From: Bogoriella caseilytica
GTDB lineage: Bacteria > Actinomycetota > Actinomycetes > Actinomycetales > Actinomycetaceae
Reading direction: 5' to 3'
Assembly: GCF_003752405.1 (NCBI RefSeq)
Contig: NZ_RKHK01000001.1
Span: 1,736,001-1,800,000 of the forward strand
Length of the DNA stretch: 64,000 bases
Shown here: one piece after another, positions 1-64,000 of the stretch
Numbering within the stretch: the first letter of the stretch is position 1
Layout of the letters: every line of letters begins with the position of its first letter
The notes under the pieces: generated by a model
Databases searched by the model: none
Told to the model about the DNA's origin: nothing
The model's input: the letters and a program-made list of their open reading frames with translations, nothing else
Program-made: the position numbers and the translations under genes

Positions 1-1
1 G

Positions 2-763
2 GTCCTGGCTCACATGGCGGCGGCGGATGAGCACGGCCTTTCCGAGGCCGAGCGCGCCCGCCGTGAGGACCGGGAAGGGCGCGCCTTCCGTGCGGCCAGC
101 GCGGTGGTGGCCACCAGCAAGACCGCCGCCCGAGACCTCGAGCGGCGCCACCGGCTCACTCAGGTGCACGTCGCGCTGCCCGGGATGCGGGCGCAACCAC
201 CGGCGGCCGGCTCCGATCCACCGCGCATCCTCGCCGTCGGGGCGGTGACGCCCACCAAGGATCACCGCACTCTCCTGCGCGCCCTCTCCCACCTGTCCGA
301 ACTGCATTGGAGTGCCCGCATCGTGGGCTCGGACGACCTCGATCCGGCCCTAACGGGCGAGCTCGCCGCCATGATCCGTCACGAGGGCTGGTCGGACCGG
401 GTCCGGCTCACCGGGGCGTTGACCGGCGAGCCGCTGGAAGTGCAGTGGTGCGCCGCCGACCTGCTGGTGCTGCCCTCGCGCCACGAGACCTACGGACTGG
501 TGGTCCTCGAGGCGCTGGCCCACGGGATCCCGGCCGTGGTCACCGACACCGGTGCCGCAGAAGCCTTGGCCGTGGGGGGGCCGGGGCGCCCACTTCCCGG
601 CGTTGTGGTCCCCGTGGGGGACGCCTCGGCTCTTGCTGATCGACTCCGCGCGTGGGCGAGCGCCGACGGGCTTCGCACTGCCTGGCGCAGGCGTGCCGGT
701 GCAGTGCGGGAAATGCTGCCTTCCTGGGAGCAGACAGCGCGGAGCGTCCGCCGCATCATCTGA
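2..763 (+). CDS. GT4-family glycosyltransferase, 5' truncated by window edge
   Basis: This is the C-terminal part of a retaining glycosyltransferase of the GT-B fold, family 4, which moves a sugar from a nucleotide donor to an unknown acceptor. The reading frame is open to the first bases of the window. The ATG at 14 is probably internal, because family members carry about 150 more N-terminal residues. Counting from that ATG, the family signature E-x7-E is present as E158 to E166, preceded by a donor-site stretch LVLPSRHE. A linker strand (RILAVGAVTPTKDH, residues 71-84) marks the start of the C-terminal Rossmann domain. It converges on the cyclohydrolase-reductase gene with a 16-base gap. 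The substrate cannot be deduced. Confidence 0.85.
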   Translation, partial: VLAHMAAADEHGLSEAERARREDREGRAFRAASAVVATSKTAARDLERRHRLTQVHVALPGMRAQPPAAGSDPPRILAVGAVTPTKDHRTLLRALSHLSELHWSARIVGSDDLDPALTGELAAMIRHEGWSDRVRLTGALTGEPLEVQWCAADLLVLPSRHETYGLVVLEALAHGIPAVVTDTGAAEALAVGGPGRPLPGVVVPVGDASALADRLRAWASADGLRTAWRRRAGAVREMLPSWEQTARSVRRII

Positions 764-779
764 CCATGCGCCGCCCGGG

Positions 780-2171
780 CTAGGAGTCCGCGAGCACGAA
801 CTCAGTGCAGACGTCCTCGCCGAGGTTCCAGCGCCGGTTCGGGGCGCGGACGGCCTCAGCCAAGCGCGGGGAGCCGTTGAAGCGCAGACCGGGCACGCCG
901 TCGCCGATGAGAACTGGCGCCACCGTGATGAACAGCCGATCCAACGCCCCAGCGGCCAGGAAGGCGGACACCAGCCTTCCGCCCCCCTCCACGAGCACGC
1001 GCTCCAGGCCCCGCTCGTGCAGCAAGGCCAGCACGTCCGCCGGGGCGAACCCGCGCTCGGACACCGGAGCCCGCACCACGCTCACGTGGGGGAGCGGATT
1101 GGCCACCTCCGTGGGATCCGGGGCTTCGTCTCCGATGATCCAGAGGGTGGGGGCCTCGCTCTCGGTCAGTACATGAGCGGTGCGAGGCAGGCGTGCCCGG
1201 GGGTCGAGCACCACCCGAACCGGGTGGGCGCCAGCAGTCAGGCGCACGGTGAGGCGGGCATCGTCGGCGATCACGGTGGAGGCCCCGACCACCACCGCGT
1301 CCACCTGGGCGCGCAGGCGGTGGAGGTGGGTGTGGTCCACCTCGCCGGTCAGCCGTGCGCCGTCGCCGGTTCTGGAAGCGATGAACCCGTCGATGGACTG
1401 CCCCATCTGCGCGATCGTCAGCGCCCCGGTGGCCTGCGCGAGGGGACCATAGCGTTCGACAAGCTCCCGCTCGGCATCGGAGGTCAGCGCCGACATCGGC
1501 GGCACCTGCCCGGCCAACAGCATGGACCAGGCATCCGGGAGCGCAGAGATGGCATCGTGACGCATCCTGCGGCGCTTGGTGTCCAGGTAGAAGGCGTTCT
1601 CGGGGCGATCCTCCACGGCAGGCCGGCGCCGCGCCGCGACCTCGATGCCATAGTCGTTCAACCGCTCACCCTTCTCGGGGTTGGCGGTGAGCAGCGTGAT
1701 CCGGGTGGCGCCCAGGTCGTGCAGGATTCCCGCCACCTCGGAGTAGTCCCGGGCATCGGCGGGGTACCCCAGACGCAGGTTCGCGTCCACGGTGTCCACG
1801 CCGGTGTCCTGCAATGCATAGGCATGCAGCTTGGCGAGCAGGCCGATCCCGCGGCCTTCGTGCCCCCGGGCATAGATGAGCGCTCCGCGCCCCTCGGCGG
1901 CGATCGCGGCCAGGGCGGCCTGGAGCTGCTCACCGCAGTCGCAGCGGTAGGAGCCGAGCGCATCACCGGTGAGGCACTCCGAGTGCACCCGCACCAGTGG
2001 CGGCGGGCCGGACGAGCTTTCCACGTCACCCATCACCAGGGCCACATGGCCGAGGCCACCGGCGCCCTCGTAGCCCATCATCCGGAAGGTGCCGTGCCGG
2101 GTGGGCAGGCGTGTCTCGACGGACCGCTGCAGGGTGGAGTGTGCGGTTCTCGTGTGGTCCAGGTCAGTCAC
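780..2171 (-). CDS. GTP cyclohydrolase II / RibD-type pyrimidine reductase fusion
   Basis: The protein has 463 residues in two domains. Residues 15-210 are a GTP cyclohydrolase II. Its zinc ligands are C66, C77 and C79 (C-x10-C-x-C), and it has the loop RGHEGRGIGL (102-111) and the DANLRLGYPADARDY segment. Cyclohydrolase II opens GTP to a diaminopyrimidinone ribotide with loss of formate. Residues 250-460 resemble the RibD C-terminal / dihydrofolate-reductase-like reductase: DGFIAS, VVVGASTV, VLVEGGGRLV. The RibD deaminase domain is absent and there is no 3,4-DHBP synthase domain, so this is not the usual RibAB or RibDG. It starts with GTG and is divergent from the polyketide operon. A role in a side branch of riboflavin or pterin chemistry is inference; it may also supply ordinary riboflavin synthesis. 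Confidence 0.88.
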   Translation of the reverse strand: MTDLDHTRTAHSTLQRSVETRLPTRHGTFRMMGYEGAGGLGHVALVMGDVESSSGPPPLVRVHSECLTGDALGSYRCDCGEQLQAALAAIAAEGRGALIYARGHEGRGIGLLAKLHAYALQDTGVDTVDANLRLGYPADARDYSEVAGILHDLGATRITLLTANPEKGERLNDYGIEVAARRRPAVEDRPENAFYLDTKRRRMRHDAISALPDAWSMLLAGQVPPMSALTSDAERELVERYGPLAQATGALTIAQMGQSIDGFIASRTGDGARLTGEVDHTHLHRLRAQVDAVVVGASTVIADDARLTVRLTAGAHPVRVVLDPRARLPRTAHVLTESEAPTLWIIGDEAPDPTEVANPLPHVSVVRAPVSERGFAPADVLALLHERGLERVLVEGGGRLVSAFLAAGALDRLFITVAPVLIGDGVPGLRFNGSPRLAEAVRAPNRRWNLGEDVCTEFVLADS

Positions 2172-2274
2172 GTCTGAACTTTCGCATATGCGCTGATCGC
2201 GCGCATGGCAAGACTGGCCGCAGCAGCAGCGGCGGTGCTGGGCGCCTGGAGGAGCAGCGACGCCCGCACACCCC

Positions 2275-2280
2275 TAGGCT
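2275..2280 (+). promoter_or_regulatory. -10 hexamer TAGGCT, leaderless start of type III PKS
   Basis: TAGGCT lies six bases before the ATG at 2287. Transcription starting about 7 bases downstream would begin on the start codon. No Shine-Dalgarno is visible in the gap. Confidence 0.55.
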
Positions 2281-2286
2281 CATCGA

Positions 2287-3351
2287 ATGACCTACGTCGT
2301 CGGTGTCGAGACTGCGCTGCCCGCGCATCGATACGAGCAGTCCGAGGTGACCGAGGCGCTCGCCGGCATCATCGGCCTCGACGACCGCGGGCAGGCGCTG
2401 CTCCGCCGCATTCACACCGGGGCGGGCGTGGACCGCCGGCATCTGGCTCTACCGATGGAACGCTATGCGGGCCTGAGCGACTTCGGCGATGCCAACGACG
2501 CCTTCCTCGAGGCTGCGCTCGACCTGGGAACTGCCGCCGTGACCGCAGCCCTGGACCGTGCCGGTCTGACTCCCCGTGAAGTCGACGTCATCGTCTCCAC
2601 CACCGTGACCGGTATCGCCGTGCCCTCCCTGGAGTCCCGCATCGCCGCCCGGCTGGACATGAAGGAATCCGTGGTGCGGATGCCCATGATGGGGCTCGGG
2701 TGCATGGCCGGGGCCGCAGGCCTGGCCCGCACCCGGGAGCTGCTCTGTGCGCGGCCGGGCGGTGTAGCGGTCTTCGTGGCCATCGAGCTCTGCTCCCTGA
2801 CCGTGCAGCACAATGACTCCTCCACAGCGAATCTCGTGGCCTCCGCTCTGTTCGGTGATGGCGCCGGAGCCGCCGTGCTGGTGGGCCCCGAGCATCCCGC
2901 GGCCCAGCCCGGCGCCGGTCCCCAGATCGTGGCGGCGCGGAGCCGGACCTACCCGGGGACCGAGGCGACCATGGGCTGGCATGTGCGCACCACCGGCTTG
3001 CGCATCGTGCTCGGCGTCGAGGTGCCGGAGCTGGTGCGTGAGCACGTGGGCGCCGATGTGACGGACTTCCTCGCCGAGCACGGTCTGACGATCGCCGATG
3101 TCGGCTGGTGGGTGTGCCATCCGGGCGGACCGAAGGTGATCGAGGCGCTCACCGCCGCGCTCGGACTGGAACATCAGGATCTGGCGTTGAGTAGATCGTC
3201 GCTCCGGGAAGTGGGGAACCTGTCCTCGGCCTCGGTGCTGCACATCCTGCGCGAGACGCTGAGCGAACAGCCACCGGCACCGGGGTCGCCCGGCGTCATG
3301 TTGGCCATGGGCCCGGGCTTCAGCCTGGAGATGGTGTTGTTGCGCGCATGA
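2287..3351 (+). CDS. Type III polyketide synthase (SrsA / alkylresorcinol synthase-like)
   Basis: A 354-residue thiolase-fold enzyme that condenses an acyl-CoA starter with malonyl-CoA units. The Cys-His-Asn triad is visible: C139 in MMGLGCMAG, H278 in WWVCHPGG and N311 in GNLSSAS. The DGAGAAVLVG glycine loop (191-200) is also present. It is the first gene of a three-gene unit; its stop overlaps the next start in ATGA. The order PKS, ICMT-like methyltransferase, FAD enzyme is that of srsABC of Streptomyces griseus, which makes methylated phenolic lipids. By that analogy the product is an alkylresorcinol or alkylpyrone. Chain length and starter cannot be read from the sequence. Confidence 0.92.
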   Translation: MTYVVGVETALPAHRYEQSEVTEALAGIIGLDDRGQALLRRIHTGAGVDRRHLALPMERYAGLSDFGDANDAFLEAALDLGTAAVTAALDRAGLTPREVDVIVSTTVTGIAVPSLESRIAARLDMKESVVRMPMMGLGCMAGAAGLARTRELLCARPGGVAVFVAIELCSLTVQHNDSSTANLVASALFGDGAGAAVLVGPEHPAAQPGAGPQIVAARSRTYPGTEATMGWHVRTTGLRIVLGVEVPELVREHVGADVTDFLAEHGLTIADVGWWVCHPGGPKVIEALTAALGLEHQDLALSRSSLREVGNLSSASVLHILRETLSEQPPAPGSPGVMLAMGPGFSLEMVLLRA

Positions 3352-3905
3352 TCTCCGAGCTGCTCTTTACCGCCATCGTGCTCGCCGTCGGCGTCGAGCG
3401 CCTCCTTGAGCTGCGGGTGGCTCGTCGCCATGCGCAGTGGAGCTTTGCTCGAGGTGGCGTGGAATCCGGGGCCGGGCACTACCCCGTCATGGTGGTGCTG
3501 CACACCGGGCTGCTCATCGGTGCCCTGATCGAGGTATGGGTACGCCGTCCCGAGGCGCCGCTGCTGCTCGCCCTCCCCATGCTGCTGCTGGCGATCGGTG
3601 CCCAGGTGCTGCGCTGGTGGTGCATCCGCACTCTGGGTCCGCAGTGGAACACGCGGGTGATCATCGTGCCCGGCCTGCCCCTGGTGCAGGGCGGGCCTTA
3701 CCGCTGGATGAGCCACCCCAACTACGTGGCCGTCGTCATCGAGGGCGCCGCCTTACCGCTCATCCACGGTGCCTGGATCACTGCGCTGGTCTTCACCCTC
3801 GCCAACATTCCGCTGATGGTGGTACGCATCCGCACAGAGAACCGGGCGCTACGCTCGCTGCCTGGCCCTCCGCCGGAGCGTCCTACGGGCCGTCCCGGTG
3901 GATGA
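3348..3905 (+). CDS. Isoprenylcysteine carboxyl methyltransferase-family protein (SrsB-like)
   Basis: A 185-residue integral membrane methyltransferase with four or five hydrophobic segments (about 1-18, 45-62, 68-90, 130-160). The ICMT C-terminal signature is present: QWNTRVIIVPG, then GPYRWMSHPNY (about 120-131), which binds S-adenosylmethionine. The arginine-rich tail ends in a proline stretch. In the srs pathway the equivalent enzyme O-methylates the resorcinol hydroxyl; a similar job is inferred here. Start and stop overlap both neighbours, so the three proteins are probably translationally coupled. Confidence 0.85.
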   Translation: MISELLFTAIVLAVGVERLLELRVARRHAQWSFARGGVESGAGHYPVMVVLHTGLLIGALIEVWVRRPEAPLLLALPMLLLAIGAQVLRWWCIRTLGPQWNTRVIIVPGLPLVQGGPYRWMSHPNYVAVVIEGAALPLIHGAWITALVFTLANIPLMVVRIRTENRALRSLPGPPPERPTGRPGG

Positions 3906-4914
3906 CCTCGCCGTCGTCGGTGGTGGACCGGCGGGCCTGGCCTCAGCCCTGTACGCGGCGCGAGCGGGACTGTCCGTGGTGGTTCACGAGGCGCGTGCGA
4001 CCCCCATCGACAAAGCCTGCGGTGAGGGGGTGATGCCCTCCGGGGTGGCCAGCCTGATGGACCTGGACGTCCAGCCCGCCGGACGGGTGCTGCGCGGGGT
4101 CCGCTACCTCGACGCTCAGGGCGCGGGAGTGACGGCCGCGCTGCCCGGCACCGGCATGGGAATCCGTCGCACCGAGTTGCATGCGTGCCTGCGGGAGGCG
4201 GTGGATGCCGCCGGCGTCGACGTGGAGACCCGCCGCGTGGAGGATGTGCACCAGGGCCAGGGCGCGGTCACGATCGACGGCCGGCGCAGCCGCTACCTCA
4301 TCGCCGCCGATGGCCTGCACTCGACGATCCGCCGTCGCTTCGGACTGGATGCGCCGGTCCGCGGACCACGCCGGTATGGACTGCGCCAGCATCTCCACGT
4401 GGCGCCGTGGAGCGAGAACGTGGAGGTCTACTGGTCTGCGCACGCCGAGGCCTATGTGACGCCGGTGGCCGCGGACGAGGTGGGGGTGGCGATCCTGACG
4501 GCGCAGCGCCGTCCCTTCGCGGAGCATCTGGCCGGATTCCCGGCGCTGCGCGAACGGCTGGGCGAGGCGTCGGCGAGTTCGGCCGTGCGCGGTGCGGGTT
4601 CGCTCCGGCAGGCCAGCACGCGCCGTGTGACGGGCCGCGTGCTGCTGGTGGGTGATGCCAGTGGCTACGTCGATGCCCTCACGGGCGAAGGGATCTCGTT
4701 GGCCCTCGCTCAGGCCGAGGCGGCCGTGGCGGCGATCGTGAGCGGACGACCGGAGAGCTATGCCCACTCCTGGAGCCGCGTCGTCCGGCGCCATCGTCTA
4801 CTCACCAGCGCTCTGGTGCGCCTGGCACACAGTCCTGTGCGCCCACGCCTCGTGCCGGCTGCCCGGGCCCTGCCCGGCCTCTTCGGGTTCGTTGTTCGCC
4901 AGGCCTGCCGCTGA
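3898..4914 (+). CDS. FAD-dependent oxidoreductase, geranylgeranyl reductase/hydroxylase-like (SrsC-like)
   Basis: A 338-residue flavoprotein of the p-hydroxybenzoate hydroxylase fold. It has the dinucleotide motif VVGGGPAGLASA (6-17), a mid-protein motif ADGLHSTIRRRFG (about 139-151) and the FAD ribityl motif GDASGYVDALTGEGI (about 251-265). SrsC-type enzymes hydroxylate the resorcinol ring to a hydroquinone that oxidises to a quinone; that activity is inferred from gene order. The GTG start overlaps the methyltransferase stop by eight bases. It ends the operon and converges on the DUF4190 gene. Confidence 0.85.
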   Translation: MDDLAVVGGGPAGLASALYAARAGLSVVVHEARATPIDKACGEGVMPSGVASLMDLDVQPAGRVLRGVRYLDAQGAGVTAALPGTGMGIRRTELHACLREAVDAAGVDVETRRVEDVHQGQGAVTIDGRRSRYLIAADGLHSTIRRRFGLDAPVRGPRRYGLRQHLHVAPWSENVEVYWSAHAEAYVTPVAADEVGVAILTAQRRPFAEHLAGFPALRERLGEASASSAVRGAGSLRQASTRRVTGRVLLVGDASGYVDALTGEGISLALAQAEAAVAAIVSGRPESYAHSWSRVVRRHRLLTSALVRLAHSPVRPRLVPAARALPGLFGFVVRQACR

Positions 4915-4975
4915 GCGCACTGCCTGACCGGTGGTCCAGACATCGAGTGCCGGGCGCTGAGGAAGGCGCCGGTGT

Positions 4976-5368
4976 TCAGACGGCGAGCGCCGCGAGGCCG
5001 CCGAGCAGCCAGAGCGCGGTCAGGACATAGCCGAGGACCAATCCCGCGACGGCGAGACCCTGACCGCCGCGCCGCTCCTGCGGGGACTGCAATGCGCGCA
5101 GCGCCAGGTGCCCGCACACCACGGCAGCGATCCCGAGCCCGGGAATCACCCCGAGTGCCCCGAGCACGACCGCGGCGATGGCGAGGGGGTGGTTGCCGAT
5201 CACAGGAGCGCGGTACCCGGACCCGGCGAAGACCTCGGCCGGATCGAGATGCTCGGTACCCGGGAAGGGCGCTGGCGGCGAGGAGGACGGGCCAGGCCGC
5301 CCGGGAGGTGGGCTGGCCCGGCTCAGAGGCGAATCGCCGGGATGCTGCGGAGGGGTCGGGGTGGTCAT
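4976..5368 (-). CDS. DUF4190-type small membrane protein
   Basis: A 130-residue protein. The first 55 residues are proline- and serine-rich and probably cytoplasmic. Two hydrophobic segments (about 63-85 and 102-128) follow, separated by a short charged loop with HLALRALQ, as in DUF4190 proteins. The function of the family is unknown. Its start overlaps the stop of the upstream LytR_C gene (ATGA), so both belong to one unit. Confidence 0.75.
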   Translation of the reverse strand: MTTPTPPQHPGDSPLSRASPPPGRPGPSSSPPAPFPGTEHLDPAEVFAGSGYRAPVIGNHPLAIAAVVLGALGVIPGLGIAAVVCGHLALRALQSPQERRGGQGLAVAGLVLGYVLTALWLLGGLAALAV

Positions 5369-6060
5369 GAGTCCGAGCCCTCGGTGTCGGCGGGCTGCTC
5401 CGGGGTTTCGCCTTCGTCGGGTTCACCCTCGCCGTCGGCCCCCTCCGGGTCACCCTGCGGGATGTCCACCGGAGTGCATTCGGCAGGTGAACTCAACGGT
5501 TCTTCTGGATCCAACTCCGAGATCTCGGCGTCGGAGAGCATGCTGTCGAAGCCGGTCCCGAGCACCACATCGACGGTGGCGTCCTCACGCCCGGGCTCGA
5601 AGGTCACCTCAGCCGCGGGGAAGAGCCGTTGCAACGTATAGGCCGCTGTGATCCCGCGCGCGCCGGTCATGATCTGCACGGCGCCTTCCATCTGGCCTTG
5701 GGGCCAGTTGGCCTCCGTGTTGACCAGCACTCCCTGGCGGGAGAGGTTCTCACCGGTCGTGGCCGCCAGGCCCGTGCGGTCCGTGGCATTGAAGACGTTG
5801 GTGGTGATCGAACCAAGTTCCTCGGCGGTCGCCCCCGCTGGCACGCATGGCGACACGGCCTCGGGGGTGGCGTCCTCGCGGCTGAAATCCCGGGTGATCG
5901 GCGACGGCAGCAGCCCGGTGAAGACTGCGGCAGCCAGCAGGATCATGAGCAACAAGAGTGCCACTAATCCACCGAAGATCGCCGTCTGCCGCTGTTGGAG
6001 GTGGCGGCGACGTCGTGCGCGTGCCTGGCGCGCTGCGGTGGCGGGATCGGGGACGGTCAC
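5365..6060 (-). CDS. LytR C-terminal domain protein, membrane anchored
   Basis: A 231-residue protein with a basic cytoplasmic N-terminus (RARRRRHLQQRQ), one membrane helix (about 27-50), then an extracytoplasmic LytR_C domain (about 85-170) with ITTNVFNATDRTGLA and GARGITAAYTLQRLF. The C-terminal 60 residues are an acidic, low-complexity tail rich in Glu, Asp, Pro and Gly. LytR_C domains also occur at the end of LytR-CpsA-Psr ligases; here the domain stands alone without the catalytic part. The GTG start has no Shine-Dalgarno. The exact 7+1+7 palindrome at 6064-6078 lies just upstream. Confidence 0.8.
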   Translation of the reverse strand: MTVPDPATAARQARARRRRHLQQRQTAIFGGLVALLLLMILLAAAVFTGLLPSPITRDFSREDATPEAVSPCVPAGATAEELGSITTNVFNATDRTGLAATTGENLSRQGVLVNTEANWPQGQMEGAVQIMTGARGITAAYTLQRLFPAAEVTFEPGREDATVDVVLGTGFDSMLSDAEISELDPEEPLSSPAECTPVDIPQGDPEGADGEGEPDEGETPEQPADTEGSDS

Positions 6061-6063
6061 AGG

Positions 6064-6078
6064 CAGCTACGGTAGCTG
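6064..6078. promoter_or_regulatory. Short perfect palindrome before LytR_C gene
   Basis: CAGCTAC-G-GTAGCTG is a 7-base inverted repeat around one base, starting three bases upstream of the LytR_C start codon. On the minus strand TACCGT within it could be a -10 hexamer 8 bases from the GTG. It may be an operator; no regulator is known. Confidence 0.3.
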
Positions 6079-6107
6079 ACCGGCTTGCCCCGGAGGGCGT
6101 GCGCCGC

Positions 6108-6953
6108 TCAGCCGACGCGAACGAAGGTGGGGCTGTTCGTATACCAGGAGATCGGGCCGGTACCGGAGGGCATGCCCGGGTTCCACGCGCCGATGACCTG
6201 ACCGTTGCCGATGTAGATCGCGGTGTGACCGGGCGAGTAGACGATGTCGCCCGGGCGGGCCTCAGCGGCGGAGACGATGCGTCCGGCGTTGAGCTGTCCC
6301 GTGGTGGAGTGGGGCACCGAGATGCCGTGCTGGGCGAAGACGAAGCTCACGAAGCCGGCGCAGTCGAAGCCGACAGCTGGGTTGCTCTGGCCCCAGGCGT
6401 AGGGGATGCCCGTGTAGTTGTACGCGGTGGCGACCACGGAGCTGCCCACAGCAGAGGGGGCGGCAGCCGGCGCAACGTCAGCGGCGGGTTCGGCGGCCGT
6501 CTCGGCTGCAGGTTCGGCGGTCTCAGCGGCGGGCTCCGCGGCGGGAGCCTCGGCGGCCGGGGCCTCAGCTGCGGGCTCGGTGCTGAGGTTCTCCGACGGG
6601 GCGGGGGCGCCCAGTGCCGGGGTCTCGGCCACCTGCTCGGTGACCGGTGCTGCGGGGGAGAAGTGAGCCTCCGCGCGCGGGCCCGTCTCATAAGCATCGC
6701 CCGGGATGGTCATCCCAGGCGAGGTGGTGAGGACGTCCGCAGCGTCTTCGGAGATCGACACCGCTCCGGTGTTCGGCTGTGCTGGGCGCGTGGAGGTTCC
6801 GGGAGCCGCTGCCGCGGAGGAGGCGGCGATCGTGATGGCCAGGCCCGAGGAAGCCACGGCGAGCAGGCCCCGGCGAGCGCGGGTGGAGGAGAGCGGAGTC
6901 ACCGGACGGACAGGAGCGCGGTAGCGCCCGCTGAGTCGCGTGTTCTCAGACAA
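6108..6953 (-). CDS. Secreted NlpC/P60 peptidoglycan endopeptidase
   Basis: A 281-residue secreted cysteine peptidase. It has a signal sequence (basic 22-28, hydrophobic 29-50, AAAAPG cleavage region) and a long low-complexity linker of Ala, Pro and Glu repeats (about 100-170). The C-terminal NlpC/P60 domain has the nucleophile C198 in FDCAGFVSF and H243 in SPGHTAIYIG. Such enzymes cut stem peptides of peptidoglycan. The linker probably spans or lies within the wall. The chosen start is TTG at 6953; a GTG 18 codons inside is an alternative that would also keep the signal sequence. The 234 bases upstream, up to the tRNA, hold no gene and no riboswitch that I could recognise. Confidence 0.88.
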   Translation of the reverse strand: MSENTRLSGRYRAPVRPVTPLSSTRARRGLLAVASSGLAITIAASSAAAAPGTSTRPAQPNTGAVSISEDAADVLTTSPGMTIPGDAYETGPRAEAHFSPAAPVTEQVAETPALGAPAPSENLSTEPAAEAPAAEAPAAEPAAETAEPAAETAAEPAADVAPAAAPSAVGSSVVATAYNYTGIPYAWGQSNPAVGFDCAGFVSFVFAQHGISVPHSTTGQLNAGRIVSAAEARPGDIVYSPGHTAIYIGNGQVIGAWNPGMPSGTGPISWYTNSPTFVRVG

Positions 6954-7187
6954 TCGGAATACCTAACGTATGTCACTGCCCCGTGGCGCTCCGAGACTGA
7001 CGGAGGCTACCGGGGCTCCACTGGAGGGGGTGGAGCACACGTGACGCTACCTGAGTCGTGCTGGAATGTCACGATTCGGTTACGAATGTGGCTGAGGCCA
7101 CTCTCGCGGCGCTCGTGGCGACTCGCTTCTGTGGAAAACCGGGGGTGCCGGATCGTGCCGGGCGACGTTGCCGGGGCTGATCAAGAC

Positions 7188-7275
7188 TGGCGGAGGATGG
7201 GGGATTCGAACCCCCGAGGGCGTTAACCCAACCCGCTTTCCAAGCGAGCGCCATAGGCCACTAGGCGAATCCTCC
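7188..7275 (-). tRNA. tRNA-Ser (anticodon GGA)
   Basis: An 88-nt class II tRNA on the minus strand with encoded CCA (7188-7190). Acceptor GGAGGAT pairs with ATCCTCC, with discriminator G. The anticodon loop TTGGAAA gives GGA, reading UCC and UCU. A long variable arm and the T-loop GGTTCGAAT are present. Confidence 0.97.
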
Positions 7276-7386
7276 TGGGCGATGCCGCATGAGCACCGAG
7301 TGACGAGGATACCGGAGGACGGTCGGGGGTCTCGACCCCCTGGCGGTGCGGGGGACGTGCCCTTCCTCACCCGTGGGGCGCGCGGG

Positions 7387-7415
7387 TGACGGCGCCGGGG
7401 CGGCTTGCGTAGAGT
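7387..7415 (+). promoter_or_regulatory. Promoter of the SRP RNA gene
   Basis: TGACGG at 7387 (or GTGACG at 7386) as -35, a 17-base spacer and TAGAGT at 7410-7415 as -10. The predicted start falls at about 7421, where the RNA stem begins. Confidence 0.5.
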
Positions 7416-7417
7416 GG

Positions 7418-7513
7418 GGGCAGACCCCCCGTGTGGCGTCACCTCACCCAACTCCCCCAGGGCCGGAAGGCAGCAAGGGTCAGTGAGCTCTGACGGGTGC
7501 GCGGGGGGTCCTT
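7418..7513 (+). ncRNA. ffs: 4.5S / small SRP RNA
   Basis: The conserved SRP domain IV is present: GGCCGGAAGGCAGCAAGGGT (7461-7480) carries the GGAA tetraloop and the asymmetric Ffh-binding loop. The ends pair as GACCCCCC (7423-7430) with GGGGGGTC (7503-7510). It pairs with Ffh to target membrane proteins. The position directly upstream of dnaX is usual for actinobacteria. The ends are approximate. Confidence 0.93.
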
Positions 7514-7608
7514 TCATGGTGATCAGCCCCGTGGGTGGCTCGTTGCCGGATCAGGCGAGGTGGGTGATCCGAGCGGCCCGAGTGGCTCCCCGTGTCACCG
7601 GGCGCCGA

Positions 7609-7614
7609 TACTCT
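7609..7614 (+). promoter_or_regulatory. -10 hexamer TACTCT, leaderless start of dnaX
   Basis: TACTCT ends six bases before GTG 7621. The GGAGG between them looks like a ribosome site, but it would not be transcribed if initiation is at the GTG. Confidence 0.4.
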
Positions 7615-7620
7615 CGGAGG

Positions 7621-10101
7621 GTGAGCACCGCCCTGTACCGCCGCTACCGCCCGCAGGCCTTCCAAGAGGTCATCGGGCAGGAGCATGTGACCGAGCCGCT
7701 GATGGCTGCCCTGCGGGCTGACCGGGCCAACCACGCCTATCTCTTCTCCGGGCCGCGAGGCTGCGGGAAGACCACCTCGGCACGCATCCTGGCCCGTTGC
7801 CTCAACTGCGTGGAAGGCCCCACTGATACCCCGTGCGGGACATGCCCGTCGTGCGTGGAACTGGCGCGCGGAGGAGCGGGCTCACTCGACGTCGTCGAGA
7901 TCGACGCTGCCTCGCACAACGGCGTCGACGATGCGCGCGAACTCCGCGAGCGCGCCACCTATGCGCCAGCGCGTGACCGGTACAAGATCTTCATCCTCGA
8001 CGAGGCCCACATGGTGACCGCGCAGGGGTTCAACGCCCTGCTCAAGCTCGTGGAGGAGCCTCCGGATCACGTCAAATTCGTGTTCGCGACCACCGAGCCG
8101 GAGAAGGTCATCGGGACCATCCGCTCGCGCACGCACCACTATCCCTTCCGGCTCGTCCCGCCGGAGCAGTTGCTCGGCTACCTCGAGCAGCTCAGCCAGG
8201 CCGAGGGGGTCGAGGTAGCCACCGGAGTGCTGCCCATGGTGGTGCGTGCTGGCGGCGGTTCGGTGCGGGACACCCTCTCGGTGCTCGATCAGCTCCTTGC
8301 CGGTGCTGAGGGAAGGCTGGAGTACCCCCGCGCGCTGGCCCTGCTCGGCTATACCGACGCCACCCTGCTCGATGACGGGCTCGACGCCCTGGCCGCGCGC
8401 GACGGCGCCACCCTCTTCCGGGTGGTGGACCGGTTGATGGAGTCCGGGCACGATCCGCGCCGTTTCGTCGAAGACCTTCTTGAACGACTGCGCGATCTTG
8501 TGCTGATTGCGGTCTCCGATGGTCATGCTGCAGCGCTGCGGGGGCTACCGCAGGATCAGCTCGAGCGGATGCGTACCCAGTCACGCAACCTGGGGCTCAC
8601 GCGGCTCTCGCGTGCTGCGGATCTGGTCAATGACGCCCTGAGCGAGATGAGCGGAGCCACCTCACCGCGCCTGCAGCTCGAACTGCTCTGCGCACGGCTC
8701 GTGCTGCCCGCTGAGCCTGCTGCCGATGCCGGGGCGGGCGGGGATGGCGTCGCCGGTGCTGGCGGCCCGGCTGCTGGGGGGCCGGCCCGGCCGGCTGATC
8801 CCCCCGCAGTGGCCCCCTCCGCGTCACTCTCCACAGCGGGGAGTGGCCGCCCCGCGAAGCCCTTGCGGATCCCCACCTCCGACGAGCAGGCACATCCTGC
8901 ACCAGCGGCCTCGGTGCCGCCACCGCCCCGCCCAGAAGGTGGCCACGTATCGCCGGCTCCGGACTCCGAGGCGGCGCAGGCCGGCACGGACCAGCCCGCA
9001 GAAGCGCCGGCGCCGCCCGTGCGGTCTGCACCGGCGGCCGAGCGCACGGCGCCCGCGACGTCTGCTGCCCAGACTCCACAGCCAGTTACGCCCGCACCGC
9101 GGGACCGGGACGCTGCGGCCTCCACCTCTGCTGCTGAGGAGTCCGACGAGCCGGCCGAGCAGGTGGAGATGATCCGCCGTCGCTGGAGTGAAGTCACCGA
9201 GACCCTGCGGGGCCTGCGGGTGGTCACCTGGGCCCTCGTGGGCCAGCACGCCCAGGTGGGCACGGTCAGTGGCACCACGCTCCACCTCCTCTTTCCTGGT
9301 GCAGGCATGGTCGAGACCTTCCGGAGCGGCAACCACGCCCAGCATGTCGAGCGCGCACTGAACGAGACGCTCGGCGTGCGCCTGTCGGTCGAGGCGGTCG
9401 CCGACGGAGGCGGCCCCGAGGGCGGACCGGGCGGCGGGGAAGCCACGGCGGCTCCGCGCCCAGACGCGACAGCGCCTGCCGAAGCTGGGCGTCCCGATCG
9501 GGGGCGTCCCGCAGCTCCCGCTGACACTGCTGCTCAGGACCAGGTTCCGACCGGCGATGAGCGTCCTTCCACACAGCCGAGCCCCGAGCCTGCGCCGCAG
9601 CCCGCATCTGAGTCGGCACCTCCGGCCGTGGAGGAGGACGACGGGGGTTGGCCCACGGTTGCCCTACCGCCGGACCGCGCTTCGTCTGCCACACCGGCCA
9701 CGCCTGCAGGCCGGCATGGCCCCAGCAGTGTCTCGCCTGCGAGCGGTGCAGGCGGGGCCGGTGCTCCTCCGCAGCCCGAGGCGGAGTCCGCCGAGCCGGC
9801 CGCCGCAGAGGCCTGGCCGAGCGTCACCGCGGCCGGCATGGCGCCCGCCGAGGAGGCCGTCGTCGGCCCGGAGCCCGCATCCGAGCCTGAGCCGGAGGAG
9901 GAACCGCCGGCGGACGGCTTCGGTGAGCCCCCGCCCGATGCGGAGCGCCCCACTCTCCGTCTGGTCCCGCCCATGGACGACGACCCTTCCGAGGATGACC
10001 CCGACGTCGAGGGGTCTTCGATGGTCGGTGTGCCGCTCGTGGAACGCATCCTCGGCGGGCGCATCATTGAGGAGATTCCCCTCCAGGGCGATCGATCCTG
10101 A
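7621..10101 (+). CDS. dnaX: DNA polymerase III subunits gamma and tau
   Basis: An 826-residue clamp-loader ATPase. I chose GTG 7621, giving STALYRRYRPQAF, the family N-terminus; the frame extends upstream to 7405, but that part lies over the SRP RNA. Walker A is GPRGCGKT (44-51), four of the five cysteines at 60, 63, 72, 75 and 78 form the zinc module, Walker B is ILDEAH (125-130), and sensor 1 is FATTEPEKV. Residues about 365-500 and 600-820 are very rich in Ala, Pro and Glu, typical of actinobacterial tau. A second folded region (about 510-600) contains RRRWSEVTETLRGL. I see no A-rich slippery site for programmed frameshifting. Confidence 0.95.
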   Translation: MSTALYRRYRPQAFQEVIGQEHVTEPLMAALRADRANHAYLFSGPRGCGKTTSARILARCLNCVEGPTDTPCGTCPSCVELARGGAGSLDVVEIDAASHNGVDDARELRERATYAPARDRYKIFILDEAHMVTAQGFNALLKLVEEPPDHVKFVFATTEPEKVIGTIRSRTHHYPFRLVPPEQLLGYLEQLSQAEGVEVATGVLPMVVRAGGGSVRDTLSVLDQLLAGAEGRLEYPRALALLGYTDATLLDDGLDALAARDGATLFRVVDRLMESGHDPRRFVEDLLERLRDLVLIAVSDGHAAALRGLPQDQLERMRTQSRNLGLTRLSRAADLVNDALSEMSGATSPRLQLELLCARLVLPAEPAADAGAGGDGVAGAGGPAAGGPARPADPPAVAPSASLSTAGSGRPAKPLRIPTSDEQAHPAPAASVPPPPRPEGGHVSPAPDSEAAQAGTDQPAEAPAPPVRSAPAAERTAPATSAAQTPQPVTPAPRDRDAAASTSAAEESDEPAEQVEMIRRRWSEVTETLRGLRVVTWALVGQHAQVGTVSGTTLHLLFPGAGMVETFRSGNHAQHVERALNETLGVRLSVEAVADGGGPEGGPGGGEATAAPRPDATAPAEAGRPDRGRPAAPADTAAQDQVPTGDERPSTQPSPEPAPQPASESAPPAVEEDDGGWPTVALPPDRASSATPATPAGRHGPSSVSPASGAGGAGAPPQPEAESAEPAAAEAWPSVTAAGMAPAEEAVVGPEPASEPEPEEEPPADGFGEPPPDAERPTLRLVPPMDDDPSEDDPDVEGSSMVGVPLVERILGGRIIEEIPLQGDRS

Positions 10102-10140
10102 TTCGAGCGCGCCTGCGCGCCCGCGGGCGGTGTGCGTCCG

Positions 10141-10146
10141 TAGAAT
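10141..10146 (+). promoter_or_regulatory. -10 hexamer TAGAAT, leaderless start of recR
   Basis: TAGAAT is separated from GTG 10153 by GCACTG (6 bases). No Shine-Dalgarno fits in the gap. Confidence 0.55.
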
Positions 10147-10152
10147 GCACTG

Positions 10153-10752
10153 GTGTATGAAGGCGCGGTCCAGGACCTGATCGATGAGCTCGGCCGGCTC
10201 CCGGGCGTCGGGCCGAAGAGCGCGCAACGCATCGCCTTCTACGTGCTCGCCTCCGAGACCGAGGACGTCACCCGGCTGGCCCACGCGCTGACCGAAGTGA
10301 AGGCTCGGGTGCGGTTCTGTGAGGTGTGCGGGAACGTGGCGGAAGCCGAGCGGTGCCGCATCTGCGTGGACCCGCGCCGGGACGAGACCGTGCTCTGCGT
10401 GGTCGAGGAACCGAAGGACGTTGTCGTCATCGAGCGCACCCGCGAGTTCCGCGGTTGCTATCACGTGCTCGGTGGCGCGATCAATCCGATCGACGGCGTC
10501 GGGCCGGAGGATCTTCGTATCCGCGAGCTGATGACCCGCCTGGGCGATGGTCAGATCGAGGAAGTCATCATCGCCACCGACCCGAACATCGAGGGTGAAG
10601 CCACGGCGACCTATCTGCAGCGCATGCTGCGCGGCATGGGTATCGCAGTCTCCCGCCTAGCCTCCGGCCTGCCGGTGGGCGGTGACCTCGAGTACGCCGA
10701 CGAGGTCACCCTCGGCCGAGCCTTTGAAGGCCGCCGCCGCGTCAGCGACTGA
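10153..10752 (+). CDS. recR: Recombination mediator protein RecR
   Basis: A 199-residue protein acting with RecF and RecO to load RecA on gapped DNA. It has an N-terminal helix-hairpin-helix ([14 protein letters not shown], 16-29), a C4 zinc finger (C56, C59, C68, C71), a Toprim domain with [12 protein letters not shown], and a C-terminal Walker-B-like segment. Length equals the family norm of about 200. It follows dnaX as in many bacteria. The YbaB nucleoid protein often found between dnaX and recR is missing here. Confidence 0.96.
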
Positions 10753-10958
10753 CGCACCATCCCCGGAGCGCAGCATTCGGCCCCGCTCCCGGAACGTGAC
10801 GCAGCAGACCGACCACGATGCGGGATGTGGCCCCACCAAATGCTGGACTGCTTCGTACACTGCACCAGTCGGGCTGTGCTCGGGGGATAGCCTCAGCCAC
10901 ACCGCCTGAGGCGGGACAGCACGACCGATTCTGCAGCCCATCGACTCTCGGAGATCTC

Positions 10959-12236
10959 GTGGCACTCGTCGTCCAGAAGTTCGGCGGATCCTCGGTGGCT
11001 GATGCCGAGGCCATCAGGCGCGTCGCCCGTCGGGTGGCCGCCACCAAACAGGCAGGACACGACGTCGTCGTGGTGGTTTCGGCGATGGGTGACACCACCG
11101 ACGAGCTACTCGACCTCGCCGCCCAGGTCACGGAGGAGGCGCCGGCGCGGGAGATGGACATCCTGCTGACCGCAGGCGAGCGGATCTCCATGTCCCTGCT
11201 CGCCATGGCGGTCAACGAGCTGGGCGTTCCGGCGCGGTCCTTCACCGGCCAGCAGGCAGGGCTGCGCACTGACACGCGTTACGGCAAGGCCTCGATCGTG
11301 GCGATCGGACCCGAACGCATCACCTCGGTGCTCGCCGAAGGCGGTGTCGCGATCGTGGCCGGCTTCCAGGGTGTCAACGAGCTCAACGACGTGACCACGC
11401 TCGGCCGCGGCGGCTCAGACACCACGGCCGTGGCGCTCGCCGCCGCGCTCGAGGCGGACGTGTGCGAGATTTACACCGATGTCGACGGCGTCTTCACGGC
11501 CGACCCGCGGATCGTGCCGGCGGCGCGCAAGGTGCACCGGATGACCTACGAAGAGACCCTCGACCTCGCCGCCAACGGAGCCAAAGTGCTCCACCTGCGC
11601 GCCGTGGAGTTCGCCCGGCGTTACGGTGTGGTCTTACACGTGCGCTCGTCCTTCTCGGACAAGGAAGGCACGTGGATTACCGATGCCCCGGCAGTACCGG
11701 GGCAGGAGGAGAACATGGAACAGCCGATCATCTCCGGTGTGGCCCACGACCGGAGCCAGGGCAAGATCACGGTGGTCGACCTGCCCGACGTCCCCGGGAT
11801 CGCCGCGCGCCTCTTCGAGGTCGTGGCCGAGGTGGGCGCGAACATCGACATGATCGTGCAGAACGTGTCGACTCACTCGACCGGTAAGACCGACATCTCC
11901 TTCACGCTGCCCGAGGCCGACTGCCGCGACGTGCTGCGCGCGCTCGATGCGAACGCCGAGGCCCTGGGCTTCTCGGAGTACCGCTTCGACGACCAGATCG
12001 GCAAGCTCTCCCTGGTGGGTGCGGGGATGCGTTCCCATCCGGGGATCTCCGCCAAGCTCTTCCGCTCGCTGCACGAGGCCGGTATCAACATCGAGATGAT
12101 CTCCACCTCCGAGATCCGCGTCTCGGTGGTCACCCGGATCGAGGTCCTCGACGCCGCGGTACGTGCGGTGCACACGGCCTTCGAGCTCGATGCTGCGGAG
12201 ACCGAAGCGGTGGTCTACGGCGGCACCGGGCGCTGA
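10959..12236 (+). CDS. lysC: Aspartate kinase (alpha subunit)
   Basis: A 425-residue kinase that phosphorylates aspartate at the head of the lysine, threonine and methionine pathway and, in this phylum, of diaminopimelate for the wall. GTG 10959 gives the exact N-terminus ALVVQKFGGSSVADAE; GGAG lies about 6 bases upstream. The kinase domain ends near residue 245 and two ACT domains follow, which carry the lysine and threonine feedback sites. An internal start for the regulatory beta subunit is annotated separately. The expected downstream partner asd is not here; tRNA-Pro follows. The 206 bases upstream hold no gene. Confidence 0.96.
   Translation: MALVVQKFGGSSVADAEAIRRVARRVAATKQAGHDVVVVVSAMGDTTDELLDLAAQVTEEAPAREMDILLTAGERISMSLLAMAVNELGVPARSFTGQQAGLRTDTRYGKASIVAIGPERITSVLAEGGVAIVAGFQGVNELNDVTTLGRGGSDTTAVALAAALEADVCEIYTDVDGVFTADPRIVPAARKVHRMTYEETLDLAANGAKVLHLRAVEFARRYGVVLHVRSSFSDKEGTWITDAPAVPGQEENMEQPIISGVAHDRSQGKITVVDLPDVPGIAARLFEVVAEVGANIDMIVQNVSTHSTGKTDISFTLPEADCRDVLRALDANAEALGFSEYRFDDQIGKLSLVGAGMRSHPGISAKLFRSLHEAGINIEMISTSEIRVSVVTRIEVLDAAVRAVHTAFELDAAETEAVVYGGTGR
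11704..11717 (+). promoter_or_regulatory. Internal ribosome site and ATG for the LysC beta subunit
   Basis: AGGAGG (11704-11709), a five-base gap and an in-frame ATG at 11715 lie inside lysC. Translation from there would give a 173-residue protein (11715-12236) holding both ACT domains. This is the overlapping alpha/beta arrangement known for actinobacterial and Bacillus aspartokinase. Confidence 0.75.
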
Positions 12237-12367
12237 GCGCCCTGCTGGGCGGCGGGAGCTATGGGCTTCCGTGCCCGGACAAGCGTGGCATCAGTCTCAA
12301 TCGGCCCTGGTCAGCACCCTCGCGTTACCGGGTGAACCGCTCGCTCGGCTATCCTGAACCGGCTCCC

Positions 12368-12441
12368 CGGGGTGTGGCGCAGCTTGGTAGCGCGCCTCGT
12401 TCGGGACGAGGAGGTCGTGGGTTCGAATCCCGCCACCCCGA
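12368..12441 (+). tRNA. tRNA-Pro (anticodon CGG)
   Basis: A 74-nt tRNA: acceptor CGGGGTG pairs with CACCCCG, anticodon stem CCTCG/CGAGG, loop TTCGGGA giving CGG (reads CCG), T-loop GGTTCGAAT. CCA is not encoded. Confidence 0.96.
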
Positions 12442-12450
12442 CTCGGGTAG

Positions 12451-12487
12451 AACATAGGTCCCGCCGGAATCCGGCGGGACCTATGTT
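12451..12487. terminator. Bidirectional terminator after tRNA-Pro
   Basis: A perfect 17-base inverted repeat (AACATAGGTCCCGCCGG and its complement) around AAT. The arms end in ATGTT on one side and provide ATGTT on the other, so it can serve both tRNA-Pro and the converging metallophosphoesterase gene. Confidence 0.85.
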
Positions 12488-12517
12488 GTTCCCGGGAACG
12501 CGCCGTCCCCGCGGCGT

Positions 12518-13372
12518 TCAAGCCTGCGGGAGGAGTTCGAGCAGCGTGGCTTCCGGGCGGCACGCGAAGCGGATGGGCGCGTAAGGGCTCGTGCCCAGGC
12601 CAGCCGAGACGTGGAGCCAGGACGAGTCCGCACCGCCGAGTTCATCAGGGCGCGGGCCGGGCCAGCCGTGCAGGCCCTTGACGCGCCCGCGATCGAGATC
12701 GCAGTTGGTCACCAGTGCACCCACGCCGGGCACGCACACCTGTCCCCCGTGCGTGTGGCCGGCAAGGATCAGCGCGGCGCCCTCCGCCTGCATGGCGGTC
12801 AAGACCCGGCGATAGGGCGCGTGCGTGACGCCGAGATGGAGCCCGGCCTGTGCCCCCGAGCTCGCAGGCATGCGATCGCGGTCGAGGTGCGGATCGTCCA
12901 CTCCCACCGCCGAGATCGCGATCCCGGCCGCGCTCAGGCGTGCGCGGCGGTTCGTCAGGTCTGCCCAGCCGGCTTCGCGGAAGGCGCTCGCCAGCTCCGC
13001 CGCGGGCAGTGTCCGAGGCGATGGAGTGATGCGACGATGCGGAAGGAAGTAGCGCAGGGGATTCTTGGGGGCGGGCGCGTAATAGTCGTTCGAGCCGAAG
13101 ACGAAGGCGCCCGGGATTCCCAGCAGCGGGGCGTACGCCTCGAGCACGGCGGGCACCGCATCACGGTGCGCCATGTTGTCGCCGGTGGTCACCACCAGGT
13201 CGGGCTGCAGGTCGGCCAAGGCGCGCACCCAGGTGATCTTGTCCTGCTGGGAGGGCACCAGGTGCAGATCAGAAAGGTGCAGCACCCGCAGCGATCCGGA
13301 CGTCGGCACCGAGCCTGGCTCCAGGAGGGGAACCCGCTGCCGACGCAGCGTGAACATGTGGGCCTCGGCCAC
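12518..13372 (-). CDS. Metallophosphoesterase (calcineurin-like, YaeI type)
   Basis: A binuclear metal phosphoesterase of at least 284 residues. Metal ligand motifs appear in order: LHLSDLHL, TTGDNMAHRD, GSNDYY (in place of GNHD) and LAGHTHGGQV. The GTG at 13372 is the first standard start. The open frame continues upstream through a good membrane segment (LAVGAGLVLGAGAASLGWAV) that homologues also have, up to a CTG at 13447 overlapping the ponA stop; that would give 309 residues (see findings). A GGAG lies seven bases before this CTG. The gene follows ponA as I recall for the mycobacterial ponA2 locus. The natural substrate is unknown; a lipid or wall precursor is plausible. Confidence 0.85.
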   Translation of the reverse strand: MAEAHMFTLRRQRVPLLEPGSVPTSGSLRVLHLSDLHLVPSQQDKITWVRALADLQPDLVVTTGDNMAHRDAVPAVLEAYAPLLGIPGAFVFGSNDYYAPAPKNPLRYFLPHRRITPSPRTLPAAELASAFREAGWADLTNRRARLSAAGIAISAVGVDDPHLDRDRMPASSGAQAGLHLGVTHAPYRRVLTAMQAEGAALILAGHTHGGQVCVPGVGALVTNCDLDRGRVKGLHGWPGPRPDELGGADSSWLHVSAGLGTSPYAPIRFACRPEATLLELLPQA

Positions 13373-13443
13373 CGCCCATCCCAGAGACGCGGCGCCGGCG
13401 CCGAGGACCAGGCCGGCGCCGACGGCGAGGCGTCCGAGCGAGC

Positions 13444-15861
13444 TCAGTCCTCGTCTCCGTCCGAGTCCTCGGAATCGTCGCCGTCGTCATCGTCACCGCC
13501 GGTGTTGTTGGTGCTCGCTGGTGGTGGTCCGGCACTGGGATGAATGGTGATCAGTTCAGCCCCGCGCACCTCGGTGCCTCCCCCCGGGCTCGTCCCGGCG
13601 ACCGTCCCGAAGGGCGCGGAGGAGTACTGGCCGGAACCCACGCGCGTGGAGAATCCGGCCTGCTCGAGCGTGTCCTCGGCCTGGCCGATGCTTTGGCCGG
13701 TGACGGAGGGGACCCGCCGCCGCTCACCCTCGAGCTCCCGCTCGCCCACCTCGCCGAAACGGGTTTGCGGCTCGCCGTCCAGCGCCCGGGCCATGTAGTC
13801 ACGCCAGGTGGGTGCCGGGATGTGCGAGCCGAAGATCCAGTCGTAGTGCTGGCCGTCGACGGTCACATTGGTCATGGCGCCGGTGGCTTCCTGATAACCC
13901 ATCCACACCGCGGTGGAGAGTTGCTCGGGGGTGTACCCCACGAACCAGGAGGCCGAGGCGTCGTTGGCCGTGCCCGTCTTGCCGGCGGCGCTCCGCCCCT
14001 CCGGCAGGATGGCGCTGCGCCCGGTGGCGTACGGGTCGTCGTCGATCACTGCCTGCAGAGAGTGGTTCGCAGCGTTGACCACACTGGATTCGAGTGCTCG
14101 CTCGCAGGAGGTCTCGAAGGTGGCCAGTTCCTCGTCGTGGTGGTTCTCGATCGAGGTGATCGCGCGCGGTGCGCAGGCGATTCCGTCGTTGGCGAGGGTG
14201 CCGAAGGCCACCGCCTGACTCAACGGCGTGATCTCGTTGGACCCGAGCACCGTGGAGGGGTAGTTCAGCAGCGGATTGCCATCGGCCCGTTCCAGCCCCA
14301 TGGCCGCAGCCGTGTCCATCATGGCGCACAGGTCGATCTGGGTAGCCATCTCCACGAAGGGCAGGTTGATCGACATACGCGTCGCGTCGTGCACCGTCAT
14401 GACATCACTGCCGGTGCCTTCGATGTTGCGCGGCGGGTAGACGCTACCGGGGTTCGCGGCGTCACAAGAGTTGGACCACTCGTCGGGTTCGAACTCCCGC
14501 CGTCCGTCGGGCCCGGTGGGTGAACGCACGGTGATGGTGTCCTCGAGCGCGCCGCCCTCCCGGAGCCACTCGATGAGAGCGAAGACCTTATGCGTGGACC
14601 CCCCCTGGAAGCCCCGGCCGCCGCCGTGGGAGAGCCCGACATTGAGGTTGACCGAGGTGGCCGAGCTGTCCTCCTCGCTGGGACTGCCGAAGTTCGTGTT
14701 CTGGGCCATGGCCTGGATGTCGCCGGTGGTGGGGTCCACCGAGGACAGCGCCATCCTGATGTTCGAGGGATCCCCCACGGGCACGCTGGCAGTCACGGAC
14801 TCGTAGGCCGCCACCTGGCGCTCCCGGTCCAAGGTGGTGTGGATGATCAGGCCACCCCGGTAGAGCGCGTCCCGGCGTTCCTCGCGGGAATCCAGCCACT
14901 CCTCGTGCTGGAGCAGCTCGTCCACCACGTACTCGCAGAAGTAGGCGGCGCTGCGAGCGGCCTGGCACCCGTTCGGCGCCGGGGTGATGGTGAGCATTTC
15001 CTCCATCGGGGTATCGCGCGCCTCTTGGTACTCCGCCTCGGACAGGAAGCCCTGAGCCCGCATCACCGACAGCACGGTGTTACGGCGACGCTCGGACTGT
15101 TCGGGGTAGCGCTCAGGGTCGTGGGCGGCCGGGCTCTGAGTGATCCCGGCCAGCGTGGCCGCCTCGGCCGGAGTCACATCGGCTGCCGGCTTGCCGAAGT
15201 AGTACTGGGCAGCGGCTTCCACGCCGTACTGCGAGCGACCGAACTGGGCGAGATTGAGGTAGCCCTCGAGGATCTGATCCTTCGTGAGTTGCTGCTCCAG
15301 CGAGATGGCCATCTGGGCCTCGGCGAGCTTACGGCCGTAGGACTCGTCCTGCGCCTCACGGATGAGATCGGCGTCCCCGGTGATGCGTCCATGCTCGATC
15401 AGCGCGTTCTTCACGTACTGCTGGGTGATGGTCGAGGCGCCCTCGAGGCTACCGCCGGCCAGGTTGTTGACGAAGGCGCGCGCGATGCCCTCGGGGTCCA
15501 CGCCGCGGTGGTCGTAGAAGCGGCGGTCCTCGATGGCTACTACCGCGTTGCGCAGGTGCGGGTTCATCTGGTCCAGCGGCACCACCACGCGGTTGTCGGC
15601 GTAGATGCTGGCCATGCGTGAGCCGTCCGCCCAGAGGATCTCACTGCGCTGCGAGGGCTCGGGTATCGCCAGCTCATCGGGGATCTCGTCGAACATGTCC
15701 TCAGTGGCCTGCGTGGCGGTACCGACGGCTCCCAGGGCGGGGAGCATCAGGCCGGCGGCGAGGACGCCACCGAGCCCGGCCACCAAGACGAAGGTGAGCA
15801 GGAGGGCGAGCATCTGCGCGGGACCGACCGCACGCGAGGGGCTTCTGCGCGAAGGCGACAT
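13444..15861 (-). CDS. Bifunctional class A penicillin-binding protein with PASTA domain
   Basis: An 805-residue wall polymerase and crosslinker, of PonA2 type. A single membrane anchor (16-45) precedes the GT51 glycosyltransferase with E111 in AIEDRRFYDHRG and GASTITQQYVKN (141-152). The transpeptidase has S422-x-x-K425, S497-x-N499 and KTGTANDA. One PASTA domain (about 715-780, VPSVTGQSIGQAEDTL) precedes a short acidic tail of Asp, Glu and Ser. It is divergent from whiB, as in the mycobacterial ponA2-whiB4 pair. A TAGTCT hexamer six bases before the ATG suggests a leaderless message. Confidence 0.95.
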   Translation of the reverse strand: MSPSRRSPSRAVGPAQMLALLLTFVLVAGLGGVLAAGLMLPALGAVGTATQATEDMFDEIPDELAIPEPSQRSEILWADGSRMASIYADNRVVVPLDQMNPHLRNAVVAIEDRRFYDHRGVDPEGIARAFVNNLAGGSLEGASTITQQYVKNALIEHGRITGDADLIREAQDESYGRKLAEAQMAISLEQQLTKDQILEGYLNLAQFGRSQYGVEAAAQYYFGKPAADVTPAEAATLAGITQSPAAHDPERYPEQSERRRNTVLSVMRAQGFLSEAEYQEARDTPMEEMLTITPAPNGCQAARSAAYFCEYVVDELLQHEEWLDSREERRDALYRGGLIIHTTLDRERQVAAYESVTASVPVGDPSNIRMALSSVDPTTGDIQAMAQNTNFGSPSEEDSSATSVNLNVGLSHGGGRGFQGGSTHKVFALIEWLREGGALEDTITVRSPTGPDGRREFEPDEWSNSCDAANPGSVYPPRNIEGTGSDVMTVHDATRMSINLPFVEMATQIDLCAMMDTAAAMGLERADGNPLLNYPSTVLGSNEITPLSQAVAFGTLANDGIACAPRAITSIENHHDEELATFETSCERALESSVVNAANHSLQAVIDDDPYATGRSAILPEGRSAAGKTGTANDASASWFVGYTPEQLSTAVWMGYQEATGAMTNVTVDGQHYDWIFGSHIPAPTWRDYMARALDGEPQTRFGEVGERELEGERRRVPSVTGQSIGQAEDTLEQAGFSTRVGSGQYSSAPFGTVAGTSPGGGTEVRGAELITIHPSAGPPPASTNNTGGDDDDGDDSEDSDGDED

Positions 15862-15867
15862 GCCACC

Positions 15868-15873
15868 AGACTA
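15868..15873 (-). promoter_or_regulatory. -10 hexamer TAGTCT, leaderless start of the penicillin-binding protein
   Basis: On the minus strand TAGTCT is followed by GGTGGC and then ATG (15861). Confidence 0.5.
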
Positions 15874-16118
15874 CGGGCGCAGCCTCGAATCGGTGGGGAT
15901 CGTGGCTCGTTCGACACCAGGTGGCGCCACCGCATGCCTACACCGGGCGTCAGTGCGGCACGCGGGCAGTTCGCATCACAGTTCGATCACGGCTGGACGC
16001 AGCCCCTATCTTTGTGGCGCCGGTCACGCATACCGTCGAGTGCACGACGGACCGAGCAGCTGGTGGCGTGAGGACGCGCCACCGAAAGCCTGACGGCCAC
16101 AGCCAGAAGGGAGAGGCC

Positions 16119-16505
16119 GTGACCGCACTAGTCACTGACCAGCCGTGGGCGGTGCGCGCCGCCTGTGCGGCCAAGGAGCCCGACACGCTTTTCGTGCGCG
16201 GTGCCGAGCAGAAGAGCGTGCGCCAGTTGTGCCTGACCTGTCCCGTTCGCCTGCAGTGCCTGACTGAGGCGCTGAGTAGTGAGGAGCCCTTCGGGGTGTG
16301 GGGCGGGCTGACCGAGCGGGAACGACGCGCGCTGATCAAGGAGTATCCGGGGGTGAGCGACTGGTGGGAATGGCTGCGTGACTCGCAGGACGAGGTCGCC
16401 GAGGAACTGCGCAGCCCGGAGCCCCCCAAGGTGATTGGCCGACTGCGCGCGCGTCGTCGAGCGGAGGGTCAGTACGACGTGAAGAGTCTACGATCGGCGT
16501 CATGA
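16119..16505 (+). CDS. WhiB-family iron-sulfur regulator (WhiB4-like by position)
   Basis: A 128-residue redox-sensing DNA-binding protein. Four cluster ligands are present, C16, C38, C41 and C47 (C-x21-C-x2-C-x5-C), followed by the GVWGG turn (59-63) and a basic C-terminus (GRLRARRRAEG) for DNA contact. GTG 16119 follows GGGAGAGG with correct spacing; the open frame upstream to 15921 is not expected to be translated. Divergent position next to the PASTA penicillin-binding protein matches whiB4-ponA2 of M. tuberculosis, hence WhiB4-like; orthology was not tested. The stop overlaps the next start (ATGA). Confidence 0.93.
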   Translation: MTALVTDQPWAVRAACAAKEPDTLFVRGAEQKSVRQLCLTCPVRLQCLTEALSSEEPFGVWGGLTERERRALIKEYPGVSDWWEWLRDSQDEVAEELRSPEPPKVIGRLRARRRAEGQYDVKSLRSAS

Positions 16506-16669
16506 CCACTTGGGAGTACTCCACCGTTCCGCTGCTCATCCACAACACCAAGGCCATCCTTGATCAATGGGGCTCTGAGGGCTGGGAGCTCGTGCAGGTC
16601 GTGCCCGGCCCGGAGGGGTCCACGAATCTGGTGGCATACATGAAGCGCCCCGCCGGCGGCCACGCGTGA
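16502..16669 (+). CDS. DUF4177-type small protein (55 residues)
   Basis: A short frame overlapping both neighbours: its ATG overlaps the whiB stop and its stop overlaps the RidA GTG start. The product begins MTTWEYSTVPLLIH and has the DUF4177 core LDQWGSEGWELVQV followed by a hydrophobic turn and YMKRP. It is compact and soluble with no signal sequence. The double overlap and the match to the family pattern make it a real gene despite its size. Function is unknown; a WhiB-DUF4177-RidA cassette suggests a shared role. Confidence 0.85.
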   Translation: MTTWEYSTVPLLIHNTKAILDQWGSEGWELVQVVPGPEGSTNLVAYMKRPAGGHA

Positions 16670-17151
16670 CGTCGCCGGCACCCAGGGACGTCAACGCGCT
16701 GGGAAGCCCCAGCGAGCGCCTGGCTGCGCTCGGCCTCGTACTGCCTCCGGTGCCGGCTCCTGTGGCCGCCTACGTGCCGGCGGTCGCCCATGGCGGGCTG
16801 GTGTACTCCTCTGGGCAGCTGCCTATGGTTGCCGGCAGTGTGATGCTCACCGGCAAAGTGGGCGCCGGGGTCGATCCCGACCAGGCTCAGGACGCGGCCC
16901 GCATCTGTGCCCTGAACGCGCTGGCCGCGGTCGCCGAGCAGGCCGGCGGTCTGGACCGCATCGCGCGCGTGCTCAAGGTGACCGGCTTCGTGGCCTCCGA
17001 TCCGGGCTTCACCGGGCAGCCCGTGGTGCTCAACGGTGCTTCGGAACTGATCGGTGAGATCTTCGGTGAGCACGCCCGCTCCGCGGTGGGCGTGGCCGTG
17101 CTCCCCTTGGATGCCGCGGTGGAAGTCGAGATCATCGCGGCTCTCGCCTGA
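16666..17151 (+). CDS. RidA / YjgF family protein
   Basis: A 161-residue protein. RidA proteins hydrolyse reactive enamines and imines made by PLP enzymes. The fold markers are LVYSSGQLPMV (about 46-56), KVTGFVASDPGF and the final strand VAVLPLDAAVEVEIIAAL. The canonical catalytic Arg of the RidA core (R-x-C/V region) is not clear here: the usual C-[VT]-R-V segment reads VGVAVLPL, so it may belong to a non-deaminase subgroup. It ends the whiB unit and faces crp across a terminator. Confidence 0.85.
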   Translation: MTSPAPRDVNALGSPSERLAALGLVLPPVPAPVAAYVPAVAHGGLVYSSGQLPMVAGSVMLTGKVGAGVDPDQAQDAARICALNALAAVAEQAGGLDRIARVLKVTGFVASDPGFTGQPVVLNGASELIGEIFGEHARSAVGVAVLPLDAAVEVEIIAALA

Positions 17152-17165
17152 CCTCAGCGACACAG

Positions 17166-17196
17166 CACAGGCCCCGGAGCAACTCCGGGGCCTGTG
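17166..17196. terminator. Bidirectional hairpin between RidA and crp
   Basis: CACAGGCCCCGGAG and its exact complement around CAAC-type loop (17180-17182), a 14-bp stem between convergent genes. No T-run on either side. Confidence 0.75.
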
Positions 17197-17223
17197 GCGC
17201 TGCCGCAACGCGGCGGCAGAAGA

Positions 17224-17901
17224 TCAGCGAGCGCGGCGCTTGAGGCGCTCGACGTCCAGCAACAGCACTGCGCGGCCCTCCAGCCGGATCCAGCCACGGT
17301 GCACGAACTCGGCGAGCGACTTGTTCACCGTTTCGCGGGAGGCCCCCACCAGCTGGGCCAGTTCCTCCTGGGTGAGGTCGTGCGGCACGTGCACGCCCTG
17401 GTCGGTCTGCTTGCCGAAACGCTCGGCCAGGTCCAGCAGTGCCTTGGCCACGCGGCCGGGCACGTCGGAGAAGACCAGGTCGGCCAGCGCCTCGTTCGTG
17501 CGCTTGAGACGGCGGGCCAGTTCCCGCAGCATGTGCTTGGCCAGCGCGGGGCGTCGCTCGATGAAGCCCATCAGAGCGTCGTGCTCGAGGCTGAGGAGTT
17601 CAGTGAGCCCGACGGCGGTCGCGGTGCCCGAGCGCGGGCCCGGGTCGAAGAGGGTCAGCTCGCCCAGCAGTTCGCCGGGGCCGAGCACCGCGAGGAGGTT
17701 CTCGCGGCCGTCCGGAGCGGTGTGACCGAGCTTCATCTTGCCCTCGACGATGATGTAGAGCCGGTCGCCCGGGTCGCCCTCGGTGAAGAGGGTCTCGCCT
17801 CGGCGCACGGTCGTCTCGGTCATCAGCGCCCGGAGCTCTGCCTTGTCCTGGTCTTCCAGGGCTTCGAAGAGCGGGATATTCCCGACGACGTTGTGCTGCA
17901 C
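17224..17901 (-). CDS. crp: Crp/Fnr-family cAMP receptor protein
   Basis: A 225-residue regulator. The cyclic-nucleotide domain (about 15-125) has [18 protein letters not shown] and FGEL-like [15 protein letters not shown], which holds the phosphate-binding Arg. The C-terminal helix-turn-helix is [19 protein letters not shown] (about 176-194). The GTG at 17901 gives the mycobacterial length of about 224; the longer open frame to 18222 runs through the promoter region and the nth start. Sequence and neighbours (RidA, nth) match the M. tuberculosis Crp region. A near-consensus Crp site lies 66 bases upstream, so autoregulation is likely. Confidence 0.95.
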
Positions 17902-17966
17902 GTGAGGTCCAATCGGTCGTGTCCGTTGCGCCCGGTGGGGCGCCTCCATAGCCCATCCTGCCACTT

Positions 17967-17982
17967 TGTGACCGTGGGCACA
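17967..17982. promoter_or_regulatory. Candidate Crp-binding site between crp and nth
   Basis: TGTGA-CCGTGG-GCACA matches nine of ten conserved positions of the TGTGA-N6-TCACA palindrome. It lies between the divergent genes. Confidence 0.6.
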
Positions 17983-18044
17983 CGCTTTGGCCTCGTTGAG
18001 CACGTCGAGCTCCATCGAGACCGGCCGCTGTGGGGCCAGCGTTC

Positions 18045-18050
18045 TAGGGT
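18045..18050 (+). promoter_or_regulatory. -10 hexamer TAGGGT, leaderless start of nth
   Basis: TAGGGT, then ACTGCC, then ATG 18057. Confidence 0.5.
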
Positions 18051-18056
18051 ACTGCC

Positions 18057-18854
18057 ATGCAAACGGACGGCGAAACAGGGCGGCGCGCGAGCCCGGGAGC
18101 ACAGGCCACCGGCCCTCCTGATGCCGCCGCCTCCCCGCCAGCCGCAGAGATCGAGGTCCCCGCCTGGTCGGTGGAGCCGCCAGCCATCCGTGCCAAGCGG
18201 CCCCGCACCCGCAAGGCGGCACGGGGTCATGTCCTCGAGGTGGACGAACGTCTGGCGGCGCAGCACCCGGACGCCCGGTGCGCGTTGGACTTCACCACGC
18301 CACTGGAACTGCTGGTGGCCACGGTGCTCTCCGCCCAGACCACCGACAAGCGTGTCAATCAGGTCACCCCCGAGCTGTTCTCCCGCTATCCCGACGCCGG
18401 CGCCTACGCGGCAGCCTCACGGGAAGACCTTGAGGAGATTCTCCGCCCGCTCGGGTTCTTCCGCGCCAAGGCGGCCTCCCTGCAGGGTCTGGGCGCGGCC
18501 TTGGTGGCCGAGCACGGTGGCGAGGTGCCGGCCGACCAGAGCGCCCTGGTGGCACTGCCCGGCGTGGGCCGCAAGACCGCCAACGTGGTGCTCGGCGACG
18601 CCTTCGGCATTCCCGGCCTCACGGTGGACACCCACGTGGGCCGGCTCTCCCGGCGTCTGGGCTGGACCCGGGAGCAGGATCCGGTCAAGGTCGAGCGGGA
18701 CCTCGCCGAGGTGATCCCGCAGGAGCGCTGGACCATGACCGGCCACAGACTGATCTTCCACGGACGGCGGGTGTGTCACTCCCGCCGTCCGGCCTGCGGA
18801 GCCTGCGTGCTGGCCGACCTGTGTCCCTCCTACGAGGGGGAACTGGGCGCCTGA
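18057..18854 (+). CDS. nth: Endonuclease III
   Basis: A 265-residue base-excision glycosylase/AP lyase acting on oxidised pyrimidines. The helix-hairpin-helix [14 protein letters not shown] holds the catalytic Lys, and [12 protein letters not shown] the catalytic Asp. The four cluster cysteines form C-x6-C-x2-C-x5-C near the C-terminus ([17 protein letters not shown]). An N-terminal extension of about 55 residues, rich in Ala, Pro and Arg, precedes the domain and is probably disordered. Convergent with acs. Confidence 0.95.
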
Positions 18855-18897
18855 GCGGGGCCTGAGCGCCTGAGGGGAACGGGCGCCGGTCAGCCGC

Positions 18898-20838
<1,941 letters not shown>

Positions 20839-20880
20839 CGGCGTCCTCCTCATTTCTACGGCAGAACCGGAGGCGCGCTT

Positions 20881-20937
20881 GCTGGCTGCCCCGGGAGTCT
20901 CACTGTAGCCAGCATGCGGCGCCTGGCGCTCCCGGGG
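20881..20937 (-). promoter_or_regulatory. Interleaved complementary arms in the acs leader
   Basis: GCTGGCT (20881-20887) can pair with AGCCAGC (20907-20913), and CCCCGGGAG (20889-20897) with CTCCCGGGG (20929-20937). Because the arms alternate, the two stems either form a pseudoknot or exclude each other. They sit 43-99 bases upstream of the acs ATG. No known riboswitch was recognised. Confidence 0.4.
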
Positions 20938-21025
20938 TCACGGGCGGTCGCGGCGGTCGGTCTGCGTGGTCGCGCGGGCGCATTCTGCCTCGGCGAGCGT
21001 GCCGCCCAGCACCGGGCCCCGCGCC

Positions 21026-22039
21026 TCAGGCGGCGGGACGGTGGGTGCTGCGGGCGTAGGCGTCTTCGGCGCGTTGGTCGTCCCGGCCGGCCCGGCGGGC
21101 CGCAGTGACCAGGATGCCCAGTAGGAGCAGGCCCAGTGCGTAGAGGGTCAGCCGGCCCACGAGGGCATCGGCCTGGAGGTGGTAGGCGATGTTCGGTCCG
21201 AGGGCATCGAAGAGACCGAGGTTCTCCAGCCGGGTCATGGCCGGCGCGACCAGGTCGGTGGCCCAGCCGGGTGCGAGCAGGAAGGGGAGGCTGATCAGCG
21301 TGACCAGGGCGCCGATGATGATGGCACCGAGCGCCGACCACCGGGCGAGTGCCAGGATCCCTGCGGCCAGGGCGAGACCGGCGAGCACCTCGAGCATCGG
21401 CCATACGGCGAGTTGTCCGGGTGAGGCAGTCTGCGCGATCGCCAGGCGGGCTCCGCCGTCGGCGATGAGGTACCAGGCGATGGGCACCAGGAGCAGCGTG
21501 AGGAATGGTGTGAGCACATGGGCCCAGGCCCGGGACGGCGGCCGCACCTGGGTGGCCCCGTCGAGCAGGGCCGCGTCCTCGGCGGCCTCCGGCTCCTGCT
21601 CCGGCGGGGTGCGTCCCGCCGGCAGGGCGACAGTGGGCTCGGTGGCCACCGGTGATGCTGCGCTTCCGCCCCTGGCAGGGGTGGCAGTGGGGGCGAGCAA
21701 CCCCTGGCGTCGCACGGCAGTGGACTCGAGGTCCTCCTCGCGGTCCGGGCTGGCCGGCGGCGAAGAGGTGGTGGCGAGCCAGGTCGGTCGTGTGCGCCGG
21801 GTGGGTCCCGCTGCCGGGGACGACGCGCTGGGCGGTGCCGGGGCTTCTGAGGCCGGTGGAGCAGGTGCGGCAGTGGCCGGGCTCTCCGGGGAGGCGGTCC
21901 CAGGCGGGGCGTGCTCAGGCGGGGCGTGCTCGGGCGGGGCGTGCTCGGCAGCTTCGGGTGTGGGTGACCCGGGAACGTCGGTGCCGGAAGCGCCGGCAGA
22001 GGTGGCCTCCGGTGCGCGATCGGAATCAGAGGTCGTCAC
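21026..22039 (-). CDS. Hypothetical membrane protein with proline-rich N-terminus
   Basis: A 337-residue protein I do not recognise. Residues 1-170 are low complexity (Ala, Pro, Ser, Glu, Thr) and contain three EHAPP-type repeats. Residues 173-320 hold four hydrophobic segments: LTPFLTLLLVPIAWYLIA, a second around MLEVLAGLALAAGILAL, a third ALGAIIIGALVTLISLPFLL and a last LTLYALGLLLLGILVTAA. The GTG start follows GGGAG. It is divergent from ssd, so it may share regulation with the pilus locus. A cytoplasmic tail of charged residues follows the last helix. Confidence 0.7.
   Translation of the reverse strand: MTTSDSDRAPEATSAGASGTDVPGSPTPEAAEHAPPEHAPPEHAPPGTASPESPATAAPAPPASEAPAPPSASSPAAGPTRRTRPTWLATTSSPPASPDREEDLESTAVRRQGLLAPTATPARGGSAASPVATEPTVALPAGRTPPEQEPEAAEDAALLDGATQVRPPSRAWAHVLTPFLTLLLVPIAWYLIADGGARLAIAQTASPGQLAVWPMLEVLAGLALAAGILALARWSALGAIIIGALVTLISLPFLLAPGWATDLVAPAMTRLENLGLFDALGPNIAYHLQADALVGRLTLYALGLLLLGILVTAARRAGRDDQRAEDAYARSTHRPAA
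21901..21945. repeat. 15-bp coding microrepeat, three copies
   Basis: CAGGCGGGGCGTGCT occurs three times in tandem (third copy has one change). It encodes the EHAPP repeats of the membrane protein. Confidence 0.85.
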
Positions 22040-22246
22040 GGGTGCTCCCTGGGTTGCTGCGCAGCGCGGTCTGCGCCTGCTCGCACCGTATCGACCGCAC
22101 GGACCTCAGCGGTGCCAACGCGCCGCTCAGACCCGGAAAGGCCGCGAGCCACCGCATGCTCCACAGCACGCTCGACGCTGGTGATTTATCCACAGATGCT
22201 CGGGGCGTGGCTGCAGGCGCGTGGTCACCGCGTGCAGGCTCGCGCC

Positions 22247-23260
22247 ATGACCACCACCGGACTCTTGCTGGACCGTCCTGCTGCCGGAGCCGCCCTGCGC
22301 GGCGCCGATGCCGAGCTTGCGGTCAGGGTTGCCCGGCTGGCGGAGCTGGCCGGGATCGAGCTGGCCATGCTCAGTCTCACCGACCCCGCCCCACCGGTGG
22401 CGGTCCTGCTGGATGCGCTCCCGGGCGGTCAGGTGCAGATCACCCTCGACCCCGGCCGTGCCGCCGCGGCAGAAGCGGCGCTGCCGGCCACGGTGACGAT
22501 TCCTGGCGAGGAGGCCCGCCTCCTCGATGCGCTGGTGGTGGCGGCTCTGCCTTTCCGGGCGCGCACCGTGGGAGTGCTGGCGGCGCATGGCGGAGCCGGG
22601 GCCTCCTCCCTCGCGGCAGCGCTGGCTCGCGCGGCCACGGTGGTGGGGATGGCCACCGCACTGGTGGACCTCGATCCCGGCGGCGGTGGCCTGGACGTGC
22701 TGCTTGGGATCGAGTTCGATCCGGGCCGCCGCTGGGCCGATGTGCGTGCGGAACGCGGCGCCTTCCTAGCCGAACGGCTCGCGCTCACTCTCCCGGCCTG
22801 GCATCTGGTGCGCGTGCTCTCCGGTGATCGCCGTGGCGGTGCGGATGTCTCCGACCTGGCCGTCCGCTCAGCAGTGCGGGCCCTGGGCCAGGGGCATGAC
22901 TTGATCGTCCTCGATCTCCCACGCCAGGTTCTCGCCCCGGGCCAGGCGCGCGAGGTGTGGCTTGATCGCTGCGACGACCTCGTGCTTCTCAGCCGCGGCG
23001 GGGTCCGCGCCGGCGCGGCCACGATGGCCGCCGCTGAGCTGGCCGGAGCGGGGCCGGAGGTGCATCTGGTAGTCCGCTCCGCCCAGCGGCATGCCCGCGA
23101 TGTCGCCGAGCTTGCTGGCCTGCCCCTGGCGGGGGTCATGGGTACTGAACGCAGTCTGAATGCCGATGTCGATCACGGCTTGCGCCCCGGTGACCGGCGC
23201 CGTGGACCTTTGATGACCTGCGCACGTGCCCTGGTGGCGGACTTGGAGCTGGACCGATGA
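22247..23260 (+). CDS. Ssd / CpaE-like septum-site and Tad localisation ATPase
   Basis: A 337-residue MinD/ParA-type protein, first gene of the Tad cluster. The N-terminal receiver-like region (1-105) is followed by a P-loop variant AAHGGAGASSLA (about 113-124) without the usual signature Lys pair of MinD. A Walker B-like stretch LIVLDLP follows. I chose ATG 22247 over the track-long frame from 22112, because a CAGGCT hexamer precedes it by six bases and it fits the family length (the M. tuberculosis Ssd has about 350). Family name in older annotation: helicase/secretion neighbourhood CpaE-like. It probably places the pilus machine in the cell. Confidence 0.85.
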   Translation: MTTTGLLLDRPAAGAALRGADAELAVRVARLAELAGIELAMLSLTDPAPPVAVLLDALPGGQVQITLDPGRAAAAEAALPATVTIPGEEARLLDALVVAALPFRARTVGVLAAHGGAGASSLAAALARAATVVGMATALVDLDPGGGGLDVLLGIEFDPGRRWADVRAERGAFLAERLALTLPAWHLVRVLSGDRRGGADVSDLAVRSAVRALGQGHDLIVLDLPRQVLAPGQAREVWLDRCDDLVLLSRGGVRAGAATMAAAELAGAGPEVHLVVRSAQRHARDVAELAGLPLAGVMGTERSLNADVDHGLRPGDRRRGPLMTCARALVADLELDR

Positions 23261-24399
23261 GCGCGCCGGTCGATGACGCGGTCGCCCGCGTGCGCCGCCG
23301 GCTGGCTGAGGGTGCTGATCTCACGAGTGCCCTGTCCAGCACGGGCGACGTCGGGGCGGGAGAACTCCTCGAGACCGCTGAACGGGTGCATGCCGCCACG
23401 CACGGCGGCGGACCCGTGCAAGCACTCCTGGATGACCCAGCGGTGACCGACGTGCTGGTCAACGGTGGCAACGGCGTCTGGGTGGATCGGGGCCAGGGTA
23501 TGGAACGCACTCCGCTCACCCTCGATGCTCCGGCCGCCCGGGGACTGGCCACCCGGCTGGCCGCGGCTTCGGGGCGCCGGCTCGACGACGCCAGCCCGAT
23601 CGTCGATGGCACCTTGCCCGGCGGCACCCGGTTGCACGCCGTGTTGCCGCCACTGGGTGCTGAGGGAGCGCTGATCTCCTTGCGCACCCACCGGCAGACG
23701 GCTATGACGCTGGAGGACCTGGTGGCCGCCGGCACCGTGCCCCGCGCGCTTGAGCCCGTTGTCCGTGCGTTGGTGAGCAGTCGCGCCAATGTGTTGATCT
23801 CCGGCGCCACCGGGTCCGGGAAGACCACCTTGCTGGCCGCCCTGCTCTCCCTGGCAGGGCACGGCGAGCGGCTTATCTGCATCGAGGAGTCCGCGGAGCT
23901 GCGACCTGATCATCCCCATGTGGTGCACCTGCAGGTGCGGCGCGCGAATGTGCAGCAAGCCGGCGAGGTGGCTCTGGCCGAACTCGTGCGAGCCGCTATG
24001 CGGATGCGACCGGATCGCCTGGTTCTCGGTGAGTGCCGGGGGGCGGAGGTACGTGAGGTGCTGACCGCGTTGAACACCGGCCACGACGGCGGTTGGGCGA
24101 CGGTCCACGCCAACACTGTCCGAGAGGTCCCCGCCCGGCTCGTGGCCCTGGGCGCGCTCGCGGGCATGAGTGAGCAGACCACCGCCGCCCAGGCAGTTGC
24201 AGCCGTGGACGCCGTGATCCACCTCCGGCGCGGAGGCGATGGTACGCGGCGGATGGAGCAGATCGGGGTGCTGGAGCGCACCGGCGCTGAGCTGGCCTGC
24301 CGTGAAGCTGTGATCCACCGCGAGGGGCAGGTCCGCAGCGGCCCGGCGTGGGAGGTGCTCGCCCGGCGGCTCGGCCTCGACAACCGCCTCGATCCGTGA
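23257..24399 (+). CDS. tadA: TadA / CpaF-type secretion ATPase
   Basis: A 380-residue GspE-family ATPase that powers assembly of Flp pili. Walker A is GATGSGKTTLL (about 186-196), the Asp box is ICIEESAELRPDH, and Walker B lies in MRPDRLVLGECRGAE (about 248-262). A His box follows in HDGGWATVHANT. Its ATG overlaps the ssd stop in ATGA, so the genes are coupled. A typical size for the family. Confidence 0.94.
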   Translation: MSAPVDDAVARVRRRLAEGADLTSALSSTGDVGAGELLETAERVHAATHGGGPVQALLDDPAVTDVLVNGGNGVWVDRGQGMERTPLTLDAPAARGLATRLAAASGRRLDDASPIVDGTLPGGTRLHAVLPPLGAEGALISLRTHRQTAMTLEDLVAAGTVPRALEPVVRALVSSRANVLISGATGSGKTTLLAALLSLAGHGERLICIEESAELRPDHPHVVHLQVRRANVQQAGEVALAELVRAAMRMRPDRLVLGECRGAEVREVLTALNTGHDGGWATVHANTVREVPARLVALGALAGMSEQTTAAQAVAAVDAVIHLRRGGDGTRRMEQIGVLERTGAELACREAVIHREGQVRSGPAWEVLARRLGLDNRLDP

Positions 24400-25604
24400 C
24401 GCTCCTGGCGTGGCTCGCGCTGGCCGGCGCTGTCGCGCTACTGCTGGCGCCCCAGCGTCTGCCCCCCGCCAGCCATGCGGGCGCCGTCGCGGGTGCTGAG
24501 AGTTCAGGTGCGCGAGCTCGCTGGCGGTTGCGCCGCAGGAGCAAGCCGCGCCCCGTGGACCTCGGCGCAGTCGCCGCCGAGGTCGCCACGCGACTTCAGG
24601 CAGGCGCCACGGCCGAGTCCGCCTGGGCCCGCACGATGGCGCGCGCCGGCCTGGCACACAGTCAGGTGGCGGAACTCGATGATCGTGGCGTCCCGCGCGC
24701 CCTCGCGCAGCTGGCTGAACCGGCTCCCGCAGTCAGGGGGGCGGCGGCGATGCGCACCCGCTTGACGGGGGTGCGCCCAGGAGATGCTGTGCCGCCGGAA
24801 GCAGCTGGGGCTCTGCCCGGGATGCTGGCCGCGTGCCGGCTCAGTCATGACCTCGGGGTGCCCGCAGCCGAGATCCTCCAGCGCTGCGCCCACGGCATCG
24901 GCGAGGCCGGCCAGGCGCACTCCGCCCGTGCCATTGCGCTGGCCGGCCCGCGCTCCACCGCCCGGCTCCTCGGGTGGCTGCCGGTCTTCGGTCTGATCGT
25001 GGGGATCGGGTTGGGTCTGGACCCCGTCGCGGTGCTGCTCGGAGGCGGCCTCGGATCGCTCTCGTTGCTCGCTGGCGTCCTCTGCATGCTGGCCGGCCGC
25101 CGCTGGGTGCGGGCGCTGGACCGGGCGGCCGAGCACGCCGATGGCTGGAGTGCAGGAGGCGCACCAGGTGCGCTGGATCCGGCGGTCGTGCTAGACCTCG
25201 CCGACGCCGGCCTGAGTGCGGGTTCCTCGGTCCCAGCGATGATCCTTGGCCTGGGCCACGCCCTCGATGACCGGGACGACGGCGCGAGTGCGGCACTACG
25301 CCGCGCCGGGCGCGCTCTCCTTCTCGGGGCCCATTGGCCGGAGGCGTGGGCCGATGCGCCGGAGACCTTGAGCAGCCTCAGTGAGGCCCTCGAACCGGCC
25401 TGGAGGGATGGCGCCGACCCGGGCCCCCTGCTCCGCCAGGCCGCCGCCGCCGTGCGGGCGGGACGGTCACGCCGCGCTCAGGAGGCCGCCGCGCGCCTCG
25501 GCTCCCGCCTCGTGCTGCCCCTGGGCGTCTGCTACCTCCCGGCGTTCATCCTTCTCGGCGTGGTGCCCGTGGTGGTCTCCGCTGGTGGCCTGGTCCTCCA
25601 CTGA
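24396..25604 (+). CDS. TadB-TadC-like inner membrane platform protein, fused
   Basis: A 402-residue protein with two type II secretion F-type halves. The first half (about 45-180) has AAEVATRLQAGATAESAW; the second (about 270-400) has LADAGLSAGSSVPAMI and GLGHALDD. Three to four hydrophobic segments lie at 3-19, 205-250 and 380-402. In M. tuberculosis these halves are separate genes (TadB and TadC), so this is a fusion or an ancestral single form. GTG 24396 overlaps the tadA stop (GTGA). It forms the membrane platform on which TadA acts. Confidence 0.82.
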   Translation: MTLLAWLALAGAVALLLAPQRLPPASHAGAVAGAESSGARARWRLRRRSKPRPVDLGAVAAEVATRLQAGATAESAWARTMARAGLAHSQVAELDDRGVPRALAQLAEPAPAVRGAAAMRTRLTGVRPGDAVPPEAAGALPGMLAACRLSHDLGVPAAEILQRCAHGIGEAGQAHSARAIALAGPRSTARLLGWLPVFGLIVGIGLGLDPVAVLLGGGLGSLSLLAGVLCMLAGRRWVRALDRAAEHADGWSAGGAPGALDPAVVLDLADAGLSAGSSVPAMILGLGHALDDRDDGASAALRRAGRALLLGAHWPEAWADAPETLSSLSEALEPAWRDGADPGPLLRQAAAAVRAGRSRRAQEAAARLGSRLVLPLGVCYLPAFILLGVVPVVVSAGGLVLH

Positions 25605-25811
25605 ACAGTGCACGGGTGGCGCCCAGGCCGGACCACATCGAAGCCAGTGCGGTCCGTCCACAGATGCTCCCCTGCAAACGCCCCCATCCCCAGCCGCCGG
25701 GGAGAGCGAGGCGGCGCACCGCTCCGCTACCGCACGCTGCCTTCCACGGCCGGCGTTCCGATCGGCCAGAAACCCACCGGGCGGCTCGATCGCCCAGCGA
25801 AAGGAGGCACC

Positions 25812-26054
25812 GTGACTGTCCACGGCCGCCCTGGAAGACGCCACGCTGCCATCACCCGCCCCGCCCAGCGGCGCGCTGTGCTGATCCGCCGCTGGCGGGC
25901 GATCCGTTCCGCGGAGGAAGGCATCGCCACCGCCGAGTACGCGCTGGTCATGGTGGCGGCCGCCGCCCTCGCCGGCGTACTGCTGCTGGTGATCCGCTCG
26001 CCAATGGTGCAGCAGGCCATCGAGGGCATCATCTCAAGCGTATTCACCGCCTGA
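25812..26054 (+). CDS. Flp-type pilin (DUF4244), 80 residues
   Basis: A type IVb pilin-like subunit. A basic leader (RRWRAIRSAEEG) is followed by IATAEYALVMVAAAALAGVLLLVI, the classical pilin helix with Glu at position 5 after the processing site. AAGGAGG (25801-25807) precedes the GTG. Length is usual for Flp. No TadV prepilin peptidase gene lies nearby; a peptidase elsewhere is required. Its stop overlaps the TadE start (TGATG). The 207 bases before it hold no gene but carry a 13-base word shared with the ssd upstream region. Confidence 0.9.
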   Translation: MTVHGRPGRRHAAITRPAQRRAVLIRRWRAIRSAEEGIATAEYALVMVAAAALAGVLLLVIRSPMVQQAIEGIISSVFTA

Positions 26055-26533
26055 TGACCGCCGTTTGCCCCGCGGACGACCAGTGTGCCCGACGTGCTCG
26101 GCCTTTGCGGGAGTGCGCGCCCCGGGCACACCGCGTCCGGTGGCGCCGCTGCTCCGCCCACCGCACCCGCTCACTGCGACGGCGCCCGGCGCCCGGTGGC
26201 GAACGCGGTGCGGCGACGGCGGAGTTCGCCCTCGCCCTGCCGGCTGTGGTCACCGTGCTGGTGGCGGTCCTGCTGGTGGCATCGGCCTCGCTCACCCAGG
26301 TGCGGGTGGCGGATGCTGCACGGGCCGGAGCCCGTGCGGTGGCCCTGGGTGAGATCGAGAGTGACGTCCGCTCGCTTGCGGTCGCCATCGCGGGGGACAG
26401 CGCCGAAATCGGCATCGGGCGTGCCGGCGAGTTCGTGGAGGTCACGGTCGCCCGTCCGGTGCCGGGACCCTTGGGGTGGATCGACGTCACCGCACGCGCG
26501 CAGGCGGTTGCGCGGCCCGAACCCGGCTCATGA
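26054..26533 (+). CDS. TadE-like minor pilin
   Basis: A 159-residue protein of the TadE family. A long basic leader (1-50) precedes the processing site GERGAATAEFALALP, then a hydrophobic helix (about 62-85) and a soluble domain. The last base of the pilin stop is the first base of this ATG, so the two are coupled. The longer open frame beginning at 25616 is in another reading context and includes no credible start. Confidence 0.85.
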   Translation: MTAVCPADDQCARRARPLRECAPRAHRVRWRRCSAHRTRSLRRRPAPGGERGAATAEFALALPAVVTVLVAVLLVASASLTQVRVADAARAGARAVALGEIESDVRSLAVAIAGDSAEIGIGRAGEFVEVTVARPVPGPLGWIDVTARAQAVARPEPGS

Positions 26534-26889
26534 CGCACGCCCTCGCCCGCGGGGACCGTGGCTCCGGCACGGTCCTTGCCGTGGCCCTCGTGGGCGTCCT
26601 GGCCGCCTGTGCGCTCGCGGTCGCCTCGGTTGGTGCGGCTGTTGATGCCCGCGGGCGAGCGCAGGCCGCCGCCGATCTGGCCGCCCTGGCGGCCGCGAGC
26701 AGCCTGTACGAGATCGGCGGACCCGACCCGTGCGTGGTGGCCGCTCAGCTCGCGCAGCTCAATAGCGCGGAACTGCGATCCTGCACGGTCCGCGGACACG
26801 AGGTGGAGGTCACCGCCACCGTGACCGCGCAGCTCCCGGGCCGTCTTGCGGCACACGTGGAGGCACAGGCACGCGCCGGCCCGGCCTGA
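26530..26889 (+). CDS. TadE-like protein (Rv3654c type)
   Basis: A 119-residue protein with the N-terminal GDRGSGTVLAVALVGVLAACALAVAS segment resembling a pilin helix. Two Cys residues occur in the soluble part (DPCVVAAQL, RSCTVRG). It overlaps the previous stop in ATGA and ends the tad operon, one base from the convergent helicase stop. Its family is known as the helicase/secretion-neighbourhood TadE-like protein. Role in pilus assembly is inferred from position. Confidence 0.85.
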   Translation: MTHALARGDRGSGTVLAVALVGVLAACALAVASVGAAVDARGRAQAAADLAALAAASSLYEIGGPDPCVVAAQLAQLNSAELRSCTVRGHEVEVTATVTAQLPGRLAAHVEAQARAGPA

Positions 26890-29325
26890 TCAGCGCGCGG
26901 AACGCTCCAGCAGCGCCAGCAGGCGCAGCGCGCCGCGCTTGTCCAAGGGCGAGTTGCCGTTCCCGCACTTCGGTGACTGCACGCATGAGGGGCAGCCATG
27001 AGCGCACGCGCAGGAGGCAATCGCGGCCCGGGTGTCGCGGATCCACTGCTCCGCCATCCGGAAGCCCCGTTCGGCGAAGCCGGCGCCACCGGCGAAGCCG
27101 TCGTAGACGAAGACCGTGGGCTGTGCGGTCTGGTGGTGCAGCGCGGTCGAAAGGCCGCCGATATCCCACCGGTCGCAGGTGGCCAGCAGCGGCAGCAATG
27201 CGATCGAGGCGTGCTCGGCCGCGTGCAGCGCACCTGGTAGGACGTCCTTGCCCACGCTCACCGCCGTGCAGCTCTCCTCCGGCAGGGTCCACCACACGGC
27301 AGTCGTGCGCAGCACGCGTTCCGGTCGCTCGAGGGGATAGGTCCCCACGATCTCCATGCCCGGAAGCATCCGCCGCTCGTAACCGGTGACCTGGCTGGTG
27401 ACCTCGACGTCGCCGGCGTGCCAGGTGATGCCCTCACCCCAGGAGGCCTCCTCGCGCTGGTGCAGGATCCGCACCTGCGAGGAAGTGCGCGCCCGCGTGC
27501 GGTAGGCGGCCTCCGGTGCGGCGTGCACCACCGCCACGTCGTCCTCGAGTTGCTCCACCAGGAAACTGCGGCCCTGGTGGAGGTAGATCGCTCCCGGGTG
27601 AACGCTGGAGTCGGCGCGTGCGCCATCCACGGTGCCCAGCACGGAACCGGTGCCGGCCTCCACGATCTGCACCGGTCGGGGGCCGGAGCCGCGCAGGTCG
27701 GCGAGGTCGTGGGGGCGCTCGGGCCGGGAGATGTCCCAGAACCACCCCGTGGGCCGACGGCGGAGCAAGCCGCGGTGCGCCAGCTCCTCGAGCAGCGTCT
27801 CGTCCGGCAGGCCGAAGAGCGCGAGATCCGGGCCGGTGAGGGGAAGCTCCTGGGCCGCGGCGCACAGGTGAGGTGCCAGCACGTAGGGGTTCGCCGGGTC
27901 GAAGGTGGTGGCCTCCAAGCCCTGCAGCGCTTCCGGATGATGTGCCACATAGGTCTCCAGCGCGTCCTCACCGGCTATGAACACGGCCACGCCGTCTGAC
28001 CCGGCGCGGCCGGCCCGGCCGGCCTGCTGGCGCAGGGAGACCCGCGTGCCAGGCCATCCGCTGATGACCACCGCGTCGAGCCCGGCGATGTCGACCCCCA
28101 GCTCCAGCGCATTCGTGGTGGCCAGGCCGAGCAGATCCCCGCGGCGCAGCGCCCGCTCCAGCTCACGGCGCTCTTCGGGCAGGTAGCCCCCACGGTAGGC
28201 CGCCACGCGCTCTGCCAGGGCCGCCCCCTGCTCGCCGTGGCCGCGGAGGTGCTCGCGGATGTGCCCGGCCAGTGCCTCCGCGCCGGCACGCGAGCGCACG
28301 AAGGCCATGGTGCGGGCCCCGGCAGCGACCAGGTCCGCGACGAGTTCCGCGGCCTCGGAGGCAGCGGAGCGCCGCGGCGCGGGATCGCCGTCGACCGGAG
28401 AATCACCGCCGATCGGGTCACCGGTCTGCCCCACCTCGGGCAGCAGCCAGGGGTCGTCGTCCTCGGGGGAGAAAGAGCGGCTCAGGCGCGGTTGCCAGAG
28501 CACGAGGGTGCGCCGGCCCGCCGGAGCGGAGTCCTCAGTGACCACCTCGAGGGCCGCCGGGGGTACGCCGATGAGCCGCGCGGCGGTCTGCGCGGGGTCG
28601 GCGGTGGTGGCCGAGGCGGCGAGCACCACCGGCTCGGCCCCGAAGGAACGGGCCAGGCGCAGCACGCGGCGCACGATCAAGGCCACATGCGCTCCGAGCA
28701 CACCTCGATAGGCATGGCACTCGTCCAGCACCACGTAGCGCAGGCCCTGGAGCAGCCGCACCCAGCGGCGGTGCCCGGGCAGGAGGGAGAAGTGCACAAA
28801 ATCGGGGTTGGTGAGCACCACGTCAGCGTGCTCTCGGACCCAGTCCCGCTCCTGCAGGGGGGTGTCGCCGTCACAGGTCGCGGCCCGGACGTCACGGACG
28901 CCGGCGGAGCCGAGCAGGCGCTCGAGCCCGGCGAGCTGGTCCGCCGAGAGCGCCTTGGTCGGGGAGAGGTAGAGCGTGGTGGGCCGGCGCTGGAGGGCGG
29001 CGATGGAGCCGGAGGTGCCCGCCGCCTCACGCACCGCGGTCAGAGCGGGCAGCCATGCCGCCAGGGACTTCCCGGAGCCGGTTCCGGTGGCGATCACCGT
29101 GTGCCGGCCGGCTCGTAATGCGTCTGCGGCCTGAACCTGGTGGGTCCAGGGCTCCGCCACCCCCATCTCGCGGTAACCGGCCACCAGCGCGGAGTCGGCC
29201 CAGGCAGGCCACGGCGCCGTGCGGGCCGGTCGCGCCGGAGTGGTCTCCACATGGAGCAAACGCCCGTCGGGCTCCCCGAGGGAACGCAGGAGCCCCAGGA
29301 GGTCGGGCGGCGCGAAGGCGGACAC
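26890..29325 (-). CDS. DEAH-family helicase with DUF1998 domain (MrfA-like)
   Basis: An 811-residue superfamily 2 helicase. Motif I is ATGTGSGKSLAAW, motif Ia lies at TLYLSPTKAL, motif II reads DECH (in LDECHAYRG), motif III is ASATTADP, and helicase domain 2 has GRAGRAGSDG. The C-terminal DUF1998 domain carries four cysteines (CACAHGCPSCVQSPKC) that bind a metal. The longer frame runs to 29541, but it crosses a strong terminator hairpin, so GTG 29325 is preferred. MrfA relatives unwind DNA in excision repair. Position opposite the tad operon is a fixed actinobacterial arrangement whose reason is unclear. Confidence 0.9.
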   Translation of the reverse strand: MSAFAPPDLLGLLRSLGEPDGRLLHVETTPARPARTAPWPAWADSALVAGYREMGVAEPWTHQVQAADALRAGRHTVIATGTGSGKSLAAWLPALTAVREAAGTSGSIAALQRRPTTLYLSPTKALSADQLAGLERLLGSAGVRDVRAATCDGDTPLQERDWVREHADVVLTNPDFVHFSLLPGHRRWVRLLQGLRYVVLDECHAYRGVLGAHVALIVRRVLRLARSFGAEPVVLAASATTADPAQTAARLIGVPPAALEVVTEDSAPAGRRTLVLWQPRLSRSFSPEDDDPWLLPEVGQTGDPIGGDSPVDGDPAPRRSAASEAAELVADLVAAGARTMAFVRSRAGAEALAGHIREHLRGHGEQGAALAERVAAYRGGYLPEERRELERALRRGDLLGLATTNALELGVDIAGLDAVVISGWPGTRVSLRQQAGRAGRAGSDGVAVFIAGEDALETYVAHHPEALQGLEATTFDPANPYVLAPHLCAAAQELPLTGPDLALFGLPDETLLEELAHRGLLRRRPTGWFWDISRPERPHDLADLRGSGPRPVQIVEAGTGSVLGTVDGARADSSVHPGAIYLHQGRSFLVEQLEDDVAVVHAAPEAAYRTRARTSSQVRILHQREEASWGEGITWHAGDVEVTSQVTGYERRMLPGMEIVGTYPLERPERVLRTTAVWWTLPEESCTAVSVGKDVLPGALHAAEHASIALLPLLATCDRWDIGGLSTALHHQTAQPTVFVYDGFAGGAGFAERGFRMAEQWIRDTRAAIASCACAHGCPSCVQSPKCGNGNSPLDKRGALRLLALLERSAR

Positions 29326-29351
29326 CCCTCCAGTGTGGCCGATGAGGCATG

Positions 29352-29388
29352 CGCAGACCCCCGAAGCCATCGGCTTCGAGGGTCTGCG
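29352..29388 (-). terminator. Terminator hairpin after the BCCT transporter
   Basis: CGCAGACCC and CGAAGCC arms pair across ATC with GGCTTCG and GGGTCTGCG, one C-A mismatch. It lies between the transporter stop and the helicase start. Confidence 0.8.
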
Positions 29389-29440
29389 GTCATGCGCTGA
29401 GCGGGGGGCATGCGGAGCGCACGGCGCTCCAGGTCCGGTG

Positions 29441-31426
29441 CTAGTCGCGCCTGCGGCGCCAGCTCCTGCGCTTCGGCGCCTCCGGAAGGGTGAAGGCGGC
29501 GCCAGCCTCGCCAGGCGTGCTGGGCGACGCGCCCGGCTCATGCTCGGCAGCCATCCGCACAGTGACGGTGGCGAGTTCCTCGCGGAAGCGATCAGGGAAC
29601 TGCTCGTCGAGGGTCTCGTCGACCTGTTTCTCGACGTGGGTCTCCATTCGTGCGGCGACTCGGCGTTCGAGTTCCTCGCGACGATGGCGGCGCTCCGCCT
29701 CCACCAGCACCTGGTGCTCGCCGTTGAGTGCCTTCCACAGCGCCACGCACATGGCGAGCATGACGATCATCACCGGCACCGAGGTCAGGATGGCGGCGTC
29801 CCGCAAGAGGGTGAGACCACCGGCCACCAGCAGCAGGATGGCCACCAGGCCTTCCAGTCCGGCCCACATGGCGCGCGACCACTTCGGCGGATCGAGCTCG
29901 CCGCCCGAGGCGATCATGTCGATGACCAGCGAACCGGAGTCGGAGGAGGTGATGAAGAAGATCGCCACCATGACGGTGGCCACGATCGCCAGGCCGGCGG
30001 CCAGGGCCGTGCCGCCACCGGCGAGCACGTCGATGTAGTTGAACAGCACCGCCTCGGGCTGTTCGCCCACGGTTCCGGCTGTCTCGGTGGACCACAGACG
30101 GCCCTCGCCGCCGTCTTCCCAGGCCTCGTAGATCGCGCCGGCGCCCATCACGGTGAACCACACGAAGCTCATCACCGTCGGGACCAGCAGCACACCGCCG
30201 ATGAACTGGCGCACGGTGCGGCCCTTGGAGATGCGCGCGATGAAGACGCCGACGAACGGCGCCCACGAGATCCACCAGCCCCAGTAGAAGACCGTCCACC
30301 AGCGCTGGAAGGAGAAGCCTTCCTCGCCCGTGTAGGCCGCCGTGTGGAAGGTCAGCGGGACCACGGCTCCGAGGTAGTCGCCGATGGACTCCACCAGGGT
30401 GCGCAACAGCCACAGGGTCGGGCCGAGCAGCAGCATGGCGATCAGGAAGATGGCTGCCATGCCGAGGTTGACGTTCGAGAGCCACTTGATGCCCTTGCCC
30501 ACCCCGGAGACCACCGAGATCAGCGCGATGCCCGAAACCACCACGATCACCAGGATCAGTGCGATGCTGCCCACGGACCCGTCCTCGTCGAAGCCCCAGG
30601 AGGGGATCAGGCCGAGGTGGTTCAAGCCGGCGGCGATCTGGCTGACGCCCAGGCCCAGGGAGGTGGCCACGCCGAAGACCGTGCCGACGATGGCGATGAC
30701 ATCGATGACGTCGCCGATCCAGCCCTTGACCCGGTCACCGAGCAGCGGCTCGAGGGTCCAGCGGATCGAGACCGGACGACCCTTGCGGTGGATCGCGTAA
30801 GCCAGTGCCAGGCCGATGACGGCGTAGATCGCCCAGGCGTGGAAGCCCCAGTGCAGGAAGGTCTGGTTCATGGCCTGTTCGGCCACTCCGGCGATGTCGC
30901 CCTCAACCCAGTGGTTGTATCCCTCGGCGGCACCGTCGAGACGTTCGCCATTGACGCCAGGTCGCGGTGAGGTGAAGTACTCCAGAGGCTCGGCCGCGCC
31001 CCAGAACACCAGTCCGATACCCATGCCGGCGGCGAAGAGCATCGCGAACCAGGAGAGCAGCGAGAACTCGGGCTTGTCGTCGTCCTGGCCGAGCTTGATG
31101 TCGCCGAAACGGCTCAGGCCCATGACGAGCGAGAAGAGGACGAAGCCGGCCACGGCCACGACCATCCAGGGGCCGAGACCCGAGACCACGCCCTGCATGG
31201 TGGTCTCGATGGTGTTGGCGAGCCCGGTCTCCACGGACTCGGCGACGTCACCGCTCCAGATCTGCGGCACGATGACCGAGGTGACGAAGGGGACGAGCGT
31301 CATCACCAGAATGATGATCAGGGCAGGAATGAAGACGCGGGGCGCGGGGATCCGCCCTCGTCGCTTGCGGGGCTGCGCGCTCGGCGCAGCCGATGCGCCG
31401 TGCGGGGGCCTGGGGGGAGCGCTCAA
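29441..31426 (-). CDS. BCCT-family betaine/choline/carnitine transporter
   Basis: A 661-residue sodium-coupled osmolyte carrier with about 12 membrane helices. Signature segments: GMGIGLVFWGAAEPLEYF (glycine motif of the first unwound helix) and the aromatic box WWTVFYWGWWISWAPFVG, where several Trp residues line the betaine site. Long charged tails lie at both ends; the C-terminal one (about 560-661) is rich in Arg and Glu, as in osmosensing BetP and homologues. AGGAGGA lies before the start. Divergent from the dipeptide operon. It suggests a salt- or osmolyte-adapted cell, which is inference. Confidence 0.94.
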   Translation of the reverse strand: MSAPPRPPHGASAAPSAQPRKRRGRIPAPRVFIPALIIILVMTLVPFVTSVIVPQIWSGDVAESVETGLANTIETTMQGVVSGLGPWMVVAVAGFVLFSLVMGLSRFGDIKLGQDDDKPEFSLLSWFAMLFAAGMGIGLVFWGAAEPLEYFTSPRPGVNGERLDGAAEGYNHWVEGDIAGVAEQAMNQTFLHWGFHAWAIYAVIGLALAYAIHRKGRPVSIRWTLEPLLGDRVKGWIGDVIDVIAIVGTVFGVATSLGLGVSQIAAGLNHLGLIPSWGFDEDGSVGSIALILVIVVVSGIALISVVSGVGKGIKWLSNVNLGMAAIFLIAMLLLGPTLWLLRTLVESIGDYLGAVVPLTFHTAAYTGEEGFSFQRWWTVFYWGWWISWAPFVGVFIARISKGRTVRQFIGGVLLVPTVMSFVWFTVMGAGAIYEAWEDGGEGRLWSTETAGTVGEQPEAVLFNYIDVLAGGGTALAAGLAIVATVMVAIFFITSSDSGSLVIDMIASGGELDPPKWSRAMWAGLEGLVAILLLVAGGLTLLRDAAILTSVPVMIVMLAMCVALWKALNGEHQVLVEAERRHRREELERRVAARMETHVEKQVDETLDEQFPDRFREELATVTVRMAAEHEPGASPSTPGEAGAAFTLPEAPKRRSWRRRRD

Positions 31427-31774
31427 CGAATCCTCCTGATCGTCGTGGGGTCAGACGCGAGGACGTGTTTCCACGACTGCGCGCCAGCCGGTGTGCAGGG
31501 GCACGGTACCGGTCATTCACGAACCTGCAACAGCCCGTTCAGCGAGTTGGCCACATGTCCAGCATGCGAACAGGGCGCGTCCAGGAAGTGACATGACCCA
31601 TATCGATCTGGTGACATTCCGGCCGTGGGGGTAGCCAAGGGAACTTTTTTTCGGTTTGTTACCTCTGACCAATGGAGTTTTACACGGCTGTGACATCAGT
31701 CTGTGAGACTTCCTCTCACCCACCGTGGTCGCAGGACCACGATCCCGGTCCCCATCAGACAAGGAACGACGCAC
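31427..31774. promoter_or_regulatory. 348-base gene-free divergent promoter region
   Basis: No gene is visible here. The stretch 31629-31700 is the most AT-rich of this region (run of seven T at 31645). A possible dppA promoter is TTGTTA (31656-31661), 17 bases, then TTTACA (31679-31684). The BCCT promoter must lie near 31440-31520; I could not define it. Confidence 0.4.
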
Positions 31775-33622
31775 ATGACTCCACACAAGCTGCTCCCGAG
31801 GGCCGCAGCGGCCGCCGGCGCATTGTTGCTGGGCGCGACGCTCTCGGTGCCAGCCTGGGCCGATGCCGATGAGGCGGAGACCGACACCGACGAGGGGGTC
31901 GAGTCGGCCGACGAGGTCGACAGCGATGACCCCAACACCCTCGTCGTCGGGACCTCGCAGTCCATCGAGACCTGGAACCCGTTCCAGCAGACGTACGTCA
32001 TCGAGCACCAGTTCCGTCAGATCACCTATGAGCCCCTGGTGCGCCTCAGTGCCGAGGACTACACCCCGGAGCCGGGCCTTGCTGAAGACTGGGAAGCCTC
32101 AGAGGATGGCTTGACCTGGACTTTCGAACTGCGTGAGGACGCGTACTGGCACGACGGTGAGCAGTTCACCGCCGAGGATGTGGTGTACACCTACCACATC
32201 ATGCGCGAAGACCCGGACATCTCAGCCCGGAACGCTCCGACCAACGAGCTCATCGCCGACGTACGCGCCGAGGACGACTTCACCGTGGTCTTCGAGCTCA
32301 ACTTCCCGGACATCGGCATCGAGGCCAGTGACCAGGTCATCGTGCCGAAGCACATCTGGGAGGAGCACGAGGGCGCCTGGGGCGAGTACGACAACGACGA
32401 CTTCCCGATCGTCGGCATCGGCCCCTTCCAGGCCTCCGAGTTCTCGGTGGACTCCTACATCCGATACACCGCCAACGAGGACTACTTCCGCGGCGCACCG
32501 GGCTTCGACGAGCTCGTCTTCCAGTACTACACCGAGCCCGACACCTCCATCGCGGCCCTGGAGGCCGGCGAGGTGGACCTCATCGGTGGCCTGAACGAGC
32601 AGCAGATCCGCCGCTTGGAAGGCATCGAGCACGTCACCACGAACACCGCCCCCGACCGGCGCTGGTTCGCCATGCGCTTCAACCACGGACCGCAGACCCG
32701 CGACGGTGAGGAGTTCGGCAACCTGCGCGAGGCCGTGACCGACCCGGCGGTGCGCCAGGCCATTCATCACGCACTGGACCGCGAGGAGCTCATCGAGCGC
32801 GTGCGTGGCGGATTCGGCGACCCGGCCACCTCCATCGTGCCGAACGTGTTCACCAACATCTGGTGGGAGCCCAGCGACGACATCCGCGTGGACTTCGACC
32901 TCGACGCCGCGAACACCCTCCTCGATGAGGCCGGCTACGAGTGGGCCGACGGCGCGGACTTCCGCACCACCCCCGACGGTGAACCGCTGGAGCTGCGCAT
33001 CGCCGTGGATGCCGGGAACACCGAGCGTGAGAACACCTCCCTCTTCATCCAGGAGTGGCTCGCCGAGATCGGCATCGACCTCGAGCGCGTCATCACCGAG
33101 GACGTCGAGGACCTGTTCCTCAATGGTGATGTCGAGATGTCCTTCACCGGATGGGGCATCCAGCCCAACCCGGTGTACAACCTCAACCGTCAGTCCTGCG
33201 GCCAGCTCCCGGTCGAACCGGGCGATGGTGGTACCGACACCTACTACTGCAACGAAGACTTCGACGCACTGATCGCCGAGTCCCAGCAGGAGCTGGACGA
33301 GGACCGCTCTGTCGAGCTCTTCCACGAGCTGCAGGAGACTCTGTACACCGACAACGTGATGATCTTCCTGTGGTACCCCCACGTGATGGAGGCGTACAAC
33401 AACGTCAAGATCACTGACGTCACCACCCAGCCCGAGGACGAGGGCATGATCATGGGCCAGTCGGGTCCGTGGGCCTACTGGTCCGCCCAGCCCACCGGCG
33501 AGACCTTCGGCGGCGTGTCCACCGGCGTCCTGATCGGTACCGGTGTCGTGGTCATCGTGGCGGCCGGCGTTGTCGTCGCGGTCCTGGTCAAGCGCAAGAA
33601 GACCGCCGAGGATCGCGAGTGA
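31775..33622 (+). CDS. Peptide ABC transporter substrate-binding protein with C-terminal membrane anchor
   Basis: A 615-residue family 5 solute-binding protein. Signal sequence 1-29 (cleavage after AWA), no lipobox cysteine. The mature protein begins with a strongly acidic stretch (DADEAETDTDEG). Family 5 core segments follow: YEPLVR, WTFELREDAYWHDG, FTAEDVVYTY. Residues about 580-605 form a hydrophobic helix (STGVLIGTGVVVIVAAG), followed by KRKKTAEDRE, so the protein is anchored at its C-terminus. It is the first gene of the dipeptide operon; AAGGA lies upstream of the ATG. Confidence 0.92.
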   Translation: MTPHKLLPRAAAAAGALLLGATLSVPAWADADEAETDTDEGVESADEVDSDDPNTLVVGTSQSIETWNPFQQTYVIEHQFRQITYEPLVRLSAEDYTPEPGLAEDWEASEDGLTWTFELREDAYWHDGEQFTAEDVVYTYHIMREDPDISARNAPTNELIADVRAEDDFTVVFELNFPDIGIEASDQVIVPKHIWEEHEGAWGEYDNDDFPIVGIGPFQASEFSVDSYIRYTANEDYFRGAPGFDELVFQYYTEPDTSIAALEAGEVDLIGGLNEQQIRRLEGIEHVTTNTAPDRRWFAMRFNHGPQTRDGEEFGNLREAVTDPAVRQAIHHALDREELIERVRGGFGDPATSIVPNVFTNIWWEPSDDIRVDFDLDAANTLLDEAGYEWADGADFRTTPDGEPLELRIAVDAGNTERENTSLFIQEWLAEIGIDLERVITEDVEDLFLNGDVEMSFTGWGIQPNPVYNLNRQSCGQLPVEPGDGGTDTYYCNEDFDALIAESQQELDEDRSVELFHELQETLYTDNVMIFLWYPHVMEAYNNVKITDVTTQPEDEGMIMGQSGPWAYWSAQPTGETFGGVSTGVLIGTGVVVIVAAGVVVAVLVKRKKTAEDRE

Positions 33623-33629
33623 TTCGTCC

Positions 33630-34688
33630 ATGACCTCACACACCACCGCGGCGTTGCCGGCCGGCTCTGAGTCGGCCGGCAACGCCCCGGGGGAGAAGGC
33701 ACCCCGCTCCTCCTCCGGCTTCGGGCGCTATCTCATCAACCGGATCAGCGGCACGATCGTCTCGCTGATCGCGATCGTCTTCTCCGCCTTCTTCATCTTC
33801 CGCGTGCTCCCGGGTAACCCCGTGGAGAACCTGATGGCGGAGTTCGAGAACCCTTCCCCGGAACTCCAGGCCGCACTCATTGAGGAATGGGGCCTGAACG
33901 ACCCGCTTCCGGTGCAGTTCTGGAACTACCTCACCGGCCTGCTGCAGGGAAACCTCGGCACCTCGATCCAGTTCGGCGTGCCGGTCAACCAGCTCTTCGC
34001 AGACCGGCTCTTCCCCACGTTGCTCCTGGGCGGCGTGGCTCTCATTCTGGCGGTCATCCTCGGCTACGGCCTGGGAGCGCAGGCAGCCTGGCGCCACGGC
34101 ACCGGCTTCGACCGGCGCACGGTCTACACGGCCCTGGTCTTCTTCGCCGCCCCCACGTTCTGGGTGGCGATGATCGCCATCATCATCTTCTCCCGCGAGC
34201 TACGGCTCTTCCCCACCGGGCGGATGCGCTCGGCGGGCGCCGGGGACAACTTCTTCGCCCAGTTCCTCGACGTCGGCTATCACATGATCCTGCCGACGGT
34301 GACGCTGACGCTGATGATGTACTCCGGCTATCTGCTCACCATGCGCGCTGCCATGCTCGACGAAATGGGGAACGACTACCTGACCACCGCGCGGGCCAAG
34401 GGCTTGCGCGACAACGTGGTGCAGCGCAAGCACGCGATGCGCAACGCGATGTTGCCGACCACCACGGTGGTGTTCATGTCGATCGGCAACCTGATCAACG
34501 GTTCGCTGATCACGGAGATGATCTTCTCCTGGCCAGGGCTCGGCTATACGTTCTATCAGGCGATATCCGTGCCCGACTATCCGGTGCTGCAAGGCCTGTT
34601 CGTCATCTTCGCCGGTTCGACCGTGCTCGCGAATCTGGCAGCGGACATCATGTACTGGTTCATCGACCCGAGGGCGCGTAAGGCATGA
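33630..34688 (+). CDS. Dipeptide ABC transporter permease (DppB-like)
   Basis: A 352-residue permease with six helices. The binding-protein-dependent transport motif lies near the C-terminus at YLTTARAKGLRDNVV (EAA loop). The first helix is in SLIAIVFSAFFIFRVLPG followed by NP, as in DppB. A charged N-terminal extension of about 28 residues precedes. ATG 33630 is seven bases after the dppA stop; the long upstream frame lies over dppA. Confidence 0.93.
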   Translation: MTSHTTAALPAGSESAGNAPGEKAPRSSSGFGRYLINRISGTIVSLIAIVFSAFFIFRVLPGNPVENLMAEFENPSPELQAALIEEWGLNDPLPVQFWNYLTGLLQGNLGTSIQFGVPVNQLFADRLFPTLLLGGVALILAVILGYGLGAQAAWRHGTGFDRRTVYTALVFFAAPTFWVAMIAIIIFSRELRLFPTGRMRSAGAGDNFFAQFLDVGYHMILPTVTLTLMMYSGYLLTMRAAMLDEMGNDYLTTARAKGLRDNVVQRKHAMRNAMLPTTTVVFMSIGNLINGSLITEMIFSWPGLGYTFYQAISVPDYPVLQGLFVIFAGSTVLANLAADIMYWFIDPRARKA

Positions 34689-35602
34689 GTACCGAGACAG
34701 CCACACCCTCCACCCCGCCGAGCCCGACCGCCGTCCGCCTGGCGCGGTGGAAGCGCTCCGCCGGCTCCACCTGGAAGGAGTTCCGCTCGCAGAAGGGCGG
34801 CATGGCCGGTCTGATCGGGCTGAGCTTCTTCATCCTCCTGGCGATCTTCGGCCCGGCCCTGGTGGACTCCAGCGCCCTGAGCGTCACCCAGGCCACCGGT
34901 GGCCGGATGGCCCCGCCAGGCGACGGCTACATCCTCGGCACCGACGAGTTCGGCCGCTCCGTGGCCCTGCTGACGCTCATGGGCGCCCGCGTCACTCTGA
35001 TCATCGGCGTGGCCGCAGCGTTCATGGGCATGTTCATCGGCACGACGGTCGGCATCATCGCCGGTCACTTCGAGGGCAAGATCTCGTGGGTGCTGATGCG
35101 CATCACCGAGTGGTTCATGAACCTGCCCACCCTGGTGCTCGCGGTGGTGCTGGTGGTCATTCTGGGCCGCGGCATGCTCGTGCTGATCATCGCCATCGGT
35201 GTGACGTCCTGGGCGGGAACAGCCCGGGTCATCCGCGCGCAGACCCGAGCAGTGGAGGGCCGCCCCTACCTCGAGCGGGCTCGCGCGTTGGGGGCCGGTC
35301 ACGGGCACCAGATGTCCCGCCACGTGCTGCCCAATGTGATGCCCTTGGTCATGGCCTCCACCATCATGGCGGTGGCCGGCGCCATCCTCTCCGAGTCCAC
35401 CCTGGCCTTCCTCGGCCTGTACGACCCGGACAGCCTCTCCTGGGGGATGATGCTCAACCGCGCCTGGAGCTCGGGTGGGATGTCCGCCGGGGCGTGGTGG
35501 TACATGCTCCCGCCGGGATTCATGATCCTGCTCGTGGTGCTGTGCTTCACCCTGTGTGGCCGCGCCCTGGAGACCGCCCTCAACCCGCGCCTGAGGAAGT
35601 GA
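34685..35602 (+). CDS. Dipeptide ABC transporter permease (DppC-like)
   Basis: A 305-residue permease. DppC features: N-terminal helix MAGLIGLSFFILLAIFGPAL, the periplasmic GTDEFGRS segment, and an EAA loop at PYLERARALGAGHGHQ. Its ATG overlaps the previous stop (ATGA), indicating coupling. Forms the channel together with the first permease. Confidence 0.93.
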   Translation: MSTETATPSTPPSPTAVRLARWKRSAGSTWKEFRSQKGGMAGLIGLSFFILLAIFGPALVDSSALSVTQATGGRMAPPGDGYILGTDEFGRSVALLTLMGARVTLIIGVAAAFMGMFIGTTVGIIAGHFEGKISWVLMRITEWFMNLPTLVLAVVLVVILGRGMLVLIIAIGVTSWAGTARVIRAQTRAVEGRPYLERARALGAGHGHQMSRHVLPNVMPLVMASTIMAVAGAILSESTLAFLGLYDPDSLSWGMMLNRAWSSGGMSAGAWWYMLPPGFMILLVVLCFTLCGRALETALNPRLRK

Positions 35603-35607
35603 GTGGC

Positions 35608-36627
35608 ATGCCCCTGCTCGAACTGAAAGACGTCTCGATCACCTACCGCGGGTTGCGTGGCACCGTGCCTGCCGTGCGGGGCGTGAACCTCACCCTCGAG
35701 GCCGGCCAGACCCTCGGCATCGCCGGGGAGTCCGGCTCGGGGAAGTCCACCCTGGCCATGGCGATGCTGCGGCTGCTTCCCCCGGGCACCGACGTCAGCG
35801 GGGAGATCCTGCTCGACGACGAGGACGTGCTGAGCATGAAGTGGGGCCGCCTGCGTGCCGTGCGCTGGACCGGATTGTCCATGGTCTTCCAGGGCGCCAT
35901 GCACGCCCTGAACCCCGTCTACCGGGTGGGTCAGCAGATTGCCGAGCCTTTGGAGTTGCACCAGAAGCTCACCGGCTCCGCGCTGGAGGAGCGGGTGGTC
36001 GAACTCCTCGACCAGGTCGGCATGCCCGCCTGGCGCAAGGACAGCTACCCCCACGAACTCTCCGGCGGGCAGCGCCAGCGCGTCATGATCGCGATGGCCC
36101 TGGCCTGCGAGCCGGATCTGATCATCGCCGACGAGGCGACCACCGCGCTGGATGTCATGGTGCAGGCTCAGGTCCTGCAGTTGCTCCGTAACCTGGTCTA
36201 TGAGCGCAACGTCGGACTGATCATGATCAGCCACGACCTCTCGGTCCTGGCCGACATGTGCGACCGGGTGGCCGTGATGTACGCCGGTGAGGTGGTCGAG
36301 CTCGGCAAGGGCCATGCCCTGTTCACCGCTCCGCGCCACCCCTACGGGCACGCACTCGGCTCGGCCTTCCCGGTCATCGGGGACATGTCGGCACGCAACA
36401 ATCCGCGTGGTCTCGCCGGCGACCCGCCCGACCCCTCCGACTTGCCGTCCGGATGTCCGTTCCACCCACGCTGCCCGGTGGCCCGCGAGGACTGTTCCAC
36501 GGTCAAGCCCGAACTGCTGACCGTCCCCGCCCCCGACGATCCTGCGCGCCTGAGCGCATGCCTGGTGGCGCAAGACGGCGACCCGATCGTCCCGGCGGGC
36601 GATCCCACGAAGGAGCCTGCGCTGTGA
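35608..36627 (+). CDS. Dipeptide ABC transporter ATP-binding protein (DppD-like)
   Basis: A 339-residue ATPase. Walker A is GESGSGKST (about 38-46), the signature LSGGQRQRV, Walker [13 protein letters not shown]. The oligopeptide C-terminal domain has the Cys motif [16 protein letters not shown], which binds an iron-sulfur or other metal cluster in homologues. ATG 35608 is preferred; the frame reaching 34747 crosses the permease. Confidence 0.93.
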
Positions 36628-37643
36628 GCGACGAGAACCTGCTGTCCACCGCCGACCTCCACGTGGCCTTCTCCCTGCCGGGCGGGCGCGAGGCCCGCGC
36701 CGTCGACGGCGTCAACCTCGAGGTCAAGCCCGGGGAGATCGTGGCCCTGGCCGGGGAGTCCGGCTGCGGCAAGACCACCCTGGCGCGCACGCTCCTCGGC
36801 CTGGAGAAGCCGACGGCCGGAGCGGTGACCTTCGGCGGCAAGCCGCTGGGCACGACCACCAAGCAGCTGCGTGCTTTCCGCAAGAAGGTCCAGCTCGTGC
36901 TGCAGGACCCCACGGGCGCCCTGAACCCCCGTCAGACGGTCTACGAGGCCGTGGCCGAGGGCTTGCGTATCCACGGCATTCACGACGACGAACACGGCCG
37001 GGTGGTCCGGGCGCTGTCCCAGGCCGGCCTCCGCCCGGCGGAGCGCTACCTGATGCGGTACTCCTTCGAGCTGTCCGGCGGTCAGCGGCAGCGTGTGGTC
37101 ATTGCCGGGGCTCTGGCACTCGCACCCAAGATCATCGTGGCGGATGAGCCGGTGGCCTCTCTCGATGCCTCCGTGCGCGGCGAGATCCTCGCACTGCTCA
37201 AGGAGTTGCGAGACGACTATGGTCTCGGCGCGCTGGTGGTCACCCACGACCTCGGCCTCGCATGGAACATCGCCGACCGGATCGCGGTGATGTACCTCGG
37301 GCGCATTGTGGAGCAGGGCCCGGTGGAGCAGGTGCTGCTCGATCCCCAGCACCCGTACACCCGCGCGCTGGTCTCCGTCCTACCGGAGTCCCCGGTGGGG
37401 GAGCCCCAGGTGCTCACCGGGGAAGCTCCGGACGCCTCGGCGATTCCCAGTGGTTGCCGTTTCCACTCGCGGTGCCCGGTCTACAACTCCGGCGTGGCCG
37501 AGCAGGTGGGTGTGGCGGAGAAGTGCACCACCGTGGACCTGAACGTGCTGGGCAGTGAGACCCGCCAGTGGCAGGCCGCCTGCCACGTGGCACACGTGAG
37601 CGGCCGTGAAGAGGTCCGCGATACCGTGCAAGCTTCGAACTGA
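36624..37643 (+). CDS. Dipeptide ABC transporter ATP-binding protein (DppF-like)
   Basis: A 339-residue second ATPase. Walker A is GESGCGKTT, signature LSGGQRQRV, Walker [13 protein letters not shown]. The C-terminal Cys motif is [15 protein letters not shown] with a later Cys (AEKC). GTG 36624 overlaps the previous stop and has AAGGAG upstream. The stop codon lies in the first of two tandem hairpins. Confidence 0.93.
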
Positions 37644-37687
37644 GGAATCAGTTCGAGGATGGCCATGCCGCTTCGGGCGTGGCCATC
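37635..37687 (+). terminator. Two tandem hairpins after the dpp genes
   Basis: Hairpin 1: TCGAACTGA, loop GGAA, TCAGTTCGA (37635-37656), spanning the stop codon. Hairpin 2: GATGGCCATGCC, loop GCTTCG, GGCGTGGCCATC (37658-37687), 12 bp with one G-T pair. No T-run follows, so they may attenuate rather than end transcription into the next gene. Confidence 0.6.
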
Positions 37688-37733
37688 ACCGCTGGGCCCG
37701 CCGATCCGGGCCACAACCTTCCCTGGAGCACAG

Positions 37734-38453
37734 ATGCGTATCCTCGTCGTCCAGAACTCGCCGTCCTCGGGCGCCGGCCGGCTGTCCGGCTGGCTCGTGG
37801 AGGAGGGGCTCTCCGTCGATCTGGTGGACGGCGACGAACTTCCCCCCACGCTGGCTGGCGTGGATGGTGTGGTCCTCCTCGGCGGCGGGTTCATGCCGGA
37901 CAACGACGAGCACGCGCCCTGGCTGCACCGCGAGCGCGCCCTGACTCGCGAGGCGATCGCCAAGGAGATTCCGCTGCTCGGTATCTGCCTGGGGGAGCAG
38001 GTGCTCGCCCTGGTGGCCGGCGGCGAGGTCACCGCCTCCTCGGGCGAGACCGAGCGCGGCTCGGTGGGCATCGACCTCACTGAGGCGGCCGCCGAGGACC
38101 GGGTGTTCTCCTCCCTGGCTGGAGAGCAGCTCCGGATGATCCAGAACCACAAGGACTCCGTCACCCGCCTGCCCGAGGAGGCTGTGCTGCTCGGCACCAA
38201 CGAGGCATGCAAGGTCCAGGCCTTCCGGGTGGGCAGCGTGGCCTGGGGGCTGCAGTTCCATCCCGAGGTGGATGCCTCGCGATTGAAGAAGTGGAACGAG
38301 GCTTCTCTGGCCAAGGTCGGGGTGGATCGCGACGCACTCGCGGCTGCTGCCGAGGTCGATGCCCCGGTGAATGTGCGCCAGTCCCGCGAGTTGCTCGCCA
38401 ACTTCGCCGCGGTGGTGCGCGAGCAGGCGGCCCAGCGGAGGCCGGCCGCATGA
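37734..38453 (+). CDS. Type 1 glutamine amidotransferase
   Basis: A 239-residue class I amidotransferase-like hydrolase. The nucleophile is C85 in LLGICLGEQV; the partner His and Glu are H176 and E178 in FHPEVD. It stands alone without a synthase domain, so it may hydrolyse a gamma-glutamyl bond of a small peptide or amide rather than feed a partner. It follows the dpp operon after the tandem hairpins and overlaps the serine hydrolase start (ATGA). Confidence 0.85.
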   Translation: MRILVVQNSPSSGAGRLSGWLVEEGLSVDLVDGDELPPTLAGVDGVVLLGGGFMPDNDEHAPWLHRERALTREAIAKEIPLLGICLGEQVLALVAGGEVTASSGETERGSVGIDLTEAAAEDRVFSSLAGEQLRMIQNHKDSVTRLPEEAVLLGTNEACKVQAFRVGSVAWGLQFHPEVDASRLKKWNEASLAKVGVDRDALAAAAEVDAPVNVRQSRELLANFAAVVREQAAQRRPAA

Positions 38454-39298
38454 GCGATCCGCGCACTGCCGGTGAGAAGGCGGCCGCCGGACGTGATGGC
38501 ACATTGACCTCTGGTGAGGGGCCGGCGCCCTTCGTGGCCTACCGGCTTGCCACCGCTGAGGGGGCGATTCTCGCCGAGAACCACCCGGACGAGACCTTCA
38601 TCCCGGCCTCTACGCTCAAGCTCGCCATCCTGGTTGCCGTGGCGCGCGCACTGGAAGGCGGCGCGCTGAGCTTGGACCACGAGGTGCCCGTGGTCAGCTC
38701 GTGGCCGAGCGACTTCGACGGCACTCCCTTCGACTTCAGCTACGACGCTGATGAGGTCGACAACGCCTGGCCCGCCGAGGGCACACCGATCTCGGTCGGC
38801 GACATCTTGGAGCGGATGATTACCGTCTCCTCCAACGAGGCCACCAACATGGCCTACGACCTGGTGGGCAAGGAGTCGGTGGCCGCCGTCTTCGCCGACG
38901 CCGGTTGCACCCACTCCGCCCTGGGCCGGAAGTACGGCGACATGCTCGCGGCCCAGCACTTCGGGCGCGTCAGCTACTGCACCGCCGGAGATCTCGCGAC
39001 GCTCATGGGGGCCACGGTGCGCGGCGACCTCATCGGTGCGCAGTGGACGCGGTATGTCACCGACCTGCTCTCCCGCCAGCAGGACCAGGTCATCGGCGGA
39101 GTCGTCCCGGCCGGTACCCCGTGGGGTTCGAAGTCCGGCTGGGTGGACGGTATCCGCCACGATGTCGCCTACATCGGCGAGCCGGGCCCGCGGGCGCTGG
39201 TGCTGGGGGTGTGCACCCGCGACTTCCCCGACTGGCCCTCGGCCGTGGCCGCGATCCGGGCGCTCGCCGACATCGCCCTGCGCCTGGCCGCGCGCTGA
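38450..39298 (+). CDS. Class A beta-lactamase-fold serine hydrolase without signal peptide
   Basis: A 282-residue SxxK hydrolase. S54-T-L-K57 is the nucleophile motif, S127-S-N129 replaces the SDN loop and K228-S-G230 the KTG triad. No signal sequence or membrane helix is present, so it acts in the cytoplasm, where beta-lactam defence is unlikely. The operon with a dipeptide importer and an amidotransferase suggests peptide or wall-fragment processing (inference). The omega-loop Glu of true beta-lactamases was not located. A terminator hairpin follows. Confidence 0.85.
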   Translation: MSDPRTAGEKAAAGRDGTLTSGEGPAPFVAYRLATAEGAILAENHPDETFIPASTLKLAILVAVARALEGGALSLDHEVPVVSSWPSDFDGTPFDFSYDADEVDNAWPAEGTPISVGDILERMITVSSNEATNMAYDLVGKESVAAVFADAGCTHSALGRKYGDMLAAQHFGRVSYCTAGDLATLMGATVRGDLIGAQWTRYVTDLLSRQQDQVIGGVVPAGTPWGSKSGWVDGIRHDVAYIGEPGPRALVLGVCTRDFPDWPSAVAAIRALADIALRLAAR

Positions 39299-39361
39299 CC
39301 CTGCCGGCCCTCGGGGCGGCCCCACCCGGGCGCCCGCCCGCAGCGTTTGTGCTCACTGGAT

Positions 39362-39397
39362 GTCGCTCTGAGCGGGGATCCGGCCCGCTAGAGCGAC
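39362..39397 (+). terminator. Terminator of the dpp / serine hydrolase operon
   Basis: GTCGCTCT-G-AGCGGG pairs with CCCGCT-AGAGCGAC with one bulged base; GTCTTCT follows. Confidence 0.7.
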
Positions 39398-39414
39398 GTC
39401 TTCTGATCACCATC

Positions 39415-39475
39415 GCGGGGGAGGGGCGGCCGTGACCGCGGGGATCGGCGGCCGTGTCTGCGGGGGAGGGGCGGC
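39415..39475. repeat. 16-bp direct repeat in intergenic region
   Basis: GCGGGGGAGGGGCGGC occurs at 39415-39430 and 39460-39475, 45 bases apart, between the terminator and the SDR gene. G-rich strand could form quadruplex-like structure; function unknown. Confidence 0.5.
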
Positions 39476-39528
39476 GGGCGCCTCGGCTACGGGATGCGCA
39501 GCCAGGACGCCCGTTACACCATGGGCCT

Positions 39529-40401
39529 ATGACCACGTGGAAGAACACCGAGAAGCTGTCCGAGATCCCCGCGCAGGACCAGCAGTGGCCCGGCACGGAG
39601 GCGGCCCTGAACCCGGCGGCCGATCATGGCGAGACCACCTGGGTGGGGCGCGAGCGCCTCACCGGCAAGAAGGCCCTGATCACCGGTGGGGACTCCGGGA
39701 TCGGGCGCGCGGTCGCCATCGCCTTCGCCAAGGAGGGGGCGGATGTGGCCATCACGCACCTGCCCGACGAATCCAAGGACGCCGCCGAGGTCAAGGAAGC
39801 GGTGGAGGCGGCCGGCCGCACCTGCGTGGTCATCGAGGTCGACCTACGCACCGAGGAGGCCTGTGCCCACGCCGTCGCGACGGCGGTTGACGGCCTGGGC
39901 GGCCTCGACGTGGTGATCAACAACGCGGCATTCCAGATGGCCCAGCCGGACTTCCCGGACTTCCCCGGCGATCAGATCGAACGCACCTTCGCTACGAATG
40001 TCTTCGCCACGTTCTGGACCACCAAGGCGGCGACGCCGCACCTGGGCGAGGGCTCCACGGTCATCAACACCACCTCCATCCAGGCCTACTCGCCATCGGA
40101 ACCGCTGTTGGACTATGCCGCCACCAAGGCTGCGCTGAACAACCTCACGGTGAACCTGGCCTCCGAGCTGGGCTCGCGTGGCATCCGGGTGAACGCTGTG
40201 GCTCCGGGCCCGATCTGGACGCCACTGATCCCTTCCACCTTCGACGGCGAGAAGGTCGAGGGCTTCGGTGCCGACACCCCGCTCGGCCGGGCCGGCCAGC
40301 CCATCGAGGTGGCCTCGGCCTTCGTGTACCTCGCCTCGGACGAGGCCTCCTACGTCTCGGGCACCGTGCTCGGCGTCACCGGCGGGAAGCCGGTCTTCTG
40401 A
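39529..40401 (+). CDS. Short-chain dehydrogenase, general-stress type (YhdF-like)
   Basis: A 290-residue NAD(P)-dependent oxidoreductase. Cofactor motif TGGDSGIGRAVA (about 50-61), NNAAFQM, catalytic Ser in NTTSIQAYS and YAATKAAL (Tyr-x3-Lys). The extra N-terminal 40 residues with LNPAADHGETTWVGRERL are typical of the large stress-type SDRs. The C-terminus GVTGGKPVF is complete, and the 87-bp repeat begins at its last codons. Confidence 0.9.
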   Translation: MTTWKNTEKLSEIPAQDQQWPGTEAALNPAADHGETTWVGRERLTGKKALITGGDSGIGRAVAIAFAKEGADVAITHLPDESKDAAEVKEAVEAAGRTCVVIEVDLRTEEACAHAVATAVDGLGGLDVVINNAAFQMAQPDFPDFPGDQIERTFATNVFATFWTTKAATPHLGEGSTVINTTSIQAYSPSEPLLDYAATKAALNNLTVNLASELGSRGIRVNAVAPGPIWTPLIPSTFDGEKVEGFGADTPLGRAGQPIEVASAFVYLASDEASYVSGTVLGVTGGKPVF

Positions 40402-40574
40402 CGAAGGCGCAGCCGAGTGCCGGGCCGAGGGGCGAGGTCCAGCCGAGGCGGAGGTGAGGAAGTAAACCTGTTAAGCCCGGTCTTCTGACGAAGGCGCAGC
40501 CGAGTGCCGGGCCGAGGGGCGAGGTCCAGCCGAGGCGGAGGTGAGGAAGTAAACCTGTTAAGCCCGGTCTTCTG
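40391..40574. repeat. 87-bp tandem repeat, two full copies plus a partial third
   Basis: The unit begins CGGTCTTCTGACGAAGG at 40391, 40478 and 40565; the period is 87 in both steps. Copies 1 and 2 are identical over 87 bases; the third ends after 10-12 bases. The unit includes the last codons and stop of the SDR gene, so the stop region is copied. It shares GGGCCGAGGGGCGAGGT with the repeat at 50804. The frames in it code for nothing credible. Confidence 0.9.
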
Positions 40575-40599
40575 ACCACCCGAGACCGCGCAGGTGTTC

Positions 40600-40605
40600 T
40601 AACGT
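40600..40605 (+). promoter_or_regulatory. -10 hexamer TAACGT, leaderless start of PAP2 gene
   Basis: TAACGT, then TCCTGC, then GTG 40612. No ribosome site is visible. Confidence 0.5.
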
Positions 40606-40611
40606 TCCTGC

Positions 40612-41508
40612 GTGGTCTATCACCCGAGGGACGGCGCACGCCGTGTCGTCGCTGCCGCCTTCGCCCTGCTGTGTGCTGGCGCAGTCGCGCTCGTGTGGTG
40701 GTTCTTCGTCACCACCCCCACTGGGCAGCGGATCGACCAGCTCGCCCTGGAGGGCTCAGCACTGGGCCAGAGCACCCTGTACGGCAGGGCTCACCAGCTC
40801 CTGGGGATCGTCTCGGAGGCCTTCCTCGTCGTGGTGGTGGCCGTGGCCGGTCTCTTCGCCGCGCTACGCCGCCAGTGGGTGCACGTCGTCGCGATCGCCC
40901 TGGTGGTGGGGGGTGCGAACATCACTACCCAGGTGCTCAAGGAGTACGTGTTCTCCCGCCCCGACCTCGGGGTCACCTGGTCCATGGCGAACTCCCTCCC
41001 CTCCGGCCACACCACCGCGGCGGTCAGCGCTCTGGCCGCCGGGCTCCTGGCTGTGGCCCCGCGATGGCGCTGGCTCGTGGCCGGAACGGGAGCGATCTAT
41101 GCGGCCGCCACAGGTGTCGCCACGATGGTGGTGAGCTGGCACCGGCCCGGTGACGTCGTGGCGGCAGTGCTCGTGGTGGGCGCCTGGTTGTTGTGCGCTT
41201 TGGCGCTGTTGCGGCGGGAGGATGTGGCGACGAATGGGGGCAGGATGCCCTCCTGGGCGCGCGGTGCCGATGTCGCCACGAGGGCACTGCTCGGATTGAC
41301 GATGGCGGTTGCCGCGCTCGTCAGCTTCCTTGCCCTGCTCACCACGCGCGGCGCCATCGGAGCCGAGCCGCCGGAGCGCTTCGACCTTCCCGTGGCCTAC
41401 ATCGGCGCGATCGCCGCGATCATCGCCATCACCTGCCTGACCACCTTGCTCGCACTGGTGCTCTCCGCCCCACGCAGCGATCCGCGACGCGCTGGCGCCA
41501 CACGGTGA
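40612..41508 (+). CDS. PAP2-superfamily phosphatase, membrane bound
   Basis: A 298-residue lipid or polyprenyl phosphate phosphatase. The three motifs are KEYVFSRPDL, SLPSGHTTA (C2) and SWHRPGDVVAA (C3), around residues 100-185. Six hydrophobic segments include 12-30, 55-75, 85-105, 140-160, 195-215 and 260-290. A charged cytoplasmic loop (ATNGGRMPSWARGAD) lies before the last two. Likely acts on undecaprenyl pyrophosphate or a phosphatidate; the substrate cannot be read. Confidence 0.9.
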   Translation: MVYHPRDGARRVVAAAFALLCAGAVALVWWFFVTTPTGQRIDQLALEGSALGQSTLYGRAHQLLGIVSEAFLVVVVAVAGLFAALRRQWVHVVAIALVVGGANITTQVLKEYVFSRPDLGVTWSMANSLPSGHTTAAVSALAAGLLAVAPRWRWLVAGTGAIYAAATGVATMVVSWHRPGDVVAAVLVVGAWLLCALALLRREDVATNGGRMPSWARGADVATRALLGLTMAVAALVSFLALLTTRGAIGAEPPERFDLPVAYIGAIAAIIAITCLTTLLALVLSAPRSDPRRAGATR

Positions 41509-41697
41509 GGTGTGGCTTCCATTGGCTCTCGGGCACGCCCGGTGCCGCGAGAGCGCGCCACCGGGCGGGAACGGTCTGCAGCGCTGTCCAGGACCAGGTA
41601 CGGTCAGCGGCGATGCCCCAGAACAATGGGTGTGTCAACGCCTGACGGCGCAGCAATCCCCCACAGTCAGCCAGTTCGGCCAGTAAGGAAGGTCCAC

Positions 41698-44529
41698 GTG
41701 GCCACAACCCGCAAGCTTGTGATCGTCGAGTCTCCTGCCAAGGCGCGCACCATCGGCGCCTATCTCGGGCCGGAGTTCGATGTCGAGGCGTCGGTGGGGC
41801 ACATTCGCGACCTTCCTCAGCCCTCCGAACTGCCGCAGGAGATGAAGAAGGGCCCGTTCGGCAAGTTCGCCGTCGATGTCGAGGGCGACTTCGATCCCTA
41901 TTACGTGGTGGACGCGGGCAAGAAGAAGAAGGTCGCCGAGCTGCGCAAGGCGCTCAAGGAGTCCGACGAGCTCTACCTCGCCACCGATGAGGACCGCGAG
42001 GGCGAGGCCATCGCCTGGCACCTGTTGGATGTGCTCAAGCCCAAGGTACCGGTCAAGCGCATGGTCTTCCACGAGATCACCCGCGAAGCCATCACCCGCG
42101 CCCTGGAGAACACCCGCGAGCTCGATGACCGGCTCGTCGACGCCCAGGAGACCCGTCGTATCCTCGACCGCCTGGTGGGCTACGAGGTCTCACCGCTGCT
42201 GTGGCGCAAGATCAAGCCCGGCATCTCCGCCGGTCGAGTGCAGTCCGTGGCCACCCGCCTGGTGGTCGAACGCGAACGGGAGCGGATGAGCTTCCGCTCG
42301 GCCTCCTACTGGGATGTGCGCGGCCTCTTCAGCGGCGCAGACTCCACCGACACCGAGCAGGATCGGCAGTTCACCGCCCGCCTCGTCAGCCTGGACGGCC
42401 GGCGTGTGGCCACTGGCCGCGACTTCGCCGACGACGGCGAACTCAAGCCCGCCGCCACCAAGGCCGAGGTGCTGCACCTCGCGGAGACGAACGCCCGCGA
42501 GGTGGCCATCGCTCTGGAGCAGGCCGCTGCGCAGGTGGTCTCCATGGAGACCAAGCCCTACACCCGCCGTCCGGCGGCGCCGTTCACCACCTCCACGCTG
42601 CAGCAGGAGGCCTCGCGCAAGCTGCGCTGGAGCGCTCGGGAGACCATGCGCACCGCGCAGGGCCTGTACGAGAACGGCTACATCACCTACATGCGTACCG
42701 ACTCGCCGGTGCTCTCCGCCCAGGCCATCGCGGCGGCCCGCAGCCAGGCCGCCGAGCTGTACGGCGCGGAGTACGTGCACGACAAGGCACGCACGTACGG
42801 CAAGTCCAAGGGGGCACAGGAGGCGCACGAGGCCATCCGCCCCGCCGGCGATGCCTTCCGCACCCCTGGGCAGGTGGCCTCCTCCCTCAGCCCGCAAGAG
42901 CTGAAGCTCTACGACCTCATCTGGAAGCGCACAGTCGCCTCCCAGATGGCGGACGCGCGCGGCCAGACCGCCACGGTGCGCTTGGGCGCAGACCTGCCTG
43001 AGGCGCAGGTGGCCTCCCTGCCGGGCAGTGGCGACCGGCGTGCCGAGCTGAGCGCCTCCGGCACCGTGATCACCTTCCGGGGCTTCCTGGCCGCCTACGA
43101 GGAAGGCCGCGACGCCGAGCGCTACGAGGACAACGCCGGCAAGGACAGTAAGGAGACCCGGCTGCCCCAGCTCGCCGAGGGTGATGCGGTGAGCACCCAG
43201 GAGGTCACTGCCGAAGGGCACGAGACCAGCCCGCCGCCGCGGTACACCGAGGCCTCGCTGGTCAAGGCCATGGAGGAGCGCGGCATCGGCCGGCCCTCCA
43301 CCTACGCCGCCACGATCTCGGTGATCACTGACCGTGGTTATGTGGAACGCCGCGGCCAAGCGCTGGTGCCCACCTGGCTGGCCTTCTCGGTGGTGCGGCT
43401 GCTGGAGGAGAACCTCCCCAAGCTCGTGGATTACGACTTCACCGCCGCCATGGAGGCCGATCTCGACCGCATCGCTGCCGGAGACGAGCAGCGCACCCAT
43501 TGGCTCGCGAGCTTCTACCGCGGAGACGACCAGCGACAGGGCCTGAAGGCCCTCGTGGAGGATCTGGGCGATATCGACGCCCGGGCCGTGAACAGCATCG
43601 ACCTCGGCGAAGGTCTCACCCTGCGCGTGGGTCGCTACGGGCCCTATATCGAGGAGCCCGCAGGAGAGGACGAGGACGCTACCGACTCCGACGGCGAGAA
43701 GCGCACGTCCCGCCGCGCCTCGGTGCCCGATGACATCGCCCCGGACGAGCTCACCGTGGAGGTAGCCCGCGAACTCCTGGCCAAGCAGGCCGACGACGGG
43801 CGCGAACTCGGCACCGATCCGGAGACCGGCCGGACGATCATCGCCAAGAACGGCCGCTACGGCGCCTACGTCACCGAGGTCGTGCCGGAGATGACCGAGG
43901 AGGAGATCCAGGCCCATCTGGATGCTCAACCCACGGAGTATTACAAGAACGGCAAGCCCAAGCCGAAGAAGAAGCCCAAGCAGCCCAAACCGCGCACCGG
44001 ATCACTCCTGCAGTCCATGGCCCTGGAATCAGTCACGCTCGAGGACGCCCTGAAGCTGCTCTCGCTACCCCGGGTGGTGGGAACCGACGCCGAGGGGCAG
44101 GAGATCACCGCCCAGAACGGCCGCTTCGGCCCGTACCTGAAGAAGGGCACCGACTCGCGCTCGCTGGAGTCCGAGGAGCAGATCTTCTCCATCACCCTGG
44201 AGGAGGCGCTGGCCATCTACGCCCAGCCGAAGCAGCGCCGCGGGCAGACGGCGCGGCCGCCTCTGAAGGAGCTGGCAGCGGATCCGGTTTCCGGTAAGCC
44301 GGTCGTGGTCAAGGACGGGCGTTTCGGCCCCTACGTCACCGACGGCGAGACGAACGCGACGCTGCGACGAGACGACTCGGTGGAGCAGCTCACCGACGCG
44401 CGCGCCCATGAGCTGCTCGCGGAGAAGCGTGCCAAGGGCCCGGCCAAGGGCAAGTCCCGTTCCTCGAGTGCACGCAGCACCGCGAAGAAGCCCGCGGCAC
44501 GCAAGCCGGCCGCCAAAAAGTCACGCTGA
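41698..44529 (+). CDS. topA: DNA topoisomerase I
   Basis: A 943-residue type IA topoisomerase that relaxes negative supercoils. The Toprim domain starts KLVIVESPAKARTIG (6-20) with DEDREGEAIAW (98-108). The catalytic Tyr is Y331 in GYITYMRTDS. No C4 zinc fingers; instead four C-terminal repeats (GRYGPYIEE, GRYGAYVTE, GRFGPYLKK, GRFGPYVTD) and a Lys/Ala-rich tail, as in mycobacterial TopA. GTG 41698 with AAGGAAGG upstream is the start; the frame open to 41512 has no support. Its order before tmk-holB is conserved. Confidence 0.96.
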   Translation: MATTRKLVIVESPAKARTIGAYLGPEFDVEASVGHIRDLPQPSELPQEMKKGPFGKFAVDVEGDFDPYYVVDAGKKKKVAELRKALKESDELYLATDEDREGEAIAWHLLDVLKPKVPVKRMVFHEITREAITRALENTRELDDRLVDAQETRRILDRLVGYEVSPLLWRKIKPGISAGRVQSVATRLVVERERERMSFRSASYWDVRGLFSGADSTDTEQDRQFTARLVSLDGRRVATGRDFADDGELKPAATKAEVLHLAETNAREVAIALEQAAAQVVSMETKPYTRRPAAPFTTSTLQQEASRKLRWSARETMRTAQGLYENGYITYMRTDSPVLSAQAIAAARSQAAELYGAEYVHDKARTYGKSKGAQEAHEAIRPAGDAFRTPGQVASSLSPQELKLYDLIWKRTVASQMADARGQTATVRLGADLPEAQVASLPGSGDRRAELSASGTVITFRGFLAAYEEGRDAERYEDNAGKDSKETRLPQLAEGDAVSTQEVTAEGHETSPPPRYTEASLVKAMEERGIGRPSTYAATISVITDRGYVERRGQALVPTWLAFSVVRLLEENLPKLVDYDFTAAMEADLDRIAAGDEQRTHWLASFYRGDDQRQGLKALVEDLGDIDARAVNSIDLGEGLTLRVGRYGPYIEEPAGEDEDATDSDGEKRTSRRASVPDDIAPDELTVEVARELLAKQADDGRELGTDPETGRTIIAKNGRYGAYVTEVVPEMTEEEIQAHLDAQPTEYYKNGKPKPKKKPKQPKPRTGSLLQSMALESVTLEDALKLLSLPRVVGTDAEGQEITAQNGRFGPYLKKGTDSRSLESEEQIFSITLEEALAIYAQPKQRRGQTARPPLKELAADPVSGKPVVVKDGRFGPYVTDGETNATLRRDDSVEQLTDARAHELLAEKRAKGPAKGKSRSSSARSTAKKPAARKPAAKKSR

Positions 44530-44552
44530 GGCTCCCCGGTCGCGCGCTGACG

Positions 44553-44558
44553 TAGATT
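44553..44558 (+). promoter_or_regulatory. -10 hexamer TAGATT, leaderless start of the Gfo/Idh gene
   Basis: TAGATT, then GACGGC, then ATG 44565. Confidence 0.55.
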
Positions 44559-44564
44559 GACGGC

Positions 44565-45587
44565 ATGGACACTGCCGTCGTTGACACGCTTCCTCAGCCT
44601 CTCGATCCGCATGACGCCCCGCCGCTGCGGTGGGGCATCATCGGCGCCGGCGGAATCGCCGGACGCTTCGCCACCGAGGTGCCCGCGCACAGCGCGCAAC
44701 GCATCGTGGCCATCGGGTCGCGCAGCGCGGAGAAAGCTGCGGCCTTCGCCGCGGAGCACGGCGTTCCTGTTGCGCACGGCTCTTACGAGGAACTCGTGGC
44801 GGATCCCGAGGTGGACGTCGTCTACGTCGCCTCACCGCACAGCCACCATGCCGAGCACGCTCGTCTCGCGCTCGAGGCCGGTAAGCACGTGCTGGTGGAG
44901 AAGGCCTTCACCCGTAACGCTGCCGAGGCGCGCTCGGTCTTCGACCTCGCTGAGCAGCGGGGCCTGTTCGCCATGGAGGCGATGTGGAGCAGGTTCCTGC
45001 CGCACATGGTGGCCCTACGTGGGCTGGTCGACTCCGGCGCGCTCGGTGAGGTCCTGCATGTGCGCGGGGACCACGGCCAGTACCTCCCGCACGTTCCGCG
45101 CCTGACCGAGCCGGAGCTCGCCGGGGGCGCCGTGCTGGACCTGGCCGTCTACCCGCTCTCCTTCATCCACTCCCTGCTCGGCGTGCCGCAGGCAGTGCAT
45201 GCGATCGGCACCCTCACCGAGAAGGGCGTCGACGGTCAGGAGGCCGTCACGCTCTCCTACGGTCGCGCCGTCGGGGTGGCGACCGCCAGCATGCTGGCGC
45301 GCTCGGCCACCGACGGCATCGTGGTGGGCACCGAGGCCCGGGTGGAACTGGCCTCGGGCTTCTATGCTCCGGGGATCTGCACGGTGGTGCCTCGCGAGGG
45401 GGAGCCTTGGACCTTCCCGCAGCGCAGCATCACCGGTGGGTTCCAGTACCAGGCGGCCGAGGTGGCTCGCTGTGTGAGCGCCGGCCGGCAGCAGTCGGAG
45501 ACGTTGCCCTGGACGGCCACCATCGAGGTCATGGAGATCATGGATGAGGTGCGTCGCCAGCTGGGCGTGGTCCTACCGGGTGAGTAG
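44565..45587 (+). CDS. Gfo/Idh/MocA-family oxidoreductase
   Basis: A 340-residue NAD(P)-dependent sugar or cyclitol dehydrogenase-like protein. Rossmann motif GIIGAGGIAGRFA (24-36), then ASPHSHHAEHA and the catalytic-region EKAFTRNAAEA (Lys in EK). The second domain contains DLAVYPLSFIHSLLG. An N-terminal extension of about 20 residues precedes the Rossmann fold. The substrate is unknown. It sits between topA and tmk, an insertion into the usual topA-tmk-holB order. Confidence 0.88.
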   Translation: MDTAVVDTLPQPLDPHDAPPLRWGIIGAGGIAGRFATEVPAHSAQRIVAIGSRSAEKAAAFAAEHGVPVAHGSYEELVADPEVDVVYVASPHSHHAEHARLALEAGKHVLVEKAFTRNAAEARSVFDLAEQRGLFAMEAMWSRFLPHMVALRGLVDSGALGEVLHVRGDHGQYLPHVPRLTEPELAGGAVLDLAVYPLSFIHSLLGVPQAVHAIGTLTEKGVDGQEAVTLSYGRAVGVATASMLARSATDGIVVGTEARVELASGFYAPGICTVVPREGEPWTFPQRSITGGFQYQAAEVARCVSAGRQQSETLPWTATIEVMEIMDEVRRQLGVVLPGE

Positions 45588-45605
45588 CGCGTCGGTGGCC
45601 GCAGC

Positions 45606-45611
45606 TAGGCT
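45606..45611 (+). promoter_or_regulatory. -10 hexamer TAGGCT, leaderless start of tmk
   Basis: TAGGCT, then GAACCG, then GTG 45618. No Shine-Dalgarno. Confidence 0.55.
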
Positions 45612-45617
45612 GAACCG

Positions 45618-46298
45618 GTGAGCGCACACCCAGGACTCTTCCTCTCCCTCGAGGGCGGTGAAGGGGCGGGCAAGACCACCCAGCGTGCTCTGCTCGGGCA
45701 GTGGCTGGAGAGCCTGGGCCATGAGGTGGTGCTCACGCGCGAGCCCGGTGGCACCGCGCTGGGGCACACCCTGCGTCAGGCGCTGCTGCACGGCGAGGAC
45801 ATCGACGCGCGGACCGAGGCGCTGTTGTATGCCGCGGACCGCGCCCACCACGTGGCCTCTTTGGTGCTCCCGGCGCTGCGTCGCGGCGCTGTGGTGATCA
45901 CCGACCGCTACCTGGACTCCTCCGTGGCCTACCAGGGAGCGGCCCGATCCCTCGGCCCGCAGGAGATCCGCGACCTGAGCCTGTGGGCCACCGACGGTCT
46001 GCTCCCGGAACTCACCGTGCTCCTCGACATTGATCCGGCCGTGGGAGCCGCGCGCCGGTCAGAGGACCCCGATCGCCTCGAGCGCGAGCCCGACGCCTTC
46101 CATCTGGCGGTACGCGAGCAGTTCCTCGCCCTGGCCCGCGCCGAGGCGGGGCGCTTCGTCGTGGTGGACGCCGCAGCCTCGCCCGAGGCGGTGCACGAGC
46201 AGATCCGCGCCCGGGTTGAGCCTCTGCTGCCGGAGCGCCGCCGTCCGCGCAATCCATGCGCTGTGCCCGCGCGCCGTGCCTTGCAGGAGCCTTCGTGA
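45618..46298 (+). CDS. tmk: Thymidylate kinase
   Basis: A 226-residue kinase making dTDP from dTMP. P-loop EGGEGAGKTT (11-20), the dTMP-binding TREPGGTALG, DRY in TDRYLDSSVAYQG, and an Arg-containing LID with ARRSEDPDRLE. The C-terminal 20 residues are basic and longer than in E. coli. Its stop overlaps the holB GTG (GTGA), so the two are coupled. Confidence 0.95.
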   Translation: MSAHPGLFLSLEGGEGAGKTTQRALLGQWLESLGHEVVLTREPGGTALGHTLRQALLHGEDIDARTEALLYAADRAHHVASLVLPALRRGAVVITDRYLDSSVAYQGAARSLGPQEIRDLSLWATDGLLPELTVLLDIDPAVGAARRSEDPDRLEREPDAFHLAVREQFLALARAEAGRFVVVDAAASPEAVHEQIRARVEPLLPERRRPRNPCAVPARRALQEPS

Positions 46299-47464
46299 GC
46301 GTCTGGGATGACGTGATCGGGCAGGAGTCCGCCGTCTCCGTCCTGCAGGGAGCCGCCCGGGATCCGCAGGCAATGTCCCACGCCTGGCTGATCACCGGGC
46401 CGCCCGGTTCGGGGCGCTCGGTGGCCGCCCGGGCCTTCGCTGCAGCCCTGCAGTGCACCGAGGGCGGCGGGCCAGGTGCCAACGAGCCCGGCTGCGGTCG
46501 GTGCCATGCCTGCACCACGACGATGAACGGCTCGCACGCCGACGTCTCGTTGGTGACCACCGAGAAGGTCATATTCTCCATCGAGGAGATCCGGCCGCTG
46601 GTGTCGGAGGCGCAGCGCGCCCCGGCCGGGGGTCGCTGGCGCATCATGCTCATGGAGGATGCCGACCGGATGGTCGAACGCACCTCCAACGTCCTGCTCA
46701 AGGCCATCGAGGAGCCTCCGCCGCGGACCGTGTGGCTACTGTGCGCTCCCAGCCCCGAGGATGTGCTCACCACGATCCGCTCCCGCTGCCGTCCGGTCCA
46801 CTTGCGCGTGCCGGACGCTCACGCCGTGGCCGAGTTGCTGGTGCGCCGCGACGGCGTGGACCCCGAGGAGGCGATCGTGGCGGCCCGGGCTGCGCAGTCG
46901 CACGTGGGTATGGCACGCCGCCTGGCGCACGACCCCGCCGCCCGCGATCGCCGCCGCCGTCTGCTCACCGCCGGAGCGACCATCCGCGGCGTGGGCGACG
47001 CGGTGCTCGCCGCGGCCGAGCTGGTCGACCTCGCGGCACAGGACGCCGCGGCGGCCACCGCCGAGCGCGCCGCAGCTGAGCGCGCGGACCTCTTGCGCAC
47101 GCTGGGTGCCGAGGAGGACGCCAAGCGCCTCCCGCCTGCGCTGCGGGCTCAGGTGCGTCAACTCGAAGAAGACCAGAAGCGCCGCGCCACGCGAGCTCAG
47201 CGTGACGTGCTCGACCGTGCCATGGTCGATCTGCTCTCGCTCTACCGCGATGTCCTCGTCGTCCAGAACGGCGCCGGGGTGGCTCTGATCAACGCCGATC
47301 TCGACGCGCAGATCCGTCGCCTGGCCCAGGAGTCGAGCACGGAGCAGACGGTGCGGCGCATGGACGCCGTCGGGGAGGCACGCCAGCGTCTGGCCGGCAA
47401 TGTCGCCCCCCTGCTGGCGGTCGAGGCCATGATGGTCGCTCTCCGCCCGCAGCCGGTAGCGTAA
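46295..47464 (+). CDS. holB: DNA polymerase III subunit delta'
   Basis: A 389-residue clamp loader subunit. Walker A-like GPPGSGRSVAARAF lacks the catalytic Lys (GSGRS in place of GSGKT), as usual for delta'. Zinc cysteines in CGRCHAC (about 68-74), Walker B-like IMLMEDADRM, and a sensor region LLKAIEEPPPRTVW. The GTG start overlaps tmk. Longer than E. coli HolB by the C-terminal helical part. Confidence 0.93.
   Translation: MSVWDDVIGQESAVSVLQGAARDPQAMSHAWLITGPPGSGRSVAARAFAAALQCTEGGGPGANEPGCGRCHACTTTMNGSHADVSLVTTEKVIFSIEEIRPLVSEAQRAPAGGRWRIMLMEDADRMVERTSNVLLKAIEEPPPRTVWLLCAPSPEDVLTTIRSRCRPVHLRVPDAHAVAELLVRRDGVDPEEAIVAARAAQSHVGMARRLAHDPAARDRRRRLLTAGATIRGVGDAVLAAAELVDLAAQDAAAATAERAAAERADLLRTLGAEEDAKRLPPALRAQVRQLEEDQKRRATRAQRDVLDRAMVDLLSLYRDVLVVQNGAGVALINADLDAQIRRLAQESSTEQTVRRMDAVGEARQRLAGNVAPLLAVEAMMVALRPQPVA
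47457..47462 (+). promoter_or_regulatory. -10 hexamer TAGCGT, leaderless start of the secreted hydrolase
   Basis: TAGCGT, then seven bases, then GTG 47470. The hexamer overlaps the end of holB. Confidence 0.4.
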
Positions 47465-47469
47465 GTGGG

Positions 47470-49086
47470 GTGCACACCGCTACCACCCGCCCCGTCTGGG
47501 GCCGCCCGGTCACGGCGCGCCAGAGTCGCCGATCCTCGTCCGGACGGCGGAGAACCGCCCCTGTTGCTGCGCTCCTGACGGCCGCGCTGACGCTCGGATC
47601 CTGCGCCCTGTTCTCTGACTCGGAGGAGTCCGATGCCGAGGACGGCATGCAGGAGGGCTCAGACCCGGGAGCCGGCCCTGGTGAGCGAGAGCCGGAGGAA
47701 GCCGACGGGCCACTCGCAGACTTCTACGCCCAGGAGCTGGAGTGGGTGGAATGCGGGACGATGGAGTGCACGACCTTCGAGGTGCCCGCCGACTACGACG
47801 ACCCCGGAGGTGCGCGCCTGGAGATCGCTGCGGCACGTCTCCTGGCCGACGGCGAGTCCCCGCTGGTGGTGAACCCCGGCGGGCCGGGAGGCTCGGGAAT
47901 CGAGATGGCCGAGGCCGCGGCAGACATGTTCACCGAGGATCTGATCGAGGCATACGACATCATCGGCGTCGACCCCCGCGGTGTGGGTCAATCGAGCGCC
48001 ATCGATTGCGTGGATGACGCGGACCTTGATCAACTGCGGGCCGCTGGTTACCAGGAGGGCCCGGAGGGCGAGACCGCGGCGGCGGAGGATATCGAGCTGA
48101 TTGTCCAGGGATGTCAGGAGCGCAGCGTTGATCTCCTCCCCTACGTGGACACGATCAGCGCTGCCCGCGACATGGAAGTCCTGCGCGTATTGCTGGAGGT
48201 GCCGGAGCTGGATTACCTCGGGTATTCCTACGGCACCTACCTGGGCGCCCACTATGCGGAACTTTTTCCGGAACGTGTCGGCCGTTTCGTTCTTGACGGC
48301 GGCATGGACCCGAGTTTGGAGCGCCATGAGGTGGCGCATGACCAAGCTTTGGGTTTCGAAAGCGCCATGACGGCGTACATCGAGGACTGCCTCGCCTGGA
48401 CCGAATGCCCGCTCGCCGGCGATCTCGACACAGCATTCGAGCAGATTCGTGCTCTTCTCGACGAGGCTGAGGCCGCTCCGCTTCCCACGGGAGACGGTGA
48501 TCGGGTGCTCACGCGCGAGCTGGCGTATTCAGGGATCATCGGTCCGCTCTACAACCAGGGCGACTGGCCTGTGCTCACCGAATCGCTGGAACTCGCCCTG
48601 AACGGCGACGGCAGCTACCTCCTCTTCGTGGCCGACCTCTTCGCCGGCCGGGAGGAGGACGGCAGTTATCGCGACAATCAGACCGAGGCGAACTGGGCCA
48701 TCAACTGCCTTGACCGACCAGTGACCGGCGACCCGGGCGACTGGGACCAGCGCGCCGAGGCCATGATCGACGCTGCACCGACCTTCGGACCGGCTCTGGC
48801 CTATGGGGAGGAGTTGTGCGCCCAGTGGCCGGCCGACTCCGAGGGCACTCAGGGGGAGATCACGGCCGCCGGCGCGGCGCCCATCCTGGTGGTGGGGACC
48901 ACCGGTGATCCGGCCACGCCCTATCACTGGAGCGAGTCCCTGGCTCAGCAACTGGAATCCGGTGTGCTCCTGACCTACGACGGTGAGGGGCATGGCGCGT
49001 ATGGCCGCTCGAACTCGTGCGTGAACGAGCGTGTCGATGACTTCCTGATCCGCGGGGAGATCCCTGAAGACGGTCTGGTCTGCTAG
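47470..49086 (+). CDS. Secreted lipoprotein alpha/beta hydrolase, tripeptidyl aminopeptidase type
   Basis: A 538-residue extracytoplasmic peptidase-like enzyme. The basic N-terminus, hydrophobic 31-44 and LGSC lipobox (C at about 45) indicate a lipoprotein; an acidic linker follows. The oxyanion segment VVNPGGPGGSG and the nucleophile Ser in GYSYGTYLGA are clear, and the C-terminal TAP-like domain carries the His in DGEGHGAYGR. Such enzymes release N-terminal tripeptides. Around 48230-48560 codon use is slightly AT-richer than its neighbours, which may be chance. Confidence 0.9.
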   Translation: MHTATTRPVWGRPVTARQSRRSSSGRRRTAPVAALLTAALTLGSCALFSDSEESDAEDGMQEGSDPGAGPGEREPEEADGPLADFYAQELEWVECGTMECTTFEVPADYDDPGGARLEIAAARLLADGESPLVVNPGGPGGSGIEMAEAAADMFTEDLIEAYDIIGVDPRGVGQSSAIDCVDDADLDQLRAAGYQEGPEGETAAAEDIELIVQGCQERSVDLLPYVDTISAARDMEVLRVLLEVPELDYLGYSYGTYLGAHYAELFPERVGRFVLDGGMDPSLERHEVAHDQALGFESAMTAYIEDCLAWTECPLAGDLDTAFEQIRALLDEAEAAPLPTGDGDRVLTRELAYSGIIGPLYNQGDWPVLTESLELALNGDGSYLLFVADLFAGREEDGSYRDNQTEANWAINCLDRPVTGDPGDWDQRAEAMIDAAPTFGPALAYGEELCAQWPADSEGTQGEITAAGAAPILVVGTTGDPATPYHWSESLAQQLESGVLLTYDGEGHGAYGRSNSCVNERVDDFLIRGEIPEDGLVC

Positions 49087-49194
49087 CCGGCGTGGTGGTG
49101 CGCCGGCGTGGCGTGTCACGGCTCACGGTGCCCGCCTTTGAGGGGCCGCCTGAGGATGACTAGACTGGCCGATGCTTGCCGCTGCTGCGAGCAG

Positions 49195-49270
49195 GCCGCC
49201 TTAGCTCAGTCGGCAGAGCGATTCACTCGTAATGAATAGGTCGTGGGTTCGATTCCCACAGGCGGCTCCA
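49195..49270 (+). tRNA. tRNA-Thr (anticodon CGT)
   Basis: A 76-nt tRNA with encoded CCA: acceptor GCCGCCT pairs with AGGCGGC, anticodon stem ATTCA/TGAAT, loop CTCGTAA giving CGT (reads ACG), T-loop GGTTCGATT. Confidence 0.96.
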
Positions 49271-49365
49271 TGAGGGAGTGCGGAACCAGCATGGAACCGC
49301 CTGCCATCTCGGAGCGTTATCTCCTCGTGATCAGCCCGCACCGCGGGCTTCGGACAGGATGTGTC

Positions 49366-49536
49366 ATGGATCATCTGATCGCTCTGGTCCCGTCGATCGG
49401 CGTTGGAATCCTCCTCTGGATCGTGCTCCGCGGGATCATCAATGCGGATCGCCACGAGCGGGCCGCGCAACAACGCTTCGATGAGGAACGCGCCGAGAAA
49501 TCCGCTCGAGGTGACAAAACGTTTCCGGAAGATTAA
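49366..49536 (+). CDS. Small single-pass membrane protein (56 residues)
   Basis: MDHLIALVPSIGVGILLWIV forms one membrane helix (about 4-24); the rest is charged (RGIINADRHERAAQQRF, EKSARGDKTFPED) and probably cytoplasmic. AGGA lies about ten bases upstream. It follows tRNA-Thr and precedes lsr2. I do not recognise a named family. Moderately supported by the hydrophobic-then-charged pattern and codon use. Confidence 0.6.
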   Translation: MDHLIALVPSIGVGILLWIVLRGIINADRHERAAQQRFDEERAEKSARGDKTFPED

Positions 49537-49619
49537 TGTGGCGAGAGTGCTGAGCCGCCTTTGAGACTCTGCGCGGCAGTGACAGGACTCCGACTACGAA
49601 AGACCGGGGAGCAACAAAC

Positions 49620-49955
49620 ATGGCACAGAAGGTTCAGATCCAGCTCATCGACGATGTCGATGGCACTCCCGCTGTGGAAACGATCACTTTCGGCCTCGAT
49701 GGCGTGAGCTATGAGATCGATGTGAACGAAAAGCACGCCGGCGAACTGCGCGAAGCGCTGTCCACCTGGGTGGGACACGCCCGTCGCTCCGGCGGCCGGC
49801 GCACCACCGGACGTCGTGGGGCGCGCGCCGCTGGCGGTTCCGCGTCGGACGCCGGAAAGATCCGCGACTGGGCAAAGAGCAACGGCTACAAGGTCTCCGA
49901 GCGCGGACGCATCCCTGCGGACATCCGCGAGGCGTACGCGAAGGCGAACGGCTGA
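49620..49955 (+). CDS. lsr2: Lsr2 nucleoid-associated protein
   Basis: A 111-residue H-NS-like silencer of AT-rich DNA. The N-terminal dimerisation domain begins MAQKVQIQLIDDVDG; the C-terminal domain ends with the AT-hook-like RGR in SERGRIPADI, which inserts into the minor groove. A basic GRRTTGRRGARA linker joins them. GGGGAG precedes the ATG. The upstream 80 bases (around 49505-49545) are AT-richer than the flanks, fitting self-regulation. A terminator follows. Confidence 0.95.
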   Translation: MAQKVQIQLIDDVDGTPAVETITFGLDGVSYEIDVNEKHAGELREALSTWVGHARRSGGRRTTGRRGARAAGGSASDAGKIRDWAKSNGYKVSERGRIPADIREAYAKANG

Positions 49956-49980
49956 TAGGCCTGTAGCGCTTTCCTGATTG

Positions 49981-50014
49981 ACTGGCCCGGCACCTGCGAA
50001 GGTGTCGGGCCAGT
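49981..50014 (+). terminator. Terminator of lsr2
   Basis: ACTGGCCCGGCACCT, loop GCGA, AGGTGTCGGGCCAGT: a 15-bp stem with one G-T pair. Confidence 0.75.
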
Positions 50015-50077
50015 GGTCTGTGCGCGGACACCTGCTCCGGGCTCGTTCTCCGGGGCGGCCCATGATGGAATGGGACT

Positions 50078-50815
50078 ATGACTTACACCCTCATCCTGCT
50101 TCGCCACGGCGAGAGCGAATGGAACGCGAAGAACCTCTTCACCGGCTGGGTGGATGTGCCCCTGTCGGAGAAGGGCATTGAGGAAGCCTCTCGCGGCGGC
50201 AGGCTGCTCACCGAGAACGGCCTCCTGCCCGATGTGGTGCACACGTCCTTGCTGCGCCGCGCGATCTCCACGGCCAACCTGGCGCTCGATGCGGCTGAGC
50301 GGCACTGGATCCCCGTCAAGCGCTCCTGGCGCCTCAACGAGCGCCACTACGGTGCGCTGCAGGGCAAGAACAAGAAGGAGGTCCGTGACGAGTACGGCGA
50401 GGAGCAGTTCATGACCTGGCGCCGCTCCTACGACGTTCCGCCGCCGGAGATCGAGCTGGGCTCGACCTACTCCCAGGATGCCGATCCGCGCTACGCCGGG
50501 GAGCCGATTCCGCGAACCGAAGCCCTGTTGCAGGTTCTCGAGCGCTCGCTGCCCTACTGGGACGAGGCCATCGTGCCCGATCTCCAGGATGGCAAGGTGG
50601 TGCTGGTCGCCGCGCACGGGAACTCGCTGCGCGCCCTCATCAAGCACCTCGACGGCATCGACGACGAGACGATCTCCGGTCTGAACGTGCCCACCGGCAT
50701 TCCCCTCGTCTACGAGCTGGACGAGAACTTCAAGCCCACCAAGCCCGGTGGCACCTATCTCGACCCCGACGCCGCAGCCGAGGCCATCGCCGCAGTCGCC
50801 AATCAGGGTCGCTGA
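50078..50815 (+). CDS. gpmA: 2,3-bisphosphoglycerate-dependent phosphoglycerate mutase
   Basis: A 245-residue glycolytic enzyme interconverting 3- and 2-phosphoglycerate. The phosphohistidine motif is [10 protein letters not shown] (7-16); the second His is in [26 protein letters not shown] and RRSYDVPPP complete the family set. A TGGAAT sequence six bases before the ATG may be a weak leaderless promoter. The 87-bp repeat starts at its last codons. The order gpmA-senX3-regX3 is conserved in actinobacteria, here with phoU between. Confidence 0.96.
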
Positions 50816-50996
50816 GGGAGCGCGTAGGTGAGCGTGGGGCCGAGGGGCGAGGTTCTGCCGAGCTGGGGCGCGGTACGCGGCGACATCGAGCAGGGTCGCT
50901 GAGGGAGCGCGTCGGTGAGCGTGGGGCCGAGGGGCGAGGTTCTGCCGAGCTGGGGCGCGGTACGCGGCGACATCGAGCAGGGTCGCTGAGGGAGCG
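50804..50996. repeat. 87-bp tandem repeat, two full copies plus a partial third
   Basis: The unit begins CAGGGTCGCTGAGGGAGCG at 50804, 50891 and 50978; the period is 87 in both steps. Copy 1 and 2 differ at one base (GTAGG / GTCGG). The unit contains the final codons and stop of gpmA. Shared core GGGCCGAGGGGCGAGGT links it to the repeat at 40391. Confidence 0.9.
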
Positions 50997-51014
50997 CTCA
51001 GCGCCAACAGACTG

Positions 51015-51049
51015 AAGGGAGGCTCCCCCGCAGTGGGGGAGCCTCCCTT
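51015..51049. terminator. Bidirectional terminator between gpmA and phoU
   Basis: A perfect 15-base inverted repeat AAGGGAGGCTCCCCC with a GCAGT loop, between convergent genes. Confidence 0.85.
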
Positions 51050-51070
51050 GGTCGTTGCGTGTGGTGAGGC

Positions 51071-51739
51071 TCAGACCTCGGGGACCTCCACGACCGCGTT
51101 GGTCAGGTCGCCTGTCACCAGGTAGGAGATGCGTCGCGCCACGGAGACGCCGTGGTCGCCGAATCGCTCGAGGTAGCGGCCCAGCAGCACCAGGTCGACG
51201 ACCTCCTGCCGGGTCAGTGGCTCGTTCTCGTCCAGCACGAGCTCAAAGGTCTGACGGTGCATGGCGTCGATGATCTCGTCGTCGTGCTCGATCGAGGCGG
51301 CCAGGTCCAGGTCGTTGTCCTCGAGCAGGCGTACCACCTGCTCGGCCACCTTCGCGGCCTGCTGCGCCATCTTGAGCACCACCTCGTGGGAGCGGCCGGA
51401 CAGCGCGGTCTCCGGGTAGCGTCCGCGGGCGACGTCGGCCACATGCCGGGCCAGGTCACCCATTCGCTCGATGGTGGAGGACAAGCGCAGCGCGGTGACC
51501 ACCACGCGCAGGTCGGAGGCCACCGGTGCCTGGCGAGCCAGGAGCGAGACAGCCTGTTCGTCCACACTGCGCTGGCTCTCATCGATACGCTTGTCGGCGT
51601 CGATCACTCGCTGGGCCAGGTCCAGGTCGGCCTGCTCCAGCGCCGTGGCGGCGGCGGAGATGGCAGTCGACGTGTCCTTGGCCATGGCGATCAGATCGTT
51701 GCCCAGCTGTTCGATCTCTTGCTTGAAGATGGTGCGCAT
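51071..51739 (-). CDS. phoU: Phosphate signalling protein PhoU
   Basis: A 222-residue helical protein that dampens phosphate uptake and two-component signalling. Two three-helix repeats each carry a metal motif: E-x3-D-H near ERMGDLARH and YLERFGDHG. Start chosen at ATG 51739 (MRTIFKQEIEQLG), the family N-terminus; the frame continues to 51940. Divergent from senX3, whose kinase it is known to influence in relatives. Confidence 0.94.
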   Translation of the reverse strand: MRTIFKQEIEQLGNDLIAMAKDTSTAISAAATALEQADLDLAQRVIDADKRIDESQRSVDEQAVSLLARQAPVASDLRVVVTALRLSSTIERMGDLARHVADVARGRYPETALSGRSHEVVLKMAQQAAKVAEQVVRLLEDNDLDLAASIEHDDEIIDAMHRQTFELVLDENEPLTRQEVVDLVLLGRYLERFGDHGVSVARRISYLVTGDLTNAVVEVPEV

Positions 51740-51925
51740 GGCCACACGTCTCCTCGGTCTCGGGGTCCGCCGCGAGGCGGTATCACGGGCGATGCCCAGG
51801 CGCAGGAGCGCCAAGGTCTGAACTGCCAACCGTAGCCAAGTGCGGCAGAGTGTACGAACGGTGGCTTCCGGGCGTCTACCCGGTGACATGTCGAGGTAGG
51901 GACGGTGAACGCCCCGGAAGCCGCT

Positions 51926-51931
51926 TAGGCT
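51926..51931 (+). promoter_or_regulatory. -10 hexamer TAGGCT, leaderless start of senX3
   Basis: TAGGCT, then GGCCGCC, then ATG 51939. No ribosome site. Confidence 0.55.
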
Positions 51932-51938
51932 GGCCGCC

Positions 51939-53174
51939 ATGGAGCACTGGTTGGCCCTTCTCGCCCTGGGTGTCGCACCCGTCGTCGGCGTGATTGCCTA
52001 CCTCCTCGGTGCTCGCTCGCAACGCCGCCAGCAGGCCTCGGCGGCCACGACCACCTCCGGTCAGGACGACATCGCGGTGCTGTCGGTGCTGCCCCAAGCG
52101 GTGATGGTGCTCGAGTCCGATGACGAGGTCCAGCTCGCCTCGGCCGGAGCGCATGCGCTCGGCCTGGTCCGTAACGACACGTTGGTGCATCAGGAGATCC
52201 TCGAGATGCTGAGCGCCCATCGCGCTGATGGTGAGATCCACGATCAGGAGGTGAGCGTCGCCCGCGGAGCGGGGAATGAGCTGCGTCTGGGTGTGCGCGT
52301 GGCACCGCTGCGTGAAGGGCGCGTGCTGGTGCTGGCCGAGGATCGCACCGAAGCCCGGCGCCTCGAGGAGATTCGCCGGGACTTCACCGCGAACGTCTCC
52401 CACGAACTCAAGACGCCGATCGGCGCGCTGTCGCTGCTCGCCGAGACGGTCACCGAAGCGGCGGACGAGCCGGAGACGGTGCGGCACTTCGCCTCGCAGA
52501 TGGGGCGCGAAGCCCGGCGGCTGGGCGAGCTGGTGCAGGACCTGATCGAGCTGTCCCGCTTGCAGCGCGCGAACGCCCTCATGGCGCCTGAGCTGATCTC
52601 CGTCGATCAGGTGGTCGACGAGGCCATCGATCGCATGCAGGTCGAGGCCATGTCCCGCAATGTCCAGCTTGTGCTCGGTGGCACCACGGGCCTTGAGGTC
52701 TTCGGGGATCCGACGATGCTCACCGCCGCAGTGCGGAACCTGCTGGACAACGCCGTTCGCTACTCCCGGCCGTACAGCAGGGTCGCGGTCGGGGTCTCCT
52801 ACGCGGCCGAGTCACATGAGGTGCGCATCGCGGTCGTCGACCAGGGCTCGGGCATTGCACGCGAACATCAGGACCGGGTCTTCGAACGCTTCTACCGCGG
52901 CGATGAGGCACGGTCGCGGGAGACGGGCGGCTCCGGCCTGGGACTGGCCATTGTGAAGCACGTGGTGGCCGACCACGGTGGCCGGGTGGAGCTGTGGTCC
53001 ACTGCCGGTACCGGCTCCACGTTCACGATCGTGCTCCCGGAGGCGCAGATCACCGACGTCGCTCCCATGGCCGACGTCGAGACCCACCACCACACCGGCG
53101 GAGCGTCCCGGCCTGCCGCCGCGGGGCGCCGAGCTCCGATCGAGCATGCACCTATGGAGGACACACACCGATGA
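51939..53174 (+). CDS. senX3: Sensor histidine kinase SenX3
   Basis: A 411-residue kinase of the phosphate response. One membrane helix (5-24), a cytoplasmic PAS-like region (45-140), H155 in FTANVSHELKTP, and the ATPase domain with N in LLDNAVRYS, DQGSGI and GGSGLGLAIVKH. The C-terminal 35 residues are His/Ala/Pro-rich and variable. Its stop overlaps regX3 (ATGA). The pair with phoU nearby fits control of phosphate genes. Confidence 0.94.
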   Translation: MEHWLALLALGVAPVVGVIAYLLGARSQRRQQASAATTTSGQDDIAVLSVLPQAVMVLESDDEVQLASAGAHALGLVRNDTLVHQEILEMLSAHRADGEIHDQEVSVARGAGNELRLGVRVAPLREGRVLVLAEDRTEARRLEEIRRDFTANVSHELKTPIGALSLLAETVTEAADEPETVRHFASQMGREARRLGELVQDLIELSRLQRANALMAPELISVDQVVDEAIDRMQVEAMSRNVQLVLGGTTGLEVFGDPTMLTAAVRNLLDNAVRYSRPYSRVAVGVSYAAESHEVRIAVVDQGSGIAREHQDRVFERFYRGDEARSRETGGSGLGLAIVKHVVADHGGRVELWSTAGTGSTFTIVLPEAQITDVAPMADVETHHHTGGASRPAAAGRRAPIEHAPMEDTHR

Positions 53175-53863
53175 CGACCATTCTTCTCGTGGAGGACGAG
53201 GCCTCCTACCGAGAGCCACTGACGTTCAAGCTTCGCCGTGACGGATTCGAGGTGGTGCCGGTGGCCGACGGGCAGGCGGCGCTGACCGCCTTCGACCGCG
53301 GCGGTGTGGACATCGTGCTCCTCGACCTCATGCTGCCGCGCCTGTCTGGCACGGAGGTGTGCCGCCAGCTCCGCCAGCGCAGCAAGGTGCCGGTGATCAT
53401 GCTGACCGCCAAGGACTCCGAAATCGACAAGGTGGTGGGCCTGGAGATCGGCGCCGACGACTACCTCACCAAGCCCTACTCCTACCGTGAGCTCGTCGCG
53501 CGGGTGCATGCGGTGCTCCGGCGGGGCAGCTCTCAGGATGACCTCGACGAGCCCGCGGTGCTCACCGTGGGGAACGTGCGCATGGACGTGGAGCGCCACG
53601 AACTGGCCGTGGACGGCGTTCCGGTGCCGATGCCCTTGCGGGAGTTCGAGCTCCTCGAGCTCTTCCTGCGCAATCCTGACCGGGTGCTCACTCGCGGTCA
53701 GCTCATCGACCGGATCTGGGGTTCGAACTACGTGGGTGACACCAAGACCCTGGATGTGCACGTCAAGCGCGTGCGCGCCAAGATCGAGGCGGATCCCGCC
53801 CGCCCCCAGTTGCTGCAGACCGTGCGCGGACTGGGTTACAAACTGGTCAGCCCGGAGAGCTGA
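53171..53863 (+). CDS. regX3: Response regulator RegX3
   Basis: A 230-residue OmpR/PhoB-type regulator. Receiver with D52 phosphorylation site (LLDLMLPRLSG), acidic D9/E8 and K101 in YLTKPYSY. The winged helix (about 130-228) has RELEL-like REFELLELFLRN and VDVHVKRVRAKIE. Coupled to senX3 by overlap; the frame from 52994 is longer without support. Confidence 0.95.
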   Translation: MTTILLVEDEASYREPLTFKLRRDGFEVVPVADGQAALTAFDRGGVDIVLLDLMLPRLSGTEVCRQLRQRSKVPVIMLTAKDSEIDKVVGLEIGADDYLTKPYSYRELVARVHAVLRRGSSQDDLDEPAVLTVGNVRMDVERHELAVDGVPVPMPLREFELLELFLRNPDRVLTRGQLIDRIWGSNYVGDTKTLDVHVKRVRAKIEADPARPQLLQTVRGLGYKLVSPES

Positions 53864-53882
53864 CGCCCGGGTCGAGCTCCGC

Positions 53883-54386
53883 TCAGTTCTGGCTGCGGGG
53901 CACCCAGGTCTCGCCCGTGGTCACTGCGTCGAGGTACTCGTCGTAGGGCGGGACGGTGCCATCAAGGACCGGGGCCTGCACCTGGATCGATCCGTCCTCG
54001 GGCGTCGACAAGGTCCCGGTCAGCTTCCCGCCCGGCGCCACGGTGATCTCTGCGATGGTGAGGTTCTCCTCCATGAGATTCACGGTGCCGGCCGCCGGCA
54101 CCTCGAAGCTCTCGACCAGGCCGTCCAGATCCAGGGTGATCTCGACGTCCGAGGAGGTGCGGTTCACCAGGGATCCGAGGACGAAGCCGGCCTCGCCCTC
54201 CGCCTCGGTCAGCAGCATGAGGTTCTCCACGATCACCGCGCCCTCGCGCAGCTCGGCGCGCACGCCGTCCCCGCCGGAATAGGGCTGCAGCGTCATCACC
54301 GGGTTGGTGAAGGAACAGCCACCCAGGGCCAGGGCTGCGCTCGCGGTCAGGGCAACGGCGGCGAGCTGGGAACGGCGGGGGGTCAC
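53883..54386 (-). CDS. Hypothetical lipoprotein
   Basis: A 167-residue lipoprotein I do not recognise. Signal: RRSQLAAVALTASAALALGGC, lipobox LGGC with C at about 24. The mature part is a beta-rich, acidic domain with NRTSSDVEITLDL and AAGTVNLMEENLTI. GTG 54386 follows GAGGAG; a longer frame to 54428 is possible but would lengthen the signal. Divergent from carD, convergent with regX3. A pattern of SctL-like secreted proteins was not confirmed. Confidence 0.75.
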   Translation of the reverse strand: MTPRRSQLAAVALTASAALALGGCSFTNPVMTLQPYSGGDGVRAELREGAVIVENLMLLTEAEGEAGFVLGSLVNRTSSDVEITLDLDGLVESFEVPAAGTVNLMEENLTIAEITVAPGGKLTGTLSTPEDGSIQVQAPVLDGTVPPYDEYLDAVTTGETWVPRSQN

Positions 54387-54461
54387 GGCGGTGGTCTCCT
54401 CGGTTTCTCTGGCACAGCGGGGGCGCATAGGCCGCCCAGCAGGAGGTTACCCGAGACGCGC

Positions 54462-54467
54462 TAGAAT
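54462..54467 (+). promoter_or_regulatory. -10 hexamer TAGAAT of the carD operon
   Basis: TAGAAT lies 33 bases before the carD ATG; a leader with GAGGAG follows, so this message is not leaderless. No good -35 was found. Confidence 0.5.
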
Positions 54468-54499
54468 AGGTGTGTTCACGACCCGAGGAGAACACCACA

Positions 54500-55036
54500 A
54501 TGACCTTCGCCGTTGGCGAGACCGTCGTCTACCCCCACCACGGGGCTGCACTGATCGAGGACATCTCCACCCGCAAGATCCGCGGTGAAGAGAAGACCTA
54601 CCTCCACCTCCGGGTCGCGCAGGGGGATCTGACCATCCAGGTGCCGGCGGAGAACGTCGACCTTGTCGGCGTTCGCGACGTTGTCGATGGTGAAGGCCTG
54701 GAAGAGGTCTTCGACGTCCTGCGCGCTCCCTACACCGAGGAGCCCACGAACTGGTCGCGCCGCTACAAGGCCAACGTGGAGAAGATCGCCTCCGGTGACG
54801 TCATCAAGGTGGCCGAGGTCGTGCGCGACCTCTCCCGCCGCGACACGGACCGTGGCCTGTCCGCCGGCGAGAAGCGCATGCTCGCCAAGGCGCGGCAGAT
54901 CCTCGTCTCGGAGCTGGCTCTGGCCAAGAAGACCGACGAGGAAGCGGCCGAGGGCATTCTCGATGAGGTCCTGGCAACCGAGGTGCCGGAAGCTCCCGAG
55001 GCCGCTGAGGCGTCCGAGGCTTCCGAGGCTTCCTGA
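54500..55036 (+). CDS. carD: RNA polymerase-binding transcription factor CarD
   Basis: A 178-residue protein. The N-terminal Tudor-like domain begins [20 protein letters not shown] and binds the RNA polymerase beta lobe; the C-terminal helical domain (about 65-160) with [10 protein letters not shown] and the W in TNWSRRY contacts the open-complex edge. The last 18 residues are Ala/Glu/Pro-rich and not conserved. GAGGAG is placed before the ATG. Followed by ispD-ispF as in M. tuberculosis. Confidence 0.96.
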
Positions 55037-55096
55037 CCGAGCGATCTGACGGAGCGATCGACCTGTGCGGCGCAGTGCGGTGAGCGCGAGCCACCC

Positions 55097-55879
55097 ATGG
55101 TGAGTTCGGTCGCCGTGCTGACCGCCGCCGGCTCCGGCACGCGTCTGGGCCCGGCCGGTGCCGGGCTGCCCAAGGGCCTCGTCCCGCTTGCCGGGGAGCC
55201 GCTGGTCTTGCGCGCCGCGCGTGGCCTGGCTGCGGCCGGTTGTCTCGATGGCGTGGTGGTCACGGTGCCGGCCGGCTCGCTGGCGGAGTTCCGAGCGCTC
55301 TTCCCAGGCGACGTCGTGCCCGGGTCCGCGCTCCCCGTCGCTGTGGTCGTGGGGGGAGCCACTCGTCAGGCGTCGGTGGCCGCCGGCCTGCGCGGCATCC
55401 GCCCCTTGCTGGCCAGTACCGGAAGCACGTCCGAGTCCGGGGCCTGCGCGGACGTGGTGCTGGTGCACGACGCCGCCCGCTGCCTGACCCCACCCGAGGT
55501 GATCCGCGCCGTCGACGCCGCGGTGCGCGCCGGGCGCCGGGCTGTCGTGCCGGCCGTGGCCGTGACCGACACGATCAAGCAGACCGGCCCGACTGAGGCC
55601 GACGGCGCCGCGGCGGTGACGGCCACTCTGCACCGTGCGGCCCTGCGCGCCGTCCAGACGCCGCAAGGCTTTGCCGGTCTGCTGCTGGAGGACGCCCACG
55701 CCGCGGGCGCTGAGCACGGCGGTGATGAAGCGACTGCCCTGTCCGATGATGCCGGGCTGGTCGAAGCGATGGGCGAGCAGGTCTACGTCGTCCCCGGGCA
55801 TGAGCGCGCACTGAAGATCACCACCCCCGTGGACCTCGCGCTCGCCGAGTTGCTCCTCTCCACGGAAGAAGGCGCCTGA
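55097..55879 (+). CDS. ispD: 2-C-methyl-D-erythritol 4-phosphate cytidylyltransferase
   Basis: A 260-residue enzyme of the MEP isoprenoid pathway, transferring CMP to methylerythritol phosphate. Nucleotide loop [11 protein letters not shown] (8-18), K in [18 protein letters not shown] and TPQGF. Start at ATG 55097; no clear ribosome site. It ends with TGATG, overlapping ispF. Confidence 0.94.
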
Positions 55880-56379
55880 TGGCAGTCCCGCAGTTGCGCA
55901 CCGGCATCGCCACCGATGTGCACGCCTTCGCACCTGCCGGTGACGCCACTGCCCCGCGTCCGATGCGCATGGCCTGCCTGAGCTGGCCCGGTGAGCCGGG
56001 CCTGGACGGGCACTCCGATGCTGATGTGGCCGCCCATGCCGCCTGTGATGCGTTGCTGTCTGCCGCCGGCCTCGGTGACCTCGGCTCCCAGTTCGGCACG
56101 GACGACCCGGCCTGGAGCGGTGCCTCGGGTGAGGCTTTCCTCGCGGAGACTGTGCGGCGGGTGGTGGCGCAGGACTGGCACGTGGTCAGCGTGGCGGTAC
56201 AGGTCATCGGCAACCGGCCGAAGATCGGGCCGCGCCGCGCCGAGGCCGAGGCGGCGATGAGCGCCGCGGTGGGTGCTCCCGTCTCGGTCTCCGCGACCAC
56301 GACCGATGGCCTCGGACTGACCGGCCGCGGTGAGGGCGTGGCCGCGATCGCCACCGCCTTGCTGGCCCGCGAGTCCTAA
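55879..56379 (+). CDS. ispF: 2-C-methyl-D-erythritol 2,4-cyclodiphosphate synthase
   Basis: A 166-residue MEP pathway cyclase forming a trimer. Zinc ligands D13 and H15 in TDVHAF and H53 in [22 protein letters not shown] and the terminal [14 protein letters not shown] are present. The sequence between residues 20-40 differs from the usual RLV-GG pattern (extra [11 protein letters not shown]), a small insertion. Coupled to ispD. Confidence 0.93.
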
Positions 56380-56434
56380 GAGTGGCAGGTCCGGGGCCCC
56401 TGGGGGTGTGTGAGCACGGCGTGCCGGCGGACGT

Positions 56435-56455
56435 GGCCCCGTCCACTACGGGGCC
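56435..56455. terminator. Hairpin between ispF and the UMF1 transporter
   Basis: GGCCCCG, loop TCCACTA, CGGGGCC, overlapping the transporter stop between convergent genes. Confidence 0.5.
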
Positions 56456-57855
56456 GGCGGGGTGTCCCGTGCCTTCAGCGGCAGGAAGGCCAGCAACCCC
56501 AGCACCAAGGTGAGCACGATGCCGAGCATGCCCAGGAACTGCCCACGGGATTCGGTGCCGTAGACCGCGATCCCCAGTGAGGTGAAGGCGGCGATCAGGG
56601 CGGGGGAGATGAAAGAGACCCCCCGGCCCACCGTGGCGTACAGGCCGAACATTTCGTTGATGTCCTTGGCCGGAGTCATCCGGGTCAGCAGGGTGCGGGA
56701 GGCGGACTGTGCCGCACCGACGAAGCTGGAGAGTCCCAGCCCGCACATCACGAAGACCCACGTCAAGGGAATGGGAGGCTCCTCCACCTCCACCATGGTC
56801 ACCGTGTATCCCACGATGATCGCGCCGAAGACGATGATCGCGGCCAGAGCGCCCACGATGACCGGCTTGGGGCCGAAGCGGTCATCGAGCCCGCCAAGCA
56901 AGAAGGCGCCTAGCGCGGCGGCGATGTTCGCGCCGATCGCGAACATGATGATCTGGGTCTGGTCCATGCCGTAGGAGGCCGAGGCGATGACGCCGGCGAA
57001 AGCGAACACGGCGGAGAGCCCATCGCGGTAGATGGCCGCGGCGATGAGGAAGTGCAGGCGCGGGCGGTCCGAGCGCCACAGGCCCGCGATGGTGCGGCCG
57101 ATGTCGCGATAGGTGCCCAGGAGGCGCAGAGGCTTGCGTTCCAGCGCTTCACTGCGCACGGTGGTCGGCCCCCAGAACATGATGGGGAGCGAGAAGAGCA
57201 GCATCCACCCGGCGCAGATGAAGCCGACCATGCGGACGTTCTCGAGGTTGTCGGTGGGGAGGCCGAGTTGGCCGCCGAACTGCACGAAGACCACCGCGAT
57301 CACCAGGGTGAGCATGCCGCCGACGTAGCCCGAGGCCCAGCCGATCCCGGAGATCCGGCCCACGGTCTTGGCCGTGGAGATCTGATGCAGCATGCCGTGG
57401 TAGAAGACGCCGGCGATCTCGGTGATGAGCGAACAGACCGCCACCAGGGTGACGCCAAGGATCAGGTAGTTCGGCTCCGGGGGCACGAAGTACATGGCGG
57501 CCATGCAGACCACCGCCAGGAGTGAGGTCAGGGTCAGCAGCCTGCGCCGGTTGGCCACTCGATCGGCCCAGGCGCCCATGAGCGGGGCGAGGAGGGCAAC
57601 CAGGATGCCGGCGATGAGCTGTGCCCGGGAGTACACGAGCTGCCCCTCGGCCGGCGTCGCCGCCACCTGGTCCACGAGGTAGACGGTGTAGACGAAGGAC
57701 AGGATCGTGGTGTTGAAGGCGTTCGAGCCCAGGTCCCACAGGATCCACGAGCGCACCGTGCGCCGTGGCGAGGCCTCTTCGGGGAGCCCGCCGATCACCG
57801 GAGCTGGTGGGCGGGGGGCCTGGTGGTCGTCCCCGTGCTGCGCGTCACTTGTCAC
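56446..57855 (-). CDS. MFS transporter of the UMF1 / Atg22-like family
   Basis: A 469-residue carrier with about 12 helices. The family N-terminus is present: WILWDLGSNAFNTTILSFVYTVYL. Helix 2-3 loop GAWADRVANRRR, a cytoplasmic loop with LERKPLRLLGTYRD and a mid-protein GGLDDRFGPKP loop (second MFS motif A). Substrate unknown; relatives transport small organic solutes or export amino acids. TAGGCT lies six bases before the GTG. Confidence 0.88.
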   Translation of the reverse strand: MTSDAQHGDDHQAPRPPAPVIGGLPEEASPRRTVRSWILWDLGSNAFNTTILSFVYTVYLVDQVAATPAEGQLVYSRAQLIAGILVALLAPLMGAWADRVANRRRLLTLTSLLAVVCMAAMYFVPPEPNYLILGVTLVAVCSLITEIAGVFYHGMLHQISTAKTVGRISGIGWASGYVGGMLTLVIAVVFVQFGGQLGLPTDNLENVRMVGFICAGWMLLFSLPIMFWGPTTVRSEALERKPLRLLGTYRDIGRTIAGLWRSDRPRLHFLIAAAIYRDGLSAVFAFAGVIASASYGMDQTQIIMFAIGANIAAALGAFLLGGLDDRFGPKPVIVGALAAIIVFGAIIVGYTVTMVEVEEPPIPLTWVFVMCGLGLSSFVGAAQSASRTLLTRMTPAKDINEMFGLYATVGRGVSFISPALIAAFTSLGIAVYGTESRGQFLGMLGIVLTLVLGLLAFLPLKARDTPPAP

Positions 57856-57861
57856 ACGCGG

Positions 57862-57867
57862 AGCCTA
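57862..57867 (-). promoter_or_regulatory. -10 hexamer TAGGCT, leaderless start of the UMF1 transporter
   Basis: On the minus strand TAGGCT, then CCGCGT, then GTG 57855. Confidence 0.5.
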
Positions 57868-57960
57868 GACCGCCCCGGGTGAACGGTGGGCGAACGCGGC
57901 GCCGATCGCGTCACCTGAGAGCGTGACCGTGACCCTGCGCGGCGAGCCCTGAGGCAGACC

Positions 57961-59448
57961 TCAGAGCTCCGGGGCGACCATCAGGGCACGCCGAGCCACC
58001 TCCTGTGCGGCGAGAGCGGCGCGCGAGGTGGTGCTGGACGAGCGCAGCAGCGCCGCCACGTGGACCGCCACCGTACGCTCCGCACATCCCAGCGCCCGCC
58101 CGATCTCCCGGTTGGTGTGGCCCTCGATGACGAGGTCCAGCACGCGCCGTTGCGCCGCGGTGGCCGGGAGAGTGCCGGTGAGCGTTGCTGCCTCCCGCTC
58201 CACCTGCTCGGCCACCCGCCCGGGCCAGGAGCGCAGTAGCAGGCGCGCACGCTGCAGGCTGAGTACTGCGGAGACCCGGTGCCCACTCCGGGCTGCGACT
58301 CTCGCCCTCGCCAGATGAACACGGGCTTGGTCGGCGGCCCCGTGCTCTCTGAGGTCGATGGCGGCGAGGTCCTCGGTGCGTGGCTCCTCACCCGCGGCGT
58401 CACTCAGGACGACCCGAGCGAAGGGCGCCCAAGGGCGCTCGGCCCACACGCCCGGCACGGTGGCCGCGAGGAAGGAACGTGCCGCATTGGCGGACAGGCC
58501 GAACTCGAGCGCCACTTGGGCCACTTCCCAGGCCCGGTGACTGCGGCTGTCGTGACCGGCTCTGGTGGTGCATCGCTGGTAGGCCAGCAGAGCGGCGCGG
58601 ATCGATCCGGTGCCCGCAGCGGCGGCGATCACGCCACCCAGATAGGCGTACACCCGCACCCAGGGGTGATCGATGGCCACTGAGGCCTGGCGAGCCCGAG
58701 TGCCGAGTTCACGGGCCTCGGAGGTCAGTCCGCGATGCCAGGCGAGTCGAGCGGCCTTGGCCAGAATGGCGACACGCTCGTTGCGTTCGAGACCGCTGGG
58801 CAGCGGCAGGTTGGCATAGTCCCAGCCGCGTTCCCATTGACCGGTGCGTTCGGCGAGGTCGATCGCCTGCCGCACCACGCTGCCCTGGGCGCGTAGCTGT
58901 TCGCTGAGGGTTCGGGCCCGGGAGACCTGGATCCATGCCGCCGTCTGCGCCTCGGGATCGTCGAGATGGCGATGTGCCGCCACCAGCCTGCGGTTGAGCC
59001 CGTTGGTGATGGCGCGCGAGCGGACGTCTTCCAGGCCTGGGTCGCGAAGCTCGGCGATCTCGTCGAGGACAGCCAGTGCGGCCGCGGGCGCCTGGCCACT
59101 GCCGTCGTCGGGCGGTTCGTAGGTAGCCAAGGTGATACGAGCGTGACTGACCGCATGCCGCAGGCGATGCCCGTGAGTGGCCCGGCCGGCCAGATGCAAG
59201 CACTCACGGGCCGCGGCCAGAGCCTCCGTCGTGCGCTCGGCGCGTAAGAAGGCGGCCGAACGCGCCGCGGCGACCTCGGCGCGTAGCCGTGACGGCCGGG
59301 TGGTGTGTGCCGCCGCTCGCTCGGCGGCGTCGAGGGCCCGCCACGTGCCGGCGCCGTCGCCGCGTAGCCACGCGTCGTGGGCTTCTGCGATCAGGGCACG
59401 GCACTGTTCCGCGGGCCCGACGTCGCCCTGCTCGTCGACGGTGTGCAT
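57961..59448 (-). CDS. LuxR-family regulator with helical repeat N-terminus
   Basis: A 495-residue regulator. The C-terminal LuxR helix-turn-helix (about 430-492) has AQRRVLDLVIEGHTNREIGRALG and ERTVAVHVAALL. The large N-terminal part is Ala/Arg-rich helical repeats (TPR-like) without a Walker A motif, so it is not a typical LAL ATPase. ATG 59448 was chosen; the frame extends to 59682 without support. It is divergent from the ABC-2 transporter with 61 bases between, so it probably controls it. Confidence 0.82.
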   Translation of the reverse strand: MHTVDEQGDVGPAEQCRALIAEAHDAWLRGDGAGTWRALDAAERAAAHTTRPSRLRAEVAAARSAAFLRAERTTEALAAARECLHLAGRATHGHRLRHAVSHARITLATYEPPDDGSGQAPAAALAVLDEIAELRDPGLEDVRSRAITNGLNRRLVAAHRHLDDPEAQTAAWIQVSRARTLSEQLRAQGSVVRQAIDLAERTGQWERGWDYANLPLPSGLERNERVAILAKAARLAWHRGLTSEARELGTRARQASVAIDHPWVRVYAYLGGVIAAAAGTGSIRAALLAYQRCTTRAGHDSRSHRAWEVAQVALEFGLSANAARSFLAATVPGVWAERPWAPFARVVLSDAAGEEPRTEDLAAIDLREHGAADQARVHLARARVAARSGHRVSAVLSLQRARLLLRSWPGRVAEQVEREAATLTGTLPATAAQRRVLDLVIEGHTNREIGRALGCAERTVAVHVAALLRSSSTTSRAALAAQEVARRALMVAPEL

Positions 59449-59509
59449 GCTGTGATCTACGCATAAATGACTACTCGAAGCAAGATCTCGCCGCGGCAGA
59501 CTACCCGGT

Positions 59510-60490
59510 GTGAGCACTCCCGCCCTGGCCCTCGAAGGGCTGACCCGGACCTTCACCCGCCGGCGTTCCGCCCCACGCACGGCGCTCGACGCCATCGATC
59601 TGGTGCTCCCCGCCGGTGGGGTCCATGGCCTGCTCGGCCCGAACGGGGCCGGCAAGACGACGCTGTGCCGGACTGTGTCCACCGTGCTGTTGCCGAGTGC
59701 CGGCCGCGCCGCCGTCCTCGGTCATGATGTTGTCGCCGACGCCGCCTGGGTCCGCCGGGAGATCGGCATCGTCTTCGGCGGTGACCGTGGCCTCTACGAG
59801 CGGCTCACGGCCGAGGAGAACCTCCACTTCTGGTCCGCGATGCACGGCCTGCGCGGCCGGGCGGCCCGACGGCGGAGCGCGGAACTGCTCGAACGCCTGG
59901 GGCTGGCCGGCCGGGCCCGGGAGCGGGTGGAGACCTTCTCACGCGGGATGAAGCAGCGTCTCCATCTCGCCCGCGGCTTGGTGGCGGACCCGAGCGTGCT
60001 TCTGCTCGACGAGCCGACGGTGGGCATGGATCCGGTCTCGGCCCACGACTTCCGCGGGCTCATCGGACAGTTGCGCTCCGAAGGGCGCACCATCCTGCTC
60101 ACCACACATGACATGGCCGAAGCCGAGGCAGTGTGCGACACAGTCACCTTTGTCGACCGCGGTCGCATCGTGGGCGCCGGCACCCCGTCAGATGTGCGGC
60201 GCCTGCTCGAGCGCGGGCAGCGGATCCGGGTGTACGGGATCGACGCCTCGGCGCTCGCCGTACTGGAGGAGGCGCTGGTGGGAGCGGCGCCCGAGGATGC
60301 CGTGAGCCTGGAGTACGAGGAGGGCGCGGGGTCCGTCCTCCTGACGGTCACCGGCGGGGAGGAGACCGTCGCTCAGGTGCTCATGGCGATCGTGCAGGCG
60401 GGGCATACCGCGATCACCGCCGCACCGCTCTCGCTCGAAGAGGTGTACCTCGGGCTACTTGGCGCCGGCGATCGCGGGATGCAGCTGTGA
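59510..60490 (+). CDS. ABC-2 type transporter ATP-binding protein
   Basis: A 326-residue ATPase. Walker A is GPNGAGKTT (about 44-52), signature FSRGMKQRL (an ABC-2-type variant of LSGGQ), Walker B VLLLDEPTVGMD and a His in LTTHDM. The C-terminal domain (about 230-326) resembles that of drug and daunorubicin-type exporters. GTG start; its stop overlaps the first permease (GTGA). Confidence 0.92.
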   Translation: MSTPALALEGLTRTFTRRRSAPRTALDAIDLVLPAGGVHGLLGPNGAGKTTLCRTVSTVLLPSAGRAAVLGHDVVADAAWVRREIGIVFGGDRGLYERLTAEENLHFWSAMHGLRGRAARRRSAELLERLGLAGRARERVETFSRGMKQRLHLARGLVADPSVLLLDEPTVGMDPVSAHDFRGLIGQLRSEGRTILLTTHDMAEAEAVCDTVTFVDRGRIVGAGTPSDVRRLLERGQRIRVYGIDASALAVLEEALVGAAPEDAVSLEYEEGAGSVLLTVTGGEETVAQVLMAIVQAGHTAITAAPLSLEEVYLGLLGAGDRGMQL

Positions 60491-61320
60491 GGGCGAGTGC
60501 CGGTCGCATGAGGGGAGCGGACGCCGGCTGGAATCCGACTTTCGCTGAAGTGGTGCGAGCCTTCGCCGTCGGTGCCTCGAGTCAGGTGCGCCAAATGCGG
60601 GGAAATCCGGATTGGTTCCTGGCAATGTTCACCGCGCCACTGCTCACGGCGGTCTTCGTGACGATCTTCCTCGCCGCCGACCGGGGCGACCTCACCGCCT
60701 ACGGCGTGCTGGCCCCGGCACTGATCTGCCTGTTCCAGATGTCGCTGCAGACCGCCGGTGAGCTGATCTCCCGTGAGCGGGAGAACGGCTCGCTGGAGGC
60801 GCTGCTGGCCGCCCCGGTACCCTTTGCGGCACTGCTCATGGGACGCATCGCCGCGGTCACGGCGATCTCGATGGTCGGCTTCGCCGAGTCCTGGCTGGTG
60901 GGCTGGGTGCTCACCGGCACCCCGGTACCGATCGCCCACCCGGAAGTCTTCGCCGTCACGGTCGCGCTCACGGCGGTCGCCATGACCGGGTGGGCCGGGG
61001 TGATGTCTTGCGTGTTCGTGCTGGCCCGTTCGGCCCGCACCTTCCAGAACTCGCTGTCGTACCCCTTCTACCTGCTCGGCGGCGTGCTGGTGCCGGTGGC
61101 ACTCCTGCCCGCCTGGGCTGAGGTGCCGTCCCGCCTGGTCTTCCTGTCTTGGTCCTCCGACCTGCTGCGCGATGCCCTGACCGCCGAGCCGGTACTGGAC
61201 CTGCCGTTGCGACTGGCCGCGCTCGCCGTCCTTGCGGGGGCCGGATACGCGCTGACGGCGGTGCTACTGAGTCGCACGCTGCGCCGCGTGCGTGCCACCG
61301 GGAGGCTGACCCATGCCTGA
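60487..61320 (+). CDS. ABC-2 type permease
   Basis: A 277-residue membrane protein with six helices. ABC-2 features: LISRERENGSLEALLAAPV after helix two and a late FYLLGGVLVPVALLP segment. GTG 60487 is coupled to the ATPase gene; an ATG at 60508 is an alternative. Its stop overlaps the next start (ATG 61313). Confidence 0.88.
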   Translation: MRASAGRMRGADAGWNPTFAEVVRAFAVGASSQVRQMRGNPDWFLAMFTAPLLTAVFVTIFLAADRGDLTAYGVLAPALICLFQMSLQTAGELISRERENGSLEALLAAPVPFAALLMGRIAAVTAISMVGFAESWLVGWVLTGTPVPIAHPEVFAVTVALTAVAMTGWAGVMSCVFVLARSARTFQNSLSYPFYLLGGVLVPVALLPAWAEVPSRLVFLSWSSDLLRDALTAEPVLDLPLRLAALAVLAGAGYALTAVLLSRTLRRVRATGRLTHA

Positions 61321-62143
61321 CACTCTGCACACCGAGACCGTGCGCCGGCCACGCGCACTCACCACGATCCGCGCTGCCGGCCTGGTCGCTGCCGCCGATA
61401 TGCGCGCCACCCACACCGTGTTCACGTGGAGCCTCGGCTGGCTCAGCCGGGTGCTGGTGCAAGTGGTGTTCTTCGCGGTGATCGGGGTGCTGCTCGAAGA
61501 CGCCGGCGCGGTGCAGTACTTGTTCCTGGGCCAGGCGGTGATGGTGCTCGTCGCCGAGCTGTTCTTCGCCGTGCCCTCCACCACGTGGGAGCGGGGGAGC
61601 GGCACGCTGCCGCTGCTCGTGGCGGCACCGGCGGCTCTCTGGCCGGTCTTCGTCGGGCGATCCCTGCAGTGGCTACCCAGTGGCTTGGCGACCTCGACGG
61701 TGGCCTTGTTCGCCCTCGGTCCACTGTTCGGCCTCACCTGGAGCCTGGGCTCGGGTACGGCCGCATGGGCGGTGCTGGCGGTCACAGGGATGGCGATGTA
61801 CCCGGTGGCGCTCACCCTCGCGGCCCTCGTGCTGCAGGGACCGAGATGGCGGAATGTGGTGTCCAATGTGGGGCACACGCTGATCATGTTGATCGCCGGA
61901 GTCACAGTGCCCACCGCGATCTGGCCGGGCTGGCTGCAGGCCGTCGGTCAGTCGCTTCCGCTGACCCATGGGCTGCAGGCCATCCGCGACCTCGAGGCCG
62001 GCGTCGCGAGCACCGCCTCGGTCCTCACGGGCACCGGCGTGACCCTGGGCCTGGGCGCGCTATGGCTGGCGGCGGCCGCGGGACTCTTCACCATCTTCGC
62101 GGAGCGGGGCCGGCGGGCCGGGAGTATCGCCTTCCAGGAGTAG
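61313..62143 (+). CDS. ABC-2 type permease, second subunit
   Basis: A 276-residue membrane protein. ABC-2 features: TWERGSGTLPLLVAAPA and a late IMLIAGVTVPTAIWPGWL. It starts eight bases inside the previous gene. Together with the ATPase and the first permease it makes a heterodimeric exporter; a drug, lipid or polysaccharide could be the substrate, which I cannot tell. Confidence 0.87.
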   Translation: MPDTLHTETVRRPRALTTIRAAGLVAAADMRATHTVFTWSLGWLSRVLVQVVFFAVIGVLLEDAGAVQYLFLGQAVMVLVAELFFAVPSTTWERGSGTLPLLVAAPAALWPVFVGRSLQWLPSGLATSTVALFALGPLFGLTWSLGSGTAAWAVLAVTGMAMYPVALTLAALVLQGPRWRNVVSNVGHTLIMLIAGVTVPTAIWPGWLQAVGQSLPLTHGLQAIRDLEAGVASTASVLTGTGVTLGLGALWLAAAAGLFTIFAERGRRAGSIAFQE

Positions 62144-62193
62144 GCCGGCCGCGAGCTTCCGCGATCGCCGCCGGTGCCCGTGCCGGGTGCTAC

Positions 62194-62224
62194 TTGACCC
62201 TCGACCCAGGTGAGGTCCGAGAGT
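62194..62224 (+). promoter_or_regulatory. MerR-type promoter of the MFS pump
   Basis: TTGACC (62194-62199), a 19-base spacer, GAGAGT (62219-62224), then six bases to ATG 62231. The first 15 bases, TTGACCCTCGACCCA, recur exactly before the MerR gene. A 19-base spacer is the MerR-family hallmark. Confidence 0.6.
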
Positions 62225-62230
62225 CGCGGC

Positions 62231-63508
62231 ATGACCACCAAGCTCCCCGGACACGAGCGGCCGGCACCAGAGTCCGGTGGCCCTGCGGCCGCCTCAGCGC
62301 AGCTATCCCGCACCTACTGGGCCTGGCTGGCCGGCGTGGCCTGGACCTCGGTGGGCGTCAATCTGCTCTCCTTCGGCCTGGTCTGGGCGGCTACCGACCA
62401 CAGCGCGGCACTGGCCGGACCGCTGCTCCTGATCAGCACGATCCCCCGGGTGACCCTCAGCCTCCTCGGCGGCGCCGTCGCCGACCGGTACGGGCCGGCA
62501 CGGATCATGCTCGGCTCGGATGTGCTCATGACCGCCGTCATGGCTGCGGTGGCGGTTTTCCTCCTGGGGCGCGACGCCTCACCGGCCCTGCTCGTCCTCG
62601 CGGCCGCGGCCCTAGCGGTGACCTTCGCCTTCTACGAGCCGGCGGCCGGCGCCATCCCGAAGTTCCTCGTCCCCCCGGCTGCCCTGCCGCGTGCGATCTC
62701 GGCCCGCCAGCTCGTGGCGCATGGATCACAGCTGGTGGGCCCGGTGCTCGGCGGACTCGCGGTCGGCCTCGCTGGGCTGCCCCTGGCCTTCGCCCTGGGC
62801 GCGGCGGGCTTCGCGGGGATGGCCGTCATCCTGCTGGCCCTGAGGCGCCGGATGCCCATGCGCGCACCGCACAGTCCCGACGGCGGGGCCGGCGAGCCCG
62901 GCCTGTGGTCGCGGATGCGCGCGGGCCTGGCCGTGGTGCTCCGCACTCCAGTGCTGCGCGGGATCTCCGTTCTGGTCGCGGCCTTCGCGGCCTTCGTGAT
63001 TCCCTTCGCGGCCCTGCTGGTGCCGGTCCTCGCCCGGGCGCGGGAATGGGACGCCGCAGCGGCGGGAACCATCGCGGGCACCTACGGCGGCGGTGTAGCC
63101 CTCGTGGCGGTGCTGGTGATGTGGCGCCGTGGCTTCGCGCGCGCCGGGTTGGCCGTCATCGGCGGGATGGGCCTCGCCGGGATCGGCATGGTCGCCTTCG
63201 CCTTCGCCCCGGCGGTTGAGGCGGGGCTGGCCGCGGGCCTCCTGGTGGGCGTAGGCACCGGTCTCTTCGTGACGCACCTGGGCCCGATTTTCGTGGCCGC
63301 CGCACCGCCGGAGGCGATGTCGCGGGTGTCGGCGGTGCTCCTCATGGCGCAGTCACTGCCGTTGCTGGCGGTCAATCCGGGCCTGGGCGTGGCAGCCGAG
63401 CGACTCCCGCCGGGGGTGGTCGTGGCGGTGTGGGGCGGCCTCGCGGTGGTTGTCGGCGTGCTGGCGCTGACCAGCACGGCCCTGCGGCGCATGCGACGCC
63501 CGCAGTGA
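62231..63508 (+). CDS. MFS transporter, drug-efflux type
   Basis: A 425-residue carrier with 12 helices. Motif A in the helix 2-3 loop is GGAVADRYGPARIM; a second repeat loop is MWRRGFARAG. The N-terminal 30 residues are charged and cytoplasmic. ATG 62231 starts at the predicted transcript 5' end. The shared operator with the MerR gene suggests induction by a MerR ligand, as in multidrug pumps; the drug is unknown. Confidence 0.85.
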   Translation: MTTKLPGHERPAPESGGPAAASAQLSRTYWAWLAGVAWTSVGVNLLSFGLVWAATDHSAALAGPLLLISTIPRVTLSLLGGAVADRYGPARIMLGSDVLMTAVMAAVAVFLLGRDASPALLVLAAAALAVTFAFYEPAAGAIPKFLVPPAALPRAISARQLVAHGSQLVGPVLGGLAVGLAGLPLAFALGAAGFAGMAVILLALRRRMPMRAPHSPDGGAGEPGLWSRMRAGLAVVLRTPVLRGISVLVAAFAAFVIPFAALLVPVLARAREWDAAAAGTIAGTYGGGVALVAVLVMWRRGFARAGLAVIGGMGLAGIGMVAFAFAPAVEAGLAAGLLVGVGTGLFVTHLGPIFVAAAPPEAMSRVSAVLLMAQSLPLLAVNPGLGVAAERLPPGVVVAVWGGLAVVVGVLALTSTALRRMRRPQ

Positions 63509-63517
63509 CGGCCCAGG

Positions 63518-63548
63518 TTGACCCTCGACCCACTCCAGGGTGGAAGAT
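63518..63548 (+). promoter_or_regulatory. MerR-type promoter of the MerR gene
   Basis: TTGACC (63518-63523), a 19-base spacer with the repeat of TTGACCCTCGACCCA and an ACCCT/AGGGT dyad, GAAGAT (63543-63548), then seven bases to ATG 63556. Same design as the pump promoter. Confidence 0.6.
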
Positions 63549-63555
63549 CGGCGGC

Positions 63556-64000
63556 ATGGCACGCGATGGCGCAGGAGACCTGGCGCTGCTCAGCATCGGG
63601 GAGCTGGCGCGCGCCTCGGGCCTGAGCATCAGCGCGCTGCGCTTCTACGACCGTCAGGGCCTGCTCCGCCCGGCGGAAGTCTCCGCTCACTCCGGCTACC
63701 GCTGGTATGCCGCCGCCCAGATCGAGGAGGCGCAGCTCCTGGCCGCGCTGCGCACGCTCGGCCTGCCACTTGCGGAGATGGCCGCGGTGCTGGCCCGCCC
63801 CGGCGAGTCCGCCTCACTGCTAGCCGCGCACCTGGATCGCCTCGAGGAGGAGCTGACCGGCGCCCGGGAGCAGGTCAGCTCGATCGGACGGCGGTGGGGC
63901 GCGACCCGCACCGGCGCGGGGGGTGCGGCAGGCGGCAACAACCGCCGGACCCCTGACTCCGGTGAGCCCACCACGCTCCTCGTGACCGCCTCGGCGCTCG
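63556..64000 (+). CDS. MerR-family regulator, 3' end outside the window
   Basis: The frame is open from ATG 63556 to the window end (148 codons). The MerR winged helix is clear: LLSIGELARASGLSISALRFYDRQGLL, then GYRWYAAAQIEEAQLLAALRTLG. A coiled-coil-like helix follows (LDRLEEELTGAREQV), then a Gly/Ala linker into a probable effector domain. It is the likely regulator of the MFS pump just upstream, with which it shares its promoter box. Confidence 0.88.
   Translation, partial: MARDGAGDLALLSIGELARASGLSISALRFYDRQGLLRPAEVSAHSGYRWYAAAQIEEAQLLAALRTLGLPLAEMAAVLARPGESASLLAAHLDRLEEELTGAREQVSSIGRRWGATRTGAGGAAGGNNRRTPDSGEPTTLLVTASAL

Follow-up and report, generated by a model that had tools for sequence, protein, structure and literature searches.

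The closest described relatives of the protein studied here, a fusion of GTP cyclohydrolase II (GCHII) with a reductase, are enzymes of riboflavin biosynthesis. In RibA (E. coli, PDB code 2bz0) and in the GCHII domain of RibBA, the fold, the zinc-binding cysteines and the residue equivalent to Tyr105 are the same as in the fusion. RibBA carries DHBP synthase at its NH2-terminus, however, whereas the fusion carries a reductase at its COOH-terminus and no FMN riboswitch was found in the window, by which we mean the whole stretch of 64,000 nucleotides of the Bogoriella caseilytica genome that was analysed. The archaeal and fungal reductases of DAROPP (2,5-diamino-6-ribosylamino-4(3H)-pyrimidinone 5'-phosphate), namely MthRED (6p8c), MjRED (2azn), MmRib7 (5xux) and ScRIB7, match the reductase half in fold, in the catalytic Asp and Glu, and in having a residue other than Lys at the substrate-selecting position. 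That residue is Asn or Thr in these enzymes but Gln in the fusion, which also has GCHII attached and lies on the bacterial-RibD side of the tree. The reductase domain of bacterial RibD/RibG belongs to the same Pfam family and is probably the nearest by tree, at a weakly supported fork; RibD/RibG has Lys151 and a deaminase domain, whereas the fusion has Gln, lacks the deaminase and falls in a well-supported clade of its own.

For the surroundings of the gene, the best comparison is the SCO6650–SCO6655 region of S. coelicolor, in which SCO6650 (3d7j) is the uncharacterised PTPS homologue nearest to the PTPS-fold neighbour in the host. Streptomyces-type loci resemble the host cluster in having dehydrogenase, PTPS and GT4 glycosyltransferase genes in a row with GCHII nearby. 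They contain a non-Tyr GCHII and a creatininase-family protein, and all but one lack a reductase, whereas the host has a Tyr-type GCHII fused to a Gln-type reductase. Among the BrbF/ArfB formamidases, the creatininase-like BrbF parallels the creatininase gene of the non-Tyr clusters (PMC9478397); the host locus has no BrbF-like creatininase, and a Tyr-type GCHII should deformylate its intermediate unaided. We found nothing in the open literature searched on what the fusion does, on the reductase rule or on the pathway proposed below; the supplementary fusion tables of PMC4921024, outside the scope of that search, may list the fusion. Each domain belongs to a known family, and SCO6650 is known yet uncharacterised. 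What may be new, and is put forward tentatively, is a branch in which reduction precedes deamination, undescribed in bacteria as far as we found.

Domain composition and predicted structure of the fusion protein

The gene had been described, in an earlier note made from the sequence, as a cyclohydrolase II joined to a RibD-type reductase without a deaminase, and Pfam, NCBIfam and approximately 20 full-length relatives all confirmed this description. The Pfam scores given in Table 1 compare with cut-offs of 23.3 bits for GTP_cyclohydro2 (match at residues 16–181) and 24.1 bits for RibD_C (residues 253–426). Pfam detected no deaminase, nor any other domain besides these two, in the 463 amino acids. 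NCBIfam agreed with this assignment: TIGR00505 scored 213 bits (cut-off 205.85); TIGR00326, for RibD, reached 100 bits, below its cut-off of 156, with only the reductase part matched; and TIGR01508, for the archaeal DAROPP reductase, gave 117.5 bits and so missed its equivalog cut-off of 186. Alignment showed the zinc cysteines C66, C77 and C79 of GCHII to be intact together with Tyr118, and the active-site motifs of the reductase, TxxxD (T299, D303) and EGG (beginning at E395), to be retained. With phmmer, E. coli GCHII (2bz0) matched the fusion at 1.2e-53.

We obtained a structure model with AlphaFold2 from 17 sequences (mean pLDDT 86.7, pTM 0.56), which leaves the position of the two halves with respect to each other uncertain. 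The best structural matches found with Foldseek were E. coli GCHII (TM(target) 0.94) and MthRED (0.82), and the Rv2671 structures 4xrb, 4xt4 and 4xt6 were among the matches of the reductase half. Full-length relatives with 51–65% identity are present in approximately 20 other actinobacterial genomes, and a chance or assembly join was rejected on this ground. The enzyme families of both halves are well supported, whereas the substrate and product are what we infer.

Table 1 Features of the fusion gene and of the adjoining glycosyltransferase gene, in window coordinates.
Feature	Position	Strand	Basis
GT4 glycosyltransferase, 3' part	1..763	+	Whole gene G000:C1:1735732-1736763; last gene of the dehydrogenase-PTPS-GT4 row
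GCHII-RibD_C fusion protein	780..2171	-	Single ORF, GTG start, 463 aa; 16 full-length homologues aligned
GTP cyclohydrolase II (GCHII) domain, residues 16-205	1557..2126	-	PF00925 209 bits; E. coli GCHII 2bz0; Foldseek
Interdomain linker, residues 206-252	1416..1556	-	Lies between the Pfam domain matches; poorly conserved in the homologue alignment
RibD_C-type reductase domain, residues 253-460	792..1415	-	PF01872 138 bits; best solved relative MthRED 6p8c
Tyr118 (E. coli Tyr105), putative deformylation switch residue	1818..1820	-	Tyr in every fusion
Gln255 (BsRibG Lys151, MjRED Asn, ScRIB7 Thr35), putative substrate-selecting position	1407..1409	-	Alignment; PMC3631187
Asp303, catalytic Asp (ScRIB7 Asp83)	1263..1265	-	Alignment; role from PMC3631187
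Glu395, catalytic Glu (BsRibG Glu290, ScRIB7 Glu180), invariant	987..989	-	Alignment; role from PMC3631187

Riboflavin genes of the host genome

The host genome is complete (3.24 Mb, a single contig, 100% completeness), and the fusion is its only match to PF00925 in a profile search, even at E ≤ 10. The single match to PF00926 is a separate ribB of 221 amino acids without a RibA domain. An FMN riboswitch followed by ribD-ribE-ribB-ribH lies at 2.282–2.285 Mb, and the RibD encoded there, the separate ribDG that the earlier note had proposed to look for, is the full deaminase-reductase and retains the Lys equivalent to Lys151 of BsRibG. Given that this gene set otherwise has no GCHII, the fusion must supply the first riboflavin intermediate. 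Since ribD, ribE, ribB and ribH are present, we rejected the idea that decay of the pathway has made the host auxotrophic for riboflavin; control of the fusion by an FMN riboswitch was likewise rejected, as a search of the window gave no match to such an element. In locus L085, a ZTP riboswitch (9385-9472) precedes a glyA-like and then a folD-like gene directly after the riboflavin operon.

Among 18 fusion genomes of the order, seven (the host and six others) have no GCHII besides the fusion; the remaining 11 have a second one, mostly within RibBA. Two species of one genus (G215 and G133) differ in this respect. A full RibD was found in all 21 genomes searched.

Neighbouring genes and the PTPS cluster

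The fusion gene and the GT4 gene are convergent, with 16 bases between their stop codons. Directly upstream of GT4 are a zinc-type dehydrogenase gene and a PTPS-fold gene (L086 7809-9735), which bears out the suggestion of the earlier note that pterin or methyltransferase genes might lie upstream of the window; the methyltransferase part of that suggestion applies to many related clusters, which contain a SAM methyltransferase, but not to that of the host. The best solved match of the PTPS-fold protein is SCO6650 (3d7j, 121 bits), compared with approximately 30 bits for QueD. In the host protein, HGA replaces the HGH motif of QueD, the second His being absent. We rejected its assignment as a standard QueD on the basis of this motif and of a TIGR03367 score of 47.6 bits against a cut-off of 89. 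With a dehydrogenase, an HGH-less PTPS-fold protein and GT4 in a row, the host locus is a cluster of the SCO6650 type.

The same row recurs beside the fusion or a free reductase across families, where it is usually joined by a SAM methyltransferase and an LPG_synthase_TM membrane protein and often by a CDP-alcohol phosphatidyltransferase. None of these three was found in the 9-kb locus of the host, and neither was the Streptomyces form of the cluster, with a creatininase-family gene and a non-Tyr GCHII; the GCHII of the host has Tyr118. GT4 is conserved beside the fusion, but the phenolic-lipid operon that the earlier note also named as a neighbour is not. Genes for a type III PKS, an ICMT-family methyltransferase and an FAD-dependent reductase do follow on the 3' side and are compatible with such an operon; in the related loci that we examined none of them adjoined the fusion, and we rejected them as part of the fusion system. 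Elsewhere in the window, a tRNA gene (7191-7275, minus strand) and a small SRP RNA gene (7420-7516, plus strand) lie just upstream of a dnaX-like ORF (region 7080-7520). A proteobacterial metagenome contig (L032 7893-11848) encodes GCHII, a His-type reductase, a dehydrogenase, a PTPS-fold protein that keeps HGH and Cys, and GT4 in a row, so that the PTPS cluster may reach beyond actinobacteria.

The substrate-selecting position of the reductase

Lys151 of BsRibG is thought to favour the deaminated compound AROPP, and the corresponding residue is Thr in fungi and Asn in archaea (PMC3631187). Replacement of this Thr by Lys in yeast RIB7 (T35K) moved the preference towards AROPP, the deaminated substrate (PMC3631187). 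The residue aligned with Lys151 is Gln255 in the fusion, and Gln was found in all relatives read, fused or free, with the exception of one His; the RibD proteins of those same genomes have Lys. In the tree, the Gln-type reductases group in a single clade (100/100), separate both from Lys-type RibD and from the reductases with Ser at this position, and a weakly supported fork places that clade on the side of bacterial RibD rather than with the archaeal enzymes. With the Lys of the deamination-first RibD lost, the direct coupling of ring opening to reduction that the earlier note had proposed is therefore plausible, although the Lys rule as applied here draws on structures and on one mutant study, which concerned Thr and Lys and not Gln. 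In the Streptomyces and family-f31 genomes that we examined, the principal riboflavin-type reductases seem to be the Ser-type enzymes, whose lack of Lys may simply reflect another order of riboflavin synthesis or relaxed specificity.

Co-occurrence of non-Lys reductases and the PTPS gene

A PTPS gene was present within approximately 8 kb in 19 of the 21 genomes of the order that made up the first count of carriers of the fusion or of a free reductase of the same type, and in 22 of 227 other genomes of the order (Fisher 3e-15, with phylogeny ignored). Across the class, the PTPS marker occurred in 64 of 395 sampled genomes and in 21 of 122 genera. Every one of the 41 PTPS-positive genomes in the order carries at least one RibD-type reductase without Lys: 24 have a Gln-type and eight a Ser-type enzyme, and nine, of family f5, have His in RibD itself. 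Nineteen of the Gln-type reductases are near PTPS (16 of them fused), and the other five adjoin GCHII away from PTPS. A non-Lys reductase was found in only five of 36 PTPS-negative genomes read (two with His-RibD and three with Ser-type), a difference (Fisher 1e-16) that ignores shared ancestry. The PTPS-negative genomes were picked by family, mostly from PTPS-positive families, and not at random; 40 were taken, of which one gave no RibD-type hit and three had RibDs that were left unread. Asn-type reductases resembling PRK14059/Rv2671 were excluded from the Lys counts. Both P values overstate independence, because the genomes share ancestry. Given that the Gln and Ser types are separate lineages, repeated recruitment looks likely. 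His in place of Lys was seen in RibD of loci L228, L230, L231, L234 and L286–L290 (family f5), and of L296 and L297, which are without the cluster.

In genus g22, the gene for the Gln-type reductase adjoins GCHII and not PTPS, and the two loci are unlinked; nevertheless, the reductase was present in 5/5 PTPS-positive and 0/6 PTPS-negative genomes, and PTPS-negative species (L112, L114) retain GCHII. Two other genomes, G038 (L151) and G109 (L155), have no PTPS gene and have the fusion as their sole GCHII. In both, catalytic Asp303 is changed to Glu, and in one of them Gln255 is changed to His. From these substitutions, the GCHII half seems to have been kept while the reductase half drifts; the two genomes are related, and the Asp303 change may be a single event.

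Tyr-type and non-Tyr GCHII

We compared GCHII types across 52 cluster or fusion loci that contain GCHII. A non-Lys reductase accompanies the Tyr-type enzyme in 31/31 loci, the host locus included, and a creatininase-family gene in none of them (0/31). Loci with Met, Leu, His or Gln in place of Tyr have the creatininase-family gene in 20/21 cases (L174-L208) and a reductase in 1/21. SCO6655 of S. coelicolor reportedly halts at the formylamino intermediate owing to Met at the Tyr position. A creatininase-like protein of Sinorhizobium converts AFRPP to DAROPP by deformylation (PMC9478397). On this reading both forms of GCHII would lead to DAROPP, and the pairing of a creatininase-family protein with a non-Tyr GCHII suggests a two-enzyme bacterial route to this compound. 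A conserved ORF between the LPG_synthase_TM and GCHII genes of Streptomyces loci was discarded as a candidate gene, being antisense and without a family match; the sense gene is the creatininase.

Most genomes with the non-Tyr form have a Ser-type reductase elsewhere, which in Streptomyces is joined to a COOH-terminal deaminase. Examples of this reductase-deaminase, the reverse of the RibD order and with Ser at the Lys position, are found at L232 1420-2607 (plus strand) and L226 934-2067 (minus strand), in both of which Pfam matched the deaminase part, and more occur in L227, L229, L235, L243 and L255, all from Streptomyces-type genomes. No Lys-type RibD was seen in genomes with this protein. 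Only one Streptomyces-type genome, G382, encodes a Lys-type RibD; its cluster contains a Gln-type reductase, and the reverse-order protein was not found there. The latter is possibly a reduction-first RibD.

Proposed role and alternative explanations

We consider it somewhat probable that the fusion converts GTP through DAROPP to DARIPP and feeds the neighbouring PTPS pathway, with DAROPP also shared with riboflavin synthesis. The GCHII half would open GTP to DAROPP, and the reductase half, with NAD(P)H, would convert DAROPP in its still aminated form to the ribityl compound DARIPP, so that reduction would come ahead of deamination. DARIPP would then enter a pathway of the dehydrogenase, the SCO6650-type PTPS-fold protein and GT4, extended in many relatives by the methyltransferase and membrane proteins, that probably yields a glycosylated compound resembling a pterin or pyrimidine. 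Since the genome has no other GCHII, some of the DAROPP must also reach the ordinary RibD and serve riboflavin synthesis. The role in a side product that the earlier note had suggested is therefore upheld by the linkage to a pterin-like cluster but is not exclusive, since the fusion must also feed riboflavin; nothing that we found pointed to the deazaflavin-like product that it had also mentioned. The domains, the catalytic residues, the status as sole GCHII, the linkage to the cluster and the loss of Lys are well supported. The first step and the catalytic competence for the second are well supported from sequence. That DAROPP is the physiological substrate of the reductase we infer from the Lys argument together with the co-occurrence; that the branch starts from DARIPP, and what kind of compound it yields, are predictions. 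Counting against this model, the fusion of the host is convergent with the cluster genes and not co-transcribed with them, its PTPS-fold neighbour has lost the second His of HGH, and two genomes with His-RibD and three with Ser-type reductases are without the cluster.

The fusion might instead be an ordinary riboflavin enzyme, a RibA that carries a duplicate of the RibD reductase for channelling or extra dosage in the normal deamination-first pathway. Its position as the only GCHII in the host and in six other fusion genomes would be in keeping with this, as would the conserved catalytic residues of the reductase, and fusions of riboflavin genes are common (PMC4921024). GCHII and the reductase are, however, not consecutive steps of the bacterial pathway, and the genome already has a complete Lys-type RibD. 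The absence of Lys from the fusion reductase and its place in a 100/100 clade apart from RibD reductases, its co-occurrence with the PTPS gene, and the altered catalytic Asp in the two fusion genomes without PTPS also make an ordinary riboflavin function unlikely.

About as doubtful is a role for the reductase half further along the neighbouring pathway, where it would reduce some other intermediate, for instance a pterin-like one, instead of DAROPP, with its fusion to GCHII serving co-regulation only. Free reductases do occur in clusters whose GCHII lies elsewhere (L164, L166, L167), and a change of substrate within the RibD_C/DHFR fold has a precedent in Rv2671, which has the same fold and acts on dihydrofolate. 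The closest solved relatives, on the other hand, are DAROPP/AROPP reductases, with archaeal MthRED the best of them, and a fused or tandem arrangement with GCHII suits action on its immediate product. Moreover, in nine genomes the only candidate found is the riboflavin RibD with His for Lys, which still needs a riboflavin-type substrate. A riboflavin pathway that is itself reduction-first, in which DARIPP from the fusion is turned by a deaminase into the normal riboflavin precursor, would follow the enzyme order of archaea and fungi (PMC3631187, PMC8256712). We regard it as highly improbable, given that the RibD of the host is a full deaminase-reductase that keeps Lys and is under FMN-riboswitch control, that the linkage to PTPS would be left without a reason, and that the two fusion genomes with a changed reductase Asp still keep their riboflavin genes.

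Extended to the group as a whole, the proposed feeding of the PTPS pathway would amount to a widespread actinobacterial branch that runs from GTP through DAROPP to DARIPP before deamination and ends in a pterin-like compound that is glycosylated, often methylated and possibly linked to membranes, with the branch point from riboflavin inside one fused protein; this full scheme is possible, though we hold it with less than even confidence. The comparison gives the SCO6650 cluster a predicted entry metabolite and a genetic rule, namely a non-Lys reductase in 41/41 PTPS-positive genomes of the order. A further prediction is that the ring-opened pyrimidine is supplied in two forms, by a Tyr-type GCHII or by a non-Tyr GCHII together with a creatininase-family deformylase. 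If this is true, the annotation of these cluster genes as spare riboflavin genes would change, and the product could be searched for by metabolomics in soil actinobacteria.
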